Assembly (NCBI RefSeq): GCF_023028225.1
Contig: NZ_CP095482.1
Span: forward strand, 1,736,001 to 1,800,000
Origin: Halorientalis litorea
GTDB lineage: Archaea; Halobacteriota; Halobacteria; Halobacteriales; Haloarculaceae
Length of the DNA stretch: 64,000 nt
Reading direction: 5' to 3'
Both the position numbers and the translations under genes were made by a program. Shown one piece after another: positions 1 through 64,000 of this stretch; position 1 is the stretch's first letter, and every line of letters starts with the position of its first letter. The notes beneath the pieces are model-generated. The model saw only the letters and a program-made list of their open reading frames with translations, was not told where the DNA came from and did no database searches.

Positions 1-268
1 CGAACACCTCGCCGACGCCGTCCTCGTGTTGGTCGACGCCAGCGGCGAGTGTGGGTACCCGCTCGACGTGCAACTCGAACTGCGGGACGCCCTCGCCGCT
101 CGCTTCGACGCGCCCGTCCTCACGGTCTGTAACAAGGCCGACCGCTCGCGGGACGTCGAGGCCGACCACTACATGAGCGTCACCGAGGACGAGAACGTCG
201 ACGGCGTGCTGGACGCGGCCGTCGACGCCGTCGGGTACGAACCCGAACTGCCACTCGACGACCGATAG
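1..268 (+). CDS. NOG1-like GTPase, C-terminal part (5' end outside window)
   Basis: The reading frame is open from the first bases and ends at a stop at 266-268, so only the last ~88 residues are present. They contain the DAxG-like stretch VLVDASGECGYP and the G4 base-specificity motif NKAD (in CNKADRS), followed by a short acidic tail. This matches the C-terminal half of the GTPase domain in NOG1/Obg-like proteins of haloarchaea, which are linked to ribosome assembly. P-loop and switch regions lie upstream of the window. It converges on the DUF389 gene with 4 bases between the stops. The family call rests on pattern similarity over a short fragment. Confidence 0.7.
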   Translation, partial: EHLADAVLVLVDASGECGYPLDVQLELRDALAARFDAPVLTVCNKADRSRDVEADHYMSVTEDENVDGVLDAAVDAVGYEPELPLDDR

Positions 269-272
269 CTGG

Positions 273-1562
273 CTACGCCGTGCTTCGTTCTGTCGTGACG
301 TACCGGACCTCCGCCGAGATGTCGCGCCCGGCGGCCGCGTCCACGCGGCGGTCTATCTCGTCGGCGAGGCCGCCGACGCGCTCCCCGGGTGGGACGCCGA
401 CGGTGACGACGACGCCCGTGGGGGTTCGGCGGATGACACCGCCGTCGTACTCGATGTCCGTCTCTAAGAGTGCCGCGTCCGGCGTCGCGGCCACGGCCCC
501 CTCGACTTCGACGCGGATGTCCTCCTCGACGGCGGCGTTCTGGAAGGAGTTGACCGTAACGCCGCCGAGAAACACTGAGAGGACGGCGATGGCGGCGGCG
601 AGGACGGCGACACGCTTGAGCGTGCTGGTGCGTGCTTCGTCCTGCCGGAACCAGTGTTCCGGCCGGTAGCCGTTGTACCACAGCACGAGGAGCGCGGCGA
701 GGTTGATGGAGAGGCCGTTGACCAACGCGAGGACGCCGGACCCGAGGCTGACCATCGGGAGGCCCCACGCGAGGCCGATGCCGACGGTGGCGGCCGGCGG
801 GATGAGCGCGACGGCTATCATGACGCCGACGATAGCCGCCGAGACGCCCGAGGACAGCGAGAGCGCGCCCGCCACGCCCGCGCCGAGGGCGACGGCGAGC
901 GAGAGGAAATCGGGGGCCAACCGCTCGCGTATCTCGGGAATCGAGACGATGTCGAGGCCCGGTGGCACGAGGTGGAGGTAGCGCACGAACGCCGCGAAGG
1001 CGGCGGCACTGACGACTGCGATGGACATCCCGACCACTTGCAGTTTCACGCCGCGGGCGAACATCTCTTGGTCGTCGATGACGGTGCCGACGCTGGCGGC
1101 CATCGCCGGGCCGATGAGCGGTGCGATGACCATCGACCCGACGACGACTGCAGGGGAGTCCAGCAACAGGCCGGCCGTCGCGATGATGGCACTGATGACC
1201 GTCATCACGACGTACGTCCGGGTGGTCGGCGCGAGGTCCGACGCACGACTGTAGAGTTCCTGCCGGGCGATGCGGTCCTCGTCTCTGTCCTCGGCGTACT
1301 GTTCTTCGAGTTCGTCGAACTGCCGGGAGACGACCGTACTCGCGTCGAGGACGACGGTGAACGAGGAGTCGTCGATACCGGCCTCCTGTAGCCGTTCGAG
1401 GACTGGCTCGACGGCCGGCGTCGGGAGGGGCGCGTACACGACCGCCGTCACGTCTCGGCCGCTGGTCTCGTCGGTGACCACGTAGTCAACGCCCTCCCCG
1501 TCCAGTGATTTGAGGACCGTGTCGCGCTTGCCCGTCGGGACGGCGACTTGCAGGAGGCGCAC
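273..1562 (-). CDS. DUF389 family membrane protein
   Basis: A 429-residue protein in the DUF389 / TIGR00341 'hydrophobic domain' family. Residues 1-75 form a soluble ACT-like domain starting [14 protein letters not shown] block of about six membrane segments follows (roughly residues 120-310; [17 protein letters not shown] is the family signature), then a soluble C-terminal domain of about 110 residues. The frame stays open far upstream, but homology begins at this GTG, and an upstream start would run through engB. It is divergent from engB with an 81 bp shared promoter region. Function of the family is not established. Confidence 0.85.
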
Positions 1563-1643
1563 AACTCGCCCGTCGGACGGCGGCGGCAAATACGTGACGG
1601 GACGCCTCGTCACGCTTATCCCGCCGACCGCGCTACGGCAAGT

Positions 1644-2261
1644 ATGTTCGACTCGCGGCCCGACCGGAGCGCGGAGGTGGTCCTCGTCGGCCGCTCCAAC
1701 GTCGGCAAATCGACGCTGATGCGGGAACTGACCGGTCACACCTTCGACACCGGTCAGCGGCCCGGCGTCACCCAGCAACCCAACCACTACGACTGGACCG
1801 CCGAGGACTTCGTCATCTCGGACCTCCCCGGCTTCGGTTTCATGTCGAGTGTCCCCGACGAGGTGCGGGAGGAAATCAAGGACAACATCGTGGAGTATCT
1901 GGAGGTCAACGCCGAGCAGATTCTCGCGGCGGTGCTGGTCGTCGACGGGAAGGCGGTTATCGACATCATCGACCGTCACTCCGGCCCGGACGAGATACCG
2001 CACGACGTGGAGATGTTCCACTTCCTGCGCGAGTTGGGGATTCCCGTCGTCGTCGCCGTCAACAAGATGGACAAGGTGGACGACCGGGACGAACGACTGG
2101 ACGCGCTGTGTGACCGCCTCGGCCTCGCGCCGCCGTGGCGACAGTGGCAGGACACTATCGCGCCCATCAGCGCGAAGCGGGGGAACATCGACGCGCTCAC
2201 CGAGGCCGTCCGCGACCACCTCCACGAGCAGAAACGCGACGACCTGCTGGGCTTTTTCTGA
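1644..2261 (+). CDS. engB: EngB-type GTP-binding protein
   Basis: A 205-residue TRAFAC GTPase of the EngB/YihA family, implicated in ribosome assembly. The P-loop GRSNVGKST is at residues 16-24, the G3 motif DLPG near 60, G4 NKMD near 140, and a G5-like SAK near 175. The family hallmark GxxN in the P-loop is present. Length fits archaeal EngB (~200 aa). The ATG was chosen because it sits eight codons before the first conserved strand and about 25 bases after an AT-rich cttatc element, consistent with a short leader. It is divergent from the DUF389 gene, and the gene ends 49 bp before rimI. Confidence 0.92.
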
Positions 2262-2310
2262 CGGCCACAGCGGTGAAAGGGCTTAGTGCCCCCGTCTCGT
2301 AGCGTCCGCC

Positions 2311-2799
2311 GTGACGACGCCCGCGTCCGAGTCCGGTCAGCCAGTCCCCACGGTCAGAGAGGCCGTCGACGCCGACCTGCTCGCGGTCTTTCGCATCGAG
2401 AAGGCCTCGTTCCCACAGCCGTGGCCCTTCGCCGCGTTCGAGCGGTTCGTCGGGGACCCGGGCTTTCTGGTCGCCGAGGTCGGGCCGGGCGTCGCCGGGT
2501 ACGTCGTCGCGGACTCGATGCCCAACCACGGCCGCCCGCTGGGGCACATCAAGGACATCGCCGTCCACCCCGACTACCGCGGGGCGGGCATCGGGTCGCT
2601 GTTGCTGGACCGTGCCCTCGGCGTCCTCGCGGCGGAGGGTGCCCGGTCGGTGAAACTCGAAGTCAGGGAGTCCAACGACGCGGCCCGGTCGCTGTACGAG
2701 GAGTTCGGGTTCACTCACCGCAAGACGGTTCCCCGCTACTACGACGACGGCGAGGACGCGCTGGTGCTGGTGACCGACCCCACCGAAGCGCGATACTGA
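2311..2799 (+). CDS. rimI: RimI-like protein N-acetyltransferase
   Basis: A 162-residue GNAT-fold enzyme expected to transfer acetyl from acetyl-CoA to protein N-termini. The acetyl-CoA loop is visible as HPDYRGAGIGSLL (Q/RxxGxG/A pattern), preceded by the strand IKDIAV. The C-terminal ESNDAARSLYEEFGF is the typical RimI motif. The start is a GTG 17 codons before the conserved core. It lies between engB and the DUF5810 gene, all co-directional with short gaps, so an operon is likely. Substrate is not determinable from sequence; the alanine-acetylase name is by family. Confidence 0.85.
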   Translation: MTTPASESGQPVPTVREAVDADLLAVFRIEKASFPQPWPFAAFERFVGDPGFLVAEVGPGVAGYVVADSMPNHGRPLGHIKDIAVHPDYRGAGIGSLLLDRALGVLAAEGARSVKLEVRESNDAARSLYEEFGFTHRKTVPRYYDDGEDALVLVTDPTEARY

Positions 2800-2826
2800 T
2801 TTCCGTCGGGAACACCACCCTCCGGT

Positions 2827-3258
2827 ATGGGATATGCCTGCCCGGTGTGTGGCGACCCGCAGGCCGACGCGGACCACCTCGCAAACCACCTCGCGTTCAC
2901 CGCCATGCTCGGCGACGACGCCCACGAGGACTGGCTCGACGACCACGCGCCGGAGTGGAACGAGAGCGACGCCGCCGCCCTCGCACCCGTCGTCACCGAC
3001 CACGCGGAGGAGGTCGAGTTCCCGCAGGTGTTCGAGGACACCGCCAACCCGCCCGGTGACGGCCACGACCACCACACGGCGGGCCACGACGCCGACCTCC
3101 CCGACGGTGCCCGCGAACACACGGCTCGCGACGCCGAACTGGACGCACAGGCCAGACAGACGCTCGAAGACGCCCGCGAGATGACGCGACAGATGATGGA
3201 CGACGCCGGGGCCGACGACGATGCGGACGACGGGACGGACGAAGCCGAAACGGAGTAA
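2827..3258 (+). CDS. DUF5810 family zinc-finger-like protein
   Basis: A 143-residue protein of a haloarchaea-specific family. The N-terminus has CPVC followed by two histidines (HLANHLAF), a C2H2-like arrangement that probably binds zinc. The C-terminal half is highly acidic and His/Asp-rich, and probably disordered. It lies 27 bp after rimI and 24 bp before the DUF5809 gene. This neighbour pair recurs in haloarchaea, which supports a shared but unknown role. Confidence 0.75.
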   Translation: MGYACPVCGDPQADADHLANHLAFTAMLGDDAHEDWLDDHAPEWNESDAAALAPVVTDHAEEVEFPQVFEDTANPPGDGHDHHTAGHDADLPDGAREHTARDAELDAQARQTLEDAREMTRQMMDDAGADDDADDGTDEAETE

Positions 3259-3282
3259 CGGCTGGCCGACCCACCGACGACC

Positions 3283-3708
3283 ATGCACACTGAGGGGTTT
3301 CTCTCGCCGGAGACGGCCGAGCGTGCGCGCGAACAGTTCGAGGCGGTCGGGCCGACCGCACAGACGACCGTCCGTGAGGTGACGAAGGCGATGGACTTCG
3401 ACAGCGCGGAGTACGACGAGCGCGTCACGTCGGCCGTCGTCGAGACGGCCCGGGAGGCCATCTTCGCGTCGTTGCTCGAAGTCACCGTCGGGTCCCGCGA
3501 GGAGTTCGAGACGTGGTGTGCGGACAACCCCGACTACGAGCGTGAGGTCATCGGCAACGAGAACGTCGACCGGGTGGTCTGGCACGCCGCACCCTTCGCC
3601 GACACCGTGGTCGCCGCCACGTTCCACGAGCGCGAGACCGCGGCCGTCGGCACGCTCCGGCGGCAGGCGTTCGGCAGCATCTACCGGCGCGTCGTCACGG
3701 ACGTGTAG
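3283..3708 (+). CDS. DUF5809 family protein
   Basis: A 141-residue soluble protein with no recognised catalytic motif. The N-terminus, MHTEGFLSPETAERAREQF, is mostly helical, and the C-terminal half has a mixed alpha/beta pattern ending RRQAFGSIYRRVV. It matches the haloarchaeal DUF5809 family, usually found beside DUF5810. It is last in the engB-rimI-DUF5810-DUF5809 run and abuts the convergent small membrane gene with no gap. Function unknown. Confidence 0.75.
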   Translation: MHTEGFLSPETAERAREQFEAVGPTAQTTVREVTKAMDFDSAEYDERVTSAVVETAREAIFASLLEVTVGSREEFETWCADNPDYEREVIGNENVDRVVWHAAPFADTVVAATFHERETAAVGTLRRQAFGSIYRRVVTDV

Positions 3709-3900
3709 TCACTCGGTTCGTCGCCGGAGGAGCGTGTAGCCCAGCGCGACGGCGACACAGACTGCCGCGATGGCGACCGGGAGCGGTCCGTCGGCCGACT
3801 CGAACCGCCAGCCAAAGCCGACGTACCCGACGACGGCGACGACGGCGACGAGCGCGCCGAGATACTGGAGGACGCTCGAATCTGAGGCACGGCCGGGCAT
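3709..3900 (-). CDS. small two-helix membrane protein
   Basis: A 63-residue protein with two hydrophobic helices (about residues 12-30 and 40-56) joined by a short polar loop and ending in RRRTE, suggesting a cytoplasmic C-terminus. No family was recognised. It converges directly on the DUF5809 stop codon and has its own short upstream region facing the next gene. Length, start codon and composition look like a genuine haloarchaeal small membrane protein, but no motif confirms this. Confidence 0.6.
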   Translation of the reverse strand: MPGRASDSSVLQYLGALVAVVAVVGYVGFGWRFESADGPLPVAIAAVCVAVALGYTLLRRRTE

Positions 3901-3991
3901 ACGCCGACCGTCGCCTCCGTGGGTATTAACAGTCCCGCTGGAGCCGCCCGGACTCCGACGCGGTCAAGGGTGTGACCCCCGTACTGCAGGT

Positions 3992-4390
3992 ATGCGACAG
4001 ATAACGCGCCGGGTGACGTTCGCGCTCCTCGTCGCCCTCGCGCTGTTGCTCGCGCTGGGTGCCCTTCCGAGTTACCTCCAGACCGGCGACCCGTACTACC
4101 TGACAGCGACGCCGGCCGACGGGAACCACACGGCAGTCGACGCCTCGCTGGTCACCACGGACCGCTACCCGTACGCGAGCGCGGCACTCGCCGACGCGGC
4201 CCCGAACCGGGCCGGGCGGTCGGATGCCTACTACCGCGGGCCGTTCGGGTTCAAGGGTGCGTTCACCCACTCGCCGTTCGACGAGGTGGACGCCGTCAGG
4301 GCACGCAACGTGAGTGCCGTCGACGGCGACGGGGTGTTCGTCCGACAGAACGGCACGCTTTACAGACTGGCGGTGACACAGCAACCATGA
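3992..4390 (+). CDS. secreted or membrane-anchored hypothetical protein
   Basis: A 132-residue protein with one N-terminal hydrophobic helix (residues ~8-28) after a basic start (MRQITRR), consistent with a signal anchor, and an extracellular domain of about 100 residues. The ectodomain has N-glycosylation sequons (NHT, NVS, NGT). The frame is open further upstream, but this ATG directly precedes the hydrophobic helix. Its stop overlaps the start of the NUDIX gene by 4 nt (ATGA), so the two are probably co-translated. Family not recognised. Confidence 0.65.
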   Translation: MRQITRRVTFALLVALALLLALGALPSYLQTGDPYYLTATPADGNHTAVDASLVTTDRYPYASAALADAAPNRAGRSDAYYRGPFGFKGAFTHSPFDEVDAVRARNVSAVDGDGVFVRQNGTLYRLAVTQQP

Positions 4391-4983
4391 CCGACGACTC
4401 CATCAGGGAGTACGACCCCGACCGGCACCCGGAACGCCCGCCCGACGAGGACTGGACCGTCCTCGCCTCCGAGGCCGAGTACGAGACTGGCTGGTACACC
4501 GGCGGCTACGACCGGGTCGAACAACCCGACGGCTCCGAGAAGGACTACTACTGGGCGGACCTGCCCGCCGCCGCCGTCGTCGTCGCCCTCGCCGACGGAC
4601 CGGACGGAAAGCACCTCGTCATGGTCGACCAGTACCGCCCGACCATCCGCGAACAGTGCTTGGAACTCCCGGCCGGTATCGTCGAGGACGGCGAGTCCTA
4701 CACCGAGGCCGGAGCACGGGAACTCCGCGAGGAGACCGGCTTCGAGGCTGCCGGCGTCTCCCTGCTGGAGGAGTTCTGGTGTTCGACCGGCGTCCTGCGC
4801 CACCGCCGGGGCATCGTCTTCGCGGAGGGCCTCGAACCCGTCGACGCCGACTTAGACGACAACGAGTTCCTCACGGTGACGACCGTTCCCGTCGACGACG
4901 CGCTGGACGTGGCCCGTCGCAGGCCCGCCAACGACGCCACCATCGAGGGCGTTCTGCTGGCCAAAGCGGAGGGACTGCTCTGA
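4387..4983 (+). CDS. NUDIX hydrolase (ADP-sugar pyrophosphatase-like)
   Basis: A 198-residue enzyme with a complete NUDIX box, from GIVEDGE at the start to RELREETGF at the end (Gx5Ex7REUxEExGU). A conserved VDQYRPTIREQCLELPAG lies just before it, as in ADP-ribose pyrophosphatases of the NUDT5/NudF type. It probably hydrolyses a nucleoside-diphosphate sugar in the cytoplasm. It overlaps the upstream secreted-protein gene by 4 nt and the downstream rhodanese start by 1 nt (TGATG), marking an operon. Exact substrate is an inference. Confidence 0.85.
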   Translation: MTDDSIREYDPDRHPERPPDEDWTVLASEAEYETGWYTGGYDRVEQPDGSEKDYYWADLPAAAVVVALADGPDGKHLVMVDQYRPTIREQCLELPAGIVEDGESYTEAGARELREETGFEAAGVSLLEEFWCSTGVLRHRRGIVFAEGLEPVDADLDDNEFLTVTTVPVDDALDVARRRPANDATIEGVLLAKAEGLL

Positions 4984-5348
4984 TGGTCGCGGAAATCTCC
5001 GTCACCGAACTCCAGTCCGTGCTCGACGACGACGAACCGGTCCGCATCGTCGACATCCGCTCCCCGACTGCCTTCCGCCGCGGGCACATCCCCGGGAGCG
5101 AGAACATCCCGTTCCCGCAACTGACAACCGGTGTCGCCGACCTCGCCGGGGCCGACCACGTCGTCACGGTCTGTCCCCACGGCCACGACAGCGTCCGGGC
5201 GGCGAACATCATTCTATCCTACGAAGGCATCGACGACGCACGGGTCGAGAGCCTCGCTGGCGGGCTCACGGCGTGGGACGGGCAAGTGGAGACTGGCGAG
5301 AGCAGTCGCTCGTCCGACGAAGCCGGCGACGACACAGCACCGTTCTAG
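4983..5348 (+). CDS. rhodanese-like domain protein
   Basis: A 121-residue single rhodanese domain. Visible features are IVDIRSPTAFRRGHIPGSENIP (N-terminal CH2A-like motif region) and the active-site loop with a cysteine, VTVCPHGHDS, at residues ~62-71. The loop has the six-residue length typical of sulfurtransferases. The C-terminus is an acidic Ser-rich tail. It probably carries persulfide sulfur on the cysteine. The start overlaps the NUDIX stop by one base. The gene converges on the aIF1 gene 13 bp away. Confidence 0.88.
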   Translation: MVAEISVTELQSVLDDDEPVRIVDIRSPTAFRRGHIPGSENIPFPQLTTGVADLAGADHVVTVCPHGHDSVRAANIILSYEGIDDARVESLAGGLTAWDGQVETGESSRSSDEAGDDTAPF

Positions 5349-5361
5349 AAGAGACGACTGG

Positions 5362-5667
<306 letters not shown>

Positions 5668-5735
5668 CTACGAAATCAACCTATTAAACACTGTCGGGAA
5701 ACCCCGCATCCGGCCGAAAACCCCTCTCGTACCGG

Positions 5736-7886
5736 TCAGCGACCGAAACTGAACCACCCTCGCTCGGCGACGATGGCGTCGACAGTCTCGACGGCCTCGT
5801 CGGCCGTCGACCGAGACACCTCCCCGGCGTACCGCGCTCGCTCGCGCGCCTCGTACACCGCCTGTACCGTCTCGTCCGCGTCGATTGCGGCGACGTACTG
5901 GCGCGGTGTCTCGCCGGGACGACGCGGTCGGTGCTCGCTGGCGAGCACAGTCTCCAACCGCGCGAACGCTCGCTCGATGTCGGTCGCCGGGTCCGCTCGC
6001 GGTTGGTACCGGAGCCACAGTGCGCGGTAGGCCCGGTCGGTCAACCCGGTCCGTCGCGCCCCCGCCACCAAGCCGGCGAGGACGACGGCCCCGAGAGCCA
6101 GTTGCCCCCGTGACGGGAGGGGCAGTCCGTCGCCGCCGCTCGCTCCGCCCGGCGGGGCGACTGTCCCCCCGGCCTGCCCGTCCGGCGTCTCGGTGACCGT
6201 CGCGTTCGTGTCGTCCGGTTGTCTCGCGGTCTGGTTCCCGAGCGGCGGTGGCGTCGCCGTCGCGTTCGCGGGGTCGGTGCCGTTGGTCTGTCCGAGCCGT
6301 GCCTGTTCGGCCGCTTCGCGTGGACCGCCCGGCGTCGGGTCGAACCGGACCCACCCGGTGTCGGGGAAGTACACCTCGACCCACGCGTGTGAGTCGAGGC
6401 CCCGGACCTCCCACTCGCCGTCGCCGACCTGTTCGCCGGACGTGTAGCCGACGACGAACCGGGCGGGAATCCCCTGTGAGCGTAGCATCGTCACCATCGT
6501 CGTCGCGTAGTACGTGCAGTAGCCCGCCTCCATCTCGAACAGGAAGGCGTCGGCCACGTCCCCGGACGGCCGTTCGATGTCGAGCGAGTACCGCCGGTTG
6601 TTCTCGAGCCACCGCTCGACGACCCGCGCAGTCTCGTAGGGCGTGTCCGCGTTCGCCGTGATGCGGTCGGTACGCTCCCGCACTCGGTCGGGCGTCGACT
6701 CGGGGAGTTGTGTGTACGTGGCCGCAATCTCCTCTGGGTAGTCGGTCCCGGCGGTCGCGAGGGCCGCCGGCCGTGCGACGGGCCGCTGGCTCTCGACTTC
6801 GTAAGTCTCTCCGCCGGTGAACGGTTCGGCCGGTCGCAGGTCGCGGGCCTCGGTCACCAGCGTGTTGTCCGTCCCGGAGACGCGGACCGGCCGCCACGCC
6901 GCGGGCATGACGTCCACCGGTGCTTCGACGGTGTACCGCTGTGAGATGGTCCGACTCCGCCCCAGTGGCCCCGACAGTGGTCCCTCGTATCTCGCCTCCG
7001 ACCCGGTTCGGACCCACCCACCGCCCGTGTACCGGTCGTACGCCGCGGCCCGCCAGTAGCTCTCGCGGTTGCTCTCGACGGTAAACCGCAACTCCGGTGA
7101 GAGCTCGATAGCTCCCTGGATGGAGACGCGCTGGTCGGCACTGACGAGACTCCCCTCGAGTGTCTCGCCGTCGGCGTCGCCGCCGAGCAACTGCACCGGC
7201 TCGGCGGTTCCGCCGGGGACGACGCTCACCGTCGTCGTGAGCAGGACTATCGCCGCGAGCACCACCACCAGCGTCTCGACGGACAGACTCCCGCTCGAAA
7301 ACCGGTCGAGGCGGCCGAACCCGGCCGTCCCGACGGCCCCGAGGACGGCGAACAGCGTCACCGTCGTCCCCACGTCGCCGGTCAACACGAAGAAGCCGAG
7401 CCCAGTGCCGCCGGTCGCGGCGGCCGCGCCGTACTGACGCCGGAGGGCGAGGTACCACGTCAGGAACACCGGCGCGGGTGCGTAGGCCAGTGCCCACAGG
7501 TCGACGCGCTGGAGTCGGAGGACGGACAGCCCGGTCAGCAAGCCGACCACGTCGTCGAGAATCTGCCCGTAGGCCGCGGCCACGTCGATGTCCAGCGCGG
7601 ACAGGTACAACCCGAGACCGCCGAGCAGGACGGCGAGCGCGACGACTATCGCCGTCCGGCCCCGGAGAACGCGGGAGAGCACCGTCGCACCCGCGAGCGT
7701 GACGGCGACGACGACCAGCAGGTTACTCGGGTCGCCGACGACGCCGACGATGTCGTAGAGGACTGTCACCACCGACCCGACGAGGACGGCGGCCGACAGC
7801 AGCGCGAGCGGCCGCGGGCCGAGTGCCCACTCGCCGACGCGCCGGGCGTGGCGTCCGACACGTCCACGTCCGGTGGCCCCGCTCAT
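5736..7886 (-). CDS. DUF3488/DUF4129-type membrane transglutaminase
   Basis: A 716-residue protein. About six N-terminal membrane segments (residues ~20-210) are followed by an extracellular transglutaminase domain with a visible triad: Cys in EAGYCTYYA, His in DSHAWVEVYF and Asp in RFDPTPG. Another membrane helix (LALGAVVLAGLVAG) and a cytoplasmic DUF4129-like tail follow. Such proteins accompany MoxR and DUF58 genes and are thought to act on surface proteins. The start overlaps the DUF58 stop by 4 nt, so it is last in a three-gene operon. The substrate is unknown. Confidence 0.9.
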   Translation of the reverse strand: MSGATGRGRVGRHARRVGEWALGPRPLALLSAAVLVGSVVTVLYDIVGVVGDPSNLLVVVAVTLAGATVLSRVLRGRTAIVVALAVLLGGLGLYLSALDIDVAAAYGQILDDVVGLLTGLSVLRLQRVDLWALAYAPAPVFLTWYLALRRQYGAAAATGGTGLGFFVLTGDVGTTVTLFAVLGAVGTAGFGRLDRFSSGSLSVETLVVVLAAIVLLTTTVSVVPGGTAEPVQLLGGDADGETLEGSLVSADQRVSIQGAIELSPELRFTVESNRESYWRAAAYDRYTGGGWVRTGSEARYEGPLSGPLGRSRTISQRYTVEAPVDVMPAAWRPVRVSGTDNTLVTEARDLRPAEPFTGGETYEVESQRPVARPAALATAGTDYPEEIAATYTQLPESTPDRVRERTDRITANADTPYETARVVERWLENNRRYSLDIERPSGDVADAFLFEMEAGYCTYYATTMVTMLRSQGIPARFVVGYTSGEQVGDGEWEVRGLDSHAWVEVYFPDTGWVRFDPTPGGPREAAEQARLGQTNGTDPANATATPPPLGNQTARQPDDTNATVTETPDGQAGGTVAPPGGASGGDGLPLPSRGQLALGAVVLAGLVAGARRTGLTDRAYRALWLRYQPRADPATDIERAFARLETVLASEHRPRRPGETPRQYVAAIDADETVQAVYEARERARYAGEVSRSTADEAVETVDAIVAERGWFSFGR

Positions 7887-8869
7887 CCGCGCACCTCCTC
7901 GGCCGTCTCTGCCCCGTCCGCCGGGACCGCGAGGACGTGCTGTTTGCCCTCGAAGGTAGCCGTCACACCGGTCGCCCCGGCGTGGACCGTCGCGTCGGCA
8001 CGCTCCGCGGCGTGGTCGCCCGGGTCGCCGTCGCCGGTGCGTGCGAGCAGTTCGAGCAGTCGGTGACGGTGTCGCTCGCCCCGGTCGGCCGCCAGTTCGC
8101 CCGCTGGGCAGGTCAGGCCGACGGCGAGTCCCGCCGACAACGCGGCGTCGGCGACGCTCGCGGCGGCTGAGGCCATCGCGTTACTGTACCCCGATTCGGC
8201 ACTCGCGGTCAGGTGGAAGTCGCTGTCCGCTCGCTCGCCGACGAACTGCTTGACCACGAGGTCCGACGCGTCCCGCTTCGCGCTCGATTTCCAGTGGACG
8301 TCCCTGAGCGGGTCGCCCGGCGCGTACTCGCGGATGCTGTCGAACGTCTGGCGTTCGGCGACCCGACTCCGGTCGAACAGTGCCGCGATGGCACCGTCCT
8401 GCCGGAGCGGGCGAACCGGCGGGTACACGACGAGGGTCGCCGTCGCGTCGGGCCGCGTCCGCCGGACGAACAGGCCGAGCACGTCGGTGAGGGTCACTGT
8501 CGGCGGCCCGACCGTCCACGCGCCACGCTCCGTGAGGTCCACGTCGTACGCAACCGTGGCCGGGAGTGACACCCGCCGCCCGTGGTCGGCGGTGGTGACG
8601 CCTGCCGGAACGCCGTCGTCAATCCGCGCGAGTGTGTCGCCCTCGACGGTAAACTCGACGGTCCGCGTCTCGCCGGGGAAGCCGGGGTCCGGGTCGGTTC
8701 GCTCGACGGTCGGTGTCTCGGCGAGGACGAGTTGGCCCGCACCGGCGACGAGCGCGACGATGGCGGGCGCGGCGACGGCGTTCAGGGCACGGGCACCCGA
8801 TGTCGCGGCCATGCCGATGGCGATGCCGGCGACGAAGGCGACGGCGACGCCGCGGACGGTCGGTCTCAT
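7883..8869 (-). CDS. DUF58 (vWA-like) domain protein
   Basis: A 328-residue protein with two N-terminal membrane helices (VAFVAGIAIGMAATSG and the following segment) and a C-terminal DUF58 domain. The DUF58 signature EYAPGDPLRDVHWKSSAK is present. DUF58 proteins resemble von Willebrand A domains and work with MoxR ATPases as chaperone-like complexes (established for the family in general terms). Four-nucleotide overlaps on both sides tie it to moxR and the transglutaminase gene. Confidence 0.9.
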   Translation of the reverse strand: MRPTVRGVAVAFVAGIAIGMAATSGARALNAVAAPAIVALVAGAGQLVLAETPTVERTDPDPGFPGETRTVEFTVEGDTLARIDDGVPAGVTTADHGRRVSLPATVAYDVDLTERGAWTVGPPTVTLTDVLGLFVRRTRPDATATLVVYPPVRPLRQDGAIAALFDRSRVAERQTFDSIREYAPGDPLRDVHWKSSAKRDASDLVVKQFVGERADSDFHLTASAESGYSNAMASAAASVADAALSAGLAVGLTCPAGELAADRGERHRHRLLELLARTGDGDPGDHAAERADATVHAGATGVTATFEGKQHVLAVPADGAETAEEVRG

Positions 8870-9825
8870 TCCACGCTGACGGTGTCGAGGGCAGCCGCGA
8901 CTACCTCCGTCCCGGACTGCCCGTCGCGGCCGGTCCTGATACGGTGTGGCATGACCACGGTGGCTTCGGTCTGTACGTCGTCCGGGACGACGTAGCTCCG
9001 CCCGGAGAGGACTGCGCGGGCCTGTGCGGCACGCAGGAGGGCGATAGAGCCGCGCGGGCTGACGCCGAGCTGTGCCTCCTCGCGGGTGTACCGTGCCAAC
9101 CGCGTCACGTACTCACGGATGGGTTCCTCGACGGTGACGGTCGAGACGGCGTCTCGGGCGTCCCGGAGGTCCTCGACCGTCGCAACCGGCGTGAGGTCGT
9201 CGACCGGATGCTGGCCGACGATTCTGTCGAGCATCGCCGCCTCGTCGTCGGCGTCGGGGTACCCCAGATGGAGTTTCTTCATGAACCGGTCGAGTTCGGC
9301 CATCGGTAACTCGTAGGTCCGGTCGCGTTCGACGGTGTTCTGCGTGGCGACGACGGTGAACGGCGACGGAACGGTGTGTGTCTCGCCGTCGACGGTCACT
9401 TGCTCTTCCTCCATCGCCTCCAAGAGCGCGCTCTGGGTCTTGGGCGGCGCGCGGTTGATTTCGTCGCCGAGGACGACGTTCGCGAACACCGGCCCCGGGC
9501 GAAAGTCGAACTCCCCCGTCTTCTGGTTGAACACGTTGACGCCGGTGATGTCGGCGGGCAACAGGTCCGGTGTGAACTGGACGCGCTTGAACGACCCGTC
9601 GAAGGAGGCGGCGACGGAGCGCGCGAGCATCGTCTTTCCGACGCCGGGCACGTCCTCCAGTAAGACGTGGCCACGGCCGAGTACTGCGGTGAGGATGTGG
9701 GCAATTTCGTCGCGGTGGCCGACGATGACTCGCTCTACGTTCTCGACGACCCGGCGGGCCAACGCACCCGCCGCCTCGACACCGTCGTGGTCCTGTCCGG
9801 TTACGGATGTATCTGTATCTGTCAT
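8866..9825 (-). CDS. moxR: MoxR-family AAA+ ATPase
   Basis: A 319-residue AAA+ protein of the MoxR subfamily. Walker A is EDVPGVGKTMLAR, Walker B LGDEINRAPPKTQSALLEAM, and sensor 1 is VVATQNT; the C-terminal lid domain is present. The frame extends 17 codons upstream, but the chosen ATG (MTDTDTSV) gives the usual length. It is first in the MoxR-DUF58-transglutaminase operon. The set probably remodels or matures cell-surface or membrane proteins; the client is not evident. Confidence 0.92.
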   Translation of the reverse strand: MTDTDTSVTGQDHDGVEAAGALARRVVENVERVIVGHRDEIAHILTAVLGRGHVLLEDVPGVGKTMLARSVAASFDGSFKRVQFTPDLLPADITGVNVFNQKTGEFDFRPGPVFANVVLGDEINRAPPKTQSALLEAMEEEQVTVDGETHTVPSPFTVVATQNTVERDRTYELPMAELDRFMKKLHLGYPDADDEAAMLDRIVGQHPVDDLTPVATVEDLRDARDAVSTVTVEEPIREYVTRLARYTREEAQLGVSPRGSIALLRAAQARAVLSGRSYVVPDDVQTEATVVMPHRIRTGRDGQSGTEVVAAALDTVSVE

Positions 9826-9999
9826 GTCTCGCGTCCGGGGAGGGCGGATACCCGTGTACGGCAGTCCCTCCAACAAGTGTCTTGTCCCGTCTCTGTCCGT
9901 CCGGCTAGCGCGTCCCGGACCACCCCACCACCGGAGATGCGCTCGGTCACACCCCCTCTACGGGCCGGGATTACCTAATTGTGCGGATTGTGTGGGTTG

Positions 10000-10239
10000 T
10001 TACCAGTCCTTGCAGTCCGGGCAGACGAGTCGACCGTCGCCGTCGTGCCAGCGGCGGTCGGTGTCGGTCCCGCAGGCGTCGCAGGTCACGGCCGACGCCG
10101 ACCACGCGTAGGTCGTCGTCGCGGGGTCGACGGCGGGGTCCGCACTCTCGACTGTCGCGCCCGGGGCGTCCTCGACCGCGTCGGCCCCGTCGCCGCTGTC
10201 CGCGTCGTCGAGAAATTCGTCCAGCGAGGCGTCGTCCAT
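10000..10239 (-). CDS. small acidic zinc-ribbon protein
   Basis: A 79-residue protein. The N-terminal 45 residues are strongly acidic (MDDASLDEFLDDAD) and probably disordered. The C-terminus carries two cysteine pairs, CDACG and CPDC, spaced as a zinc ribbon and ending in DW. It belongs to the broad set of small haloarchaeal CPxCG-type zinc finger proteins, possibly acting in RNA or protein contacts. It lies alone between the moxR promoter region and the small membrane gene. Confidence 0.75.
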   Translation of the reverse strand: MDDASLDEFLDDADSGDGADAVEDAPGATVESADPAVDPATTTYAWSASAVTCDACGTDTDRRWHDGDGRLVCPDCKDW

Positions 10240-10317
10240 GGTGGTGGTCGGGTGTCGCGGCTCTTAGAGGTGACGGGGAACCACGAGACACAAGTACCGG
10301 CGGCCGTAAGCGCGGAT

Positions 10318-10524
10318 ATGGTTGACGTCATCGGGAACATCACCGAGATGATTACGCAGTTCACGAACATCGCACTGAGCGACCCACTGAGTGCCGTCTC
10401 GCTCGCCTTCGGGTCGCTGTTCATCGCCGTCTCCGTCGGGGCGTTCGCGTATCTGGCCCTCGGTGCCGCCGTCGACCTCGTTACGCCCGAGCGGAGTCGA
10501 GAGCCGCCCCAGCGAGCTCGATAG
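10318..10524 (+). CDS. small membrane protein, function unknown
   Basis: A 68-residue protein with a hydrophobic stretch (LSAVSLAFGSLFIAVSVGAF, ~residues 24-43) followed by a second short hydrophobic run and a basic/polar C-terminus (PERSREPPQRAR). The ATG follows an AT-containing gcggat element. Its last 44 bases overlap the 3' end of the convergent mer gene, so one of the two C-termini evolves under double constraint. No family recognised. Confidence 0.6.
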   Translation: MVDVIGNITEMITQFTNIALSDPLSAVSLAFGSLFIAVSVGAFAYLALGAAVDLVTPERSREPPQRAR

Positions 10525-11461
10525 CCTGCTCGATATCCGGGCCGAGCGGCGCGCCCACGACGAAACTGTCGGCGTACTCCAAGACTGCCGCCATCTGCTC
10601 TTCTACCGCGTCCGGCGTCCCCGCGATGGAGAACGCCTCCAGCATCTCCGCCGTCACGAGGCCGAACGCCTCGGTGAACTCGCCCGCCTCGATGGCCGAC
10701 CCGACGGCCTCGGCACGCTCGTGGTCGATATCGTGCCGGTCGAGTACCGGGGGGGCGGCCCCGCCGACGATGAACGCAACCGGCGGGCGGGCGGCCTCCC
10801 GGGCCGCCTCGCCGTCCTCGGCGACACTGACGCTCGCGTAGGCGGCGAAGTCGAACTCGCCCCGTTCGGCCGGTCGGTCGGCCAACCCCTGTTCGACTTG
10901 GTCGGCCGCCCACTCGAAGTCGCGGGGGTGTGACCCGTTGTAGAGGACGCCGTCGGCGTGTTTCGCGCTCATCCGTATCATGTGTGGCCCTTGGGCACCG
11001 ACGTACACCGGGACCGTCCCGGGCACGTCGTACTCCAGTTCCGCACCGTCGGCCCGGAAGGTGCCGTCGGCGTCCACCGCCTCGCCGTCCCAGAGGTCCT
11101 GTGCGACCTTGAACGACTCCAGCACGCGCCGGAGGGGTTTCTCGCGGTCGACGCCCAACGCCGAGAGCGTCGAGCGGTCGCCCGGCCCGATGCCCATCAC
11201 GGCGCGCCCGTCGCTGACTTCCTGTATCGTCGCCACTCGGGAGGCGAGCGGAACGGGGTGTGTCTCGTAGGGGTTCGCCGCCGCCGGACCCAGTGCCACG
11301 TCGTCGGTAGCCGCGGCGATGCGCGAGAGCGCGACGAAGGGGTCACGGTTGAAGTAGTGACAGGCGGCGAAGACGGTGTCGAAGCCGACCGTCTCGGCCG
11401 TCACTGCGAAGTCGGTAACCTCGGCTATCGGATGTTCGGGGGTGAGTTCTATCGCGTTCAT
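10481..11461 (-). CDS. mer: F420-dependent methylenetetrahydromethanopterin reductase-like (LLM class)
   Basis: A 326-residue luciferase-like TIM-barrel protein. The Mer signature is clear: AANPYETHPVPLASRVATIQ followed by GRAVMGIGPGD. In methanogens Mer reduces methylene-tetrahydromethanopterin with F420H2. In non-methanogenic haloarchaea it probably reduces the folate-type C1 carrier. Its start overlaps the stop of cofE by 4 nt, coupling the enzyme to synthesis of its coenzyme. The assignment as true Mer versus another F420 oxidoreductase of the family is likely but not proven. Confidence 0.85.
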   Translation of the reverse strand: MNAIELTPEHPIAEVTDFAVTAETVGFDTVFAACHYFNRDPFVALSRIAAATDDVALGPAAANPYETHPVPLASRVATIQEVSDGRAVMGIGPGDRSTLSALGVDREKPLRRVLESFKVAQDLWDGEAVDADGTFRADGAELEYDVPGTVPVYVGAQGPHMIRMSAKHADGVLYNGSHPRDFEWAADQVEQGLADRPAERGEFDFAAYASVSVAEDGEAAREAARPPVAFIVGGAAPPVLDRHDIDHERAEAVGSAIEAGEFTEAFGLVTAEMLEAFSIAGTPDAVEEQMAAVLEYADSFVVGAPLGPDIEQAIELAGAALDSARA

Positions 11462-12210
11462 GAGTCGTCAGTCCAGTTCCGCAGTGCCTGCCGCACGTAG
11501 TCGGTCTCCGGGTCCCGGAAGAGTTCGTCGCTGCCGTCGTGGTCGCCGAACGACCAGTCGCGGACGACTGCCACGGGCGTCCCGCCCGCGCCCTCGCCGG
11601 TCACGAGGTTGCCCGCCGCCGCGAGTTCGTCCACCACCGCCTCGACGGTCACGCCGAGTTCCCGGCCGTCCCGGTCGGACTCACCGCGCCAGTCCCTGCT
11701 CGCGGGCATCCCGGCCCATCCGAGTGCCACGCCACGCTGGCCGTGGCGGAACGGCCGCCCCGACGTGTCGGTGACGATTACCGGCACGCCCAGTGCCGCG
11801 TGGAGTCGCTCGGCACTCGCCGTGGGGTCCTCGGGGAGCAAGAGCAGGTCCGCGTCCGGAACGTTCGAGCGGTCGATGCCCGCGTTCACAGTGATGTGCC
11901 CGAACCGCGTGACCGCGAGCAGGAACGGACACTCGAGCAGCAGTTCCTCGCTCTCGTCGAGGACTGCCTGCGCGAACCGCGGGTCCTTGGACTCGCCGGT
12001 CGCGTCTTCGATGCGGCGCGCGATGGCACGGGCGCGTTCGCCCGCCGGGAACGCCGTCAGGTCCGCCTGCCGCCCTGCCGCCTTCGAGACGACGGTACTC
12101 GCGACGAGCACCACGTCGTCCGGTCGGAGGTCGACCTGCTCGGCGACGAGCGCGCCGACATCGTCGCCCGGCCGAATCTCCGGCAGCCCCGGAACCGCGA
12201 AAACCTCCAT
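11458..12210 (-). CDS. cofE: coenzyme F420-0:L-glutamate ligase
   Basis: A 250-residue CofE-type ligase that adds glutamate residues to F420-0 using GTP. Recognisable blocks are VVLVASTVVSKAAGR near residue 40, FGHITVNAGIDRSNV near 110 and VTDTSGRPFRHGQRGVALG near 155. Length matches the single-domain archaeal CofE. It is first in a two-gene operon with mer (4 nt overlap). Upstream lies a 270 bp AT-rich gap shared with the divergent membrane gene. Confidence 0.93.
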   Translation of the reverse strand: MEVFAVPGLPEIRPGDDVGALVAEQVDLRPDDVVLVASTVVSKAAGRQADLTAFPAGERARAIARRIEDATGESKDPRFAQAVLDESEELLLECPFLLAVTRFGHITVNAGIDRSNVPDADLLLLPEDPTASAERLHAALGVPVIVTDTSGRPFRHGQRGVALGWAGMPASRDWRGESDRDGRELGVTVEAVVDELAAAGNLVTGEGAGGTPVAVVRDWSFGDHDGSDELFRDPETDYVRQALRNWTDDS

Positions 12211-12480
12211 ACCCGCACTGGGCGATGCCTCGGGAAAAACGCCGCGTTACGAGCAAGGACGGCGAACACCGGCAACTTTAGCCGGCACCCGGGCGGGGTC
12301 GTCGTGACACTGCTGGCGTTGACGACGACCCACACGGACGCCTCACCTATCAATTTACATACGGCCGGAAGACGACGGCAGTTTTTATTATCGACATATA
12401 AAAGACGGTGACTCGGTGGCCGTGACCTATCAAATAAGGCAGTCGGTACAAGTGGGTTTAGGCCCGATTGAGGGGTAGAG
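12211..12480 (+). promoter_or_regulatory. intergenic region with AT-rich promoter elements
   Basis: This divergent gap between cofE and the 12481 membrane gene contains the most AT-rich block of the local sequence (12381-12404, including tttttatta and catataaaag). A second element, gtttagg at about 12452-12458, lies ~25 bases before the GTG at 12481, which would fit a leaderless transcript. No open frame with coding character was seen. Confidence 0.5.
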
Positions 12481-12858
12481 GTGCTTCAGGTGTCAACGGT
12501 TGCTCGGGTTCGGCAGTGTGTGCCGGGGCGGCTCCCGGTCACACTGCTTCCGGTGGCGTACGTGTTCACCGCGGAGGCGTGGTACATGCTGAACCGCGCC
12601 GAGTCTGTCCTCCCGCTCGCGTGGCTCGTGCCACTGAACCTCGGCCTGCTGGCCTACGCGCTGGAGGAACTCGTCACGCTGTGGCAAACCGTCGTCGTGC
12701 TGTCGGTTGCCCGCGTCCTGTTCGTGCCCGTCCTGTTGCTGGCCGGGATGGACGACTTCGCGCTGTTCTACGTGCTGTTCGTGGCACCAGTGGACCTGTT
12801 GATTCCGGTCGGCCTCTGGCACGCCACCGACCGAGGACCGCGCGCCAGTACCGCCTGA
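12481..12858 (+). CDS. four-helix membrane protein, function unknown
   Basis: A 125-residue, mostly hydrophobic protein with about four membrane helices. Motifs include VFTAEAWYMLNRAES and a final helix with FVAPVDLLIPVGLWHATDRG. The start is ambiguous among several GTG codons; the first is used because an element resembling a TATA box sits ~25 bases ahead of it. It stands alone and converges on the phosphodiesterase gene. No family name can be given from sequence alone. Confidence 0.65.
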   Translation: MLQVSTVARVRQCVPGRLPVTLLPVAYVFTAEAWYMLNRAESVLPLAWLVPLNLGLLAYALEELVTLWQTVVVLSVARVLFVPVLLLAGMDDFALFYVLFVAPVDLLIPVGLWHATDRGPRASTA

Positions 12859-12903
12859 CGCACCTCCCCCAACACCACCCCCTTTCCCCACCCCATTCAC
12901 GCT

Positions 12904-13398
12904 CTATTCCCCTTCGTGCAGTTCGACCGTGAGCGTCCCGTCCGTGACTCGTACAGTCAACATCGACACGCGCGTCGCCGGCCCCGCACCGGTCGCCGTG
13001 CCGGGATTGAGCAGTCGCACGCCCCCGACTGTCGTGTCGAGGACCTCGTGCGTGTGCCCGGCGACACCGACGGTCAGCCCGTCGCCGGCGTGTTCACGAA
13101 CGGTCTCGGCCACCCGCTGTTCGTAGCCCGGGGGACCGCCGTCGCCGTGGGTCACGACGAACTCCACGCCGCCGAGTTCGACTGTCGCGACGCGTGGCAG
13201 GCCCAGTCCGTAGTCGGTGTTTCCGCCGACCGCAGTCAGGTCGGTCGCCACGTCCTCGAACGTGGCGAGCGCGGGGGCGGAGTCGAAATCTCCCGCGTGG
13301 ATGGTGTGGTCCGCCGCCCGGACGCGTTCGCGCACCCACCTCGGTATCTCGGGTGCCCGCGACGGCACGTGCGTATCACTGACGAGTGCGACATCCAT
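12904..13398 (-). CDS. YfcE/MJ0936-type metallophosphodiesterase
   Basis: A 164-residue calcineurin-like phosphoesterase. Metal-binding motifs appear in order: SDTHVPS (DxH) at residues 7-13, HAGDF (GD), GGNTDYG (GNxD-type), VTHGDGG and AGHTHEVL (GHTH). Archaeal relatives hydrolyse phosphodiesters such as cyclic nucleotides with divalent metals. The frame extends 19 codons upstream, but this ATG starts the first beta strand. It is divergent from the NUDIX-IF2B gene by 68 bp. Confidence 0.9.
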   Translation of the reverse strand: MDVALVSDTHVPSRAPEIPRWVRERVRAADHTIHAGDFDSAPALATFEDVATDLTAVGGNTDYGLGLPRVATVELGGVEFVVTHGDGGPPGYEQRVAETVREHAGDGLTVGVAGHTHEVLDTTVGGVRLLNPGTATGAGPATRVSMLTVRVTDGTLTVELHEGE

Positions 13399-13466
13399 GC
13401 GAGCCGGTTGGGTCCCCACCGACAAACCGTCCGGGGACTTATCTCCGCGCCGCACCCACGCCCGCT

Positions 13467-14723
13467 ATGACCGAGACGCACGTCGTCACCTGCTTCCTCC
13501 GCCACCGGGGCGACGTTCTCCTCCTCCGACGGAGCGAGGCCGTCGGTTCGTACACCGGACGGTGGGGCGGCGTCGCGGGCCACGTCGCCGACGACGCGGG
13601 CCGGGACCGGACCCCCGAGGCCGCCGCACGCGCCGAAATCAGCGAGGAGACGGGACTGGCCGACGCGTGTTCGCTCGTCCGCCGTGGCGACCCGTTCACC
13701 GTGACCGACGCCGAACTCGGCCGGGAGTGGCTCGTCCACCCCTTCCTGTTCGACTGTAACTCGCGCGACGTGACCACCAACGAGGAGACGGCGGCCGTCG
13801 AGTGGGTGTCCCCGACGGCCATCCTCCGCCGCGAGACGGTGCCGGACCTCTGGACCTCTTACGACCGCGTGCGGCCGACGGCCGAGTCGGTTGCGGCCGA
13901 CCGCACCCACGGGTCCGCCTACATCTCGGTCCGCGCCCTCGAAGTCTTGCGGGACGAGGCCGGACTCGCGACCGAGCGCGGCGGTGACTGGGCGGCAATC
14001 GCAGAGACGGCCCGCGAACTCCGGGCGGCCCGGCCGACGATGACGGCCCTCGGGAACCGCGTCAACCGCGCGATGGCGGCGGCCACGGACCGGACGCCGC
14101 GCGCCGTCGAACGCGCCGCGAGTGCGGCCATCGAAACCGCGCTCGACGCCGACGACGCCGCGGCCGAGACGGCCGCCACGATTGTCGGCGGCGACCGACT
14201 CGTCACGCTCTCTCGGTCGGGGACCGTCGAGCGGGCACTCGCGCTTGCCGACCCCGAGTCCGTGCTGGTCGCCGAGTCCCGGCCCGGCGGCGAGGGCGTC
14301 GGCGTCGCGGAACGACTCGCACCCGACCACGACGTGACGCTGTGTCCCGACGCCGCGCTCGCCCACGAACTCGCGACCGACGCCTACGACGCCGTGCTGG
14401 TCGGTGCCGACACGGTCCTCCTGGACGGGCGCGTACTCAACAAGGCCGGAACGCGGGCGGTGGCCCTCGCCGCCGACCACGAGGGTGTGCCGGTCTATGC
14501 CGTCGCCGCTGCCGCCAAGGTGAGCCCCGACCCGGACCCCCGTTTCGAGTCCGCCGACTCCGCTGACGTGTACGACGGCCCGGCCGACCTGTCGGTTCAC
14601 GCCCCGCTGTTCGACGTGACGCCCGCCCCTCTGCTCGCAGGGGTCATCACCGAGGACGGCCTGCTGGACGCCAGCGACGTGGCGGCCGTCGCCGAGCAAC
14701 ACCGGGCACGCAGAGACTGGTAG
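13467..14723 (+). CDS. NUDIX hydrolase fused to IF2B/R15P-isomerase-like domain
   Basis: A 418-residue two-domain protein. Residues 1-150 are a NUDIX domain. Its box ends AEISEETGL, so the usual Arg of REUxEE is Ala, while the metal-binding glutamates remain. Residues ~165-415 match the eIF2B-alpha/MtnA/ribose-1,5-bisphosphate isomerase family: GADTVLLDGRVLNKAGT (catalytic Asp signature) and FDVTPAPLLAGVITEDG. The cysteine expected in R15P isomerases near the THC motif is replaced in VTLSRSGTV. Role is probably nucleotide/pentose metabolism rather than translation. It stands alone and is divergent from the phosphodiesterase. Confidence 0.85.
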   Translation: MTETHVVTCFLRHRGDVLLLRRSEAVGSYTGRWGGVAGHVADDAGRDRTPEAAARAEISEETGLADACSLVRRGDPFTVTDAELGREWLVHPFLFDCNSRDVTTNEETAAVEWVSPTAILRRETVPDLWTSYDRVRPTAESVAADRTHGSAYISVRALEVLRDEAGLATERGGDWAAIAETARELRAARPTMTALGNRVNRAMAAATDRTPRAVERAASAAIETALDADDAAAETAATIVGGDRLVTLSRSGTVERALALADPESVLVAESRPGGEGVGVAERLAPDHDVTLCPDAALAHELATDAYDAVLVGADTVLLDGRVLNKAGTRAVALAADHEGVPVYAVAAAAKVSPDPDPRFESADSADVYDGPADLSVHAPLFDVTPAPLLAGVITEDGLLDASDVAAVAEQHRARRDW

Positions 14724-14926
14724 CACAACACCCAAATCCGGCCGCCGTCTACCCTCGCTGGGCGGCAGTGACGAGGGTTACCCCCACCGAGCCCCGTGTG
14801 ACGAGGTTTTTTCCCGAGCCGCCCTCTCCGACTCGTGACCGGCCCGTCCCGTCAGACGACAGTCGGGTCGGCGGAGTCACAGGTAGAGATACGGCTAAGT
14901 GCGAGAGCGTCGTAACTCCGACCAGC

Positions 14927-15121
14927 GTGTCTACGGGTGGAGACGCGCAGCGGAGGGCTCGAATGGTACTCGAACACTACTCTCGGGGAGTGACACAGCA
15001 CCGTGACCGCGAGCGAGTGGTGACGCATCGCTCGACGTGCCCGGACTGTGAGGGCCGCGTCGTCGACGGACAGGGACTCCTCTACTGTCGCGGCTGTCGC
15101 TGGACTGGTCGCGTCGTCTAA
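14927..15121 (+). CDS. small CPxC zinc-ribbon protein
   Basis: A 64-residue protein. A basic N-terminal half includes LEHYSRGVTQHRDRERVV. The C-terminal zinc ribbon has CPDCEGRVVDG and CRGCRW. Start choice is uncertain: this GTG (VSTGGDAQRRARM) or the ATG at 14963; the GTG gives the longer conserved-looking N-terminus and has a ctaagt element upstream. Such proteins are common and uncharacterised in haloarchaea. An oligo-T run follows the stop. Confidence 0.7.
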   Translation: MSTGGDAQRRARMVLEHYSRGVTQHRDRERVVTHRSTCPDCEGRVVDGQGLLYCRGCRWTGRVV

Positions 15122-15123
15122 CG

Positions 15124-15134
15124 CACGTTTTTTG
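15124..15134 (+). terminator. oligo-T terminator after zinc-ribbon gene
   Basis: A run of seven T residues (cgttttttt-like, 15127-15133) starts six bases after the stop at 15121. Archaeal termination depends mainly on oligo-T, so this is a likely terminator. Confidence 0.5.
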
Positions 15135-15229
15135 AGTACAGTCGCCGCTCGATGGCGGCGTGTCGATAAAGAATCGAGGTGAGTGGTCGAGTGCGGGAAC
15201 CGACCCGCTACGCTCCCCGTTCGCCGTTC

Positions 15230-15312
15230 CGAGGCACTCGCAGTGCTCGTGCCTCGCTGGTTCGCGGGCGAGGCCCGCTCTCTGTTTGGAGGACTCGCTC
15301 CGCTCGTCCTCC
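15230..15312. repeat. three consecutive hairpins between convergent genes
   Basis: Three perfect inverted repeats occur in 83 bases: arms 15230-15237/15249-15256 (8 bp), 15264-15269/15273-15278 (6 bp, 3 nt loop) and 15288-15294/15306-15312 (7 bp). They lie just outside the aconitase stop codon. They could shape the 3' end of the aconitase transcript or separate the convergent units. Confidence 0.55.
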
Positions 15313-15314
15313 CT

Positions 15315-17285
15315 CTAGTCGTCTGCGGGCGCGCCGCTACCGTCGTCTGCCTTCTTCTTCGTGTGCGAGAGCTTGCCACCGTCGGCCAGAATCTCGCGTT
15401 CGCGCTCGGAGGCGTCGAGCGTCGCGGTGAGTTCCCAGTCGTCGTTGACGCGGACGGTGAACTCTTCCTGCCCGGAGCGGACGGCCTCGGCCACGTCGTC
15501 GACGACTTCGATGTCGTCGCCCTGTTCGATGTTCTCGTAGTCGGCCTCGTCGATTTCCAGCGGGAGGAGACCGAAGTTGAACAGGTTGGCCTTGTGGATG
15601 CGGGCGAAGCTCTGTGCGAGGACGCCCTCGACACCGAGGTACATCGGACAGAGGGCCGCGTGTTCACGCGAGGAGCCCTGTCCGTAGTTCTCGCCGGCGA
15701 CGAGGAAGCCGCCGTCGGAGTCGAGCGCGCGCTGTGCGAAGTCCTCGTCGACGCGCGAGAGCGTGAACTCCGAGAGCTTCGGGATGTTCGACCGGTACAT
15801 CAGGATGTCCTGCGTGGCAGGGATGATGTGGTCGGTCGTGATGTTGTCCTCCATCTTCAGGAGGGCCGGTCCTTCGAGGTGGGCGTCGAGTTCGTCCTTC
15901 AGCGGCACGTCGCCGATGTTCGGCCCCTTGACGAGGCTGTCGTCGACGGGGTCGTCGGGCGTGATGATGTCGTTCTCGGCACCCTCGTAGGCGTCGGGCA
16001 GTTCGAACCCGGGGTCTTCGAGGTCGCCGAGTTCGTCGGCGAGGTCACGCGGGTCGACGATTTCGCCCTTGATGGCCGCCGCAGTGGCGACCTCCGGCGA
16101 ACAGAGGTAGACGTTGTCGTCCTCGATACCCGAGCGACCCTCGAAGTTGCGGTTGAACGTCCGCAGCGAGACGGAGTCGCTCCCGGGCACGTGGCCGATA
16201 CCGATACAGGCACCACAGGTGGACTCGGAGTAGTTGACACCGGCGGCCATCATCTCGGCCGTCCAGCCCTCACGGGCGAGCATCTCGCTGGCCTTCTTCG
16301 AGCCGGGCGCGACGATCATCTCCATGTCACGCTGGATCGAACGCCCCTCGAGCATCTTCGCCGCGGGCAGCACGTCCTCGTACCCGCCGTTGGTACAGGA
16401 GCCGATGATGACCTGGTCGACGTCCTGACCCGCGACCTCACGAACCGGCACAACGTTGTCGGGCATCGACGGCTCGGCGATGAGTGGCTCAAGCTCCGAG
16501 AGGTCGATCGTGACTTGGTCCGCGTACTCGGCGTCCTCGTCGGGCTGGACCTCCTCGAACTCGTCGGCCCGGCCGACCTTCTCGAGGTACTCCTTCGTGC
16601 GCTCGTCGGTGGGGAAGATACTCGACGTCGCGCCGAGTTCCGTACCCATGTTCGTGATAGTCATGCGCTCCGGTGCCGACAGCGTCTCGACGCCTGGCCC
16701 GGTGTACTCGAAAATCTTGTCGACGCCACCCTTCACCGAGAGACGCCGCAGCATCTCGAGGATGACGTCTTTGGCCGTCGCCCACGCGGGGAGCTCGCCC
16801 TCGAGGCGGACGTTGACGACTTCCGGCATCTCGATGTAGTAGGCACCGCCACCCATGGCGACGGCCACGTCCAGCCCACCCGAACCGATTGCGAGTTCCC
16901 CGAGTCCGCCGGGCGTCGGGGTGTGGGAGTCCGACCCCAGCATCGTCTTGCCGGGCGCGGCGAAGTTCTCGCGGTGGACGTTGTGACAGATACCGTTGCC
17001 CGGACGCGAGAAGTACGCGCCGAACGTGCCTGCCGCAGAGCGGAGGAAGCGGTGGTCGTCCGTGTTCTTGAAGTCGAACTGGTAGGTCTGGTGGTCACAG
17101 TACTGTGCCGCCAGTTCCGTCTGGACCTCGTCCAGCCCCAGTGCCTCGAACTGCAGCCATACGAGCGTCCCGGTCGTGTCCTGTGTCAGCACCTGGTCGA
17201 TCTCGATTCCAATCTCCTCGCCGGTTTCGAGTTCACCGTCGACGAGGTGGTCGTCGAGAATCTTTTCTGTAAGCGTCTGTCCCAT
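15315..17285 (-). CDS. acnA: aconitate hydratase
   Basis: A 656-residue aconitase that interconverts citrate and isocitrate in the TCA cycle using a 4Fe-4S cluster. Cluster ligands are visible in IIGSCTNGGYED and STCGACIGIG. Substrate-binding segments include GSDSHTPTPGGLG and the C-terminal swivel domain motif GENYGQGSSREHAAL. The length matches the short archaeal/mitochondrial-like aconitases. It has a 163 bp divergent promoter region shared with the dUTPase-like gene. A 728-codon open frame on the opposite strand is a composition shadow. Confidence 0.96.
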   Translation of the reverse strand: MGQTLTEKILDDHLVDGELETGEEIGIEIDQVLTQDTTGTLVWLQFEALGLDEVQTELAAQYCDHQTYQFDFKNTDDHRFLRSAAGTFGAYFSRPGNGICHNVHRENFAAPGKTMLGSDSHTPTPGGLGELAIGSGGLDVAVAMGGGAYYIEMPEVVNVRLEGELPAWATAKDVILEMLRRLSVKGGVDKIFEYTGPGVETLSAPERMTITNMGTELGATSSIFPTDERTKEYLEKVGRADEFEEVQPDEDAEYADQVTIDLSELEPLIAEPSMPDNVVPVREVAGQDVDQVIIGSCTNGGYEDVLPAAKMLEGRSIQRDMEMIVAPGSKKASEMLAREGWTAEMMAAGVNYSESTCGACIGIGHVPGSDSVSLRTFNRNFEGRSGIEDDNVYLCSPEVATAAAIKGEIVDPRDLADELGDLEDPGFELPDAYEGAENDIITPDDPVDDSLVKGPNIGDVPLKDELDAHLEGPALLKMEDNITTDHIIPATQDILMYRSNIPKLSEFTLSRVDEDFAQRALDSDGGFLVAGENYGQGSSREHAALCPMYLGVEGVLAQSFARIHKANLFNFGLLPLEIDEADYENIEQGDDIEVVDDVAEAVRSGQEEFTVRVNDDWELTATLDASEREREILADGGKLSHTKKKADDGSGAPADD

Positions 17286-17448
17286 AACGTTCCCACTTCG
17301 ACTGTCCGCGGTGATAAATCATTTGAGTCTCCGCCGGGCACGTATACTGCATCCCTAGTACACCTTTGACATCCTCCGTATCGCTCCATATCGGTCCGGT
17401 CTCGGTCGAACCGGCAGGGTTTTGCCCGCGCTGGTCCGCCACTCGGCC

Positions 17449-17910
17449 ATGTTCCGCAGTGGCGCGTTCGTCGCCGACCACCTCGGTGACCTCCGCGAGT
17501 CACAGGTTCAACCGAACGGCGTCGACCTCACGCTGGGCACCGTCTTCGAGCAGACTGACCCGGGCCGCATCGAGCGCGGCGACAAGACAGTCGGTGCCCG
17601 CCGCGAACTCGACGCCGAGGACGGCGTGTTCACGCTCTCGCCCGGTGGGTACGTCGTCCGCTACGCCGAGCGTATCGCGATACCCGACGAACACGTCGGC
17701 TTCCTCTACCCGCGCTCGTCGCTCCTGCGCAACTCCTGTATGCTGAACACGGCCGTCTGGGACGCGGGCTACGAGGGCCGCGGCGAGGGGCTGTTGCAGG
17801 TCCACCACGACATCGAACTCGAACGCGGCGCGCGCATCGCCCAACTCACGCTCGCGGCGGCCGACCACGACGGGACCTACGACGGCTCCTACCAGCGCGA
17901 ACACTTGTAG
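17449..17910 (+). CDS. dut: dUTPase/dCTP deaminase family protein
   Basis: A 153-residue trimeric-fold nucleotide hydrolase. It shows the Dcd/Dut motifs QPNGVDLTLG near residue 24, FLYPRSSLLRNSCML near 85 and the VWDAGYEGRGEG motif. It is shorter than typical dCTP deaminases (~190 aa), which favours the dUTP diphosphatase role used in haloarchaeal annotation. It keeps dUTP out of DNA. The ATG was chosen as the first start before the conserved core. Dcd versus Dut activity cannot be settled here. Confidence 0.85.
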   Translation: MFRSGAFVADHLGDLRESQVQPNGVDLTLGTVFEQTDPGRIERGDKTVGARRELDAEDGVFTLSPGGYVVRYAERIAIPDEHVGFLYPRSSLLRNSCMLNTAVWDAGYEGRGEGLLQVHHDIELERGARIAQLTLAAADHDGTYDGSYQREHL

Positions 17911-17952
17911 TACCGCCAAACACTAGTACTCGCTCCCGGAATATCAGCCGAG

Positions 17953-19392
17953 ATGACACGGTTCGGGTGGGTACTCTGTCTGGTGGTTCTCGGTGCTGTC
18001 GCCGGTGGCGCGGCGGCCGGGAGTGTGGCGGCCGTCACGGACGACGGTGCTGCCTCGACCGCTGCCGCGAGCGAGCAGACGACGAACGTCTCCATCTCGA
18101 CACTTACCGGGCCACAGCGGTTGTTCGTCGCTGCACGGGAAGCGGAGACAGCGGACGAAATACAGAACGTGTCCACGACGGAATCCGAGGTGGTCTACCC
18201 CCGGGCGACGCTCGTCGTCTTGCTGTCGGCACCCGACCTCCAAACGGCCGTCAGCCGACAGTCCGGTGACGATACGAGCGAACGTCTCCGCTCGCTGCTC
18301 GCGAGCGACCGCGCCGTACTCCGTTCGTCACAGAGTGGGGTGGTCGACACACCGAAGACGCTTGCACTCACCGACAGTGCCGCGACGACGGCGGTGCGAG
18401 TGAACGCCGACATCGTCGCGTTGGCGGTGAACGTTTCGCGCCTGTCGGCGATGCACGACCGGAACGGCAACGGCCTCGCCGACGACGGCGGTACCGCGTC
18501 CGTCCAGCCGCCAGAATCGTATCGACTGCGCTTCACCTACGAGGGCACCACGGCACGGACGGATATCCGGTTCGAAAACCCTTCGGCGACCCTCGCCCCC
18601 ACCACAGAGGGTCCGTTATCGTTTCTCGCGGGCGCAGGCCAGTCAGTGTCCGGCACGACGACGCTCCCCGCCGGCACGAACCTCTCTGTCGTCTTCACGA
18701 CTACCGGCGACCCTTCGTTCGTCCAGACGCGCCGAGCCACGGTCGACGACGATTCGACGTTTACTGCCACGTTCGACCTCTCGGATGCCCCGGCTGGGAC
18801 GAACGTGACCGTCGTCGTCCGCCGTGGCGACCGGACGCTCGGCGGCCGGACGGGGCGAATCGAGACGCCCAGTGCGACCGCACGCGTCCCGTCGCGGGTT
18901 TCGCCGGGAGACATCCTCCGAATCCGAAGCCCTACGTCCTCTCACCCCGGATTCCTCGTCGTCAGGCGAAACACGACGGACGGCGAGATACTCGCGGCTC
19001 GCTCGTTCGGTGCCGGGGAGAGCGAGACACGATTGATTCCGGTGGACCGGTCCGCCGACCGCCTCGTGGTGCAGGCTTATCTCGACATCGACGGGAACGG
19101 GCGACTCGACGCCGACGGCCCTGACCGACTGTTCGACCCCACCGGTCCGCCGCTGGCGACCGTCGACGTCGGCCCGCCGCCACCCGACACGACGACTCGA
19201 ACACGCACCGCGACGCCGATGCCAGAGACCGAGACGACGACCGACACGGCGACTGCGGCCACCGACACCGCGACGCCCACACGACCCGACCGGGGACAGA
19301 CCACCGTCGTCGTCACGCCGACGAGTGGGCCGGGCTTCGGCGTCGGGACGGCCCTCGCGGCACTCGTCCTGTTCCTCCTCGGGCGGCGGTGA
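17953..19392 (+). CDS. PGF-CTERM surface protein with DUF7282-like domain
   Basis: A 479-residue exported protein. An N-terminal signal peptide (hydrophobic LCLVVLGAVAGGAAAG) precedes a Ser/Thr-rich ectodomain with many N-glycosylation sequons (NVS, NLS, NVT). A beta-rich domain near residues 315-400 contains the metal-like loop DIDGNGRLDADG. A Thr/Pro-rich stalk follows (PETETTTDTAT). The C-terminus, SGPGFGVGTALAAL then a hydrophobic helix and GRR, is a PGF-CTERM signal for archaeosortase A processing. It is therefore expected to be lipid-anchored in the S-layer zone. It is monocistronic. Confidence 0.82.
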   Translation: MTRFGWVLCLVVLGAVAGGAAAGSVAAVTDDGAASTAAASEQTTNVSISTLTGPQRLFVAAREAETADEIQNVSTTESEVVYPRATLVVLLSAPDLQTAVSRQSGDDTSERLRSLLASDRAVLRSSQSGVVDTPKTLALTDSAATTAVRVNADIVALAVNVSRLSAMHDRNGNGLADDGGTASVQPPESYRLRFTYEGTTARTDIRFENPSATLAPTTEGPLSFLAGAGQSVSGTTTLPAGTNLSVVFTTTGDPSFVQTRRATVDDDSTFTATFDLSDAPAGTNVTVVVRRGDRTLGGRTGRIETPSATARVPSRVSPGDILRIRSPTSSHPGFLVVRRNTTDGEILAARSFGAGESETRLIPVDRSADRLVVQAYLDIDGNGRLDADGPDRLFDPTGPPLATVDVGPPPPDTTTRTRTATPMPETETTTDTATAATDTATPTRPDRGQTTVVVTPTSGPGFGVGTALAALVLFLLGRR

Positions 19393-19431
19393 GTGGTCCC
19401 GGGTCGCCGCCCGCCTTCGTCCCCGGCTCAC

Positions 19432-19971
19432 TCAGTTCGCCCGCGTGGCGAACTGTTCGCGGACCTTCTCGACTTTCGGCCGGACGTTGGCCGCACAGTA
19501 GGGCTTGTTCGGATGTTTCTCGAAGTAGTTCTGATGCTTCGCCTCCGCCTCGTAGAACGTCTCCAGCGGCTCGACTTCGGTCACGATGGGGTCGTCGTAG
19601 ACGCCCTCTCGCTCCAGTTCGTCGACGAACGCCTCGACAGTCTCGCGTTGGGCTTCGTCGTGGTAGTAGACGGCCGAGCGGTACTGGCTCCCCACGTCAG
19701 GCCCTTCCCTGTCCTTGGTCGTGGGCGTGTGGATGCTGAAGAACACTTCGAGCAAGTCCTCGTACGCCACGATATCGGGGTCGTAGGTTACCTGCACCGC
19801 CTCGGCGTGGCCCGTCGACCCCGAACAGACCTGCCTGTAGGTCGGGTCCTCGACGTGGCCGCCGCAGTAGCCGGACGTGGCCTCGTGGACGCCGTCGAGT
19901 TCTTCGAGTGCCGCCTCGATGCACCAGAAACAGCCACCGGCGAGCGTCGCCCGTTCGTGGTCGTCCGTCAT
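19432..19971 (-). CDS. msrA: peptide methionine-S-sulfoxide reductase MsrA
   Basis: A 179-residue MsrA that repairs methionine sulfoxide. The active site GGCFWCIEAA is at residues ~12-21, followed by the family blocks TSGYCGGH, YDPDIVAYEDLL and GSQYRSAVYYH. A resolving cysteine may be the one in KPYCAANVRPK. ATG 19971 was preferred to 19977 because a cttaac element lies about 26 bases ahead of it, fitting a leaderless start. It converges on the surface-protein gene. Confidence 0.93.
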   Translation of the reverse strand: MTDDHERATLAGGCFWCIEAALEELDGVHEATSGYCGGHVEDPTYRQVCSGSTGHAEAVQVTYDPDIVAYEDLLEVFFSIHTPTTKDREGPDVGSQYRSAVYYHDEAQRETVEAFVDELEREGVYDDPIVTEVEPLETFYEAEAKHQNYFEKHPNKPYCAANVRPKVEKVREQFATRAN

Positions 19972-20012
19972 GCCCATCGGTAGGGGCTGGACGGCGTTAA
20001 GTGCCGCGCCGC

Positions 20013-20702
20013 TCAGTCCACGCGGTCGAGGACCTGCCGTCCGACCGACCGCGTGTACTTCCCGATGTACCGCCGCGCCGAGGTAGACTCCCCGACCGGC
20101 CGCGTCCGACCCGCCGCGAGCGCGTCGAGGATAGCGTCGGCGGAGAGTTCGTCCGCCGTGTCCGGTAGTTCGACCTCGGTGCAGCCACGACCGACCGTCT
20201 CGGGCGTGTGGGCGTCGCTCGCGCCGAGTTGCGGATAATCGTTGCGAGCGGCGAACAGTTTCGCCCGCCGGTTCTGGATACCGGTCATCGACCACGCGTT
20301 GAATACTTCGATGCCATCACACGCCGTGAGGTCCCGCTTCCGGACGCCGTGACGGCTGAGTTGGAAGGGGTGGGGAACAACTGCGAGGCCGCCCTGGTTG
20401 CGGATGCGGGCGACGCTCGTGGCCAACGGCTCACCGACCGGCGGCCGGTCGCGGATTCCGATGCCGAGGACGTGCCCGTCGGCCGTCGACACCTCGACGC
20501 CGGGGACGACGGTCACGTCGTAGCGTTCCTGCAGTGAGACGGCTTCACGCGCGGCGACGGTCGTGTCGTGGTCGGTGATGGCAACGGCGTCGAGCGGACC
20601 GTTGTGACAGTGCGTGAGGAGTTCGCGGACGGACCCGTGCCCGTCGTAGGAGGCTCCCGTGTGGACGTGCGGGTCGAGTTGGATGGTCGCTGTCTCGGTC
20701 AT
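20013..20702 (-). CDS. PHP-domain phosphoesterase
   Basis: A 229-residue PHP-fold metal-dependent phosphoesterase. Metal-binding motifs are DPHVHTGASYDG (HxH), ITDHDT, the PHPF segment near residue 117 and GASDAHTPE (DxH). Archaeal relatives hydrolyse small phosphoesters; the substrate is unclear. The start codon overlaps the stop of the upstream phosphatidyltransferase gene by one base (TGATG), so they form an operon. That context suggests a phosphate-ester step linked to lipid head groups, as an inference only. Confidence 0.85.
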   Translation of the reverse strand: MTETATIQLDPHVHTGASYDGHGSVRELLTHCHNGPLDAVAITDHDTTVAAREAVSLQERYDVTVVPGVEVSTADGHVLGIGIRDRPPVGEPLATSVARIRNQGGLAVVPHPFQLSRHGVRKRDLTACDGIEVFNAWSMTGIQNRRAKLFAARNDYPQLGASDAHTPETVGRGCTEVELPDTADELSADAILDALAAGRTRPVGESTSARRYIGKYTRSVGRQVLDRVD

Positions 20703-21409
20703 CAACTGCCCCCAATCCACCCGAGTGCCAACGACAGGCTCAGGGCGGCCGCGGTCAGCGCGAGTCCGCCCGCGAGCAGGTGGCCGGTCCACGTCTTGTA
20801 GCTCTTGTATCCCGAGACCATCAGCGGACAGGTGAGGAGGATGGGTACGGCAGCCAGCCACCCGTTCCACGCGGCGACGAACACGTCGAGGTAGTACGTG
20901 AGCAGGACGGCGAAGTTGACGTGGACGACGGTGAACCCGACGTAGTAGCTCTCTCCCTCGGACTCACCGAAGCCGTCACTCGCGTGTCGAACGAGGCGGA
21001 GACCGCCGAACGCGAGGATGGCGAACCCGACGAACACGGTCATCCACACGGACGGCGAGAGCGCGACGTGATAGAGGAGTGCCCCGGTCACGAGGTACGC
21101 GAACACGTCGATGAACGAGTCGACCTGTCGCCCGAACGGCGACGAGAGGCCGTTCGCACGGGCGTAGTACCCGTCGAGTTTGTCGAACACGAAGGCACCG
21201 AACATCACGAGCACGGCCACGTCGACTGCTCCGCGCAGGAACAACACCGCACTCGACCACGCGAACAACAACGCGACGAGACTCAAGTAGTCGGCACCCG
21301 TCAACCGCCCGAACAACTGCATTCCAACTGAACTGTCCCAACGGCGTTCCATCTGCGTGACGACTACCTCGGGGAGTGCCCATCCGGATGGACTGGTTTC
21401 GTCGGACAT
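20702..21409 (-). CDS. CDP-alcohol phosphatidyltransferase family membrane enzyme
   Basis: A 235-residue integral membrane enzyme with about six helices. The CDP-OH-P motif DGx2ARx8Gx3Dx3D is complete, from DGYYARANG through FGRQVDSFID. It transfers a phosphatidyl-type group from a CDP-lipid to an alcohol. In archaea this gives archaetidylserine or archaetidyl-inositol/glycerol phosphate; serine synthase (PssA) is the usual annotation. The acceptor cannot be assigned. It heads the operon with the PHP gene, behind an extremely AT-rich promoter zone. Confidence 0.85.
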   Translation of the reverse strand: MSDETSPSGWALPEVVVTQMERRWDSSVGMQLFGRLTGADYLSLVALLFAWSSAVLFLRGAVDVAVLVMFGAFVFDKLDGYYARANGLSSPFGRQVDSFIDVFAYLVTGALLYHVALSPSVWMTVFVGFAILAFGGLRLVRHASDGFGESEGESYYVGFTVVHVNFAVLLTYYLDVFVAAWNGWLAAVPILLTCPLMVSGYKSYKTWTGHLLAGGLALTAAALSLSLALGWIGGS

Positions 21410-21424
21410 GTCCTCACTCGCTCG

Positions 21425-21490
21425 TTCCGGCCGAAAATATATAATTCCCCATTATATAAATATATGTAGAAGATTATATTTACACGGACC
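21425..21490 (-). promoter_or_regulatory. AT-rich promoter zone of the phosphatidyltransferase-PHP operon
   Basis: About 50 bases of nearly pure A/T, including overlapping TATA-like elements (ttatataaatatat and aaaatatataat), stand out in a GC-rich genome. The zone lies immediately upstream of the minus-strand start at 21409 and downstream of the GNAT stop. Confidence 0.6.
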
Positions 21491-21491
21491 G

Positions 21492-22091
21492 CTACGCACT
21501 GGGGGTGAGGTGTCGGTGGCGGTGGCGTTCCCAGCCACCGATGCCGGCACTGCTGAACCGTTCGGTCGGTCGAAACCCGAGGCCGCGAAAGGCCGCCCGA
21601 GACGGAAGGTTGTCCGGGGCGACGAGCGCGCTGATGCGTTCGGCACCGAGTTCGTCGGCGGCGGCCGCCACCGCCCGTGCGATTATCGCCGTCCCGATAC
21701 CGCACTCCCGTTCCGCGGGGACGACGAAGAGCCGCCAGAGGTACGCCCCGGACAACGCCACTCGCCTGTCGAGTTCCGGCACGTACACCGGCCGATTGCT
21801 GAGACAGCAGTACCCGACTGCCTCACCGTCCCGCTCGGCGCGTACGAGGACATCCTCGGGTGACAGCGGTGCGTCCGCCAACCGGTCCGGTACCCACGTG
21901 TCGGCGGGCACGATGTCGAGGCGGACGCCCTGGGGATACTGTGGCGTGGTATCGCCGGCCGCCCGCTCGAACCGGTCCAGCTGTGCGACGAAGACACCGG
22001 CGTCGGCCAGTCTGTGGGCGAGCCGGCGGACGGCCGCGTGGCGGGTCACGCGCCAGAGTCCCGACCGAACCAGCAGGGACGTGCGAGCCAT
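21492..22091 (-). CDS. GNAT-family acetyltransferase
   Basis: A 199-residue protein. The N-terminal ~60 residues are basic and unassigned. The C-terminal GNAT domain shows strand-loop YLWRLFVVPAERECGIGTAII (acetyl-CoA binding RxxGxG-like, with C replacing the usual second position) and a C-terminal VAPDNLPSRAAFRGLGF motif. The substrate is unknown. It is divergent from the membrane hydrolase gene at 22203, with about 110 bp between them. Confidence 0.8.
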   Translation of the reverse strand: MARTSLLVRSGLWRVTRHAAVRRLAHRLADAGVFVAQLDRFERAAGDTTPQYPQGVRLDIVPADTWVPDRLADAPLSPEDVLVRAERDGEAVGYCCLSNRPVYVPELDRRVALSGAYLWRLFVVPAERECGIGTAIIARAVAAAADELGAERISALVAPDNLPSRAAFRGLGFRPTERFSSAGIGGWERHRHRHLTPSA

Positions 22092-22202
22092 ACGGCGACG
22101 TTCGTCGTCGCCCTACATTGCGGTTGCGAGCCGATACCGAATCCCCAACAGAACGTACCCATCGATAGTGCTATAGAGGACCAGTCCGTTGAAATGATAG
22201 CC

Positions 22203-22772
22203 ATGATGACGCCGACTCACGCCTTCGTCGGCGCGCTCCTCGGCGCGACGACAGTGCTGTTCGCGCCGTCCCTCACGCCGACTGCCGTCGTCGTCGGGTT
22301 CGTCGGTGGTGCCCTCCCGGATATCGACTTGCTGGCGACTCACCGTCGCTCCACACACTATCCCGTCTACGCGACGGCCGCGGCCCTCCCCGTGATGGCC
22401 GCTGTCGCCGTCGCTCCGTCGCCGGCCGGTGTCCTCTTCGCCGTCTTCCTCGCCAGTGCGGCCACACACGCTCTCATGGACGCCCTCGGCGGTGGCGTCG
22501 AGGTGCGGCCGTGGGAGGCCACCTCCGAGAAGGGCGTGTTCAACCACGCGACCGGCCGCTGGATAGTCCCGCGCCGGTGGGTCCGCTACGCCGGTGCCCC
22601 GGAGGACCTCGCGCTGGCGGTGCTGTGCTGCCTCCCGACTCTGCTCGTGGTCAGTGGCCGACTTCGCCTCGCCCTGCTCGCAGTCCTCTGTTGTTCCGGG
22701 CTGTTCACCGCCGTCCGCCGTCGGCTGTCTGGCCTCACGGAGCGTCTCTTCGCCGACGCCGCCGACGCCTGA
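22203..22772 (+). CDS. YdjM-like membrane-bound metal-dependent hydrolase
   Basis: A 189-residue membrane protein starting MMTPTHAFVGALLGA. The N-terminal PTH motif, the GALPDIDLL motif and the THALMDALGGG motif are those of the LexA-regulated/YdjM metal-dependent hydrolase family (DUF457-like). About four helices are present. Three ATGs (22194, 22203, 22206) are possible; a ctatag element at about 22171 places a transcription start near 22200. Its stop is 1 bp from the convergent DUF6114 stop. Confidence 0.8.
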   Translation: MMTPTHAFVGALLGATTVLFAPSLTPTAVVVGFVGGALPDIDLLATHRRSTHYPVYATAAALPVMAAVAVAPSPAGVLFAVFLASAATHALMDALGGGVEVRPWEATSEKGVFNHATGRWIVPRRWVRYAGAPEDLALAVLCCLPTLLVVSGRLRLALLAVLCCSGLFTAVRRRLSGLTERLFADAADA

Positions 22773-22773
22773 C

Positions 22774-23190
22774 TCATTCCTCGTCCTCTCGCTCCCACGC
22801 CCACACCGCGACGCCGCCGTGGATGCCGAGCAACATTCCTATCAGGAGACCGCCGAGCGCGGTGAGCAGCGACAACAGGGCCATCGCCGTCCCGACGATG
22901 CCGACGATAGACGACTCCTCGGGCATCGCCAGCGCGGCGATACCGGACAGCACCATCAACAGCGCGACGACCAGCCCGATGCTCGTGTAGGCACCGCCGA
23001 TGAGCAGCAGGTCACGGGCGTACCCACCGGAGACGTACGTGACCATCAGCCCGCCGAGAATCAGGAGGACGCCGCCGCCGAACGGTCGTCCCCGTCGCCA
23101 CCGGTTGGCACGCGCGAGCCGTCGTCGACTCACGGTCGAAACGGCCGCCAGTAGCCCGTTTCCGTGGCTGTGCGTGTCGCCGTCGCTCAT
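22774..23190 (-). CDS. DUF6114 family membrane protein, copy C
   Basis: A 138-residue membrane protein with about four helices after a basic N-terminus. It has the DUF6114 pattern RRGRPFGGGVLLILGGL at residues ~32-48, a central MVLSGIAAL segment, IVGIVGTAMALLSLLTALGG and the terminal GGLLIGMLLGIHGGVAVWAW. Actinobacteria carry the same family next to DUF6230 genes. Its start overlaps the stop of the DUF6230-PA14 gene by 4 nt, so the pair is probably co-translated. Function unknown; a membrane partner for the secreted protein is the simplest idea. Confidence 0.82.
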   Translation of the reverse strand: MSDGDTHSHGNGLLAAVSTVSRRRLARANRWRRGRPFGGGVLLILGGLMVTYVSGGYARDLLLIGGAYTSIGLVVALLMVLSGIAALAMPEESSIVGIVGTAMALLSLLTALGGLLIGMLLGIHGGVAVWAWEREDEE

Positions 23191-24851
23191 GTGAACTGAT
23201 ACTCGAACGTTCCGTCGTCGTTGGGGTCGTACTGGACGCCGAGTTGGACGCTCGCCAGCGGGACGGAGTCGGCCGCGAGGTAGTGTGACTGGATTTTGAC
23301 TGTCCCGAGTGTCAGCCCGTCCTGCCCCGCCGACGCGTTCAAATCGACCAGCGACCGCGTGGGATCAGCCGGCGACCCGGGACCAGTGGCGACACGGAGT
23401 TGCCGTCTCGAGTCGGGGTCCTGTCGCTCGTCGGCGATGAAACCGTTGAACGTCGAGGTGTCGGCCCGGAGCGACGAGGCCTTGAACAGAAGCTGGTTCG
23501 TGTTGAACGTGTTCCCGCCGTTCAGGCGTATCTGTGCGGTCCCACTGAGCCCGGGAAGCCCGCTCACGTCGATGTCCTTCGTCAGCACGATGTTACTGAA
23601 CTCGACCTGTGACAGTTCGAGGATGAGCGTGGGGTACTGTTCCGAAGTCTGGGTCGACTCACAGGGCAAGTCCGACAGTGCCGACGCCGGAATCTGCTGT
23701 TGCGTATCCGTCCCACCCGTTGGTGGACCCGCCCACGTTACGTCGAGTGACTGGCCACCGATGCCTTGGAAGTAGTCGACCCTGATGCTGTGTTCGCCAC
23801 TTTCCAGACTCGTGAGGCCGAACTCCGTTTCTGCGGCGTGGTTACCGCCATTATCGACCACAAGCTCTTCGTCGACGAACAGTTGACTTCCGTCGTCGGA
23901 CGTGGTCGTGAAGTTGTACGTACCACTGGTCGGGACATCGAGACACTTCCGGAACCGGAGCCCGTAGTTGTTGCTTCTCCTTCTGAGGCTGATGTCGTTG
24001 AGGCTGGTCGTATTACCGACTTCGGCGAGGTTGTACCGACCGAACGACGGCATTCCCTCGATGACGCGCTCGAACGTCCCCGACTCGTAGTACCGGTAGC
24101 TCGGGTCCCTCACTGTGTCGTAGGAGAGGACGGAACTGTCGAGTGAGGTTCTCTGGCTGTTGGTATCGGGCCCGGAGTACTCGGCTAGGAGGGACTGTCC
24201 GCCCGTCCCCTCGAAGTAATCTACTCGGATATCGTATGTTCCTGGTGAGAGAGATATGGTGTCGGATGTCTCGGGGGGAGTCCTCCCGTCAGATTCGTAC
24301 CCGTTCGCATCGACCAAGAGATTTCCGTCGATGTAGAGTTGACTCCCGTCGTCGGAATCGAGGTAGAACGTGTAGGTTCCGCCGTTCTGAATCTCGATCT
24401 CCTGCTCCATCCGGAGGGCGAACTCGTCACCCTTGTTTGCAGGAAGATTATTTATGTTAAGATTAGAGCCCGACCTGACGTAGTTCGAGTCGGCGTAGTT
24501 CGGCATACACGCGAACGTGTCTGGGTTCGTCGTGTCTTGGCCACATCCGCTCGCGCTACTAAATAACCCGGTAGAAACCTCTTGGTGGTAATCTCCCCGG
24601 TAGAGCTCATAGTTCGGTTGCTCGACGTCGACGCTTCGCGAGGCAGGGCCGCTCCCACTCGATGTCGGGGAGACGCCGGGGTGAATGTACACGTCCTGTG
24701 CAGTCACTTGGTTGGCCTCGACGGTGAACCCGCCGACCCCAGCGATCGGATACGCTACGACCGTCCCCAGATACAACGTGCTGAGGACGATGAGTACGAG
24801 TACGCTGTACGCCACCGCAGTCCCCAGTGCGAGCTTCTTCTTGTTGTACAT
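23187..24851 (-). CDS. DUF6230 surface protein with two inserted PA14 domains, copy C
   Basis: A 554-residue membrane-anchored exported protein. A basic start MYNKKK precedes one hydrophobic helix (residues ~8-35), then AGVGGFTVEANQVTAQDVYI opens the DUF6230 domain. At residues ~80-227 and ~252-376 the fold is interrupted by two PA14-like modules, each with YxDSDDGSQL/TSDDGSQL and a closing IRVDYFxGxGGQSL. DUF6230 resumes at ~406 (LILELSQVEFSNIVL) and ends with KIQSHYLAADS and the acidic DPNDDG loop. PA14 modules usually bind carbohydrate. It is first in a pair with the DUF6114 gene. Confidence 0.82.
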   Translation of the reverse strand: MYNKKKLALGTAVAYSVLVLIVLSTLYLGTVVAYPIAGVGGFTVEANQVTAQDVYIHPGVSPTSSGSGPASRSVDVEQPNYELYRGDYHQEVSTGLFSSASGCGQDTTNPDTFACMPNYADSNYVRSGSNLNINNLPANKGDEFALRMEQEIEIQNGGTYTFYLDSDDGSQLYIDGNLLVDANGYESDGRTPPETSDTISLSPGTYDIRVDYFEGTGGQSLLAEYSGPDTNSQRTSLDSSVLSYDTVRDPSYRYYESGTFERVIEGMPSFGRYNLAEVGNTTSLNDISLRRRSNNYGLRFRKCLDVPTSGTYNFTTTSDDGSQLFVDEELVVDNGGNHAAETEFGLTSLESGEHSIRVDYFQGIGGQSLDVTWAGPPTGGTDTQQQIPASALSDLPCESTQTSEQYPTLILELSQVEFSNIVLTKDIDVSGLPGLSGTAQIRLNGGNTFNTNQLLFKASSLRADTSTFNGFIADERQDPDSRRQLRVATGPGSPADPTRSLVDLNASAGQDGLTLGTVKIQSHYLAADSVPLASVQLGVQYDPNDDGTFEYQFT

Positions 24852-24907
24852 GTTAGCTTGTCCCCCCGAGAGTCGGTTCGCCGTCGATGTGTAGACACAC
24901 TGTCTTG

Positions 24908-24920
24908 AAGTATTTTTGTC
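24908..24920 (-). promoter_or_regulatory. TATA-like element of the copy C pair
   Basis: In the 111 bp between copies B and C, the minus strand carries acaaaaatact about 60 bases upstream of the DUF6230-PA14 start. It is the only AT-rich stretch there. It suggests that copy C has its own promoter with a ~35 nt leader. Confidence 0.45.
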
Positions 24921-24962
24921 CCGTTTGCTGGCCGAACAGTCGGTGAGCCGACGCCAGCCCGT

Positions 24963-25466
24963 TCATTGTGCCACCTCGTCCGTCGGTAGGCCGTCTTCCG
25001 TCCTGTCCCGCTGTTCTTCGTCGGTCCACGCGACACAGAGGCTTCCCCCGACGACCCCCAACATCGTTCCGACGAGGAAGCCACCGAGCGTCCCGACGAG
25101 TGACAGCAACGAACAGACCGACCCTGCGACGCCGAACAGCGTCGACCGCACGGGCCGCGTCACGGCACCGATGCCCGAGACGCCGACGAGTACGGCACAG
25201 AGCATCCCGAACGAGGCCCGGCCGCCACTGAGCGTCACCCGCTGGAGTGCGATAACCGTCGGCATGTAGCCGATGACGACTGCACCCAGTATCATCACCA
25301 CACCGCCAGCGACCGGCCGGTGTCGTCGCCACTCCCGGAACCGGTCGCGCCTGTCGGCTACTCTGTCGGTAACCGGTGAGAGTGTACGACTGACCGCCCG
25401 GAGTCGCTCCGCTCCCAGCACACGCGTGGCGAGCGACCGGAGTGTTTCGGCGAGTCGTGACTTCAT
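24963..25466 (-). CDS. DUF6114 family membrane protein, copy B
   Basis: A 167-residue membrane protein. A ~45-residue charged N-terminus is followed by the DUF6114 core: FREWRRHRPVAGGVVMILG, then helices around residues 50-145 with TLFGVAGSVCSLLSLVGTLG and FLVGTMLGVVGGSLCVAWT. The tail is acidic. Relative to copy C the cytoplasmic N-terminus is longer. Its ATG overlaps the stop of the DUF6230 copy B gene by one base (TAATG). This is the copy that most resembles the actinobacterial proteins. Confidence 0.85.
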   Translation of the reverse strand: MKSRLAETLRSLATRVLGAERLRAVSRTLSPVTDRVADRRDRFREWRRHRPVAGGVVMILGAVVIGYMPTVIALQRVTLSGGRASFGMLCAVLVGVSGIGAVTRPVRSTLFGVAGSVCSLLSLVGTLGGFLVGTMLGVVGGSLCVAWTDEEQRDRTEDGLPTDEVAQ

Positions 25467-26140
25467 TATTGGAGTGTCGCTATCGGGTCCCCGTTCGAGT
25501 CGTAGTACTCGACGCCGACGATGAGTCCGTCGAGGGTGAGACTCGCGGTGGTCAGGTAGTGTGTTCTGATGTTTGCGTCGGTAATCGTAATGCCCGCCTC
25601 GTTGGGCCCGGGACCGGTGATGGTGACCTCCTGTGCCGTCGCTGGGTCGATGTTGTCGAGGTCGGACGCGTCGTTTCCTGCTGTCACGTTCAGCTTTCTG
25701 CTCGCGTCGGTCGTCGGCGTCTCGCGTATCTGGAGCCCCCTGAACGTCGACCCGGACGCGTTGAACGACGAGGTCTTCAGGAGCGTCTGGCCCAGTTCTA
25801 CCTGGTTCCCGGCCGGTTGTGTCACGACGAGACGTGCTTCCCCACCCATACCGAGGGGGTCGTCGATACGCTTTGTCAGCCGGAGGTCCGTTATCGTCGC
25901 ACTGTCCAACTCCAAGTGAAGGAGCGGATAGTCCGAAACGCTACTCCCGGTCACTGGACCGCTGTCGGGGTAAATCAGTACGTTTTCCGCCTCGACAGTA
26001 CTGGCCTCGACGGTGAACCCACCGACGCCCCCGATGAGCGCGGCGTTCGCCGCGCCGACGCTCATCATGACCAACAACGTCAGTGCGACGGCTGCCGTAC
26101 ACAACCCGAGAGCCGTTGCGAGCATCCGCTTGCGATACAT
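25466..26140 (-). CDS. DUF6230 surface protein, copy B
   Basis: A 224-residue exported protein, start MYRKRM chosen to match copies A and C, although GTG codons occur three positions upstream. There is one hydrophobic helix (residues ~8-32), then GGVGGFTVEASTVEAENVLIYP. Beta-rich ectodomain blocks follow: LLHLELDSATITDLRLTKRI, LLKTSSFNASGSTFRGLQI and near the end ANIRTHYLTTASLTLDG, closing with DSNGD. It is the minimal form of the domain without insertion. A GGAGAG-like sequence lies about 12 bases before the ATG. Function unknown. Confidence 0.82.
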   Translation of the reverse strand: MYRKRMLATALGLCTAAVALTLLVMMSVGAANAALIGGVGGFTVEASTVEAENVLIYPDSGPVTGSSVSDYPLLHLELDSATITDLRLTKRIDDPLGMGGEARLVVTQPAGNQVELGQTLLKTSSFNASGSTFRGLQIRETPTTDASRKLNVTAGNDASDLDNIDPATAQEVTITGPGPNEAGITITDANIRTHYLTTASLTLDGLIVGVEYYDSNGDPIATLQ

Positions 26141-26351
26141 GCTCACCACTCTCCTCCCTTTCCACGCCCCTCCGGCCGACCGTCGGCCCGTGGAACGCGT
26201 ACCGTAGCGTCGACTCTGTTTGTCCTACCCCGTGGTTTACCGAACAGACAAGTGGCGTTTGCACGCCAGTGCCGCTGTGAAACAGCCACTCGGTCCCCGG
26301 GCGGTGACTGACCTTGGCATAGCGGTTCGTAGCTGACGTTGCAGGACATGG

Positions 26352-27539
26352 CTAGTTCGTTCCCCGTGGATGGTTTCCGGGACAGTTATCCACCGTCTCC
26401 AGATTCGCGGGCGTTTCTCGCCGCTTCGTCCCCGGCGAGAGCGTCAACTCGAAGTCGTTGAGCGTCCACTGCGAGGCTTGGATGTAGTGTGCGTTGATGA
26501 TGAGGTTGGTCACGTCGACCTGTGCACCCAATCCGTCCCCGAGACTCAGCGTTCCGGAGTTTCGCGGCTCACACGTGATTTCGTTGTTGAAGTCAAGGGG
26601 GATTCCGAGCACGGTCCCAGTGATCTGTTCGCCGTACAACTCGGACATGTCGACGGTAATCGCGTTGTCCGACCCCCCTTCGATTGTCCCACTACTCGAC
26701 TTCAGCAGCAGTGAGTACCTCTGTCCACCCGGTGTCTCGAAGTTCTTGCGTGCCGAGAGCCCGTTCGTGTAGTCTGGATTGTCGATTTCGATTCTCCCGA
26801 CTGCGATACCCTCTCCCTGTGCATTTCGCTCGACGGTCGATGTCTCTACGTATCGCGTGTTCTGGGTGATGCCGTTCGTCGAGAAGTCCCCGATACGGAG
26901 TCCAACTCCACCGATACCCTGCTCGACCGGCGGGTTCTGACAGGGGAGCAGAATCGTCGTTCCGGTACTCGGGTTACATCCATTGAAAGTGTATCCTTCG
27001 GCGGCCGGTGCCGTCTGAATCGTCGTCGGAAGCACCGGCCAGAGGAAGTACAGCAGCAACAGTCCGATGCCAACGACGAGCAGTGCGTTCCCGGGATTGC
27101 GCCGAAGCCGCGACCCGAGAGAGTTGGTGCGACTGTCGTCCGTTCTCGGACCCTCTGCTGTCTCGTCTTCGCTCGGCGGACGCCACGCGAAGCAGAGAAC
27201 GCCGCCGACAGTGCCGACTGTCATGCCGACGAACAGGCCCCCGAGCGCGCCGAGGATGGACGCCGTCGAGAGCAGGACGCCAGCCACGCCGAAGAACGTC
27301 GAGTGTTCCGGCCGAAGAAGCACGAAGACGCCGGACAGCGAGATGAGGATGGCGAACACCAATCCGATGAAACTGAACGACCCGCTAAGAAGCGTGACGT
27401 CGACGAGGAGTTGCATCGGAACGTACCCGACTATCATCCCGCCGAGAATCAGGAGGACTGCACCAGCAAACGGGCGCGTCCGCCGCCACTCGGTGAACTC
27501 TCGGTACCGCTCTCGGAGTGTTGTGGTATATCCGTCCAT
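26352..27539 (-). CDS. DUF6114 membrane protein fused to a DUF6230-like ectodomain, copy A
   Basis: A 395-residue protein. Residues 1-120 are a DUF6114 domain (FTEWRRTRPFAGAVLLILGG, TFFGVAGVLLSTASILGALG, VGTVGGVLCFAW). After an acidic linker, an extra helix at ~152-172 (ALLVVGIGLLLLYFLWPVL) leads to a ~220-residue exported beta-rich domain. That domain has GIGGVGLRIGDFSTNGI and, near the end, LIINAHYIQASQWTLNDFEL, which mirrors the HYL signature of the DUF6230 proteins. It starts immediately after the DUF6230 copy A stop. This fusion directly links the two families. Confidence 0.8.
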   Translation of the reverse strand: MDGYTTTLRERYREFTEWRRTRPFAGAVLLILGGMIVGYVPMQLLVDVTLLSGSFSFIGLVFAILISLSGVFVLLRPEHSTFFGVAGVLLSTASILGALGGLFVGMTVGTVGGVLCFAWRPPSEDETAEGPRTDDSRTNSLGSRLRRNPGNALLVVGIGLLLLYFLWPVLPTTIQTAPAAEGYTFNGCNPSTGTTILLPCQNPPVEQGIGGVGLRIGDFSTNGITQNTRYVETSTVERNAQGEGIAVGRIEIDNPDYTNGLSARKNFETPGGQRYSLLLKSSSGTIEGGSDNAITVDMSELYGEQITGTVLGIPLDFNNEITCEPRNSGTLSLGDGLGAQVDVTNLIINAHYIQASQWTLNDFELTLSPGTKRRETPANLETVDNCPGNHPRGTN

Positions 27540-28142
27540 TTAGTTCGGCCCTCCGAATTCGTACCGTCCGTCGTTGTTCGTGTCCCACCAGACATCGGCC
27601 TCAAAGGCGGGGAAGTCGAACGACCGAACAGCTAGGTAGTGGGCCTGTATTTTCACCCCTCCAACGAGGTCCGCCTGTGTCCCGGTCAGAGTGAGCTTCT
27701 CGCTCGGCCTCGTCCCATAACTGTCCTCGACGACGAGGTTCTGGAACTGTGCGAAGTCAGACCGGATGGCACTCGCTTTGACGATGACACCCTCTGCTTG
27801 TAGATTCGCGTCGTTGACTGAGGTGAGTCTGATGTTGACCGTCCCCTTCACCCCCGGTAGGTCGCTGATGTCCTGCTTGATTGCGAGCGTGAAGTCCTCG
27901 ATAGTCACCTGCTGAAACTCGATTATTGCCGCCGGCGTCGTCCCGTTCCGTGATTCCGCTGTCCCCGGATACACGAGCATCTGCTGTGCGTTAATATTGG
28001 ACCCGGACAGAACGAACCCGCCGACACCTGCGACTGGATAGCCCCCCAGTGCTACCCCCGAACTCATGATAATCATGCCGACGACGGCCCAGAGCACCAA
28101 CGCCGTGCCGAGGCCGGCGGCGATTCGGTTTTTATCGTACAT
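27540..28142 (-). CDS. DUF6230 surface protein, copy A
   Basis: A 200-residue exported protein: MYDKNR, one hydrophobic helix (residues ~8-36), then AGVGGFVLSGSNINAQQMLVYPG. The ectodomain contains IIEFQQVTIEDFTLAIKQDI, VIVKASAIRSDFAQFQNLVV and VKIQAHYLAVRSFDFPAF, ending with the acidic loop DTNNDGRYEF. It is probably a type II anchored surface protein. It abuts the next gene with no intergenic base, so the pair is coupled. It is the promoter-proximal gene of the whole cluster. Confidence 0.82.
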   Translation of the reverse strand: MYDKNRIAAGLGTALVLWAVVGMIIMSSGVALGGYPVAGVGGFVLSGSNINAQQMLVYPGTAESRNGTTPAAIIEFQQVTIEDFTLAIKQDISDLPGVKGTVNIRLTSVNDANLQAEGVIVKASAIRSDFAQFQNLVVEDSYGTRPSEKLTLTGTQADLVGGVKIQAHYLAVRSFDFPAFEADVWWDTNNDGRYEFGGPN

Positions 28143-28359
28143 GCATGAAGTCGTCCGACTGCCCCCACCCAGTGTTCCAATTCAAGCGACTCACTTTCGA
28201 GTCTCTCGCCACGTTGCTACTTCGCTATCTTTGTGCCAATATATAAAAATACTGCAGGCAATACACTATGGTTAATAAGCAGGAATACCCATCCCGCATC
28301 TATTCCGCTGATGGCGGCCGGAAAAAAGTACCGCACGGGACCGCACCGCTGTGGTCGGC
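28143..28359 (-). promoter_or_regulatory. intergenic region with TATA-type promoter for DUF6230 cluster
   Basis: The gap separates the start of DUF6230 copy A from the end of urtE. The minus strand reads tatttttatatattgg at about 28237-28252, roughly 95-110 bases before the ATG, so a leader of ~70 nt is expected. A second AT-rich block lies at 28262-28275. No coding frame was seen. Confidence 0.55.
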
Positions 28360-29064
28360 TCAAACTGCCAGATACTCGGCGATGGCGTCCTCGTCGGCCA
28401 GCGACTCCGGCCCGACTTCGTCGACGATTTCGCCCCGCTCCATCGCGTAACACCGGTCGGCCATGTCACGGATGACGCCGAGGTTCTGCTCGACGAAGAG
28501 GATGGTCGTCCCGAGTTCCTCGTTGATACCGCGCATGTCGGTGCTTATCTGGTCGACGATGGAGGGCTGGATGCCCTCGCTCGGTTCGTCGAGCAGGAGC
28601 AGGTCCGGATTCGCCACGAGTGCCCGTGCGATGGCGAGCATCTGCTGTTGGCCGCCCGAGAGCGTGCCGGCCTGCTGGTCCGACCGCTCCTCCAGAATCG
28701 GGAAGTAGCCGTATATCTCGTCGTACAGCGTCTCGGTGCTGTCGGCGTTGACCGTCTCGCCCATCTTGATGTTCTGCTCGACGGAGAGTTTCGGGAACAC
28801 GTCACGGCCCTGCGGGATGTAGCCCATCCCCGTCCGGGCGCGTTCGTCGGCACTCGCCGTCGTCACGTCCTGCCCGGCGTAAGTGATGGTTCCGGCAGTC
28901 GGTTCGAGCAGACCGATGACCGTCTTCAGGAGCGTCGTCTTGCCGACGCCGTTTTTCCCCATCACGCCGACGATTTCGCCCTCCGCGACGGAGAGGTCCA
29001 CGTCCCGCAGGATGGGTGTCCGGTCGTACGCCGCGGTCACGTCGTCGAGTTCGAGCAGTGTCAT
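28360..29064 (-). CDS. urtE: urea ABC transporter ATP-binding protein UrtE
   Basis: A 234-residue branched-chain-type ABC ATPase (LivF-like). Walker A GKNGVGKTT is at residues ~36-44, the signature LSGGQQQML near 140, and Walker B LLLLDEPSEGIQP near 160. SEGIQP is typical of UrtE/LivF. The long upstream open frame is the shadow of urtD; the ATG at 29064 overlaps the urtD stop by 4 nt. It powers urea uptake together with UrtD. Assignment to urea rests on the linked urease genes and on UrtA. Confidence 0.88.
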   Translation of the reverse strand: MTLLELDDVTAAYDRTPILRDVDLSVAEGEIVGVMGKNGVGKTTLLKTVIGLLEPTAGTITYAGQDVTTASADERARTGMGYIPQGRDVFPKLSVEQNIKMGETVNADSTETLYDEIYGYFPILEERSDQQAGTLSGGQQQMLAIARALVANPDLLLLDEPSEGIQPSIVDQISTDMRGINEELGTTILFVEQNLGVIRDMADRCYAMERGEIVDEVGPESLADEDAIAEYLAV

Positions 29065-29855
29065 TCGTCTTCCCCCAGGTAGATGCGCTGGACGGCCGGG
29101 TCCGCCTTGATGTCCTCGATGGGTCCCTCGCGGAACACCTCGCCGTTGTGGAGGACGGTCACCTCGTCGGCGATGTCGGCCACGAAGTCCGTGTCGTGTT
29201 CGATGACGACGAAGGCGATGCCCGCCTCCTCGTTGAGTCGGGTGATGCGCTCGGCGATCTCCCGGCGCTCCTCGACGTCCAGTCCGGCCACCGGTTCGTC
29301 GAGCAGGAGCAGGTCCGGGTCCAGTGCCGCCGCCATCCCGATTTCGAGTTGCTGTTGCTGGCCGTGGGAGAGCGCGTTGGCCGCGACGTCCTCGTAGCCG
29401 GTCAGTCCCGCCGTCTCGATGGCCTCTGCGATGCGCTCGCGGCGTTCCCGCCCGCTCGCGGACTGCTGGACCGGCAGGCGGATGTTCTCGCGCACGGTGA
29501 GGTCGCCGTACACCGCCGGGACTTGGAACTTCATGCTGAGGCCCTGTTTCACCCGGTCGTGGGGCGCGAGGTCGGTGAAGTCCGTCCCGTCGTAGTAGAC
29601 GCTCCCGGACGTGGGCATGTGGATGCCGGCGATGAGTTTCATCAGCGTCGACTTGCCAGCCCCGTTGGGTCCGATGAGACAGCGGAGTTCGCCCTCGGAG
29701 ACGGCGAAGTCGACGTCGTCGATGGCGGTGAACCCGCCGAAGTCCTTGCGCAGGCTCTCGGTCTGTAACAGCGTGTCCGTCTGTGGCCCGGTGGCCCTGC
29801 CCGCCGGTGTCTGCCGGACGGCAGGGTCCTCGGCCGTGTCCTCGTCGGTGCTCAC
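29061..29855 (-). CDS. urtD: urea ABC transporter ATP-binding protein UrtD
   Basis: A 264-residue LivG-like ABC ATPase with a ~28-residue polar N-terminal extension. Walker A is GPNGAGKST, the signature LSHGQQQQLEIG (H in place of the usual second G/S), Walker B LLLLDEPVAGLD, and the H-loop VIEHDTDF. UrtD proteins characteristically read LSHGQQQ. It overlaps urtC and urtE by 4 nt each, within one operon. Confidence 0.9.
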   Translation of the reverse strand: MSTDEDTAEDPAVRQTPAGRATGPQTDTLLQTESLRKDFGGFTAIDDVDFAVSEGELRCLIGPNGAGKSTLMKLIAGIHMPTSGSVYYDGTDFTDLAPHDRVKQGLSMKFQVPAVYGDLTVRENIRLPVQQSASGRERRERIAEAIETAGLTGYEDVAANALSHGQQQQLEIGMAAALDPDLLLLDEPVAGLDVEERREIAERITRLNEEAGIAFVVIEHDTDFVADIADEVTVLHNGEVFREGPIEDIKADPAVQRIYLGEDE

Positions 29856-31012
29856 GAGTCACTCACCTCCGGGTCCGCCTCCTCGGCGGGGTCCGGCGCC
29901 GTCGGCCCGCCGCCGAACAGCCGGTACTGGGCGAACACGATGAGGTCCCGCGCTCGCGGGACGATGCCGCCAGGCAACAGCATGATGAACACGACCAGCA
30001 GCGCGCCGCGGATGACGTTCGCCCACAGACTGCCGAGCGAATTCGCCACGAACTGCAGGGCGATGGCCGCGATGACCGGCCCGATGAGCGTCTTCCGGCC
30101 GCCGAGACCGACCCAGATGACCGGCAACGAGGCGGCCACGAGGCCGAACTTCGCGGGCGTGATGTAGAACTGCCACGTCGTGAAGAGGACGCCGGACATC
30201 CCCGCCAGTGCCCCGCCGATGACGAACACGGTCAGTTTCACGCGTTCGGTCCGGTAGCCGAACATCCGCGTGCGCTGTTCGTCCTCGCGCATGGCGACCA
30301 TCACGCGGCCGTAGTCCGAGTTGACCAGCACCCGCAACAGCAGGTAGGTCACGACCAACACCGCCAGCACGAAGTAGAAGAACGAACTGTTGTAACTGGT
30401 GATGACCACCGACGTCTCGCCGACGCCGAGCGCGAGTTGCGGGACGTTCATCCCGTTGAACCCGCCCAGCGCCGCCTCGCCGATGGTCCACTCGTCGCCG
30501 GCGGTCTGGTCCATGAACGTCTTCAGGACGAGCGTCGAGACGAGCGTGATGATGGTCGCGTACACGTCCCGGACGCCGCCGTAGAAGATGAAGTAGCCCA
30601 GCACGGCGGCCATCAGCGCGCCGCCGCCGACGCCGACCAGCAACCCGACCGTCCCGCCCAGCGGCGAGTTGACGTTGATGAGGACGATGCCGAAGACGTA
30701 CCCCGCGACGCCGAAGAAGACCGACTGGCCGAAACTGAGGATGCCGCCGTACCCCCAGACGACCGCGAGCGACAGCGCGAGGAAGCCGTAGGCCAGAAAC
30801 GACGACAGTGTGCGCGTCGAGACGAGTATCGACTTGATGGCCCCCGGCGCGAACGGGTACGCCGCCAGCAACCCGACGGCGACGACGAAGCCGAGCCAGA
30901 AGCCCCGGGAGTTGCCGAGCGTGTTCGGCCCCTCGAGGCGGTTGCGAATCCGGGCTATCGGGCCGCCGATGCCCTCGGAACCGCCGCCGTCTCCGGTGGT
31001 CTCTGCCGCCAT
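29852..31012 (-). CDS. urtC: urea ABC transporter permease UrtC
   Basis: A 386-residue LivM-like permease with about ten membrane helices. Family motifs include GYGGILSFGQSVFFGVAGY and a later EDEQRTRMFGYRTERVKL cytoplasmic EAA-type loop contacting the ATPases. The ATG at 31012 leaves one base after the urtB stop; an upstream frame extension of 17 codons is unlikely. The N-terminal ~40 residues are polar and Gly-rich. Confidence 0.9.
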   Translation of the reverse strand: MAAETTGDGGGSEGIGGPIARIRNRLEGPNTLGNSRGFWLGFVVAVGLLAAYPFAPGAIKSILVSTRTLSSFLAYGFLALSLAVVWGYGGILSFGQSVFFGVAGYVFGIVLINVNSPLGGTVGLLVGVGGGALMAAVLGYFIFYGGVRDVYATIITLVSTLVLKTFMDQTAGDEWTIGEAALGGFNGMNVPQLALGVGETSVVITSYNSSFFYFVLAVLVVTYLLLRVLVNSDYGRVMVAMREDEQRTRMFGYRTERVKLTVFVIGGALAGMSGVLFTTWQFYITPAKFGLVAASLPVIWVGLGGRKTLIGPVIAAIALQFVANSLGSLWANVIRGALLVVFIMLLPGGIVPRARDLIVFAQYRLFGGGPTAPDPAEEADPEVSDS

Positions 31013-31013
31013 C

Positions 31014-32027
31014 TCAGGCCTCCTTCCTGCGTTCACGCAGGCGTTCGACGTAGCCGCTGACACCGCCCGGCAGGAATCGGAGGATGAGCAGCGCGGTCAC
31101 GAGCAGTGCGATGCGGCCGAAGAAGGGCGCTTCCGTCAGGTTCGTCACCAGCGCGTTGACGCCACCCAGCAAGCCCCCGGCTGCCGTCGTCCCGACGACG
31201 ACGGACGTGCCGCCGGCGACGACGGCGACGAACGACTCGACGAGGAACGACTCGCCGAACTGCGGCCCGAGGTTCAGGAACGGGGCGTACAGCGCGCCCG
31301 CCAACCCGGCGAGCATCGACCCGACGACGAAGGTGGCGGTGTAGGTCCGCTCGGTGTCGACGCCCATCGCGCGGGCGGTGTCCTCGTCCTGAATCGTGGC
31401 CCGGGCGCGCATCCCGAACTCGGTGCGGGTGAACAGCAGGTAGGTTCCCGCGAGGACGACGACGGCGACACCCGAGAGTACCAGCGGGTACACCGAGTAC
31501 GAGAACGCGCCGCCGGCGTAGTTGATAGCGCCGAACGGCGTGCCGGCCTGCGGTATCGAGGTCCCGAACACGATGCGGACGAGTTGGACCGTGATGAGGC
31601 TCAGCCCCCACGTGGCGACCATCGAGTCCACGAGCCGGTCGTACAGCGGGCTGACCAGCGGCGTCTTCGGGAGTTTCCGGCTCGCGCCGTCGGGCAGGGC
31701 GTTCGCGAGCGGTGGTCGCGTCTTCGCCCACAGCCAGTTCGGGAGCGCCCCGGAGATGACGGCACGCTCGACGACGAGGCCGAACACGCCCGCGACGACG
31801 ACCCCGACGAGAATCGCCACCGGGAGCGGGAGGCTCACGCCCGCCAGAAACGGCGTGCCGGTGGCGCTCAGAAGTGTCGTCGCGTACGCGCCGACGAGGA
31901 TGAACTCCCCGTGGGCGAGGTTGATGACGCCCATGATGCCGAAGATGATGGCCAGTCCCGACGCCGCGAGCACGATGAACGCGAAGTTATCGAGGAACTG
32001 AAAGAGGAGGTTGAGTCCGTTGACCAT
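31014..32027 (-). CDS. urtB: urea ABC transporter permease UrtB
   Basis: A 337-residue LivH-like permease with about eight helices. Typical motifs are GIMGVINLAHGEFILVGAY near residue 30 and the EAA-like loop TRTEFGMRARATIQDEDTARAMGVD near 210. It pairs with UrtC to form the channel. A 187 bp gap with no visible gene separates it from urtA, unusually wide for this operon. The gap may hold a second promoter or a processing site that sets the higher dose of UrtA. Confidence 0.9.
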   Translation of the reverse strand: MVNGLNLLFQFLDNFAFIVLAASGLAIIFGIMGVINLAHGEFILVGAYATTLLSATGTPFLAGVSLPLPVAILVGVVVAGVFGLVVERAVISGALPNWLWAKTRPPLANALPDGASRKLPKTPLVSPLYDRLVDSMVATWGLSLITVQLVRIVFGTSIPQAGTPFGAINYAGGAFSYSVYPLVLSGVAVVVLAGTYLLFTRTEFGMRARATIQDEDTARAMGVDTERTYTATFVVGSMLAGLAGALYAPFLNLGPQFGESFLVESFVAVVAGGTSVVVGTTAAGGLLGGVNALVTNLTEAPFFGRIALLVTALLILRFLPGGVSGYVERLRERRKEA

Positions 32028-32214
32028 CCTACCGTCCCTCCTCGGCAGTCGCCGTGCCGTGACTGTCCGTGCCGTCCCGGCGGTCGGGCGGAGTCGATAC
32101 GTCGGTGTCGTCCCGGGTGGTGTGGGTCATAATCTGTCGTGTCGTGGTCCGGTTCCGTTGTCCCGTCTGGTACTGAAAGCGTGGTCGTGTGCCGGTGCGT
32201 CAGTCGGTCGTGGC

Positions 32215-33537
32215 TCAGCCAGCCACCTCGTAGTAGTCCTGTGGCGTGTACTGGGTCTCCTCGTCTTCTTGGGTGAGGTCACAGCCGACCGTGTCCTTCA
32301 GGAACGTCTCGGGGATGACGCGGTTGTCCACGGCCTCGACGTTGTGCTCGTCGTCGGCCCGCATGACCCACATGTGGTGGTCGACGTGGTGGGTCTCCGG
32401 GACCAGCGCGATCTCCTCGTCCTCGGGGGCCTCGGGCGCGCCGTAGGTGATGCCCGACTCCAGCGCCGCCTTGACCTCCTCCTGGTCGGTCGTGCCCGCC
32501 TGCTCGACCGCCTCCTTGTACATGTAGATGGAGAAGTAGTTGGTCTGGGCCTCCTCGTTGAGGTAGGGTGCGTCGGGGAACATCTCGAAGTAGCGGTCCA
32601 CGAAGCCGCCCTCCTCCGTGTTGCGCTGCGTCGGAATCTCCTCCATGTAGTTGACCCCGGCGTAGATGTCGGCCATCGCCGGCGGGTCGAGGCGACGGTG
32701 CTCGTAGCCCTGTGCCATCGCCGTCGACGTGCCGATGGGCACGTCCAGTCCCGCCGAGGCCTTCTGCCGGTAGAAGGAGGTGTGGTTGTTGCCGACGAGC
32801 ATCGACATCACGAAGTCGGGGTCGGCTTCCTGAATCCGGTTGATGGTCGAGCCGAAACTGGAGTTCGACAGCGGGATGAACTCCTCGCCGATGACGTTGG
32901 CGTCGTTCTCGTTGGCCAGCACGCGCACCCAGTCCGCCGACAACTGACCGAAGTTGTAGTCGGCGGCGATGGTGTAGATGTCCGGGCCGAATTCCTCGCG
33001 GAGGTACGGCAGGACGCTCCCGAGTTGCTGGCGGGCCGTCGGTCCCACCGCGAACACGTTGTGGTCACAGACACCGCCCTCGTACTGGGTGGTGTAGAAG
33101 TACAACTGGTCCTCGCGGTCGATGATGGGGCGGATGGCCTCCCGCGTCGCGGAGGAGTACCCCGCCCACAGCGCGTCCACGTTCTCCTGCTGGATGGCCT
33201 GATTCGTCAGGCGGTTGTACCGGGAGTTGTCCGACCGCGGGTCGGGGTCGAACACCTCGATCTGCTGGCCGTCGATACCGCCGTTGTTGTTTATCTCCTC
33301 GATGGCCAGCAAGGACGCCTTGTGCTTGGGCGTGCCGACCAGCGAGAAGTTGCCCGAGCGGTCCTCCAGAACGCCGAGCGTGATGGTGCCGCCGCCGCTC
33401 GCAGTCCCGCCAGTGCCGCCACCGCCACCGCCATCGCCGCCGCCGTCGCCGCCGCCGCTACACCCTGCGAGTGCCGTCCCAGCGATGACGGCTGCCGAGC
33501 CGAGGAACCCACGGCGAGTCGTCCGGTCGCGGCTCAT
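32215..33537 (-). CDS. urtA: urea ABC transporter substrate-binding lipoprotein UrtA
   Basis: A 440-residue extracellular solute-binding protein. The start has a twin-arginine motif (TTRRGFLG) and a lipobox LAGC at residues ~22-25, so it is a Tat-exported lipoprotein. A glycine-rich linker of about 20 residues leads into a type I periplasmic-binding fold (ITLGVLEDRSGNFSLVGTP; FYTTQYEGGVCDHNVF, which matches FmdD/UrtA). It is first in the operon, divergent from ureB. The substrate could be urea or a short amide; the urease genes next door favour urea. Confidence 0.9.
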   Translation of the reverse strand: MSRDRTTRRGFLGSAAVIAGTALAGCSGGGDGGGDGGGGGGTGGTASGGGTITLGVLEDRSGNFSLVGTPKHKASLLAIEEINNNGGIDGQQIEVFDPDPRSDNSRYNRLTNQAIQQENVDALWAGYSSATREAIRPIIDREDQLYFYTTQYEGGVCDHNVFAVGPTARQQLGSVLPYLREEFGPDIYTIAADYNFGQLSADWVRVLANENDANVIGEEFIPLSNSSFGSTINRIQEADPDFVMSMLVGNNHTSFYRQKASAGLDVPIGTSTAMAQGYEHRRLDPPAMADIYAGVNYMEEIPTQRNTEEGGFVDRYFEMFPDAPYLNEEAQTNYFSIYMYKEAVEQAGTTDQEEVKAALESGITYGAPEAPEDEEIALVPETHHVDHHMWVMRADDEHNVEAVDNRVIPETFLKDTVGCDLTQEDEETQYTPQDYYEVAG

Positions 33538-34022
33538 CGGGCCACCTCCGTAGCCGGGCGTGCGTTCGCGTCGTAACGTTCGGCTTTACTGAACATATCG
33601 ACACCACTGGCGACTAATCCCACACGACTGTGCACTGTTTCGCTCACATCCCTTGTCTTTTGCAGGGAGTAAATAAGGGTTACCAACTGACTGTTATACT
33701 TCCCTTCAGAGAGGCTATTGTGTATAAGGAAAGGTAAGGAGAGCTCGATAAATTTCTGTATTCGAGTAACGGACGCGCAAATATTTGGATGTTCGTAGAA
33801 TACCGACTGGCGACCGTTCCTGGCGGCATCCGTTGCTGGTTGTGCCGCCGCCGCTGGCCCGCTGTCCGTTCGTCCAGTCCCCGGACCGAGAAAACAAATT
33901 TATTGTTCCCACCTCTCCACGTGGTGGTACTTGCTCCGAGCCGAAGCCTTTTGACGCGTCTATCGAAAGAACGACGCACATGTTGGACGGACAGTCGAAA
34001 ACAGTAGCGACGAGGTGGCACC
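33538..34022. promoter_or_regulatory. 485 bp divergent control region between urt and ure operons
   Basis: No gene was seen here. The region is AT-rich for this genome and holds several TATA-like elements (gtgtataagg near 33720, gataaatttc near 33750, gaagccttttgac near 33940). A 15-base imperfect palindrome occurs at 33893-33907. Both operons must be controlled from here, so nitrogen-responsive regulation is likely, but no regulator gene is in the window. Confidence 0.6.
33893..33907. promoter_or_regulatory. operator-like inverted repeat AACAA-N5-TTGTT
   Basis: Five-base arms AACAA and TTGTT flank attta. The site lies ~115 bases before ureB. This spacing and symmetry suit a dimeric regulator, but chance in an AT-rich patch is possible. 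Confidence 0.4.
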
Positions 34023-34409
34023 ATGGCTGAGGACATCGTTCCCGGCGAGGTGGTCACGGGTGACGGCGACGTGACCCTGAACGAGGGCCGGGAGACGACC
34101 GACGTGGTCGTCGGGAACACGGGTGACCGGCCGGTACAGGTCGGGTCGCACTTTCACTTCTTCGAGGCCAACGCGGCTCTGACCTTCGACCGCGAGGCTG
34201 CGATGGGGATGCGGCTGAACGTCCCCGCGGGCACGGCCGTCCGGTTCGAACCCGGCGACGAGCAGACCGTCGAGTTGGTCGCCATCGGCGGGAAGCGCCG
34301 CGCTCACGGGATGAACGGCCTCGTGAACGGCAGCGTCGACGGCGACACCGACGACGCCGTCGAGCGGATGCGGGCGCAGGGCTTCGGCGACACGGGGGGC
34401 GAGGAGTGA
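34023..34409 (+). CDS. ureB: urease subunit beta
   Basis: A 128-residue UreB, the small structural subunit of urease. The characteristic run [13 protein letters not shown] and the motif [23 protein letters not shown] are present. The C-terminal tail is acidic. It is first of seven ure genes in the order B-C-A-G-D-E-F, which differs from the bacterial A-B-C order but is known in haloarchaea. The stop overlaps the ureC start by 4 nt. Confidence 0.95.
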
Positions 34410-36112
34410 CCCGCGACATCGACCGCGAGGCATACGCCGAACTGTACGGCCCCACCGAGGGCGACAAGGTCCGACTCGGCGACACCGAACTGTTCGCCGA
34501 AGTCGAACGGGACTACCGGACCCACGGCGACGAGGCGGTCTTCGGCGGCGGCAAGACTCTCCGCGACGGCCTCGGGATGGCCCCCGGCGTCACGCAGGAG
34601 GAAGGGGCACTGGACTGGGTCATCACGAACGCGACGGTCATCGACCCCGTACTGGGTATCGTCGCCGGCGACATCGGCATCCGGAACGGCGAGATAGTCG
34701 GCGTCGGGAAGGCCGGCAACCCGGACACGATGGACGGCGTCGACATGGTGGTCGGCCCGTCGACGGACGTGTATCCGGCCGAGGGCAAGATAGCCACCGC
34801 GGGCGCGCTGGACATCCACGTCCACTGGAACTCCGCACAACTGCACGAACACGCGCTGGCCGGCGGCATCACGACGATGCTCGGGGGCGGCTACGGCGGC
34901 GGCGCGACCACCTGCACGACCGGCCCGGAGAACGTCAAGCGACACCTGCAGGCCGCCGAGGCGTGGCCGGTCAACGTCGGCTTCTACGCCAAGGGCAACG
35001 CCTCGGACCCGGAACCGCTCCGGGAGCAGATACGGGCGGGGGCCTGCACGCTGAAACTCCACGAGGACTGGGGGTCGATGCCCGCGGCCATCGACACCGC
35101 CCTCGACGTGGCCGAGGACGAGGACGTACAGGTGTGCATGCACACGGACACGCTCAACGAGGCGGGGTTCGTGGAGAACACCTTCGACGCCGTGGACGGC
35201 CGGACGATGCACCTGTTCCACATCGAGGGTGCGGGCGGCGGCCACGCCCCCGACATCATGGAGATGGTCGGCGAACCGAACATGCTCCCCTCGTCGACGA
35301 ACCCCTCGATGCCCTACACCGACAACACGTTCGACGAGCATCTGGACATGGTGATGGTGTGTCACCACCTCAACCCGGACGTGCCCGAGGACGTGGCCTT
35401 CGCCGAGTCCCGCGTCCGGGCCGAGACCATCGCCGCCGAGGACGTCCTCCACGACATGGGGGCCATCTCGATGATGACGACCGACTCCCAAGCGATGGGA
35501 CGGATGGCCGAACTCGTCCCCCGGACGTGGCAGACGGCCTCGCAGATGAAGGCCCAGCGCGGCCCCCTCCCCGAGGACGAGGGGACCGGCGCGGACAACT
35601 TCCGCATCAAACGCTACGTCGCCAAGTACACCGTCAACCCAGCCATCTCGGCTGGCATCGACGACTACGTCGGGACGCTCGAACCCGGGAAACTGGCCGA
35701 CGTGGCACTGTGGGACCCCGCGTTCTTCGGCGTCAAGCCGGCGATGGTGTTCAAGGGCGGGTTCCCCGTCCACTCCGAGATGGGCGAGGCCAACGGGTCG
35801 CTGATGACCTGTGAACCCATCCTCCAGCGCGAACGGGCGGGTGCGGTCGGGAAGGCCAAACACGCCCTCTCGCTCTCGTTCGTCTCCCCGGCGGCCGCCG
35901 AGGCCGACGTGGGCGACCAGTACGGTCTCGACACGCCCGTCGTCCCCGTTGCAGGGACCCGCACGCCCGGCAAGGCGGACATGGTGTACAACGACTACTG
36001 CCCGGACGACATCGACGTGGACCCGGAAACCTTCGAGGTGAAAGTCGACGGTGACCACGTCACCTGTGAACCGGCTTCGGAACTCCCACTCGCACAGCGG
36101 TACATGCTATGA
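34406..36112 (+). CDS. ureC: urease subunit alpha (catalytic)
   Basis: A 568-residue catalytic subunit that hydrolyses urea to ammonia and carbamate at a binuclear nickel site. Visible ligands are HVHW near residue 135, the carbamylated lysine in TLKLHEDWG, histidines in [13 protein letters not shown] and [16 protein letters not shown], and the Asp in TTDSQAMGR. The start is GTG, overlapping ureB by 4 nt. The stop overlaps ureA by 4 nt. Length is normal; nothing essential is missing. Confidence 0.97.
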
Positions 36113-36510
36113 AACTCACACCCAAAGAGCAGGAACGGCTCACGGTCTTCACCGCCGCAGAGGTCGCACGACGCCGCAAGGAGCGCGGCGTCCTGCTGAA
36201 CCATCCCGAAGCGGTCGCCTACATCAGCGACTGGTGCATCGAACGCGCCCGCGAGGGGCAGTCCGTCGCGGAGATACGTTCCGGCGCGTCCCAACTGCTG
36301 GGCCGCGACGACGTGATGGACGGCGTCCCCGCGATGGTCGACATGATACAGGTCGAACCGGTGTTCCCCGACGGGACGAAACTCGTCACCGTCCACGACC
36401 CGATTCGGTCCGACAGCGTCGGCGGGGCCGAGGCCGCAGACGAGGACGCCGCCACCGACGGCGGTGTGGACGCGGGAGCCACGGGGACCGACGACGAGAC
36501 CGAGCCATGA
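36109..36510 (+). CDS. ureA: urease subunit gamma
   Basis: A 133-residue UreA. The fold block [20 protein letters not shown] and [13 protein letters not shown] are diagnostic, as is [19 protein letters not shown] ~30-residue acidic/Ala-rich C-terminal extension (after SDSV) goes beyond the usual ~100 residues and looks like a halophilic tail. Four-base overlaps link it to ureC and ureG. Confidence 0.95.
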
Positions 36511-37130
36511 GCCTCACCCATCGGGACGTGGCGACGGTCGGTATCGGCGGCCCAGTGGGGTCGGGAAAGACCTCGTTGCTGACCGAACTCGTCCCGCGAC
36601 TGCGCGACGCGGGGCTTGACGTGGGCGTCATCGCCAACGACATCCTCACACAGGAGGACGCCGACCGCCTCCGCGAGCGGTTCGCAGGCGTCGTGCCCGC
36701 GGACCTCGTGGCCGGGGTCGAGACGGGGGCGTGTCCACACACGGGTATCCGGGAGGACCCCTCGATGAATCTCCAGCAGATAGACGCGTTCCTCGACTCC
36801 CACCCCGAGTTGGACCTCGTGTTAATCGAGAGCGGTGGCGACAACCTCGCAGCGACGTTCAACCCCGAACTCGCGGACTACTCGCTGTACGTCATCAGCG
36901 TCGCGGAGGGCGACGACATCCCGCGCAAGCGCGGCCCCGGCGTCGTCGACTGTGACCTGCTGGTCGTGAACAAGACCGACCTCGCGCCCCACGTCGGTGC
37001 TGACCTCGACCTGATGGAACGCGACGCCGAGGCCGTCCGCGACGGCCCCGTCGTCTTCACCGACTGTAAGGCCAGCGAGGGCATCGACGAGGTACTCGGC
37101 CACGTCCGGGACGGGGTGCTGTTCGCCTGA
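36507..37130 (+). CDS. ureG: urease accessory GTPase UreG
   Basis: A 207-residue SIMIBI-class GTPase that drives nickel insertion. The P-loop [10 protein letters not shown] is at residues ~14-23, the metal-binding/switch motif GACPHT (CPH in place of the usual CPH/TAI dimer site) near 75, and [11 protein letters not shown] near 110. The G4 motif NKTDLA is at ~155. A longer upstream open frame is ureA's shadow. The stop overlaps the ureD start by one base. Confidence 0.95.
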
Positions 37131-38062
37131 TGGCCGCCGACGGCGAGACGGACGCCGATACCGACCCGCCGGACGCACCCCACCCTGCCTTCGAGGGCTA
37201 CGCGGCCGAACCCGTCCCGCAGGCGGCCGTCGGGTCGCCCGGGAAGGACGGCGTGTTGGAACTGACCTTCGCCGCCACCGAGGGTGGGACGGCACTCGTC
37301 CACGACTACGCGACGGTCCCGTTCCACGTCTCGGGGACGCTGGGCCACGACCCGCACCCCGACGCCGAGACGGTGTTCCTCCAGTCGCCGACGGGCGGCG
37401 TCGCACAGGGTGACCGTCACGACGTGACCATCCGCGCCGAGGCGGACGCCGTCGCCCACGTCTCCACCCAGAGTTCGACCAAGGTGCAGTCGATGGACTG
37501 CAACTACGCCGCCGCCGACGCCACGCTGTCGGTCGGTCCCGGTGCCCACCTCGACTACGTACCCGAGCCGACGATTCTCCACGCCGACGCCCGGTACTGT
37601 CGGGAGACGACGCTCACGCTCGCCCCCGGCGCGACGGCGGTGGTCAGCGACGTAGTGGTGCCGGGCCGTCTCGCCCGCGACGAACGGTTCGAGTTCGAGC
37701 GATACCTCTCGCGGATTCGGGTTGAGGGACCGGACGGCCTGCTGTTCACCGACGCCACGCACCTCACGCCCGCCGACGCGGACCCGACAGCACCGGGCGT
37801 CCTCGGCGAGTTCACCGTCTACGGGACGGCGTTCGTGGTCGCCCCCGAGCGGGACACGGCCGCACTGAGCGACCGGCTACACGCGGCGGTCACCGACGCC
37901 GAGGCCCGCGCCGGTGCGACCGAACTGCCCAATGGTGCCGGCGTCGCCGTGCGCGCGCTCGGTGACCGTGCGGAGACAGTACAGGCCACGCTCCACGCGG
38001 CGTGGGACTGTGCTCGCCGCGACATACTGGACGCGCCCGCACCCTCCGGGAGGAAGCTCTGA
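37130..38062 (+). CDS. ureD: urease accessory protein UreD
   Basis: A 310-residue UreD/UreH-type scaffold for apo-urease activation. The family stretch THVSTQSSTKVQ-like sequence (AHVSTQSSTKVQSMD) lies near residue 110, followed by LDYVPEPTILHADARY. There is an acidic N-terminal extension of about 30 residues. One-base overlaps with ureG and ureE place it firmly within the operon. Confidence 0.93.
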   Translation: MAADGETDADTDPPDAPHPAFEGYAAEPVPQAAVGSPGKDGVLELTFAATEGGTALVHDYATVPFHVSGTLGHDPHPDAETVFLQSPTGGVAQGDRHDVTIRAEADAVAHVSTQSSTKVQSMDCNYAAADATLSVGPGAHLDYVPEPTILHADARYCRETTLTLAPGATAVVSDVVVPGRLARDERFEFERYLSRIRVEGPDGLLFTDATHLTPADADPTAPGVLGEFTVYGTAFVVAPERDTAALSDRLHAAVTDAEARAGATELPNGAGVAVRALGDRAETVQATLHAAWDCARRDILDAPAPSGRKL

Positions 38063-38640
38063 TGCTGGTCGCCGACACCTACCTCGGCCACCGGACGGAC
38101 GACGACGTGGCGGCCCGCCTCGACGGGGCCGACCCGTCCCGCGTCGTCCTCTCGGCGACCGACCGCCGCCGCTCCCGGGTTCGCACCGAGACCGACGACG
38201 GGCGAGACATCGGTATCGTGGTCGCTCGTGACCTCACGGACGGCGATATCCTCGAAACCGAGTCCGGTGCCCTCGTGTTAGTCGACCTCGCGGACATCGA
38301 GGCGGCGATTGTATCCCTCGAAGGAACTGACGTGTCGCCGACGACGGCCCTGCAGGTGGGCCACGCGCTCGGGAACCGCCACCGGGACGTGGCGGTGCGT
38401 GACGACGAGGTGGTCGTCGCTGTCGCGGACTCCCGCGAGCGGACCGAGCGCACCCTCGCGGACCTGTGCCCGGACGGGACTCCGGTCCGCTTCGAGTCCG
38501 TGTCACCGGCACTGTTCGACGGCGGGCCGGACCACCGACACGGGGACGACCACTCTCACGGGCACACGGGGCACGACCACGCCGACGGCAACCACGCTCA
38601 CTCGCACGGGCCGCGCTCGTTGGGGGAGGGCGGCAGATGA
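38062..38640 (+). CDS. ureE: urease nickel chaperone UreE
   Basis: A 192-residue UreE that delivers Ni(II). The N-terminal peptide-binding domain begins MLVADTYLGH. The central metal-binding domain has VGHALGNRHRDVAV (conserved GNRH). The C-terminus holds a histidine-rich stretch (PDHRHGDDHSHGHTG and HADGNHAHSHG) with about a dozen histidines, as in nickel-storing UreE proteins. The start overlaps ureD by one base; the stop overlaps ureF by 4. Confidence 0.95.
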   Translation: MLVADTYLGHRTDDDVAARLDGADPSRVVLSATDRRRSRVRTETDDGRDIGIVVARDLTDGDILETESGALVLVDLADIEAAIVSLEGTDVSPTTALQVGHALGNRHRDVAVRDDEVVVAVADSRERTERTLADLCPDGTPVRFESVSPALFDGGPDHRHGDDHSHGHTGHDHADGNHAHSHGPRSLGEGGR

Positions 38641-39326
38641 CCGACGAAAGTACGTTGGCGGCCTTCCGACTGGCTGACTCTTTCCTCCCGGTGGGGACCT
38701 ACACCGTCTCCTACGGTCTCGAACAGTTCGTACAGGACGAGCGCGTGACCGACGCCGCCGACCTCCGGGCGTTGCTCGCCACGTACCTCCGGCGGCAGGT
38801 CGGACCGGCCGAGTTGGTCGCGCTTCGGGCGGCACACACCGCCGCCACGGCGGGCGACGTGGCCGCCGTCTGCGAGGCGGACCGACGGCTGACCGCCACG
38901 ACGCTCTCCGCGGAGTTCCGCGAGAGTGCCCAGAAGTCGGGTGCGCGCCTGCTCTCGCTCCAGCGTGACCTCCGGGCGGACGACACGCTCGACGCGTACG
39001 CCGCCCGCGTCGACGCGGGCGACGCCCCGGGCAACTACGCCGTCGTGTTGGGACTCGCGACTGCAGTCGCCGGTGTCGAGGAGCGGGTCGCCTGCCTGCT
39101 GTGCTGTCACGGGTTCGTCACCGGACTGCTCGGTGCCGCCCAGCGACTCCTCTCGCTGGGGCACACCGACGCCCAGCGACTCCTCGACGAACTGCGTCCG
39201 GTCAGCGTCGAAGCCGTCGACGCCAGTGCCGACCGCTCGCTCGACGAGATGACGCCGTTCGCGCCGCTGGTCGACGTGCTCTCGGCCGACCACGAGCGCG
39301 CTGACCGGCGGTTGTTCGTGAGCTGA
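38637..39326 (+). CDS. ureF: urease accessory protein UreF
   Basis: A 229-residue all-helical UreF, a partner of UreD and UreG in apoenzyme activation. The motif RLADSFLPVGTYTVSYGLEQ near the N-terminus matches the family (SFPxGxFxxSxGLE type, with TYTVSY). Later LACC-like and LGAAQRLLSLGH blocks are present. It is the last gene of the operon. The next gene, a HAD phosphatase, is 75 bp away and probably separate. Confidence 0.93.
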   Translation: MTDESTLAAFRLADSFLPVGTYTVSYGLEQFVQDERVTDAADLRALLATYLRRQVGPAELVALRAAHTAATAGDVAAVCEADRRLTATTLSAEFRESAQKSGARLLSLQRDLRADDTLDAYAARVDAGDAPGNYAVVLGLATAVAGVEERVACLLCCHGFVTGLLGAAQRLLSLGHTDAQRLLDELRPVSVEAVDASADRSLDEMTPFAPLVDVLSADHERADRRLFVS

Positions 39327-39401
39327 GGCCGTGGCACGGTGTCTCACCGACCGCCCACGACGCCGGTGGACTCACCTTTCCGCAGCCCGTGATGTCCGTC
39401 G

Positions 39402-40058
39402 ATGGCCTACGACGGTTTGGTACTCGACCACGACGGTGTCTTGGTGGGGATGGCCGCGTCCGAGACGGTCACCGAAGCGGTAGCGGCGGCGTTCGCGGCC
39501 GCCGGCGTCACCGACCCACGACCGGCCGATATCGACAAGCTGACCGTCGGCGTCGACCCCGAGGACGTGCGGGCGGTCGCCGGACGGCATGGCCTCGACC
39601 CTGCGACGCTGTGGGAGTACCGCGAGGCGGCGGTCCACGAGGCACTGCAGGACGCGACGGTTACAGGTGCGAAGGGCCCCTACGACGATATCGGTGTGTT
39701 GCGGGACCTCGACTGTCCGCTCGGAATCGCGAGCAACAATCAAGCGCGGACGGTTTCGTACATCCTCGACCATCACGACATATCAGACCTGTTTGCGGCG
39801 GTTCACGCCCGCGAGTCGACGTTCGACAGCCTCCACCGGAAGAAACCTCACCCGGCACTGCTGACAGCGGCGGTCGAGCGTCTGGACGCGACGACGCCGC
39901 TGTACGTCGGCGACAGCGAGACCGACATCCAAGCCGCACGGCGGGCCGGTGTCGACGTAGCCTTTCTTCGGCGGTCGCACAACGCCGACCGGACTCTCAC
40001 AGTGACCCCGACGTACGACCTCGCGGGTCTCGACGAGGTGGCCGCGCTCCTCGGCTGA
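39402..40058 (+). CDS. HAD-superfamily hydrolase
   Basis: A 218-residue HAD phosphatase. Motif I is VLDHDGVL (Asp 9 and Asp 11), motif II is IASNN, motif III is the lysine in RKKPHPAL, and motif IV is YVGDSETDIQAA. The cap is the small alpha-helical type, as in phosphoglycolate phosphatase-like enzymes. The substrate is unknown. It follows ureF by 75 bp, with a weak AT element between. Confidence 0.88.
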   Translation: MAYDGLVLDHDGVLVGMAASETVTEAVAAAFAAAGVTDPRPADIDKLTVGVDPEDVRAVAGRHGLDPATLWEYREAAVHEALQDATVTGAKGPYDDIGVLRDLDCPLGIASNNQARTVSYILDHHDISDLFAAVHARESTFDSLHRKKPHPALLTAAVERLDATTPLYVGDSETDIQAARRAGVDVAFLRRSHNADRTLTVTPTYDLAGLDEVAALLG

Positions 40059-40118
40059 ACGTTGGGTGGCCGCGACGTTCATACGGCTCTGGCCCGTACG
40101 ACCGGGAAATAGACAGTT

Positions 40119-40523
40119 ATGTCCGACACCGACCATCCCGTCGAGGGACTCGCCACACCGGACCCGGACTTCGGCCCGGACGACGTCATCGCGCTCCAAC
40201 TCGACGCGCTCTCGACCAACGACGACCCGTTCGACGACGCCGGGATTCTGACCGCGTACAACTTCGCGTCACCGGCCAACCGTCGGAACACCGGACCGCG
40301 CGACCGGTTCGTCGCGATGGTCACCTCACCGCGGTACGCTCCACTCGTCGACCACGTCGAGGCGGTCAGCGGGCCGGTCGACCGAACGGCGAACTACGCG
40401 GAACAGCGGGTGACCGTTACCGGTCCCGACGGCCGGACGCGGACCTACACGTTCGGGGTGTCGGTGCAGTCGACCGGTCCGTTCCGCGGGTGCTGGCTCA
40501 CCGACCGCGTGGTCGTCTCCTGA
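40119..40523 (+). CDS. DUF4864 family protein
   Basis: A 134-residue soluble protein with an SnoaL/NTF2-like pattern: DDVIALQLDALSTNDDP opening helix, AYNFASPANRR, and the closing GCWLTDRVVV typical of DUF4864. There is no signal peptide or metal motif. In bacteria the family is often secreted, but this copy appears cytoplasmic. It is independent of the HAD gene by 60 bp. Confidence 0.75.
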   Translation: MSDTDHPVEGLATPDPDFGPDDVIALQLDALSTNDDPFDDAGILTAYNFASPANRRNTGPRDRFVAMVTSPRYAPLVDHVEAVSGPVDRTANYAEQRVTVTGPDGRTRTYTFGVSVQSTGPFRGCWLTDRVVVS

Positions 40524-40581
40524 GCGGCACCGTCACGGACCGGCCGGGGCAGTCCTGTCCTGTTCGGACTGCCTGCCGCCG

Positions 40582-41322
40582 TCAAGCCTCCTGTAACCGT
40601 CCGCCGTCGACGGCGACGTTTTGGCCGGAGATGTAGGCGGCGGCGTCGCTACAGAAGAACAGAATCGGTGCGGCGACGTCGTCGAACGACGCCGGTCGGC
40701 CCCGCGGGAACTCTGCGGGGTCGGTGACGGTGTTCTCCACGGCGAACGGTGAGACGGCGTTGACCGTGATACCGTCGTTCTGGGTGTCGTGGGCGAGCGT
40801 GCGGGTGAACATGAGGACTGCCTTCTTCGCCGCGAAGTACGGGAAGTTCATCGGGACCGACCGGTCGTCACGCGCGTCGGCGACGCCGAAGTTGACGACC
40901 CGACCCCACCCCTGCTCACGCATCGCCGGCAGTGCCCGTCGCGAACAGAGGAACGTCCCGTAGAGACTCCCAGCGACGGTCGATTGCCAGTCCGCCAGCG
41001 AGAGGTCGTCCCACTCACCCTGCGGGAGTGGGCCGACGGCGTTGACCAGCACGTCGACGGCCCCGAGGTCGGCCTCGCAGGTGGCAAAGAGGTCGTCGAC
41101 GGCGTCGGGGTCGGTGACGTCGCCTTGGACGGTCGTAGCCGCCACCCCGTGGTCGCGTGCCGCCGCGGCCGTCTCCACGGCGTCGTCCGCGCTCGTCCGG
41201 TAGTGAACTGCTACGTCGGCCCCCGCAGCCGCGAGCCTGAGCAGTACCTCGCGGCCGACGCGCTTCGCGGAACCAGTCACGAGAGCTGTCCGTCCCGACA
41301 GGTCTGGGTACAGGTCCTGCAT
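40582..41322 (-). CDS. SDR oxidoreductase, pteridine-reductase-like
   Basis: A 246-residue Rossmann-fold short-chain dehydrogenase. The cofactor motif is ALVTGSAKRVG, followed by ADVAVHYRTS (NADPH-favouring Arg after the second strand). The catalytic residues are unusual: no Ser where classical SDRs have it, but Asp-x12-Tyr-x3-Lys (DARDDRS... to YFAAK), as in PTR1/FolM pteridine reductases. This points to reduction of a pterin or folate. The start was set at the ATG after the long upstream extension. Two small genes lie divergently upstream. Confidence 0.85.
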   Translation of the reverse strand: MQDLYPDLSGRTALVTGSAKRVGREVLLRLAAAGADVAVHYRTSADDAVETAAAARDHGVAATTVQGDVTDPDAVDDLFATCEADLGAVDVLVNAVGPLPQGEWDDLSLADWQSTVAGSLYGTFLCSRRALPAMREQGWGRVVNFGVADARDDRSVPMNFPYFAAKKAVLMFTRTLAHDTQNDGITVNAVSPFAVENTVTDPAEFPRGRPASFDDVAAPILFFCSDAAAYISGQNVAVDGGRLQEA

Positions 41323-41406
41323 CGCTCGGGTTAGGTAGTACAGGCTGAAAAAACACGTGTGGCGGACGTGCAACCCCGTCAGATTCGAGTGCCCGGCGTC
41401 CCTGCT

Positions 41407-41679
41407 ATGACCGTGACGCTCGACGCCCTCACCACCGATGCGGTGCTGACCGCGCTCGCTCACCGGGACCGGACCGCGGTGCCGACAGCCACGCTCGCGG
41501 CCGACCTCGACGCGCCCGGCCCGTACCTGACGACCCACCTCCAGCAACTCGCGCTCCAAGGACTGGTCGGGTTCAACACGCACCGTGGGGTCCGCCGGTG
41601 GCGACTGACCGCGGCCGGCCGCGAGGCGACCCGCGACCAGCGGCCCCGTGGGGACGAGACGACGCCGTGGGACGCTTGA
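41407..41679 (+). CDS. winged-helix DNA-binding protein
   Basis: A 90-residue protein with a winged-helix pattern: helix DAVLTALAHRDRTAVP, recognition segment GPYLTTHLQQLALQGLVG, and the wing VRRWRLTAAGREA. It resembles small ArsR/PadR-like regulators in which the ligand domain is absent. The ATG at 41407 is the first before the fold. It is divergent from the SDR gene by 84 bp and could regulate it. Confidence 0.75.
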   Translation: MTVTLDALTTDAVLTALAHRDRTAVPTATLAADLDAPGPYLTTHLQQLALQGLVGFNTHRGVRRWRLTAAGREATRDQRPRGDETTPWDA

Positions 41680-41722
41680 CCCGTCGGTTCCGCGAGCGGC
41701 TTTTGCCGGTCGACGGCCAAAC

Positions 41723-41920
41723 GTGAGCGTGCGCGACTCGCCGGAGTTCGAGCGTGACCGTGACCCGCCGGAGTGGCAAGTGTGGGCGTTCGCGCTCGCG
41801 TGGTTCACGCTCGCGTTGGGGGCTGCCGTCTATGCCCCCGGCCCGCTGTGGAAAATCGCCAGCACCGTCGCCTTCCTCTCGCTCGGCGTGATAACGATTA
41901 CTGGCACCCGTGAGGACTGA
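41723..41920 (+). CDS. small two-helix membrane protein
   Basis: A 65-residue protein: a polar, acidic N-terminus (VRDSPEFERDRDPPEW), then two hydrophobic helices (residues ~20-38 and 42-60) and a short tail. The GTG start lies ~22 bases after a gcttttgcc element. No family recognised. It follows the wHTH gene at 43 bp. Confidence 0.65.
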   Translation: MSVRDSPEFERDRDPPEWQVWAFALAWFTLALGAAVYAPGPLWKIASTVAFLSLGVITITGTRED

Positions 41921-41989
41921 GCGGCGACAGTCCGTGTCGAGGGGGCCACACCTCCCTGCCGTGCTGTCGCGGAGGTGGCCGCCGAACGG

Positions 41990-43072
41990 TCACTCGACGG
42001 TCAGCGTCGCGTCGGGCATCTCCCCTTTCACGCCGCCGAAGGCGGTTTCGTACCCCTCGTGGCGGGCCGTCTGTGGCTGGACCGTGACCGACAGCGTGAG
42101 TTCGTCCCCCGACTGCACCTCGTCGACGACAGTCCCGTAGTGATAGTGCAGGTCCGGGTCCAGCGTCCGCGTCAACTCGCCGTCGAACACAGTCTCGCCG
42201 TCGCGGGTCAGCGTCCCCGCCAACCCCATCGCGGGGACGACGCTCTCGGTGTACCGCGTCCGCGCCGAGACGGCGAGGTACTCGCCGTCGGCGTCGATAC
42301 CGGCCGGGGATTCGTCGAGGACCGTCACGACGAACCGGGCGTCGTCGCTCATCGTGGACCCGACGACGCGGCCCGGTAACTCGCTCTCTGCCGGTGCGGT
42401 CGACTGTGGAACCATCTCCATCTGCATCGGGTCGACCGCACCCCGTTCGGTCGCCCGCTCGTCCAGCAACTCGAAGGAAATCTCTTCTTTGGCCTGCTGG
42501 CTGTACTCGAAGGGGACCTCGACGGTCGCGGGGTCGCCGAAGCGGTCGGCGAACGACCCGGTTCGCCGGGTGGACATCGCGCCGACGCTCAACTCGACGG
42601 TGTAGGTGCCGTCGCCGTCCAACCCGAAGTTCGCGCCGTAGTGAAACCCCATCGGCTGTGAGAGCATGGGATAGATGACTTCCTCGGTGACCAGCTCGCC
42701 CTCCCGGTAGACGGCCGCGCTCAGGCCCGTGTCCGGGAGGACGGTACCCGTCTCGGGGTCCCACACGCTCGTCATGAGATGCACGTCGTCGCCGTCGTCG
42801 ATTTCCGTGAGCGACGTGTCCCCTCCGTTGACGTTCCAGAACCGGTGGGGGTAGCTGTACATGAGGCCGAACGCGTAGTCACCGGTCGTCTCCATCCCCG
42901 ACATCTCCATCCCCTCGATGTGGCCGGGCACGTACACGCCGTCCGGCCGGTCCTCCGGCACCGGCGGGATGCCGATTGCCCGCGACTCGGTCTCGAACAG
43001 GCCGGAACACCCGGCCAGCGTTAGCGACCCCGCGGCGACGGTGCCGGTCTGGAGGAACGTACGGCGGTCCAT
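41990..43072 (-). CDS. iron-transport P19/Tp34-like lipoprotein
   Basis: A 360-residue exported protein with a Tat-like RR motif (MDRRTFLQTG) and lipobox LAGC. The N-terminal domain (~residues 45-200) matches the pfam10634-type Fe2+ transport domain: EGMEMSGMETTGDYAFGLMY, with two Met-rich metal-binding positions, then PMGFHYGANFGLDGDGTYTV. A second ~150-residue beta domain follows. In bacteria P19/Tp34 binds Cu/Fe at the surface and works with an FTR1-type permease; none is in this window. Metal specificity is unknown. Confidence 0.75.
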   Translation of the reverse strand: MDRRTFLQTGTVAAGSLTLAGCSGLFETESRAIGIPPVPEDRPDGVYVPGHIEGMEMSGMETTGDYAFGLMYSYPHRFWNVNGGDTSLTEIDDGDDVHLMTSVWDPETGTVLPDTGLSAAVYREGELVTEEVIYPMLSQPMGFHYGANFGLDGDGTYTVELSVGAMSTRRTGSFADRFGDPATVEVPFEYSQQAKEEISFELLDERATERGAVDPMQMEMVPQSTAPAESELPGRVVGSTMSDDARFVVTVLDESPAGIDADGEYLAVSARTRYTESVVPAMGLAGTLTRDGETVFDGELTRTLDPDLHYHYGTVVDEVQSGDELTLSVTVQPQTARHEGYETAFGGVKGEMPDATLTVE

Positions 43073-43175
43073 ATCTTCGATTCGGGTCCGGGGAAAAAGC
43101 CGGTTGCGGTCTGGTGCGGACGCCCCCACACCGAGAGAAAACGCTTTTTCAGTCGGCGGGGGGTACCCGGAACTG

Positions 43176-43928
43176 ATGAACACGCGCACGCTCCTCAGTC
43201 TCGGGGTGGTCGCCCTCGCAGTCCTCGCGGGGTGCAACGCCGCGCCGATGGACAGCGAGCCAGTGTACGGCCCATCGACGACGATGCCCGACGTTCTCGA
43301 CGGGCACCAGCAGACCATCGAATCGAGCGACTCGTTCCGGTACAACGCCTCGACGAGTATCTCGGCACGGGACGGGTCGGACCAGCAACCCTCACAGAAC
43401 GTCACCGCCCGAGTGAACACGGCCACGGGGGCCCTCTACGTCCGTCAGCGTCTCGGTGACCGTGCCGTCGTCGAGGGGTACTCTGACGGGAACGGCACCG
43501 CCGTCCGTCGCGTCTCCGCGCAGGGGCAGTCCCGCGTCGAAACGGTCGCCGCGGACGACGTGAACGTCACCGGCTACGTCCGCCCGAACCTCGACGGCCA
43601 GTTCGACGGGCTCAACTACACACACCGCGGGACCGTCGAGCGAGACGGGCAACTGCTCCACAACTACACGGTCACGAGCGACGGCCTCGGGTTGGCCCAG
43701 CCACGGACCGTCGGGCCGTTCTCCTCCTCGGACGTGACCCACGTCGAGAGCCGTCTGCTGGTCACCGACGACGGCGTCGTCCGCTCGCTCACGACCCGGC
43801 TGACCGGACAGGTAAACGAGAACACCACGTACGTCTACACCCTCGACATCGGATACGACGGCGTCGGCTCGACGACGGTCACCGAACCGGCGTGGGCCAG
43901 TCAGGCAGCGGACGACGCGGACGGGTAG
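43176..43928 (+). CDS. secreted lipoprotein, function unknown
   Basis: A 250-residue lipoprotein. MNTRTLLSLGVVALAVLAGC gives a signal peptide with lipobox LAGC. The mature part is beta-rich with many N-glycosylation sequons (NAS, NVT, NGT, NYT) and no recognised catalytic motif. It resembles a family of haloarchaeal lipoproteins with DHG..L.NY.V-type repeats, named only by DUF numbers. It is divergent from the iron-binding lipoprotein gene by 103 bp. Confidence 0.72.
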   Translation: MNTRTLLSLGVVALAVLAGCNAAPMDSEPVYGPSTTMPDVLDGHQQTIESSDSFRYNASTSISARDGSDQQPSQNVTARVNTATGALYVRQRLGDRAVVEGYSDGNGTAVRRVSAQGQSRVETVAADDVNVTGYVRPNLDGQFDGLNYTHRGTVERDGQLLHNYTVTSDGLGLAQPRTVGPFSSSDVTHVESRLLVTDDGVVRSLTTRLTGQVNENTTYVYTLDIGYDGVGSTTVTEPAWASQAADDADG

Positions 43929-44035
43929 GGCGTCTCACCGTCGTCTCCCGCTCGACAGTGAGCAGAAAGGGCGTACGCAAGGGGAGATCGAGGGCTACGG
44001 CCCCCTCGTGAGTATCACATCGGCTGGCGACAGCA

Positions 44036-44905
44036 TCACTCGAGTCCGAGGACCGCCGGCCCGGGCACATCGCGGTTCGCGAGTCGCTCGGGGCCGTAAA
44101 CCACAACCAGTGTGATTACGAGGCCCACGAGCACCACCGCAGCCGTCCCCTCGGCGAGGAGATTCAGCCACGGGTCGGGGACGCCGCCGGGGACGAGTGC
44201 GTCCTTGTCGGCAGGATGGTACAGCCCCATACTGTTGATGCCGGCGTGGAACACGGCGACTGCGAGGACGCTCCCGGTCGAGTTGTACATCCACGTCCAG
44301 AGGATGGACCCCGCGAAGATGGTGGCTCCCCAGAGGAGTTGCTGGGAGAGCGGCCACCCGCCGTGAGTCGTGTTGGCGTTCAACAGGAGCGGAAGGTGCC
44401 AGAGCGTCCACGCGGCACCGACCAAGAGGCTCGAGACGAGCGCGCTGTACCGGTCCTGAAGGAGCGGGAGCATGAACCCGCGCCAGCCGAGTTCCTCCTG
44501 TCCGCCACCCCAGATGGTGCCCCACGCCAGCACGAACAGGTAGATGAGCGGTGACGGTAACGCGCTCACGTCGACCGGGCCGCCGACGAAAACGAACAGC
44601 GCGCTCCCGGCCGCGAGGATGACGAGCGGGAGTCCGAGCGCGAGCAGCCACCACTTTGCACCGACGCGCCACTGCAGAAACTGCCCGAACCACGCCCGTA
44701 GACTGCCGCCCGACGCCCAGACGACGACTGCCGCACCGACCGGCGGCCCGAACCCCCCGAACCCGGCGAGAATCGACAACGTCCAAGACGCTCCCATCCC
44801 CGTCACGACGAGGTACGCCTGTATCGTCCACGTGAACGCGTAGGTGACGAGCAGAAAGCTGGCGATGCGATGGCGGTCGACCAGCGAACGAATGGAGGGT
44901 GACAT
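44036..44905 (-). CDS. CPBP-family intramembrane metalloprotease
   Basis: A 289-residue protein with about eight membrane helices. The CPBP/Abi motifs are present: motif 1 EELGWRGFMLPLLQ near residue 150, motif 2 WTLWHLPLLL, and motif 3 VFHAGINSMG. These glutamates and histidines coordinate zinc in the Rce1-like fold. The substrate is unknown; relatives cleave prenylated or peptide substrates. The ATG at 44905 was chosen because the 20 codons upstream are charged and unrelated. Confidence 0.88.
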   Translation of the reverse strand: MSPSIRSLVDRHRIASFLLVTYAFTWTIQAYLVVTGMGASWTLSILAGFGGFGPPVGAAVVVWASGGSLRAWFGQFLQWRVGAKWWLLALGLPLVILAAGSALFVFVGGPVDVSALPSPLIYLFVLAWGTIWGGGQEELGWRGFMLPLLQDRYSALVSSLLVGAAWTLWHLPLLLNANTTHGGWPLSQQLLWGATIFAGSILWTWMYNSTGSVLAVAVFHAGINSMGLYHPADKDALVPGGVPDPWLNLLAEGTAAVVLVGLVITLVVVYGPERLANRDVPGPAVLGLE

Positions 44906-45233
44906 TTGCGAGACAGTCCACGCCGACCGTGATACCGTTACTGGACGGGCAACTGACCGGCACATGCTGCTGTTTCAGCACACGGCTACGGTATCGTCAC
45001 CCGGCGTGCCCGTACGGTTCGGTCACACGAACCGAACGGTGTCGTCCAGAACCTACGGGACTGTCGGCAGCAGTCTCCCGAGTACAGCGACGCTCGTCGG
45101 GAGGAACCGATATTGATTCACCACCGCCAGAAGTCGGTCCCCCGCGTTCCGTTTAGGGGCTTTTAGTGAATGGAACGGGATGCGGGAGTATGGACACACT
45201 CCAACCGAACGGCGGGACCCTCCGGGACCATCG
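44906..45233. other. 328 bp gap with one inverted repeat, no gene
   Basis: Divergent promoter region between the CPBP protease and the CBS-domain gene. No coding frame of believable composition was seen. A perfect inverted repeat, GTTCGGT/ACCGAAC (45017-45023 and 45031-45037), is operator-like. A ggcttttagtg element at about 45158-45167 may be the TATA box for the CBS-domain gene, giving a ~45 nt leader. Confidence 0.45.
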
Positions 45234-46565
45234 ATGGTGAACGTCGCGCTCTCGGCGGCACAACTCGTCTTGGCGTTGGTTCTCGTGGTACTGAACGGCT
45301 TCTTCGTCGCCGCAGAGTTCGCCTTCGTCCGGATTCGGGGGACCTCTGTCGACCAACTCGCCGAGGAGCGGCGGCCCGGTTCGGGGTCGCTCCAAGAAGT
45401 GATGGCGAACCTCGACGACTACCTCGCCACGACGCAACTCGGCATCACTATCGCTTCGCTCGGACTGGGGTGGGTCGGTGAACCCGCGGTGGCGGCACTC
45501 ATCGACCCCGTCTTGGCACCGATTCTCCCGGCGAATCTCGTCCACCTCGTCGCGTTTGCGGTCGGGTTCAGCCTCATCACGTTTCTCCACGTCGTCTTCG
45601 GGGAACTCGCGCCCAAGACACTCGCAATCGCCCAGACCGAGCGACTCTCGCTGTTCCTCGCGCCGCCGATGAAACTCTTCTACTACGTGCTCTACCCGGG
45701 CATCGTCGTCTTCAACGGAGCGGCCAACGCGTTTACCCGGTCGCTCGGTGTGCCGCCCGCCTCCGAGACGGACGAGACACTCGGTGAGCGGGAACTCCTC
45801 CGGGTACTCACACAGTCCGGCGAGGGCGGGGACATCGACGTGGCAGAAGTGACGATGATAGAGCGCGTCTTCGACCTCGACGACATCTTGGTGCGGGAGG
45901 TCATGGTCCCACGGCCGGACGTGGTGAGCGTTCCGGCGGACGCCACGCTCTCCGACCTCCATGCGGTCGTCTTGGAGGCCGGACACACGCGCTATCCGGT
46001 CCTCGATGCCGAGGAGGGCGACCAAGCGGTCGGATTCGTCGACGTCAAGGACGTGTTGCGAGCGGAAGTGGACAACGGGGACGCCGAGCGAGTCGATGAC
46101 CTCGCCCGCGAGATTCTCGTCGTCCCGGAGACGATGACCATCAGGGACCTCCTGATACAGTTCAGGGAGGACCGACAGCAGATGGCCGCAGTCATCGACG
46201 AGTGGGGTGTATTCGAGGGAATCGCAACGGTCGAGGACATCGTCGAAGCACTCGTCGGTGACCTTCGGGATGGGTTCGACCTCGACGAGCGTGAACCCTC
46301 GATACGCCGGCGGGACGACGAAGGATACGACATCGACGGCGGCGTCCAACTGTCGAAAGTGAACGACACCCTCGCGGGCGACTTCGAGAGCGAGGAGGTC
46401 GAAACGATGGGCGGACTGGTGCTCGGACACCTCAACCGCGCGCCGGAACTCGGTGACCGCGTCGAAGTCGCCGGGCACGTCGTCGAGGTGACGGGCGTCG
46501 AGGGGACCCGAATTTCGACGGTGTGGGTCCACGAGAGCGAGACCGACGACCCGGCGGTGGAGTGA
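45234..46565 (+). CDS. DUF21-CBS-CorC_HlyC membrane protein
   Basis: A 443-residue protein. The DUF21 (CNNM) domain has four helices (residues 1-190; LVVLNGFFVAAEFAFVRIRG and HVVFGELAPKTLA). Two CBS domains follow (VMVPRPDVVSVP and VDVKDVLRAE), then the C-terminal CorC_HlyC transport-associated domain (GGLVLGHLNRAPELGD). The family is linked to Mg2+/Co2+ efflux. The ATG at 45234 was chosen because 18 upstream codons lack homology. Confidence 0.9.
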   Translation: MVNVALSAAQLVLALVLVVLNGFFVAAEFAFVRIRGTSVDQLAEERRPGSGSLQEVMANLDDYLATTQLGITIASLGLGWVGEPAVAALIDPVLAPILPANLVHLVAFAVGFSLITFLHVVFGELAPKTLAIAQTERLSLFLAPPMKLFYYVLYPGIVVFNGAANAFTRSLGVPPASETDETLGERELLRVLTQSGEGGDIDVAEVTMIERVFDLDDILVREVMVPRPDVVSVPADATLSDLHAVVLEAGHTRYPVLDAEEGDQAVGFVDVKDVLRAEVDNGDAERVDDLAREILVVPETMTIRDLLIQFREDRQQMAAVIDEWGVFEGIATVEDIVEALVGDLRDGFDLDEREPSIRRRDDEGYDIDGGVQLSKVNDTLAGDFESEEVETMGGLVLGHLNRAPELGDRVEVAGHVVEVTGVEGTRISTVWVHESETDDPAVE

Positions 46566-46664
46566 GCGGGTGTCCTGACTCCCTCGTCTGGGCCCGTCCG
46601 ACCGCACACCCCCGTCTACCTTTAGAACGGGGTGCCGAACTGGCCACTCGGTTTGTCCGCAGAC

Positions 46665-46934
46665 TCAGCGGTGTGATTCGACTTTGATGACCGGGTCCCC
46701 GCTCTGGTCGGCAACGATAGTTACCATCGACGAATCTGCCTCGAACTGGAGGCTCATCTTGAGATTACTCTCGTTGAACAGGCCGTCCAGTGCGTCCGTG
46801 TTGATATCTTCACTAATACGCCACTGTTGTTCGAGCACATTCTCGTCGTGAGCTCTTGCAACCGCCGTCACGACTGACGTGCTTAGCTCTTCACCACCCG
46901 CTGGTTCGTAGTAAGAATCTTGCGTGTCTCCCAT
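46665..46934 (-). CDS. HalOD1 output domain protein
   Basis: An 89-residue protein that is essentially one HalOD1 domain, found only in haloarchaea and usually attached to signal-transduction receivers. The core helix VVTAVARAHDENVLEQ and the strand pair LKMSLQFEADSSMVTIVAD fit. This copy stands alone. The long frame extending to 47258 runs through a tRNA-like repeat and is not coding. Base composition is more AT-rich than the neighbours, suggesting recent arrival. Confidence 0.75.
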   Translation of the reverse strand: MGDTQDSYYEPAGGEELSTSVVTAVARAHDENVLEQQWRISEDINTDALDGLFNESNLKMSLQFEADSSMVTIVADQSGDPVIKVESHR

Positions 46935-47078
46935 ACTCCCAAATTCGACTATCCGTCCAAATGACTTATCGCCATTATATATCACGGAAGTTGCCGTACT
47001 GACCGGCTCAGCTATATTCGTGGACAGTCGGTAGTTCACCGATGCGACCCCTCCCTCAAAGCCGCAGGCTACAGCGCG

Positions 47079-47120
47079 CACGCGCCGTAGTGCGGCGCGA
47101 TTCGATGGGCCTTGGCGGAT
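47079..47120. repeat. left copy of tRNA-linked direct repeat
   Basis: This 42-base segment is 38/42 identical to 58187-58228, which runs into the 3' end of the tRNA-Met gene. It contains an imperfect palindrome (cgcgccgt-agt-gcggcgcg) and then atgggccttggcggat, a one-mismatch copy of the tRNA 3'-terminal bases. It may be a remnant attachment site. Confidence 0.6.
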
Positions 47121-47205
47121 CCGCAATCTGCAGGGCCGTGAGCCAGTAGTTTCGAGTGGATTGAGAGCCTGAGACAGCAACTCTAGCCGCGCATCTGGAG
47201 AGTGG

Positions 47206-48219
47206 CTATCGACTACCCGGTGCCTCGGATTGTCGTTCCGCCAGAAACGCCGACGCACGCTCCCGACCCAGCGTCATCAACTCGTCGAGGAAGGCCGGGT
47301 CACGGTCGACCTTCGTCGAACAGTGGAACCGTTCGCCCATCTCGATGCGGTGGACCTCGGTCGTCGAGAACTGGTCGGCCGGGAGGTGGCCCTCCCTGAC
47401 CCACTCGTTGACGCGTCCGATGAACCGCAACTCCTGGTTGAGCGAGATGTTGCCCGAGAGTTCATTGCGGCGGTCCGCGATGACGTCTATCGTCGTCGGT
47501 TCTCCCTCGAACTCCTGGGGGTTGATTTGGACGACCCAGAGTTCGTCGGGTTTGCGCTCCGGTGGGACCGCCATGAGGTCGTCGACGGGTGGGTTCTGGG
47601 AGAACAAGCCGTCCCAGTGGAAGTGGCCGTTGATTTCGACGGCCTCGAAGAGGTTGGGGACGGCGGCCGACGCCAGCACCGCGTCGGTGGTGACGTCCTC
47701 GTTCGTGAACGTCTCGAAGACGCCGGCGTTGACGTTGACCGTCCCGACGACCAGTTCCGGGGCGTCGGCGGTACACAGGTCCGCGATGGCGTCGAAGTCG
47801 AGGTGGCGTTCGAGCGTCTCGGTAATCTCTTCTTTCCCGACTTCGGGGCCGGGAATCTGGTACGGGCTGAGCGATGGCAACGGAAAGCCGGTGCTCTCGA
47901 GTCGGCTCACGCCCGTCACCCACTGGTTCAGCATCTTATCCGACCAGCTATCGGCGGCGAGGTCGTCCCAGATGGCGTCGAGGATGTCGACGGCCGTCTC
48001 GTGGTCGCCGGTGACGATACCGTACCACGCCGCCAGCGCGTTGTAGGCACCGCCGGACGTGCCGCTGATTCCGACGAGTTCGTACTCGTCGTCCCATTCC
48101 TCGAGGAGCTGCTGAAGGACGCCAGCAGTGAACGCGGTGTGACTCCCACCGCCTTGGCAAGCGATGGCGACGTTCGTGGTGTCCTCGCCGTCGGCTGTCT
48201 CGCCTGTGGCCTCACTCAT
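47206..48219 (-). CDS. patatin-like protein, probable PHA depolymerase
   Basis: A 337-residue patatin-fold hydrolase. The oxyanion loop CQGGGSHTAF is at residues ~22-31, the nucleophile elbow GISGTSGG near 60 (GxSxG), and the Asp of the dyad in HWDGLFSQNPPVDD. In Haloferax mediterranei a patatin-like protein on polyhydroxyalkanoate granules acts as a depolymerase. The neighbouring 3-hydroxybutyrate dehydrogenase supports that role here. The start at 48219 (MSEATGE) overlaps the upstream gene by 8 nt. A lipid-acyl hydrolase role is the alternative. Confidence 0.8.
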   Translation of the reverse strand: MSEATGETADGEDTTNVAIACQGGGSHTAFTAGVLQQLLEEWDDEYELVGISGTSGGAYNALAAWYGIVTGDHETAVDILDAIWDDLAADSWSDKMLNQWVTGVSRLESTGFPLPSLSPYQIPGPEVGKEEITETLERHLDFDAIADLCTADAPELVVGTVNVNAGVFETFTNEDVTTDAVLASAAVPNLFEAVEINGHFHWDGLFSQNPPVDDLMAVPPERKPDELWVVQINPQEFEGEPTTIDVIADRRNELSGNISLNQELRFIGRVNEWVREGHLPADQFSTTEVHRIEMGERFHCSTKVDRDPAFLDELMTLGRERASAFLAERQSEAPGSR

Positions 48220-49072
48220 AGGTGTGGGTGTAGCCGCCGTCGAACAGCAGGTCGGCACCGTTCAGGTGGGCGGCGTGACTGGAGAAGCCGAACGTGAAGA
48301 GGTTCGCCACCTCCGCAGGGGTCATCATCTCCTTGGTGCGGGCCTGGCCGAGCATCACGTCCTCGACGACTGCCTGCTCGGAGATGTCCCGCTCCACGGC
48401 CGTGTCCTGAATCTGGTTGACCATCAGCGGGGTCAAGACGTACCCGACCGAGACCGAAAAGCCACGGAGCGTGCCGTCGCCCTCGGCCGCAATCGCACGG
48501 GTCAGTCCCGTGATGCCGTGTTTGGCGGTGATGTAGGCGGGCTTGTCCTTCGTCGCGTAGTGGCCGTGGACCGAGGACATGTTCGCGATTGCCCCGTGCC
48601 CGTCGTCCGTCCCGCGGATGTACGGCATCGTCTCCTGTGCCATTTTGAAGGGCGAACGGAGCATGATGTCGGTCAGGAGGTCGTACTTTTCCATCGGGAA
48701 CTCGGGGATGCTCGCGATGTGTTGCATCCCGGCGATGTTGGCGACGAACCGAAGGTCACCCTCGGCGGCGGCGGTTTCCGCGACCGCCGCCACGTCCTCG
48801 TCGTCCGTGAGGTCGCTCTCGACGGCGTGAATCGGTCCCGACGCGCCGAGGTCGTCCGCGATGGCTTTCGTCTCGTTCAGGCCGTCCTCGTCGATGTCCG
48901 CGCCGACGACGGTGAGGCCGTTGGCCGCCAGGCCGACGGCCGTCGCCCGGCCGATGCCCGAGGCCGCCCCCGTCACGATGGCGACGGTCCCGTCGTGGAA
49001 GTACGGGTCCTCGAGGACGAGCAGGTCGTCTCGCGTCAGTTCGGGCGCGCTGAGGTCGAAGTCGTCGGTCAT
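48212..49072 (-). CDS. 3-hydroxybutyrate dehydrogenase-like SDR
   Basis: A 286-residue SDR. The cofactor motif is IVTGAASGIG, with Asp after strand 2 (VVGADID), which favours NAD. The catalytic Ser is in NMSSVHGHY and YITAK carries Tyr and Lys. The C-terminus ends GADLLFDGGYTHTYE, as in D-3-hydroxybutyrate dehydrogenases. There is an N-terminal extension of ~28 residues. It overlaps the patatin gene by 8 nt in one operon, so it would oxidise the monomers released from the polymer to acetoacetate. Confidence 0.82.
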   Translation of the reverse strand: MTDDFDLSAPELTRDDLLVLEDPYFHDGTVAIVTGAASGIGRATAVGLAANGLTVVGADIDEDGLNETKAIADDLGASGPIHAVESDLTDDEDVAAVAETAAAEGDLRFVANIAGMQHIASIPEFPMEKYDLLTDIMLRSPFKMAQETMPYIRGTDDGHGAIANMSSVHGHYATKDKPAYITAKHGITGLTRAIAAEGDGTLRGFSVSVGYVLTPLMVNQIQDTAVERDISEQAVVEDVMLGQARTKEMMTPAEVANLFTFGFSSHAAHLNGADLLFDGGYTHTYE

Positions 49073-49163
49073 TCGTGACTCTACCGAACAGACCCGTCCC
49101 GCGCGGATAACGTCATCTCACCCCCGGGTAACCCGGTCACTGGAGGGGAAGCAAGGAGAAACC

Positions 49164-49350
49164 GACGACGCCCTCGTGATGTACGACCGCGAGACCGACT
49201 CCGAGTGGCGACAGCCGTCGGGCGAGTGCCTCGCCGGCGCGTTCGAGGGCCGTCGGCTCACGACGGTTCTGACGGCGACGGCCACGTGGGCCGAGTTCGC
49301 GGACGCTTATACCGACGGCGTCGTCCTCCAGCCGGTCCGCGGCGGCGACG
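49164..49350 (+). pseudogene. remnant of a DUF3179 family gene
   Basis: An open stretch translates to DALVMYDRETDSEWRQPSGE and continues LAGAFEGRRLTTV then TWAEFADAYTDGVVLQP. This matches the centre of DUF3179 (MYDRETxSxWxQxxGEA...TWxEW). The N-terminal third (which has FCPLC) and the rest of the C-terminal part are missing. It sits between bdhA-like and nnrE and overlaps no real gene. It marks a decayed insertion or deletion scar. Confidence 0.6.
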
Positions 49351-49379
49351 GTCCCGGGGACCGGTCGCCGGCCGCCGGG

Positions 49380-50099
49380 TCACCCCTGCAGCGTCACGAG
49401 GCCGCCGTCGAAGGGGTTCCGGTAGTCGATACCGGCCCGCCGGAACACGACGGCCGGGAGGCCGATGTCCGCGAGCAGGAGGCAGTACTGGTCGGGGGTC
49501 AGTCCGGTCTTCGGCAGCGCGAGCGTCACGGTCAGGTCGGGGCGGACGTGCGGGCCGGGGGCGTCGCCCGTCGTCGCGTCCACGCCCGAGGGCACGTCCA
49601 GCGAGACGACTGGCCCGTCGTCGGCGAGTGCCGTCGCCATCTCGGCGGCCGTGCCGCCCAGCGGTCCCGTCAGCCCGTAGCCGACCAGCGCGTCCACGAC
49701 CGGTCCCGACGCCGGAACCGCGTCCGGGCCGACGGTCACGGGCACGTCCATCGCGGACAGGATGCCGTGCTGGTGGGCCGCCGCGCCCTCCAGTTCGTCG
49801 GGGCTCCGGTCCGTGACCACCCGGACCTCGCGGCCGCGGTTGGCGAGGTGGCGAGCGCAGACGAGGCCGCCTCCGCCGTTCCCGCCGTTTCCCGCGAGCA
49901 CCGTCACGGGGCCGTCGGTGGCGTACCGGACCGCCCGGGCGAGGCCACGGCCGGCGTTCTCCATCATCTGGAGGAGGGTCACGCCCACGTCCGCGACGGC
50001 CACGCGGTCCACCTCGCGCATCTCGGCGGCGGTGACGGCGGGAACGTCGCCGCCCGGAGTCCGGAACGTCTCTGACACACTCGCCGGTTCCTCGGCCAC
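49380..50099 (-). CDS. nnrE: NAD(P)H-hydrate epimerase (YjeF N-terminal domain)
   Basis: A 239-residue protein with the single YjeF_N domain that epimerises damaged NAD(P)HX. Motifs are LLQMMENAGRGLARAV, VLAGNGGNGGGGL (the usual NNGGDG loop, here ending GGG) and VVDALVGYGLTGPL, then SLDVPSGVDATTGD. The ADP-dependent dehydratase domain (YjeF_C) is absent, so it should act with a separate dehydratase. It is divergent from the CMD gene by 85 bp. Confidence 0.9.
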   Translation of the reverse strand: MAEEPASVSETFRTPGGDVPAVTAAEMREVDRVAVADVGVTLLQMMENAGRGLARAVRYATDGPVTVLAGNGGNGGGGLVCARHLANRGREVRVVTDRSPDELEGAAAHQHGILSAMDVPVTVGPDAVPASGPVVDALVGYGLTGPLGGTAAEMATALADDGPVVSLDVPSGVDATTGDAPGPHVRPDLTVTLALPKTGLTPDQYCLLLADIGLPAVVFRRAGIDYRNPFDGGLVTLQG

Positions 50100-50184
50100 G
50101 CACCTAAGCCTGCCCCGACCCGCGGCTCACCGGGTTACTGCGGCGTGAGCTACGGTTTTTCCGCCCGGCGTGGAACCAGGGGCC

Positions 50185-50742
50185 ATGACGCGCGTGGACT
50201 TGCTCGACATCGACGACATCCCCGAGGAGTACCACTACCTGTTCACCGACGAGTATCTCGGGGACCGGCACATCTTCCGGGCCTGGGCGCACAACCCCGA
50301 CGTGCTGGAAGCGACCTTGGAGTACCTGAACACGCTCTACGACCAGTTGACGCCGCGCCGGAAGGAACTGGTCATCCTGACCGTGGCGTGGACTCGCGGG
50401 GCTCGGTACGAGTGGCACCAGCACGTCGACATCGCCCGCGAGAAAGGTGTCGCAACCGACGAGATGCGGGCCATCGGCGGCGGCGACTTCTCCGCGTTCC
50501 CCGAGGCGGAGTTCGTCCTCTGTCAGTACGCCGAAGCCGTGGCGACCGGGGAGGTGACCGACCAGATTCACGCCGCGCTGGCACGCCACTACGACCCGAG
50601 CGAGATCGTCGCCGTCGGATTGCTCGTGGACTTCTACGTCGGACTCTGCAACTACGTCGCCTCGGTCGAGTTGCCCTTCGAGGGCGGCGAGTTCGTCGGG
50701 TGGACGCCCGAGGACGAAACCGTCGCCGAGCTGTTCGGATGA
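50185..50742 (+). CDS. carboxymuconolactone decarboxylase/AhpD-like protein
   Basis: A 185-residue CMD-fold protein. Core helices carry LTPRRKELVILTVAWTRGARYEWHQHVDIAREKGV, with the EWHxHxxxA signature in which the Cys pair of AhpD is absent. It is therefore more like the gamma-carboxymuconolactone/hydroperoxide-related group without thiol chemistry. Its stop overlaps the TauE/SafE gene start by 4 nt. Role unclear. Confidence 0.82.
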   Translation: MTRVDLLDIDDIPEEYHYLFTDEYLGDRHIFRAWAHNPDVLEATLEYLNTLYDQLTPRRKELVILTVAWTRGARYEWHQHVDIAREKGVATDEMRAIGGGDFSAFPEAEFVLCQYAEAVATGEVTDQIHAALARHYDPSEIVAVGLLVDFYVGLCNYVASVELPFEGGEFVGWTPEDETVAELFG

Positions 50743-51701
50743 GACGGCGACTGGTCGGCGGCGCGCTGGTCACTGTCGGCGTCGCCGTCACGGCCGGGAC
50801 GGCACTCGGCGCGACAGGCGGCGGTGTGCCCGTCCCCGCCGGGTTCCCGGTGGACCGCTTTCTCGCTCACTGGTGGGTGTTCCCCGCCTCGATAGCCTTC
50901 TCGACGGTCGCGCTGGCCTCGGGCGTGTCGGGGGCACTCTTCTTCAGCCCCTTCTTCCTGCTCGGCGTCGGCCTGACGCCCTCCCAGGCCATCGGCGCGG
51001 GACTGCTGACGGAGGTGTTCGGGATGGGCAACGGCTTGCGCTCGTACGTCAAACAGCGGGTCGTGGACTTCCAGACCGCGAAGTGGTTGCTGGTCGGGGC
51101 GGTCCCCGCCGTGGTCGTCGGCGCGTTCGCCGCTCACTTCGTCGACCCGGACGTTCTGAAGGCGATTTTCGGCGTCGGCCTGCTCGTCCTCGGGGGCTTT
51201 CTGGTCTACTACGACCCGGCCGAGGAGTGTGTCCCCGGGGAGTGTGAAGGCGAGTACCTCCGGCGGAAGAACACCGGCCGCGGGACGACCACCGTCGAGG
51301 CCGCCGACGGCGAGACGTTCACCTACGACACCTGCTGGCGGCCGCCGGGCGTCGCGCTCTCGACGGTCGGCGCGTTCGTCACCGGCCTCATCAGTGCGGG
51401 GTTGCCCGAAATCGTGACCACACAACTGGTCGTGCGCTGTCGCGTGCCGCCGCGCGTGGCCGTGGCGACGAGCGTGTTCGTCCTCGCAATCGCCGCCGCG
51501 GCCGGGGCACTCGTCCACGCGCTCACTGCGACGCCGGTCTGGTACGTCGTCGCGTGGTCGATTCCCGGCGTCCTCGTCGGCGGCACGGTCGGGACCCGGG
51601 TCGGCAAGTACCTCCCGAGCGACCTGATGGAGGTGGGGTTGGGCATCGTCTTCGGCCTCGTGGGGACGCTCATCCTCGTCACCGAGTTCGTCCTCGCCTG
51701 A
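50739..51701 (+). CDS. TauE/SafE family sulfite exporter-like permease
   Basis: A 320-residue membrane protein with a signal-anchor start (MRRRLVGGALVTVGVAVTAG) and about eight helices. The TauE repeats show SGVSGALFFSPFFLLGVGL and, in the second half, LISAGLPEIVTTQL. A soluble loop at residues ~165-210 has three cysteines (EECVPGECEG and YDTCWR). The family exports sulfite or other anions; the Cys loop could bind a metal. It is translationally coupled to the CMD gene. Confidence 0.85.
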   Translation: MRRRLVGGALVTVGVAVTAGTALGATGGGVPVPAGFPVDRFLAHWWVFPASIAFSTVALASGVSGALFFSPFFLLGVGLTPSQAIGAGLLTEVFGMGNGLRSYVKQRVVDFQTAKWLLVGAVPAVVVGAFAAHFVDPDVLKAIFGVGLLVLGGFLVYYDPAEECVPGECEGEYLRRKNTGRGTTTVEAADGETFTYDTCWRPPGVALSTVGAFVTGLISAGLPEIVTTQLVVRCRVPPRVAVATSVFVLAIAAAAGALVHALTATPVWYVVAWSIPGVLVGGTVGTRVGKYLPSDLMEVGLGIVFGLVGTLILVTEFVLA

Positions 51702-51818
51702 GTTACCTCCGTGTAACGGACTTTCGCGAACCTCAACACGGCATTTGTACCCCGGTCGCAAAGCAGTTACCAGAAGTAACCTGTTTTCCGGGCGAACCTG
51801 CACGGAGTGGTCACACAC

Positions 51819-52247
51819 ATGGTACAAGCAACTCTGGTCAACGGACTCGCGGGTGGCGTAGTGGCGACGATAGTCATGACCGTCTTCATGATGGCACTGG
51901 GCGACGACTCACCGCCGCCGACGGCGGTGCTGTGGGCGAAGTACGTCGGCGACGGCCCGCCTGAGGACTACATGATGCCCGGGATGGCCCTGCACATGCT
52001 GTACGGGCTCGGTGCTGGCGTGGCGTTCGCGCTCGCCGTGCCGCTGTTGGGTCTGACGGTCACGCTGACGACGGCGGTTGGGCTCGGGATAGCCTACGGG
52101 CTCGGCCTGACGGTGGTCGGCGCGGTCCTGTGGATGCGCATCGTCCTCGGGATGGAGCCGGAGCCGCCGCAGGTGGCGATGTTCACCTTCTTCCACCTCG
52201 TCTACGGCGTCGTCCTCGGCGCGCTCGTCGGCGTCGGCGTCCTATAG
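51819..52247 (+). CDS. DUF6789-like four-helix membrane protein
   Basis: A 142-residue protein with four membrane helices; motifs NGLAGGVVATIVMTVFMM, DYMMPGMALHMLYGLGAG and FFHLVYGVVLG. The glycine and histidine pattern resembles haloarchaeal DUF6789/YagU-like proteins. An in-frame GTG lies at 51807; the ATG at 51819 starts closest to the hydrophobic core. Its 3' end overlaps the convergent gene by 6 nt. Confidence 0.68.
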   Translation: MVQATLVNGLAGGVVATIVMTVFMMALGDDSPPPTAVLWAKYVGDGPPEDYMMPGMALHMLYGLGAGVAFALAVPLLGLTVTLTTAVGLGIAYGLGLTVVGAVLWMRIVLGMEPEPPQVAMFTFFHLVYGVVLGALVGVGVL

Positions 52248-52670
52248 GGCGTCGAGCCGGTCGCTGACGCTCGTTCGCTCGGTACCGTTCCGCGAGGGAG
52301 TCACGTGGGTCAGGTCGCCGTCCCGGTACTCGGCGAGCACGATTCGCGGGAAGACGATGCCCGTGACCCGCGACCCCGTCAGCAGTGACTTCGTATCCCG
52401 TTCCTCGAACCCGACCAGTTCGCGGCCCCGCTCGTCGGCCCACTGCCGGAAGGCCTCGTACCGGTCGAGCAGCCGCCTGCCGGGTTCGGTCTCGGCGGTC
52501 ACCGACTCGGGGCAGACACACTCGCCACAGAGCCGAACGTCGAGGGTACTGACCCGCCCCTCGGCGTCGAGCGTCCGGAGCCGCTCGACCACCTGCTCCT
52601 GCTGGTCGCGGGCGTCGGTCGGCGCGAGCGAGCGGACGAACAGCTCCGCTCGCGGCGGTCGCTCCGACAC
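52242..52670 (-). CDS. uncharacterised cysteine-containing haloarchaeal protein
   Basis: A 142-residue soluble protein: FVRSLAPTDARDQQEQVVERLRTLDAEGRVS, then LCGECVCPES with three cysteines, then YEAFRQWADERG and a basic C-terminal part. The N-terminal pattern (short beta strand followed by helix) recurs in haloarchaeal proteins encoded beside regulators. Cysteines could bind a metal or respond to redox state. No assigned family. Confidence 0.6.
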   Translation of the reverse strand: MSERPPRAELFVRSLAPTDARDQQEQVVERLRTLDAEGRVSTLDVRLCGECVCPESVTAETEPGRRLLDRYEAFRQWADERGRELVGFEERDTKSLLTGSRVTGIVFPRIVLAEYRDGDLTHVTPSRNGTERTSVSDRLDAL

Positions 52671-52841
52671 GTTACCCGGCTCCGTCGTGGCGGCGACGCG
52701 TGTCTCGGATTTGGTGCACGCGAGTCACTTTTCGTGACCGCCGTTTGAGCCTGACTGAGGTTCGCGTAACGGGGTGAGTCGGAGGTACGGAAGGCGTATT
52801 GTGGCCTGACTCGAACGTCGGAACAATCGGCACCAACTCCC

Positions 52842-53096
52842 ATGACCGTGTCCCCGACCCGGCTGCTCGCGTTCGTCGTCGACCGCTACGACGAGCAGGG
52901 CTGCCCGCTCACAGCCACCGACGCGGCAACCGACCTCGACGTGCCGCCAGCCACCGTCGCGGCCCGGTTCGAGCGACTGGCCGACTGTGACCTGCTCTCC
53001 GCCGTCGAAGGGGGATATCGCCCGACGGTCACCGCACGCGAACTCCTCGCGCTCGACTGTGACGGCGACGTGGTGGTGGTCGACCCGGACCCGTGA
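52842..53096 (+). CDS. small winged-helix protein
   Basis: An 84-residue protein with an HTH pattern: TRLLAFVVDRYDEQG helix, TDAATDLDVPPATVAARFERL recognition region, then ADCDLLSAVEGGYRPTVTARE wing and an acidic tail (VVVVDPDP). It resembles isolated MarR-type wHTH domains of haloarchaea. No ligand domain. It could act on the neighbouring genes. Confidence 0.7.
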   Translation: MTVSPTRLLAFVVDRYDEQGCPLTATDAATDLDVPPATVAARFERLADCDLLSAVEGGYRPTVTARELLALDCDGDVVVVDPDP

Positions 53097-53150
53097 GAGG
53101 GCACACTATTTTGCTCCCGGCCCGTGACACTCCAGTACCGACCGACCCAC

Positions 53151-53726
53151 ATGACCGACGACGACAGCGGGACCGAACTGGACCTGCGCGACCGGCAGTA
53201 CGGTATCTACCAGTGCAACGACTGCGAGAACGTCGCGCTCACTTTGCGGGACTGCGACGGCGGGATGACCTGTCACGGCGAGCCGATGGAGCGAGTGACC
53301 GACCTCGCAATCGACGTGCAACCGCCCGACATCAAGCAGGTCCTGCTGGACGCGTTCGACCTCCCCAAGCCCGGACTCGACATCTGCCTCTGTGTCATCG
53401 GCGACGGCCCGATGCCACCGGCCGACGTGGCCGACGAGTTGGGCTACGACGAGTCGACCGTCCGCCGGTATCTCAACCGCCTCGTGGACATCGGCCTCCT
53501 CCAGAAGTCACAGCTCAACCGCGAGGACGGCGGCTTCGTCAACGTCTACCACTCCATCGACGTGGCGACGATGCGCCGGGAGACGCTCGTGGGATTCTAC
53601 GCGTGGGCGGGCGAGGCGGCGGTGCTCATCGAGGAGGCCAACGTCACCAAAGCGGAGTACCTCGACGAGGACTACAGCGAGGGCTTGGACGAGGTGTTCT
53701 GGGAACGGTTCGAGCGCGAGTCCTGA
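53151..53726 (+). CDS. HTH regulator with N-terminal desulforedoxin-like zinc motif
   Basis: A 191-residue protein. Residues ~15-45 contain CNDCEN and CDGGMTCHGEPM, resembling the iron/zinc knuckle of desulforedoxin (CxxC...CxGxxM-like). A winged helix follows: PADVADELGYDESTVRRYLNRLVDIGLLQKS, then a C-terminal helical domain. Metal-bound cysteines suggest redox or metal sensing by a transcription factor. It lies upstream of the HxlR-flavoprotein genes. The start ATG 53151 follows a 9-codon shorter alternative upstream. Confidence 0.75.
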   Translation: MTDDDSGTELDLRDRQYGIYQCNDCENVALTLRDCDGGMTCHGEPMERVTDLAIDVQPPDIKQVLLDAFDLPKPGLDICLCVIGDGPMPPADVADELGYDESTVRRYLNRLVDIGLLQKSQLNREDGGFVNVYHSIDVATMRRETLVGFYAWAGEAAVLIEEANVTKAEYLDEDYSEGLDEVFWERFERES

Positions 53727-53805
53727 TACAAGTATCTACCGGTGACGTGGAGCGGCGACGCGCCTCGGAAGCGTCTTCATACGGGTGGCTGGCGTCGGTC
53801 CACCC

Positions 53806-54231
53806 ATGAGTTCGGACTCACACTACGCGACCGAACGGCCCGGTATCGACCGCAGTACCGCCTCGGTGTCCACCGACGTCGACGAGACGCTGGTGTCGAT
53901 GCAGGACATCGTCGGCCGGAAGTGGCATCCGCCCATCGTCTACCACCTCCTCGCGGACGGCCCGCTGGGGTTCAGTTCGCTCAAGGGCCGCGTCGACGGC
54001 ATCTCCTCGAAGATGCTCTCTGAGAGCCTCGACGCGCTCGACGCCGCCGGCGTGGTCGAACGCGCCATCGTCAGCGACAGTCCGGTCCGAGTCGAGTACG
54101 CGCTCACCGAGCGCGGCGCGTCGCTCGAACCGCTCATCGAGGAGATGGTCTCGTGGGGGGACGCCTACGACGCCGACGACCAGCCCGAATCGGGGGACGG
54201 ACGTGCCGTCGCACCGGCGGAGGGCGAGTGA
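53806..54231 (+). CDS. HxlR-family transcriptional regulator
   Basis: A 141-residue winged-helix regulator. The HxlR pattern is evident: IVGRKWHPPIVYHLLADGPLGFSSLK, then GISSKMLSESLDALDAAGVV and the wing VRVEYALTERGASL. There is no cysteine, so if it senses thiols it is not by direct oxidation. It is 1 base upstream of the flavoprotein gene and likely controls it. Confidence 0.88.
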   Translation: MSSDSHYATERPGIDRSTASVSTDVDETLVSMQDIVGRKWHPPIVYHLLADGPLGFSSLKGRVDGISSKMLSESLDALDAAGVVERAIVSDSPVRVEYALTERGASLEPLIEEMVSWGDAYDADDQPESGDGRAVAPAEGE

Positions 54232-54232
54232 G

Positions 54233-55597
54233 ATGGCCCACCACGACCTGCTGGTGGTCGGCGGCGGCACCGGGAACAACGTCGCGGCGGCGGGCGCGGA
54301 CGCGGGACTGGACACCGCGTTGATAGAGCCGGGGCCGCTCGGCGGGACGTGTCTGAACCGGGGCTGTAACCCCTCGAAGATGCTCATCCAGGCGGCGACG
54401 GCCGCCAATCACGTCCGCGAGGCCGACCGATTCAACGTTGACGCCACGCTGGAGGGCGTGGACTTCGCCGCCGTGGTCGACGACATGGACGAGACGCTGT
54501 CGGGACTGGCCGAGGGGATGGCCGACGACTACCGCGAGCGTGAGAACCTCACGCTGTACGGTGAGTACGTCGAGTTCGTGGACGAGCGGACCGTCGACGT
54601 GGACGGCGAGCGTGTCAGTGCCGACAAGGTCGTGGTCGCCGCGGGGTCCCGCCCGCTGGTCCCACCCATCGACGGACTGGACGAGGTCGACCCACTCACG
54701 AGTGACGACGCGCTGTACCTTCGCGACCAGCCCGACTCGCTCGTGATTCTGGGCGGCGGGTACATCGCCGTGGAGTTGGGGTACTTCTTCGAGTCGATGG
54801 GGACCGACGTGACCATCGTCGAGATGCTCGACTCACTTGTGCCGCGGGAGGACCCGGACGTGGCCGAGACGTTCACCGATATCGCACACGACCGCCACGA
54901 CGTGTACACCGGTTACCGCGTCACTGCCGTCGAATCCGACGGCGACGGTGTCGTCGCACACGCCGAGGCCGAGGACGGCGACGAGATTCGGGTCTCGGGC
55001 GACGAACTGCTGGCCGCGTTCGGTCGCCGCCCGAACACGGACACGCTCTCGGTCGAGGCCGCCGGTATCGAGACGGACGACGACGGCTTCGTCGTCACGA
55101 ACGACCGCCTCGAAACGTCCGCCGAGAACGTCTGGGCGCAGGGCGACATCGCCGACAACGCGATGTTCAAACACTCCGGTGACTACGAGACCGAAACCGT
55201 GGTCGAGAACGCGGTCCACGACGGCGACGCCACCGCGGACTTCACCGCGATGCCCCACGCAATCTTCACCGAGCCACAGATGGCCGGCGTCGGGGAGACG
55301 GAGGCCGACCTCGCCGACACCGACCGGGAGTACGTCGTCGGTCGGCAGTCACTGCCGGACACGCCGATGGGCCGGGCGAAGAAACTCGACGCGGGGTTCG
55401 TGAAGGTACTCGCCGCGCCGGACGGCGAGATTCTGGGCTGTCACGCACTGGGCTACGAGGCGACCACGATGATTCACGAGGTGGTGGTAGCGATGCGGGC
55501 CGGGTCGGGCCACGTCCACGATATCCGGGACACCATCCACGCCCACCCGACGCTGAACAAGGCCGTCGAGTACGCTTTTGAGGACGTGCCGGTCTGA
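54233..55597 (+). CDS. NAD(P)-disulfide oxidoreductase (dihydrolipoyl dehydrogenase/GCR-like)
   Basis: A 454-residue flavoprotein of the pyridine nucleotide-disulfide class. FAD motif is VVGGGTGNNVA; the redox disulfide is GGTCLNRGCNPSKM (CxxxxC); the NAD motif VILGGGYIAVELG is near residue 180; the acid-base His is in HAHPTLNKAVEYA. Haloarchaea use gamma-glutamylcysteine and have a bis-gamma-glutamylcystine reductase of this family, so this may be that enzyme rather than lipoyl dehydrogenase. It follows the HxlR gene. Confidence 0.82.
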   Translation: MAHHDLLVVGGGTGNNVAAAGADAGLDTALIEPGPLGGTCLNRGCNPSKMLIQAATAANHVREADRFNVDATLEGVDFAAVVDDMDETLSGLAEGMADDYRERENLTLYGEYVEFVDERTVDVDGERVSADKVVVAAGSRPLVPPIDGLDEVDPLTSDDALYLRDQPDSLVILGGGYIAVELGYFFESMGTDVTIVEMLDSLVPREDPDVAETFTDIAHDRHDVYTGYRVTAVESDGDGVVAHAEAEDGDEIRVSGDELLAAFGRRPNTDTLSVEAAGIETDDDGFVVTNDRLETSAENVWAQGDIADNAMFKHSGDYETETVVENAVHDGDATADFTAMPHAIFTEPQMAGVGETEADLADTDREYVVGRQSLPDTPMGRAKKLDAGFVKVLAAPDGEILGCHALGYEATTMIHEVVVAMRAGSGHVHDIRDTIHAHPTLNKAVEYAFEDVPV

Positions 55598-55606
55598 CCC
55601 CGCGCG

Positions 55607-56176
55607 TCAGCAGTCCACGAGGTCACAGTCGAAGACGAACGCCTCCTGCAGGTTCTCGACCTCCTCGACCATCGTCTCCACGTCGGGCCGGTCGCCCGGC
55701 GTCTCGCCCTCGTAGGCGTAGACGATTTCGGGGTCACCCTCGCGCGTGTCGAGGATGACCGTTTCGGGCATCCGCCCGATGACGTCGTGGAGCTGGCCCA
55801 GCGCGCCGAACCGCGTGGGCTGGTCGTACTTCTCGGCGACTTCCTTGCCCGGGTCCGCCAACAGGGGGAAGGGGAGGTCGAACGAGTCCTGCCAGTCGGC
55901 GGCCTTCTCCCGGGAGTCCGGCAGAATCGGGACCACCGCGGCGTTCAGCTCGGCGAACGACCGTGCCTGTTCCGCCACCGACTGGACCTGTGCCTTGCAC
56001 TTCGGGCAGTGGTAGTCCCGGAGCAGGAGCAAGACGGCGAAGTCGGCCGTCTCGGCGACCTGTGCGAGCGAGAGGGGGTCCGGCCCGACGCCGACGTTCG
56101 GCAACTCGAACGACGGCGTGGCCGTCTCCTCGGGAGCGTGCTGTGACACAGCTCGTCGTTCCCGCGGCAAACCCAT
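55607..56176 (-). CDS. peroxiredoxin-like thioredoxin-fold protein
   Basis: A 189-residue AhpC/TSA-like protein. The active-site region is RDYHCPKCKAQ, with two cysteines (CPxC) in place of the single peroxidatic Cys, and PFPLLADPGKEVAEKY is the conserved resolving region. A C-terminal CDLVDC adds another Cys pair. Start could be ATG 56176 or GTG 56149; a gttacaaaat element lies just ahead of the ATG. It lies between, and convergent to, the first flavoprotein gene. Confidence 0.82.
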   Translation of the reverse strand: MGLPRERRAVSQHAPEETATPSFELPNVGVGPDPLSLAQVAETADFAVLLLLRDYHCPKCKAQVQSVAEQARSFAELNAAVVPILPDSREKAADWQDSFDLPFPLLADPGKEVAEKYDQPTRFGALGQLHDVIGRMPETVILDTREGDPEIVYAYEGETPGDRPDVETMVEEVENLQEAFVFDCDLVDC

Positions 56177-56346
56177 CACTATTTTGTAACGTCCGGGTAA
56201 GCCGGTAAGCGGACGGCAACCGGGATACGCGAGCGTAACCGCAGTGCGTTCGGGTCGAACCCGCTCGTGCCGGGAGACTGCTGGCTCCGAGCGGGTCACT
56301 CGACCGTAACTGGGGGTTCAATAGCGAGGACGGCATCACGGTGGGC

Positions 56347-57783
56347 ATGGAGGAGTTCGACTTCTTGGTCATCGGTTCGGGGTCAGGCCTCGAGGTGGCG
56401 AGCGTCGCGGCCAACCGCGGTGAGTCCGTCGCCGTCGTCGAGAAGGGACCACTCGGCGGGACCTGTCTCAACCGTGGCTGTATCCCTTCGAAGATGCTCC
56501 TGTACCACGCCGACGTGCTCGAGACTATCGAACGCGCCGACGAGTTCGGTATCGAAGCCACTGTCGAGGACGTGGCCTTCGGGGACATCGTGCGCGAGGT
56601 CACCGAGGACGTGGCCGAGGACGCCGCATCGATCCGGCGTGGGCTCCGCTCGTCGTCCCAGCACACGCTGTTCGAGGGCGAGGCCCGGTTCGTGGACGAG
56701 CGCACGGTGGACGTCTCGGGTGGCGAGGACGACGGGGCACGCCTCCGTGCGGAGACGGTCCTCGTCGCCGCCGGAACCCGGCCCGCTGTCCCCGACATCG
56801 ACGGGATAGACGGGGTGGACTACCTGACCAGCACCGAGGCTCTGCAACTCGAAACACCGCCGGACAGCATGGTCGTCGTGGGCGGGGGGTACATCGCGGC
56901 CGAGTTGGGGCACTTCTTCGGGACGTTCGGCACCGACGTGACCGTCGTCGGCCGCCGTCCGTACCTCCTCCCCGAGGCAGACCCCGAGGTGGCCGCGGCG
57001 TTCACCGACCTGTACGCCGACCGATTTACACTCCACACCGGCCACGCTGCCACGGCCGTCTCGGCCAACGGCGACGGAGTCTCCGTCGAAGCGCGGCCCT
57101 ACGAGTACGGCCCCGACGGCGGCGTCGTCGAGGGCGGGGAGACCGTAACCGCCACCGGCGAGGAGTTGCTGGTGGCGGCCGGTCGAGTGCCCAACACCGA
57201 CACGCTGAACCTCGACGCGGCGGGCATCGAGACTGACGACGACGGGTTCGTCGAGACCGACGAGTACCTGCGGACCACTGCCGACGGCGTGTGGGCGTTG
57301 GGCGACATCGTCGGCGAGTATCTCCTGAAACACAGTGCGAACCACGAGGCCCGGACGGTCGCCCGGAACGTCTACGGTGAGAACCTCGAACCGGTCGACT
57401 ACACCGCGATGCCGTACGCCGTCTTCGCCTCGCCGGAGGTGGCGGGCGTGGGGGCCCGCGAACCGGACCTCCAGGACGCAGGGCGCGAGTACGCGACCAA
57501 CACGTACCGCTACGAAGACACTGCCCGCGGCGACGCGATGCACGCCGACGGGTTCGTGAAGGCCATCGTGGACCTCGACGGCGAGATTCTGGGCTGTCAC
57601 GTCGTCGGTCCCGATGCCTCGACGCTGATACAGGAGGTCGTCGTGGCGATGAAAGCCGGGTCCGGAACGGTGCGGGACATCCGCGAGTCCGTCCACGTCC
57701 ATCCGGCCCTCCCGGAGGTGGTCCAGCGGGCCTTCTCCGGGCAATTCTCGCGCGGTGGCAGTCATCACCAACACGACCACTAA
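56347..57783 (+). CDS. NAD(P)-disulfide oxidoreductase with His-rich tail
   Basis: A 478-residue paralogue of the 54233 protein. FAD motif IGSGSGLEVAS, redox disulfide GGTCLNRGCIPSKM, NAD motif VVGGGYIAAELG near residue 180. At the C-terminus the usual HxHPT is HVHPALPEVVQRAF (Ala for Thr), and the chain ends GGSHHQHDH, a metal-binding-like tail not seen in the other copy. The extra loop YEYGPDGGVVEGGE is also unusual. Substrate unknown. Confidence 0.8.
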   Translation: MEEFDFLVIGSGSGLEVASVAANRGESVAVVEKGPLGGTCLNRGCIPSKMLLYHADVLETIERADEFGIEATVEDVAFGDIVREVTEDVAEDAASIRRGLRSSSQHTLFEGEARFVDERTVDVSGGEDDGARLRAETVLVAAGTRPAVPDIDGIDGVDYLTSTEALQLETPPDSMVVVGGGYIAAELGHFFGTFGTDVTVVGRRPYLLPEADPEVAAAFTDLYADRFTLHTGHAATAVSANGDGVSVEARPYEYGPDGGVVEGGETVTATGEELLVAAGRVPNTDTLNLDAAGIETDDDGFVETDEYLRTTADGVWALGDIVGEYLLKHSANHEARTVARNVYGENLEPVDYTAMPYAVFASPEVAGVGAREPDLQDAGREYATNTYRYEDTARGDAMHADGFVKAIVDLDGEILGCHVVGPDASTLIQEVVVAMKAGSGTVRDIRESVHVHPALPEVVQRAFSGQFSRGGSHHQHDH

Positions 57784-57807
57784 CTCGTTCCGATAGCTCA
57801 CCCACCT

Positions 57808-57975
57808 GTAAACCAGACCGTCCGCGACGACGCGTCGGCCTGTGAGTTCTGTGCGGGCGCGTTCGGTGTCGACGAGGCTGTGGCAGACCCCGGCGTGGTG
57901 ACGCTCGACAACCACGATGGCCACCCGAGCATTCAGTCGCTAGTCGACGACGACTACCAGATTGTCACGTTCTGA
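57808..57975 (+). pseudogene. remnant of a DsrE-like gene (C-terminal part)
   Basis: An in-frame stretch with no start codon reads VNQTVRDDASACEFCAGAFG and ends DGHPSIQSLVDDDYQIVTF before a TGA. It resembles the C-terminal ~55 residues of haloarchaeal DsrE-type sulfur-relay proteins. The upstream two-thirds are absent, replaced by the end of the flavoprotein gene. The DsrE family call is tentative, but a decaying gene piece is likely. Confidence 0.45.
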
Positions 57976-58114
57976 ACGGTGGTGGAGTGAAACTGGCACT
58001 CCGCAACGGGCGGCGGTGGCTAAATCTGACCTGAAAGCAACAACAGAATATAAATTAACCTTCTCAATCACCCTGTGGCGTGAAATCGTTGGCTCACAAT
58101 CGTGCAAACTATGG

Positions 58115-58137
58115 ATGGGCCCTGGCGGATTTGAACC
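58115..58137. repeat. extra exact copy of the tRNA-Met 3' end
   Basis: These 23 bases (atgggccctggcggattt then gaacc) are identical to 58213-58235, the 3' end of the tRNA-Met gene. They lie outside the gene and have no tRNA body attached. This is typical of attachment-site duplication at a tRNA. Confidence 0.7.
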
Positions 58138-58186
58138 GCAGTCGCAACGAGTTGCTCCCTGCTTCGAATCCGCGGGCTACGTCTCA

Positions 58187-58235
58187 CACGCGCCGCAGTG
58201 CGGCGCGGTTCCATGGGCCCTGGCGGATTTGAACC
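58187..58235. repeat. right copy of the tRNA-linked direct repeat
   Basis: Matches 47079-47120 at 38 of 42 positions, including the near-perfect palindrome cgcgccgc-agt-gcggcgcg, and continues into the exact 23-base tRNA 3' end. The two copies enclose 11.1 kb. Confidence 0.6.
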
Positions 58236-58321
58236 ACCGACCGCCCGGTGTCTCACAACCCTGCCGAACGGACAGTAGTTGATATGAGCCGGGTGCTCTA
58301 ACCAGACTAAGCTAAGGGCCC
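58214..58321 (-). tRNA. tRNA-Met (CAU), probable elongator, with a 33 nt intron
   Basis: A cloverleaf is folded on the minus strand: 7 bp acceptor GGGCCCT/AGGGCCC with discriminator A, D-arm GCTT/GAGC, anticodon stem CCCGG/CCGGG with loop CTCATA, T-arm GGTGG/CCGCC. The anticodon is CAU. A 33-base insert follows position 37, with complementary ends compatible with the bulge-helix-bulge intron site. Elongator tRNA-Met is one of the known intron-bearing tRNAs of haloarchaea. Ile2 (CAU, lysidine-like) is the alternative. Confidence 0.85.
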
Positions 58322-58376
58322 TCGTGTGCCGAAATTCCGCCCGCCCCGTCTTTAGCCTATCGGGAGAGGGGGAGAA

Positions 58377-58481
58377 CGCCACCGCCAGGATTCGAACCTG
58401 GGACAACCTCGTCTCTGCGGCGAACAGGCGAGACCTACTCGCCGTAACAGCGAGGTGCTCTACCAACTGAGCTACGGCGGC
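58377..58481 (-). tRNA. tRNA-Asn (GUU) with a 32 nt intron
   Basis: Cloverleaf on the minus strand: acceptor GCCGCCG/CGGTGGC with discriminator G, D-arm GCTC/GAGC, anticodon stem CCTCG/CGAGG, T-arm CCAGG/CCTGG with TTCGAAT. The loop reads CTGTTA then a 32-base insert and A. The anticodon is GUU. Without the insert the stem does not close, so an intron after position 37 is the best reading. It lies 55 bases upstream of tRNA-Met in the same orientation, and the two may be co-transcribed. Confidence 0.85.
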
Positions 58482-58577
58482 CCGTTGCACTCTCTTCTAC
58501 CCCCGAGTCGATTGAAAGGGTTTTCGTTTCGTCCCGGCATCGACACGCTTTCACTCGGTCACCGGAAACGACGGGAC

Positions 58578-59933
58578 ATGAGCGACGAGTTCGGGGCCGT
58601 CGTCGAACGAGTCCGCGAACGGGTCACGCCCGACCCCGAGGAACGAGACCGCCTCCGGGCGGTCACCGAGCGACTCACCGAACGCACGGCGGCCGCCGTC
58701 GCGGACCTTCCGGTCGAGGCCGACATCGTCCTCGTGGGCAGTACCGCCCGCGGGACGTGGCTGGCGGGGGACCGCGACGTGGACCTGTTCGTGCAGTTCC
58801 CGCCGGACCTCGACCGCGAGCGACTCGAAGAGTACGGCCTCCGCATCGGACGGGCGGTTCTCCCGGACGGCCGCGAAGAGTACGCCGAACACCCCTACAC
58901 GGTCGGCGAGTTCGAGGGTTTCACCGTCGACTTGGTGCCCTGCTACGACGTGGCCGACGCGACGGCCATCCAGTCGGCCGTCGACCGCACCCCCTTCCAC
59001 ACGGCCTATCTGGAGGACCGACTCGACGACGACCTCGCCGACGCCGTCCGCGTCTGCAAGGCCTTCCTGAAGGGTATCGGCGTGTACGGGAGCGACCTCA
59101 AGACGCGGGGGTTCTCGGGCTACCTGACGGAACTGCTCGTCGTCGAGTACGGCGGCTTCCGGCCGCTCCTCGACGCCGCCGCCGACTGGCACCCGCCGGT
59201 CGAACTCGACCCCGAAGCCCACGGGGAGACCACCTTCGAGACGCCGCTCGTCGTCGTCGACCCCACCGACCCCGGGCGCAACGTCGCGGCGGTCTGTTCG
59301 GCGGCGAACCTCGCGCGGTTCCAACACTACGCCCGCGAGCTCCTCGCCGACCCGCGCGAGGGCCTGTTCGAACCGGACGACCCGGCCCCGCTCGACCCGG
59401 CCGCGTTCCGGGAGGCTGTCGCGGACCGCGGGACGACGCCTGTCGCCGTCCGGTTCGACGCGCCCGACGTGGTCGAGGACCAACTGTGGCCACAACTCAG
59501 GAAGTCACTCTCTGGCGTCACGGACGAACTCGACCGGCGCGGGTTCGACGTGTTCCGGGCCGACGCCTTCGCCGACGACCACGCGGTGGTCTTCGCGGAA
59601 CTCGCGGTCACCGAGCGGCCACGCGTCGAACGGCACGAGGGGCCGCCGGTCCACGTTCGCGACCACGCCGAGGGCTTCTGCGGGGCTTACGCCGACGACG
59701 ACGGCGTGTACGGCCCCTTCGTCGCGGACGACCGCTACGTCGTCGAGCGCGAGCGGGCGTTTTCGACCGCGACCGAGTTCCTCGACAGCGACGCTCTCTT
59801 GGAAGTCGCACTGGGTGCCCACGTCGAGACGGCACTCGAAGACGGCTACGAGGTGCTGGTCGGCGACGAGACGGCGGTGCTGTGCGAGGAGTTCGGGCCG
59901 GCACTCGCGCGTTACTTCTCGCCGAAGCCCTGA
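58578..59933 (+). CDS. cca: CCA-adding tRNA nucleotidyltransferase
   Basis: A 451-residue class I (archaeal) CCA enzyme that completes tRNA 3' ends. The polymerase signature is VGSTARGTWLAGDRDVDLFV at residues ~57-76, carrying GSxxxGT and the DxD metal ligands. The head, neck, body and tail regions follow, with DLKTRGFSGYLTEL typical of the neck. The frame extends 41 codons upstream across the tRNA-Asn gene, but ATG 58578 gives the family start. It is divergent from the tRNA genes and overlaps the HDAC-family 3' end by 22 bases. Confidence 0.95.
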   Translation: MSDEFGAVVERVRERVTPDPEERDRLRAVTERLTERTAAAVADLPVEADIVLVGSTARGTWLAGDRDVDLFVQFPPDLDRERLEEYGLRIGRAVLPDGREEYAEHPYTVGEFEGFTVDLVPCYDVADATAIQSAVDRTPFHTAYLEDRLDDDLADAVRVCKAFLKGIGVYGSDLKTRGFSGYLTELLVVEYGGFRPLLDAAADWHPPVELDPEAHGETTFETPLVVVDPTDPGRNVAAVCSAANLARFQHYARELLADPREGLFEPDDPAPLDPAAFREAVADRGTTPVAVRFDAPDVVEDQLWPQLRKSLSGVTDELDRRGFDVFRADAFADDHAVVFAELAVTERPRVERHEGPPVHVRDHAEGFCGAYADDDGVYGPFVADDRYVVERERAFSTATEFLDSDALLEVALGAHVETALEDGYEVLVGDETAVLCEEFGPALARYFSPKP

Positions 59934-60922
59934 CGACGAACGGATTCGAGGACGCCCAGTGCCCGGTCTGCAGGGTCATCGTCGGGTTCGACCGGCTCCC
60001 GGCCGTCGAACACCTCGTGGACCATACTGACGCTCTCTGCGAGCGTGTCGAGGCCGTACCCACCTTCGAGGACGAACGCGAGGCCCGCGTCGGCGTCGTC
60101 GGCGATGTCGCGGAAGCGGTCCGCGAGCGCGCCGTACCCCTCCGTCGAGACCCGCATCCGCGAGATGGGGTCGTGGCGGTGGGCGTCGAAGCCCGCACTC
60201 ACAAGCACCACGTCGGGGTCGAAGTCGACGAGCGCGGGGCCGACGATGTCGTCGACGGCCGCGCAGTACTCCGGGTCACCGCTCCCGGCGGGGAACGGGA
60301 CGTTCAGCGTCGTCCCCTCGCCGTCGCCCGCACCAGTCTCCTCCACGTCGCCGGACCCGGGGTAGATGCCGTCCTCGTGGACCGAGGCGTAGAACACGTC
60401 GCCGTCCTCGTAGAAGATGTCCTGAATGCCGTTGCCGTGGTGGACGTCCCAGTCGAAGATTGCGGCACGGTCGGCTTGTCCCTCCTCGATGACGTGCCGG
60501 GCGGCGACGGCGGCGTTGTTGACGAAACAGAACCCCATCGCGTCGTCCGCGACGGCGTGGTGGCCCGGCGGGCGGCCGAGCGCGAACGGCGTCGTTCGCC
60601 CCGCGTCGCCGTCGATGGCTCGTTCCGCCGCCCACATCGCCTGTCCGGCGGCCGCCAGCGCGGCGTCCCACGTCGCCTCGACGGCCACGGTGTCGGCGTC
60701 CCACTCGCCGCCGCCGTCGTCACAGAACTTCTTGAACGAGTCCACGTACTCGTCGTCGTGGACGGCTCGGACGGCCGACTCGGGCGCGGCGTCGGCGGCC
60801 ACGTATTCGACGCCGTGTTTGCGGGCGAGCGACCGCCGAATCGCCCGGAGACGGTCGGGACTCTCGGGGTGGCGGTACCCTGTGGTGTGGTCGAGGCAGT
60901 CCTCGTGGTAGCCGAATTTCAT
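59912..60922 (-). CDS. histone deacetylase family protein
   Basis: A 336-residue member of the HDAC/acetoin-utilisation superfamily. Catalytic motifs are RPPGHHA (His pair), DWDVHHGNG (zinc ligands DxH), SAGFDAHRHD (Asp ligand) and EGGYGLD (transition-state Tyr). The substrate in archaea may be the histone, another protein or an acetylated small molecule. The start overlaps the histone gene stop by 4 nt, so the two are co-transcribed, which favours a chromatin role. Confidence 0.92.
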   Translation of the reverse strand: MKFGYHEDCLDHTTGYRHPESPDRLRAIRRSLARKHGVEYVAADAAPESAVRAVHDDEYVDSFKKFCDDGGGEWDADTVAVEATWDAALAAAGQAMWAAERAIDGDAGRTTPFALGRPPGHHAVADDAMGFCFVNNAAVAARHVIEEGQADRAAIFDWDVHHGNGIQDIFYEDGDVFYASVHEDGIYPGSGDVEETGAGDGEGTTLNVPFPAGSGDPEYCAAVDDIVGPALVDFDPDVVLVSAGFDAHRHDPISRMRVSTEGYGALADRFRDIADDADAGLAFVLEGGYGLDTLAESVSMVHEVFDGREPVEPDDDPADRALGVLESVRRQGFGEK

Positions 60923-61359
60923 TCGAAGTACTGGGCCAGTTCGAAGTACATCGTCACGTCCTCGGCTTTCACCGTCCGCCGCCCGGCGTGGTGGGCGAGT
61001 TCGGCCGCGGCCGCGGCGACGGCGTCGGCGAAGGATTCGAGCACGTCCGCGAGGGCGATGCGCGCGTCCATCGACACCCGATAGGCGTCGTCGATGTCCA
61101 GCCGTGCGATGCGGTCGACCGGTGCCACCGGCAGTTCCAACGAACTCTTCTCCGGCACCGTCTCGACGCCGAAGTCGTCCGCCATCAGCGTCTTCCGTCC
61201 GTCGGCCGTCGCCGACTCGGCGGCGTCGACGGCCAGTCGCGCGCCGCGTCGCTGGATGCGTCGTGCGAGCTCCTCTGCCGCCCCCGCGCTCACGCGCAGG
61301 TTGCCTGCGTTCCGTCGGATGACTGTATCGACCGGCGCGAACGGGAGCTCGACACTCAT
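60919..61359 (-). CDS. hstA: doublet archaeal histone
   Basis: A 146-residue end-to-end histone dimer. Two histone folds are visible: residues 1-64 (LPFAPVDTVIRRNAGNLRVS then GRKTLMADDF) and ~74-146 (LPVAPVDRIARLDIDDAYRVS then GRRTVKAEDVTMYF). Each has the N-terminal PVD motif and the C-terminal T(L/V)xA(D/E)D. It is acidic, as in haloarchaea, so DNA wrapping is weaker than in methanogen histones. It is the first gene of the pair with the HDAC-family gene. Confidence 0.95.
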   Translation of the reverse strand: MSVELPFAPVDTVIRRNAGNLRVSAGAAEELARRIQRRGARLAVDAAESATADGRKTLMADDFGVETVPEKSSLELPVAPVDRIARLDIDDAYRVSMDARIALADVLESFADAVAAAAAELAHHAGRRTVKAEDVTMYFELAQYFE

Positions 61360-61421
61360 ACGATGTACCGGGGCTGTTGCGTTCTTAAGCCTTTTCGTGG
61401 CTGTTCACGGTCGCTTAGCCG

Positions 61422-62867
61422 CTAGAAGACGTCGTCGGCGTCTAACCGACCGTCCTCGACGTGTCCGCGTGCGGTGACCTCCTGCCCGAGTTGGAGGGTC
61501 GCACTCGTCTCGACGCTCATCGTCTCCTCGCCGTCGTCGAGGACGACGGGGTCGCCCGTCTGGACGACTGTCCCGGTGAACTCGACGGGGGCTTCCGCGT
61601 CGGCGGCCGCGTCGGCTCCGTCGGTCTCGGCCGACCCCGCCGTCGCGTCGCCCGTCGTCGTACCGCCGTCGCCCGCCGCGCCGTCAGCGAACTGCCCGAG
61701 ACCGGCGTTCTCGTCGTCGCCGCCCGCCTCGTCGGCACCGCCTGTGGAGACGTTCGTCGCGTCGTCGTCGAGGACGACGACCGTCGACCGCCAGTTCGCC
61801 GACGCTTCGAGGTCGTCCTGCCAGCCGTCGTCGACCTCGACGTCCGCGAGGAACACCTCGTCACCGGGCCGGAGGTCCTTGTCGGCCTTGTCGCCCCACA
61901 GCGCGACGCGGATGTCGCCGCTCTCGTCTTGGACCCGGACGTTCCGCACCTGTCCCTCGCTCCCGTCGTCGCGGTCGAACGTCCGCTTGGGGTCGGCCGA
62001 CCGGACGACCCCGCCGATGTCGACGGTCTGGTCGATCTCCACCGCGTCGATGGGCGTCGTCTCGGGCGTGAACTCGACCGTGTCTTCGACCTCCTCGACG
62101 GCACCGCGGTCGCCGACGTGGAGTTCGAGGTCGCCGTCGCGTTCGCGGACGTAGCCGTCGACCACCTCGACGGCCGTCCCGGCCGACAGTTCCTCGGCGC
62201 GCTCGGCCCGTTCGTCCCACATCGTCACGCGGACCTGTCCGGTCTCGTCGCCCAGCGCGAGGTTCGCGACCTGTCCCTCGGTGCCGTCGTCGCGGTCGAA
62301 GGTCCGGACGGACTCGGTGTCCAGCACCAACCCGCGGACGTTCACGTCGGACTGTCCCAGCGTCAGCGTGTCGACGGTCGTCCGCCCGTCGAGGTTCACG
62401 TCGATGTCGGCGTCCTCGTCCTGTTCGACCTTGTCGACGCTCACTTCGAGGCCGTTGTAGCCGTCCTTCGGGTGGCCCTTGATGCGGAGCGTGTCGCCCG
62501 CTTCGAGTTCGCCGTCGGCGGCGGCCGCGGCCTGTTGGTCCCAAAACGAGAGGGTGACCGACCCGGTTTCGTCGGCCGCCTCGACGTTGAGGACGCGGCC
62601 GTCCTCGTCCTCACCGTCGCGCTCGAAGGTTCGCAGGTCGCCGACTTTCGTCACTCGTGCGATGAACTTCACCTCGTCCATCCCCGGTTCGATGTCGGCG
62701 ATGCCGTTGACCTCGCCGTCTTTCAGTTCGTGAGCGATGAGCATCGCCGCCGTCTCGTCGTCGGCGAGCCCCCCCATCTGTTCGACTTTCTGTTCGACCG
62801 CTTCGCGGAACTCCTCTTCGGACACGTCCGTGTCGAGGTCCGCGTACACGTCCTCTATCGCACCCAT
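61422..62867 (-). CDS. rpa2: replication protein A, Rpa2-type single-strand DNA-binding protein
   Basis: A 481-residue protein with three OB folds, each carrying the same internal block: DLRTFERDG...SVTLSFWD, VRTFDRDDGTEGQVANL and KRTFDRDDGSEGQVRNV. A Gly/Ala/Asp-rich linker leads to a fourth short OB-like segment (VEFTGTVVQTGDPVVL). It has no cysteine, so the zinc finger of some RPAs is lacking. It protects single-stranded DNA in replication and repair. The ATG at 62867 (MGAIEDVY) was chosen over a 22-codon longer frame. It lies 62 bp upstream of the histone gene. Confidence 0.92.
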   Translation of the reverse strand: MGAIEDVYADLDTDVSEEEFREAVEQKVEQMGGLADDETAAMLIAHELKDGEVNGIADIEPGMDEVKFIARVTKVGDLRTFERDGEDEDGRVLNVEAADETGSVTLSFWDQQAAAAADGELEAGDTLRIKGHPKDGYNGLEVSVDKVEQDEDADIDVNLDGRTTVDTLTLGQSDVNVRGLVLDTESVRTFDRDDGTEGQVANLALGDETGQVRVTMWDERAERAEELSAGTAVEVVDGYVRERDGDLELHVGDRGAVEEVEDTVEFTPETTPIDAVEIDQTVDIGGVVRSADPKRTFDRDDGSEGQVRNVRVQDESGDIRVALWGDKADKDLRPGDEVFLADVEVDDGWQDDLEASANWRSTVVVLDDDATNVSTGGADEAGGDDENAGLGQFADGAAGDGGTTTGDATAGSAETDGADAAADAEAPVEFTGTVVQTGDPVVLDDGEETMSVETSATLQLGQEVTARGHVEDGRLDADDVF

Positions 62868-63056
62868 TGTCCTGTGTCCCTCCTCAGTACTGGCTCTGTC
62901 GTCGTTCGTTTCCCATCCATTGCTCGTGACCACGGGTCCTCGGACCCGTCACTCTCAGCGAGTATAGTAGCGGCAAGCCCGAAATAGTTTAGCAAACGGT
63001 GACGGGTGGCCGGCCGCGGACCCCCCGGCACCGCCCCGTGCCCGCGGACGGTGCGG
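62868..63056 (-). promoter_or_regulatory. rpa2 upstream region
   Basis: A 189 bp gap. It contains an AT-rich stretch (gtatagtagcggcaagcccgaaatagtttagcaaac in part, at ~62963-62996) and no coding frame. TATA-like elements for rpa2 would lie here. Confidence 0.4.
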
Positions 63057-64000
63057 TCACTCTGCGAACTCCTCGGCCGCCAGCGCGAGTGCCGAGTCGA
63101 GGTCGAGCGGTCCACGCTCGGCCAGTCGCTCCCGGAACACCTGCACCGTCTCCGGGTCGGGGTCGACGCCGGCGCGGTCGAGGAGCGTCCGCGCCCCGCT
63201 CTCGCCCGTCGGCGCGCCGAACACGAGATGGCGCTCCCCGCCGAATTCGGCCGGGTCGTACGGCTCCAGCGTCGCGGGGTCGGCCAGCATCGCGGCTGTG
63301 TGGATGCCCGACTCGTGTTCGTGTATCTCCCTGCCCAGCACGGCCTTGCGCTCGTCGTACCCCTCCCCGAGCCTCGCCAACACCGAGCGACAGGTCGGGA
63401 CCAGCGTCTCCGTATCGACCCCGAGGTCGTCGCCCAAGTCGACCGCACACGCGGCGACGACTTCTTCGAGCGCGCTGTTCCCGGCCCGTTCGCCCAGCGA
63501 CGCGACGCTCACGTCCGCCTTCCCGACGCCCACGTCGTAGGCCGCGAGCGCGTTCGCCGTCCCACAGCCCATGTCGTCGTGGAAGTGGACGCCCACGCGG
63601 TCGAACGACACCGCCTCGTCCAGCGCGTCGAGGTGCCGGCGGACGGTGACCGGCGTGCGCGCGCCCACGGTGTCCGCGAGCGTCACGAACGGCACGTCCG
63701 GCACCGTCGCGAATATCTCCCGCAGGTGGGCGGGGTCCGTGCGGAACGCGTCGGCAAGCGTGACGTGCGGCGTCCCGCCCCGGTCACGGACGTACTCGAC
63801 GGCCTCGCCCAGCATCGTCAGCATCTCCTCGCGGGCGGTCCCGAGCAGGTGTTCGAGGTGCCGGTCCGACGCCGAGACGAACACCTCGACGACGTCCGCG
63901 TCGGCGTCGACGGCGGCGTCGATGTCGGGTTCGAGTGCCCGGGCGAGCGCGACGATTTCGGCGTCGGTCGTTCCGGCGAGTGTCGCGACGACCGCCCGGT
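63057..64000 (-). CDS. LeuA-family acyl-CoA:oxoacid condensing enzyme (5' end outside window)
   Basis: The C-terminal ~314 residues of an HMGL-like TIM-barrel enzyme (isopropylmalate/homocitrate/citramalate synthase group). Visible motifs are VFVSASDRHLEHLLGTAREE, VTLADTVGARTPV, VGVHFHDDMGCGTANALAA (HxHDDxGxxxAN metal motif) and GERAGNSALEEVV. The frame runs off the right edge at least to 63998. The particular substrate cannot be chosen; the protein lacks a long C-terminal regulatory domain of LeuA, favouring a homocitrate/citramalate-type enzyme. Confidence 0.88.
   Translation of the reverse strand, partial: RAVVATLAGTTDAEIVALARALEPDIDAAVDADADVVEVFVSASDRHLEHLLGTAREEMLTMLGEAVEYVRDRGGTPHVTLADAFRTDPAHLREIFATVPDVPFVTLADTVGARTPVTVRRHLDALDEAVSFDRVGVHFHDDMGCGTANALAAYDVGVGKADVSVASLGERAGNSALEEVVAACAVDLGDDLGVDTETLVPTCRSVLARLGEGYDERKAVLGREIHEHESGIHTAAMLADPATLEPYDPAEFGGERHLVFGAPTGESGARTLLDRAGVDPDPETVQVFRERLAERGPLDLDSALALAAEEFAE

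Follow-up and report, generated by a model that had tools for sequence, protein, structure and literature searches.

Three DUF6230–DUF6114 gene pairs, all on the minus strand, follow one another at positions 22774–28142 of the window, i.e., the whole stretch of 64,000 nucleotides that was analyzed, which comes from a genome assigned to Halorientalis by its nearest relatives. All six open reading frames (ORFs) of this cluster are intact, and in all three pairs the DUF6230 gene comes first and the DUF6114 gene second (Table 1). We propose that the pairs are three paralogous copies of a surface module that handles hydrophobic molecules, such as long-chain alkanes, fatty acyl chains or other lipids, and we give this proposal an even chance of being correct. 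The pairing of DUF6230 with DUF6114 and its conservation across domains are real and old, and joint action of the two proteins is well supported. For a role of the module in handling alkanes or lipids, published work on Geobacillus and the R2lox context give moderate support. The archaeal set is a new form of this module, which is triplicated, PA14-bearing and partly fused.

The spacing between the two genes of a pair was 0 nt for P6/P5, -1 nt for P4/P3 and -4 nt for P2/P1, confirming the translational coupling that had been read from the sequence in a first-pass annotation. The three consecutive minus-strand units described there were also borne out by the ORFs and by Pfam, with P2 being recognized via a family profile. 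Five of the six proteins reached the curated cut-offs of Pfam and thus belong to DUF6230 (PF19741) or DUF6114 (PF19609), names that carry no function. P6 and P4 scored 31.4 and 28.4 bits, respectively, just over the DUF6230 cut-off of 27.5 bits. The three DUF6114 proteins scored 81.5, 78.9, and 88.2 bits, with a cut-off of 27.9 bits. Given the Pfam E-values and the conserved adjacency of the two genes, a chance origin of the cluster is excluded.

Table 1. Genes and inserted domains of the DUF6230–DUF6114 cluster (window coordinates).
Feature	Description	Coordinates	Strand	Evidence
P6	DUF6230 protein (A subunit), 200 aa; pair 1, first gene	27540..28142	-	Pfam PF19741, E 2.7e-7
P5	DUF6114 + fifth membrane helix + DUF6230-like domain; pair 1, second gene	26352..27539	-	PF19609, E 7e-25
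P4	DUF6230 protein, 225 aa; pair 2, first gene	25466..26143	-	Pfam PF19741, E 2.3e-6
P3	DUF6114 protein, 167 aa; 1-nt overlap with P4	24963..25466	-	Pfam PF19609, E 5.3e-22
P2	DUF6230 protein, 554 aa, with two inserted PA14 domains; pair 3, first gene	23187..24851	-	Split profile matches
P2 insert	Tandem PA14 insert, about residues 81-405	~23637..24611	-	PA14 matches, self-comparison
P1	DUF6114 protein, 138 aa; 4-nt overlap with P2	22774..23190	-	Pfam PF19609, E 8.3e-23

The AlphaFold2 model of P6 (pLDDT 84.5, pTM 0.74) consisted of an N-terminal helix (residues 4–29) and an all-beta domain (residues 43–187) with strands of up to 22 residues, while the junction at residues 29–39 was of very low confidence. 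At this junction the DUF6230 proteins possess an AxA-like motif and, behind it, the conserved start P-x-x-G-x-G-G-F (AxA-[x]P-x-x-GxGGF). The alignment columns of both elements were 85–100% conserved among 39 non-redundant DUF6230 members. Two DUF6230-like proteins of Geobacillus thermoleovorans, P21 and P16, were previously purified as membrane proteins inducible by alkanes and are recovered in the insoluble fraction; N-terminal sequencing of the mature proteins gave AFPLSGVGGFTISADLI and VPISGVGEFXVTFDKL (PMC2676291). Their mature starts, AFPLSGVGGF and VPISGVGEF, coincide with the conserved post-AxA start of the DUF6230 members. Because an AxA-type motif closes the N-terminal helix and the Geobacillus mature proteins start right behind this motif, the helix is probably a cleaved signal peptide rather than the single-helix anchor that the first-pass annotation had assumed. 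Moreover, as these two members are reported to be alkane-inducible membrane proteins, the earlier statement that no function is known was not supported.

The fold of the beta domain was not informative. A Foldseek search of the DUF6230 model against the PDB and viral models returned nothing at an E-value of 0.001. The best row of any kind from VIA-align, which merely re-aligns Foldseek's own hits, had a Z of 3.0 and an rmsd of 3.9 over 104 aligned residues. Lacking a good structural match from either program, the function could not be read from the fold. Nor did any PDB chain match convincingly by sequence.

P2 received no DUF6230 call from Pfam, which reported PA14 twice only (E 1.2e-31). With an extended DUF6230 family profile, P2 was matched in two pieces, profile positions 1–71 (E 1.5e-16) and 61–197 (E 3e-29), which flank the PA14 insert on both sides. 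Thus, the Pfam model missed P2 because two PA14 domains interrupt it. The insert lies behind the first long strand, and its two PA14 copies share 38% identity (E 3e-22). In sister species, DUF6230 proteins carry five-fold PKD arrays. The PA14 domains here and the PKD domains there seem to extend the proteins toward glycans or across the S-layer, and their presence agrees with the earlier suggestion that diverged copies lie side by side as surface variants.

The second gene of the first pair is different from those of the other two. The DUF6114 part of P5 comprises four helices (residues 24–118) and is followed by a fifth membrane helix (residues 149–166) and then by an exported domain. Pfam placed all three proteins in DUF6114, but P5 is not a plain member, given its fifth helix and DUF6230-like exported domain. 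The likeness of this C-terminal domain to DUF6230 escapes the Pfam model. Compared alone with the DUF6230 profile, the domain gave a weak match (38% probability), whereas together with its closest relatives it matched with 96.9% probability, and 40 column shuffles never exceeded 5%. The same DUF6114-helix-domain architecture recurs in another haloarchaeal genus. Judged from its sequence, P5 is a natural fusion of DUF6114 with a diverged DUF6230-like domain, and the joining of both in one chain argues that the parts act together. The AlphaFold2 model of P5 (mean pLDDT 58) was reliable for the helices only, four of which had a pLDDT of ~80–95, and the C-terminal domain was of low confidence. The four-helix bundle resembled many unrelated bundles, the best being a copper storage protein (Z 12.0, rmsd 2.9, 100 aligned), and these matches were given no interpretation.

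Further copies were found in the same genome: a DUF6230–DUF6114 pair at C1:1866k, a lone DUF6230 gene at C1:2672k and, at C1:531k, a fusion of DUF6114 with a multi-helix protein. DUF6230 was present in all eight Halorientalis genomes searched. In haloarchaea as a class, DUF6114 was patchy (10 of 116 genomes, 2 of 46 genera sampled), and it occurred in 30 of 300 Bacilli genomes. A contig scan showed that DUF6230 adjoined DUF6114 in 17 of 20 haloarchaeal loci and in all five Bacilli loci. In a sample drawn around one Bacilli genome, which overlaps with the five by a few loci, adjacency was found in 31 of 32 loci. The haloarchaeal loci without it were extra or fused DUF6114 copies. In haloarchaea DUF6230 mostly preceded DUF6114, whereas Bacilli had it on either side. 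The adjacency is therefore found in haloarchaea and Bacilli alike and is not limited to this genome, and the idea of a functional pair shared across domains was upheld.

In a tree of the concatenated pairs, 13 haloarchaeal pairs formed one clade (support 100/100) separate from Bacilli. A second copy from Natrinema fell among Bacilli, although a single archaeal clade was not rejected (p-AU 0.14). This history would be compatible with a single ancient transfer between the domains, or possibly with two. No relative was found in the viral contigs scanned, and the plasmid scan gave one Natronococcus megaplasmid. A 1.8-Mb Streptomyces plasmid gave no DUF6230 match; the control genomes gave no match either.

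The surroundings of the archaeal pairs vary. In sister Halorientalis (L029, L033, and L034), the DUF6230/DUF6114 cluster follows the genes for ribosomal proteins S12 and S7, and in one contig an EF-2 gene comes after it; all of these genes were named from their translations. In the window's genome, the S7 site holds only the single pair mentioned above, and the triple cluster is ~100 kb off. Upstream of the triple cluster, at positions 28360–39000, are look-alikes of a urea ABC transporter and a urease operon, as read from translations. A function shared with these adjoining urea-transport and urease genes was considered and rejected, because relatives of the pairs are located elsewhere, for instance after ribosomal protein genes in sister species.

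The hydrophobic nature of the presumed ligand is suggested by the Geobacillus work and by gene context. Induction of P21 and P16 was stronger with longer alkane chains, and neither palmitic acid nor triglycerides induced them (PMC2676291), so alkanes, not lipids in general, may be the trigger. In G. kaustophilus, the P21 orthologue GK2770 adjoins GK2771 in an alkane gene cluster, and GK2771 is an R2lox reported as an alkane monooxygenase (PMC10867098). In an independent sample, 24 of 30 DUF6114-positive Bacilli genomes contained an R2lox over the family cut-off, versus 5 of 30 DUF6114-negative ones (Fisher p 1.5e-6), counts that are inflated by relatedness because the positive Bacilli fall into a few lineages. 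Of the 30 positive genomes, 17 had R2lox no more than 10 kb away from DUF6114, with a chance expectation of 0.26, and these 17 apparently represent at least three arrangement types. Besides R2lox, family scans identified genes for aldehyde dehydrogenase, a long-chain acyl-CoA ligase, a GAF-LuxR regulator and a lipase-like hydrolase next to Bacilli pairs.

Similar genes occur in haloarchaea. In Natrinema, an R2lox-like gene lies ~5 kb from the pair in one species and an acyl-CoA ligase gene ~3 kb upstream of the pair in two species. All 10 DUF6114-positive haloarchaeal genomes contained several R2lox-like genes each, versus ~23 of 106 others, although these genes are below the R2lox cut-off and the comparison is confounded by phylogeny. 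The genome of the window has five R2lox-like genes (C1:988k, 1063k, 2019k, 2234k, and 2399k), likewise below the cut-off and none near a pair. Moreover, no alkane or lipid genes were recognized beside the window's pairs when the translations were read by eye, and this lack of recognizable alkane genes among the neighbors weakens the hydrophobic-ligand reading. A Halorientalis species has been reported to degrade hexadecane (PMC8400010).

Compared with the Geobacillus system, the archaeal DUF6230 proteins share the mature N-terminal motif and the size class of P21 and P16, whose G. kaustophilus counterparts are GK2770 and GK3040. In Bacilli loci, both the P21-like and the P16-like proteins adjoin a DUF6114 gene, as the archaeal DUF6230 proteins do here. 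Different from that system, however, the archaeal copies have PA14/PKD modules, three tandem pairs and one DUF6114-DUF6230-like fusion, and no R2lox gene adjoins the pairs in the window's genome.

In the proposed module, the DUF6230 protein would be exported by Sec and its signal helix cut at the AxA motif. The mature all-beta domain would stay at the outer membrane face and bind the hydrophobic ligand. The four-helix membrane bundle of DUF6114 would work with it, either receiving the ligand or inserting this into the membrane. The module may be completed by a second DUF6230-like domain, either fused to DUF6114 as in P5 or as a separate secreted third protein as in many Bacilli, and the PA14 or PKD additions may bind glycans or reach through the S-layer. 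Ligand binding, hand-over to DUF6114 and a role common to the bacterial and archaeal copies are the steps that we infer. Uptake of long-chain alkanes and other very hydrophobic compounds by single-membrane prokaryotes is poorly understood. A broader reading, which we put forward tentatively, is that DUF6230–DUF6114, with the DUF6230-like component where present, could be a machine common to both domains and not described so far, by which such prokaryotes bring external alkanes or lipids into their membrane. It would cover Bacilli and haloarchaea and involve a beta-domain fold without a recognized solved relative, and the PA14/PKD variants of Halorientalis would pick up different hydrophobic substrates. 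The pairing joins two families that had no assigned function into one module present in two domains of life, and the module is tied to alkane use via gene context and published induction data. The archaeal fusions and module-bearing variants make both the pairing and the ligand directly testable.

The PA14 insert, the five-fold PKD arrays of sister species and the exported, beta-rich subunits present in several copies per genome would also suit an adhesive or structural surface assembly, in which DUF6230 forms a layer or fibre anchored by DUF6114, the PA14 and PKD domains are adhesins and the diverged copies are variant subunits. Such an assembly seems unlikely to us, as the Bacilli A subunits examined were without a PA14/PKD-type module and as the clustering with R2lox and the alkane induction would be left unexplained; the lack of a sequence match or a confident fold match to filament proteins points the same way, although it is weak evidence. 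TasA-type biofilm fibre proteins are small, exported and beta-rich, with a cleaved signal, and their small, exported, beta-rich character is common with DUF6230. However, DUF6230 had no PDB sequence match and no confident Foldseek match to connect it to them, a weak result by which a different fold is not proven, and no SipW-like partner was noticed beside the DUF6230–DUF6114 pairs.

Two further explanations were considered. The module could serve envelope stress or membrane repair, such as solvent tolerance; DUF6114 would then do the actual work, and the link to hydrocarbons would be only indirect. This would explain the alkane induction and the membrane location, and it is in line with DUF6114 being found alone or fused to other multi-helix proteins and with the GAF-LuxR regulator beside some Bacilli pairs, which suggests a signal-responsive unit. 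The close clustering with genes for R2lox, aldehyde dehydrogenase and acyl-CoA ligase, however, points to use of the compounds beyond tolerance, which leaves this explanation only a slim chance. Equally improbable in our judgment is that DUF6230, as the Streptomyces "cholesterol esterase" family, is a secreted hydrolase of sterol esters or fatty acid esters that has DUF6114 as its partner in the membrane. SCO5420, which is annotated as a cholesterol esterase and which we take to be a DUF6230 member, was up 37-fold on Tween. The N-termini of P21 and P16 resemble the N-terminal segment of this family, including that of the S. lavendulae cholesterol esterase (PMC2676291), but the Geobacillus authors dismissed an esterase function, as the similarity over the full length was negligible. 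Moreover, different from what is expected of such an enzyme, no Ser, His or Cys was conserved above 65% among the 39 archaeal and Bacilli members, and the best polar columns were a K (90%), absent from P6, and a D/E (92%).

In several Bacilli, the pair is accompanied by a third gene, whose secreted product combines a diverged DUF6230-like domain with a long tail. The Natrinema pair is likewise followed by a gene for a secreted protein, but one without a significant DUF6230 match. The Natrinema protein (L036:5547-6668 and L035:5543-6478) contains long acidic amphipathic repeats, and its matches to apolipoprotein, perilipin and phasin models were below the cut-off (best E 2.7e-6, apolipoprotein-like and far below it), may reflect repeat composition only and were given no weight. 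The Marininema-type third protein (L046:5431-6540, L048:2797-3873, and L076:1602-2915) starts with a signal-peptide look-alike, and its C-terminal end is an HPr-like domain (PF00381, E 1e-12 to 6e-9), although an extracellular PTS-type fold would be unusual. In addition, haloarchaea as well as Bacilli have larger multi-helix proteins to whose C-terminus DUF6114 is fused (L008, L009, L010, and L087-L091), which represents a second architecture. Finally, a GAF-LuxR type regulator gene adjoins Bacilli pairs in divergent orientation (L105:10957-12456, L107:7156-8427, and similar loci; confirmed in two loci), and its product is a candidate alkane-responsive activator.
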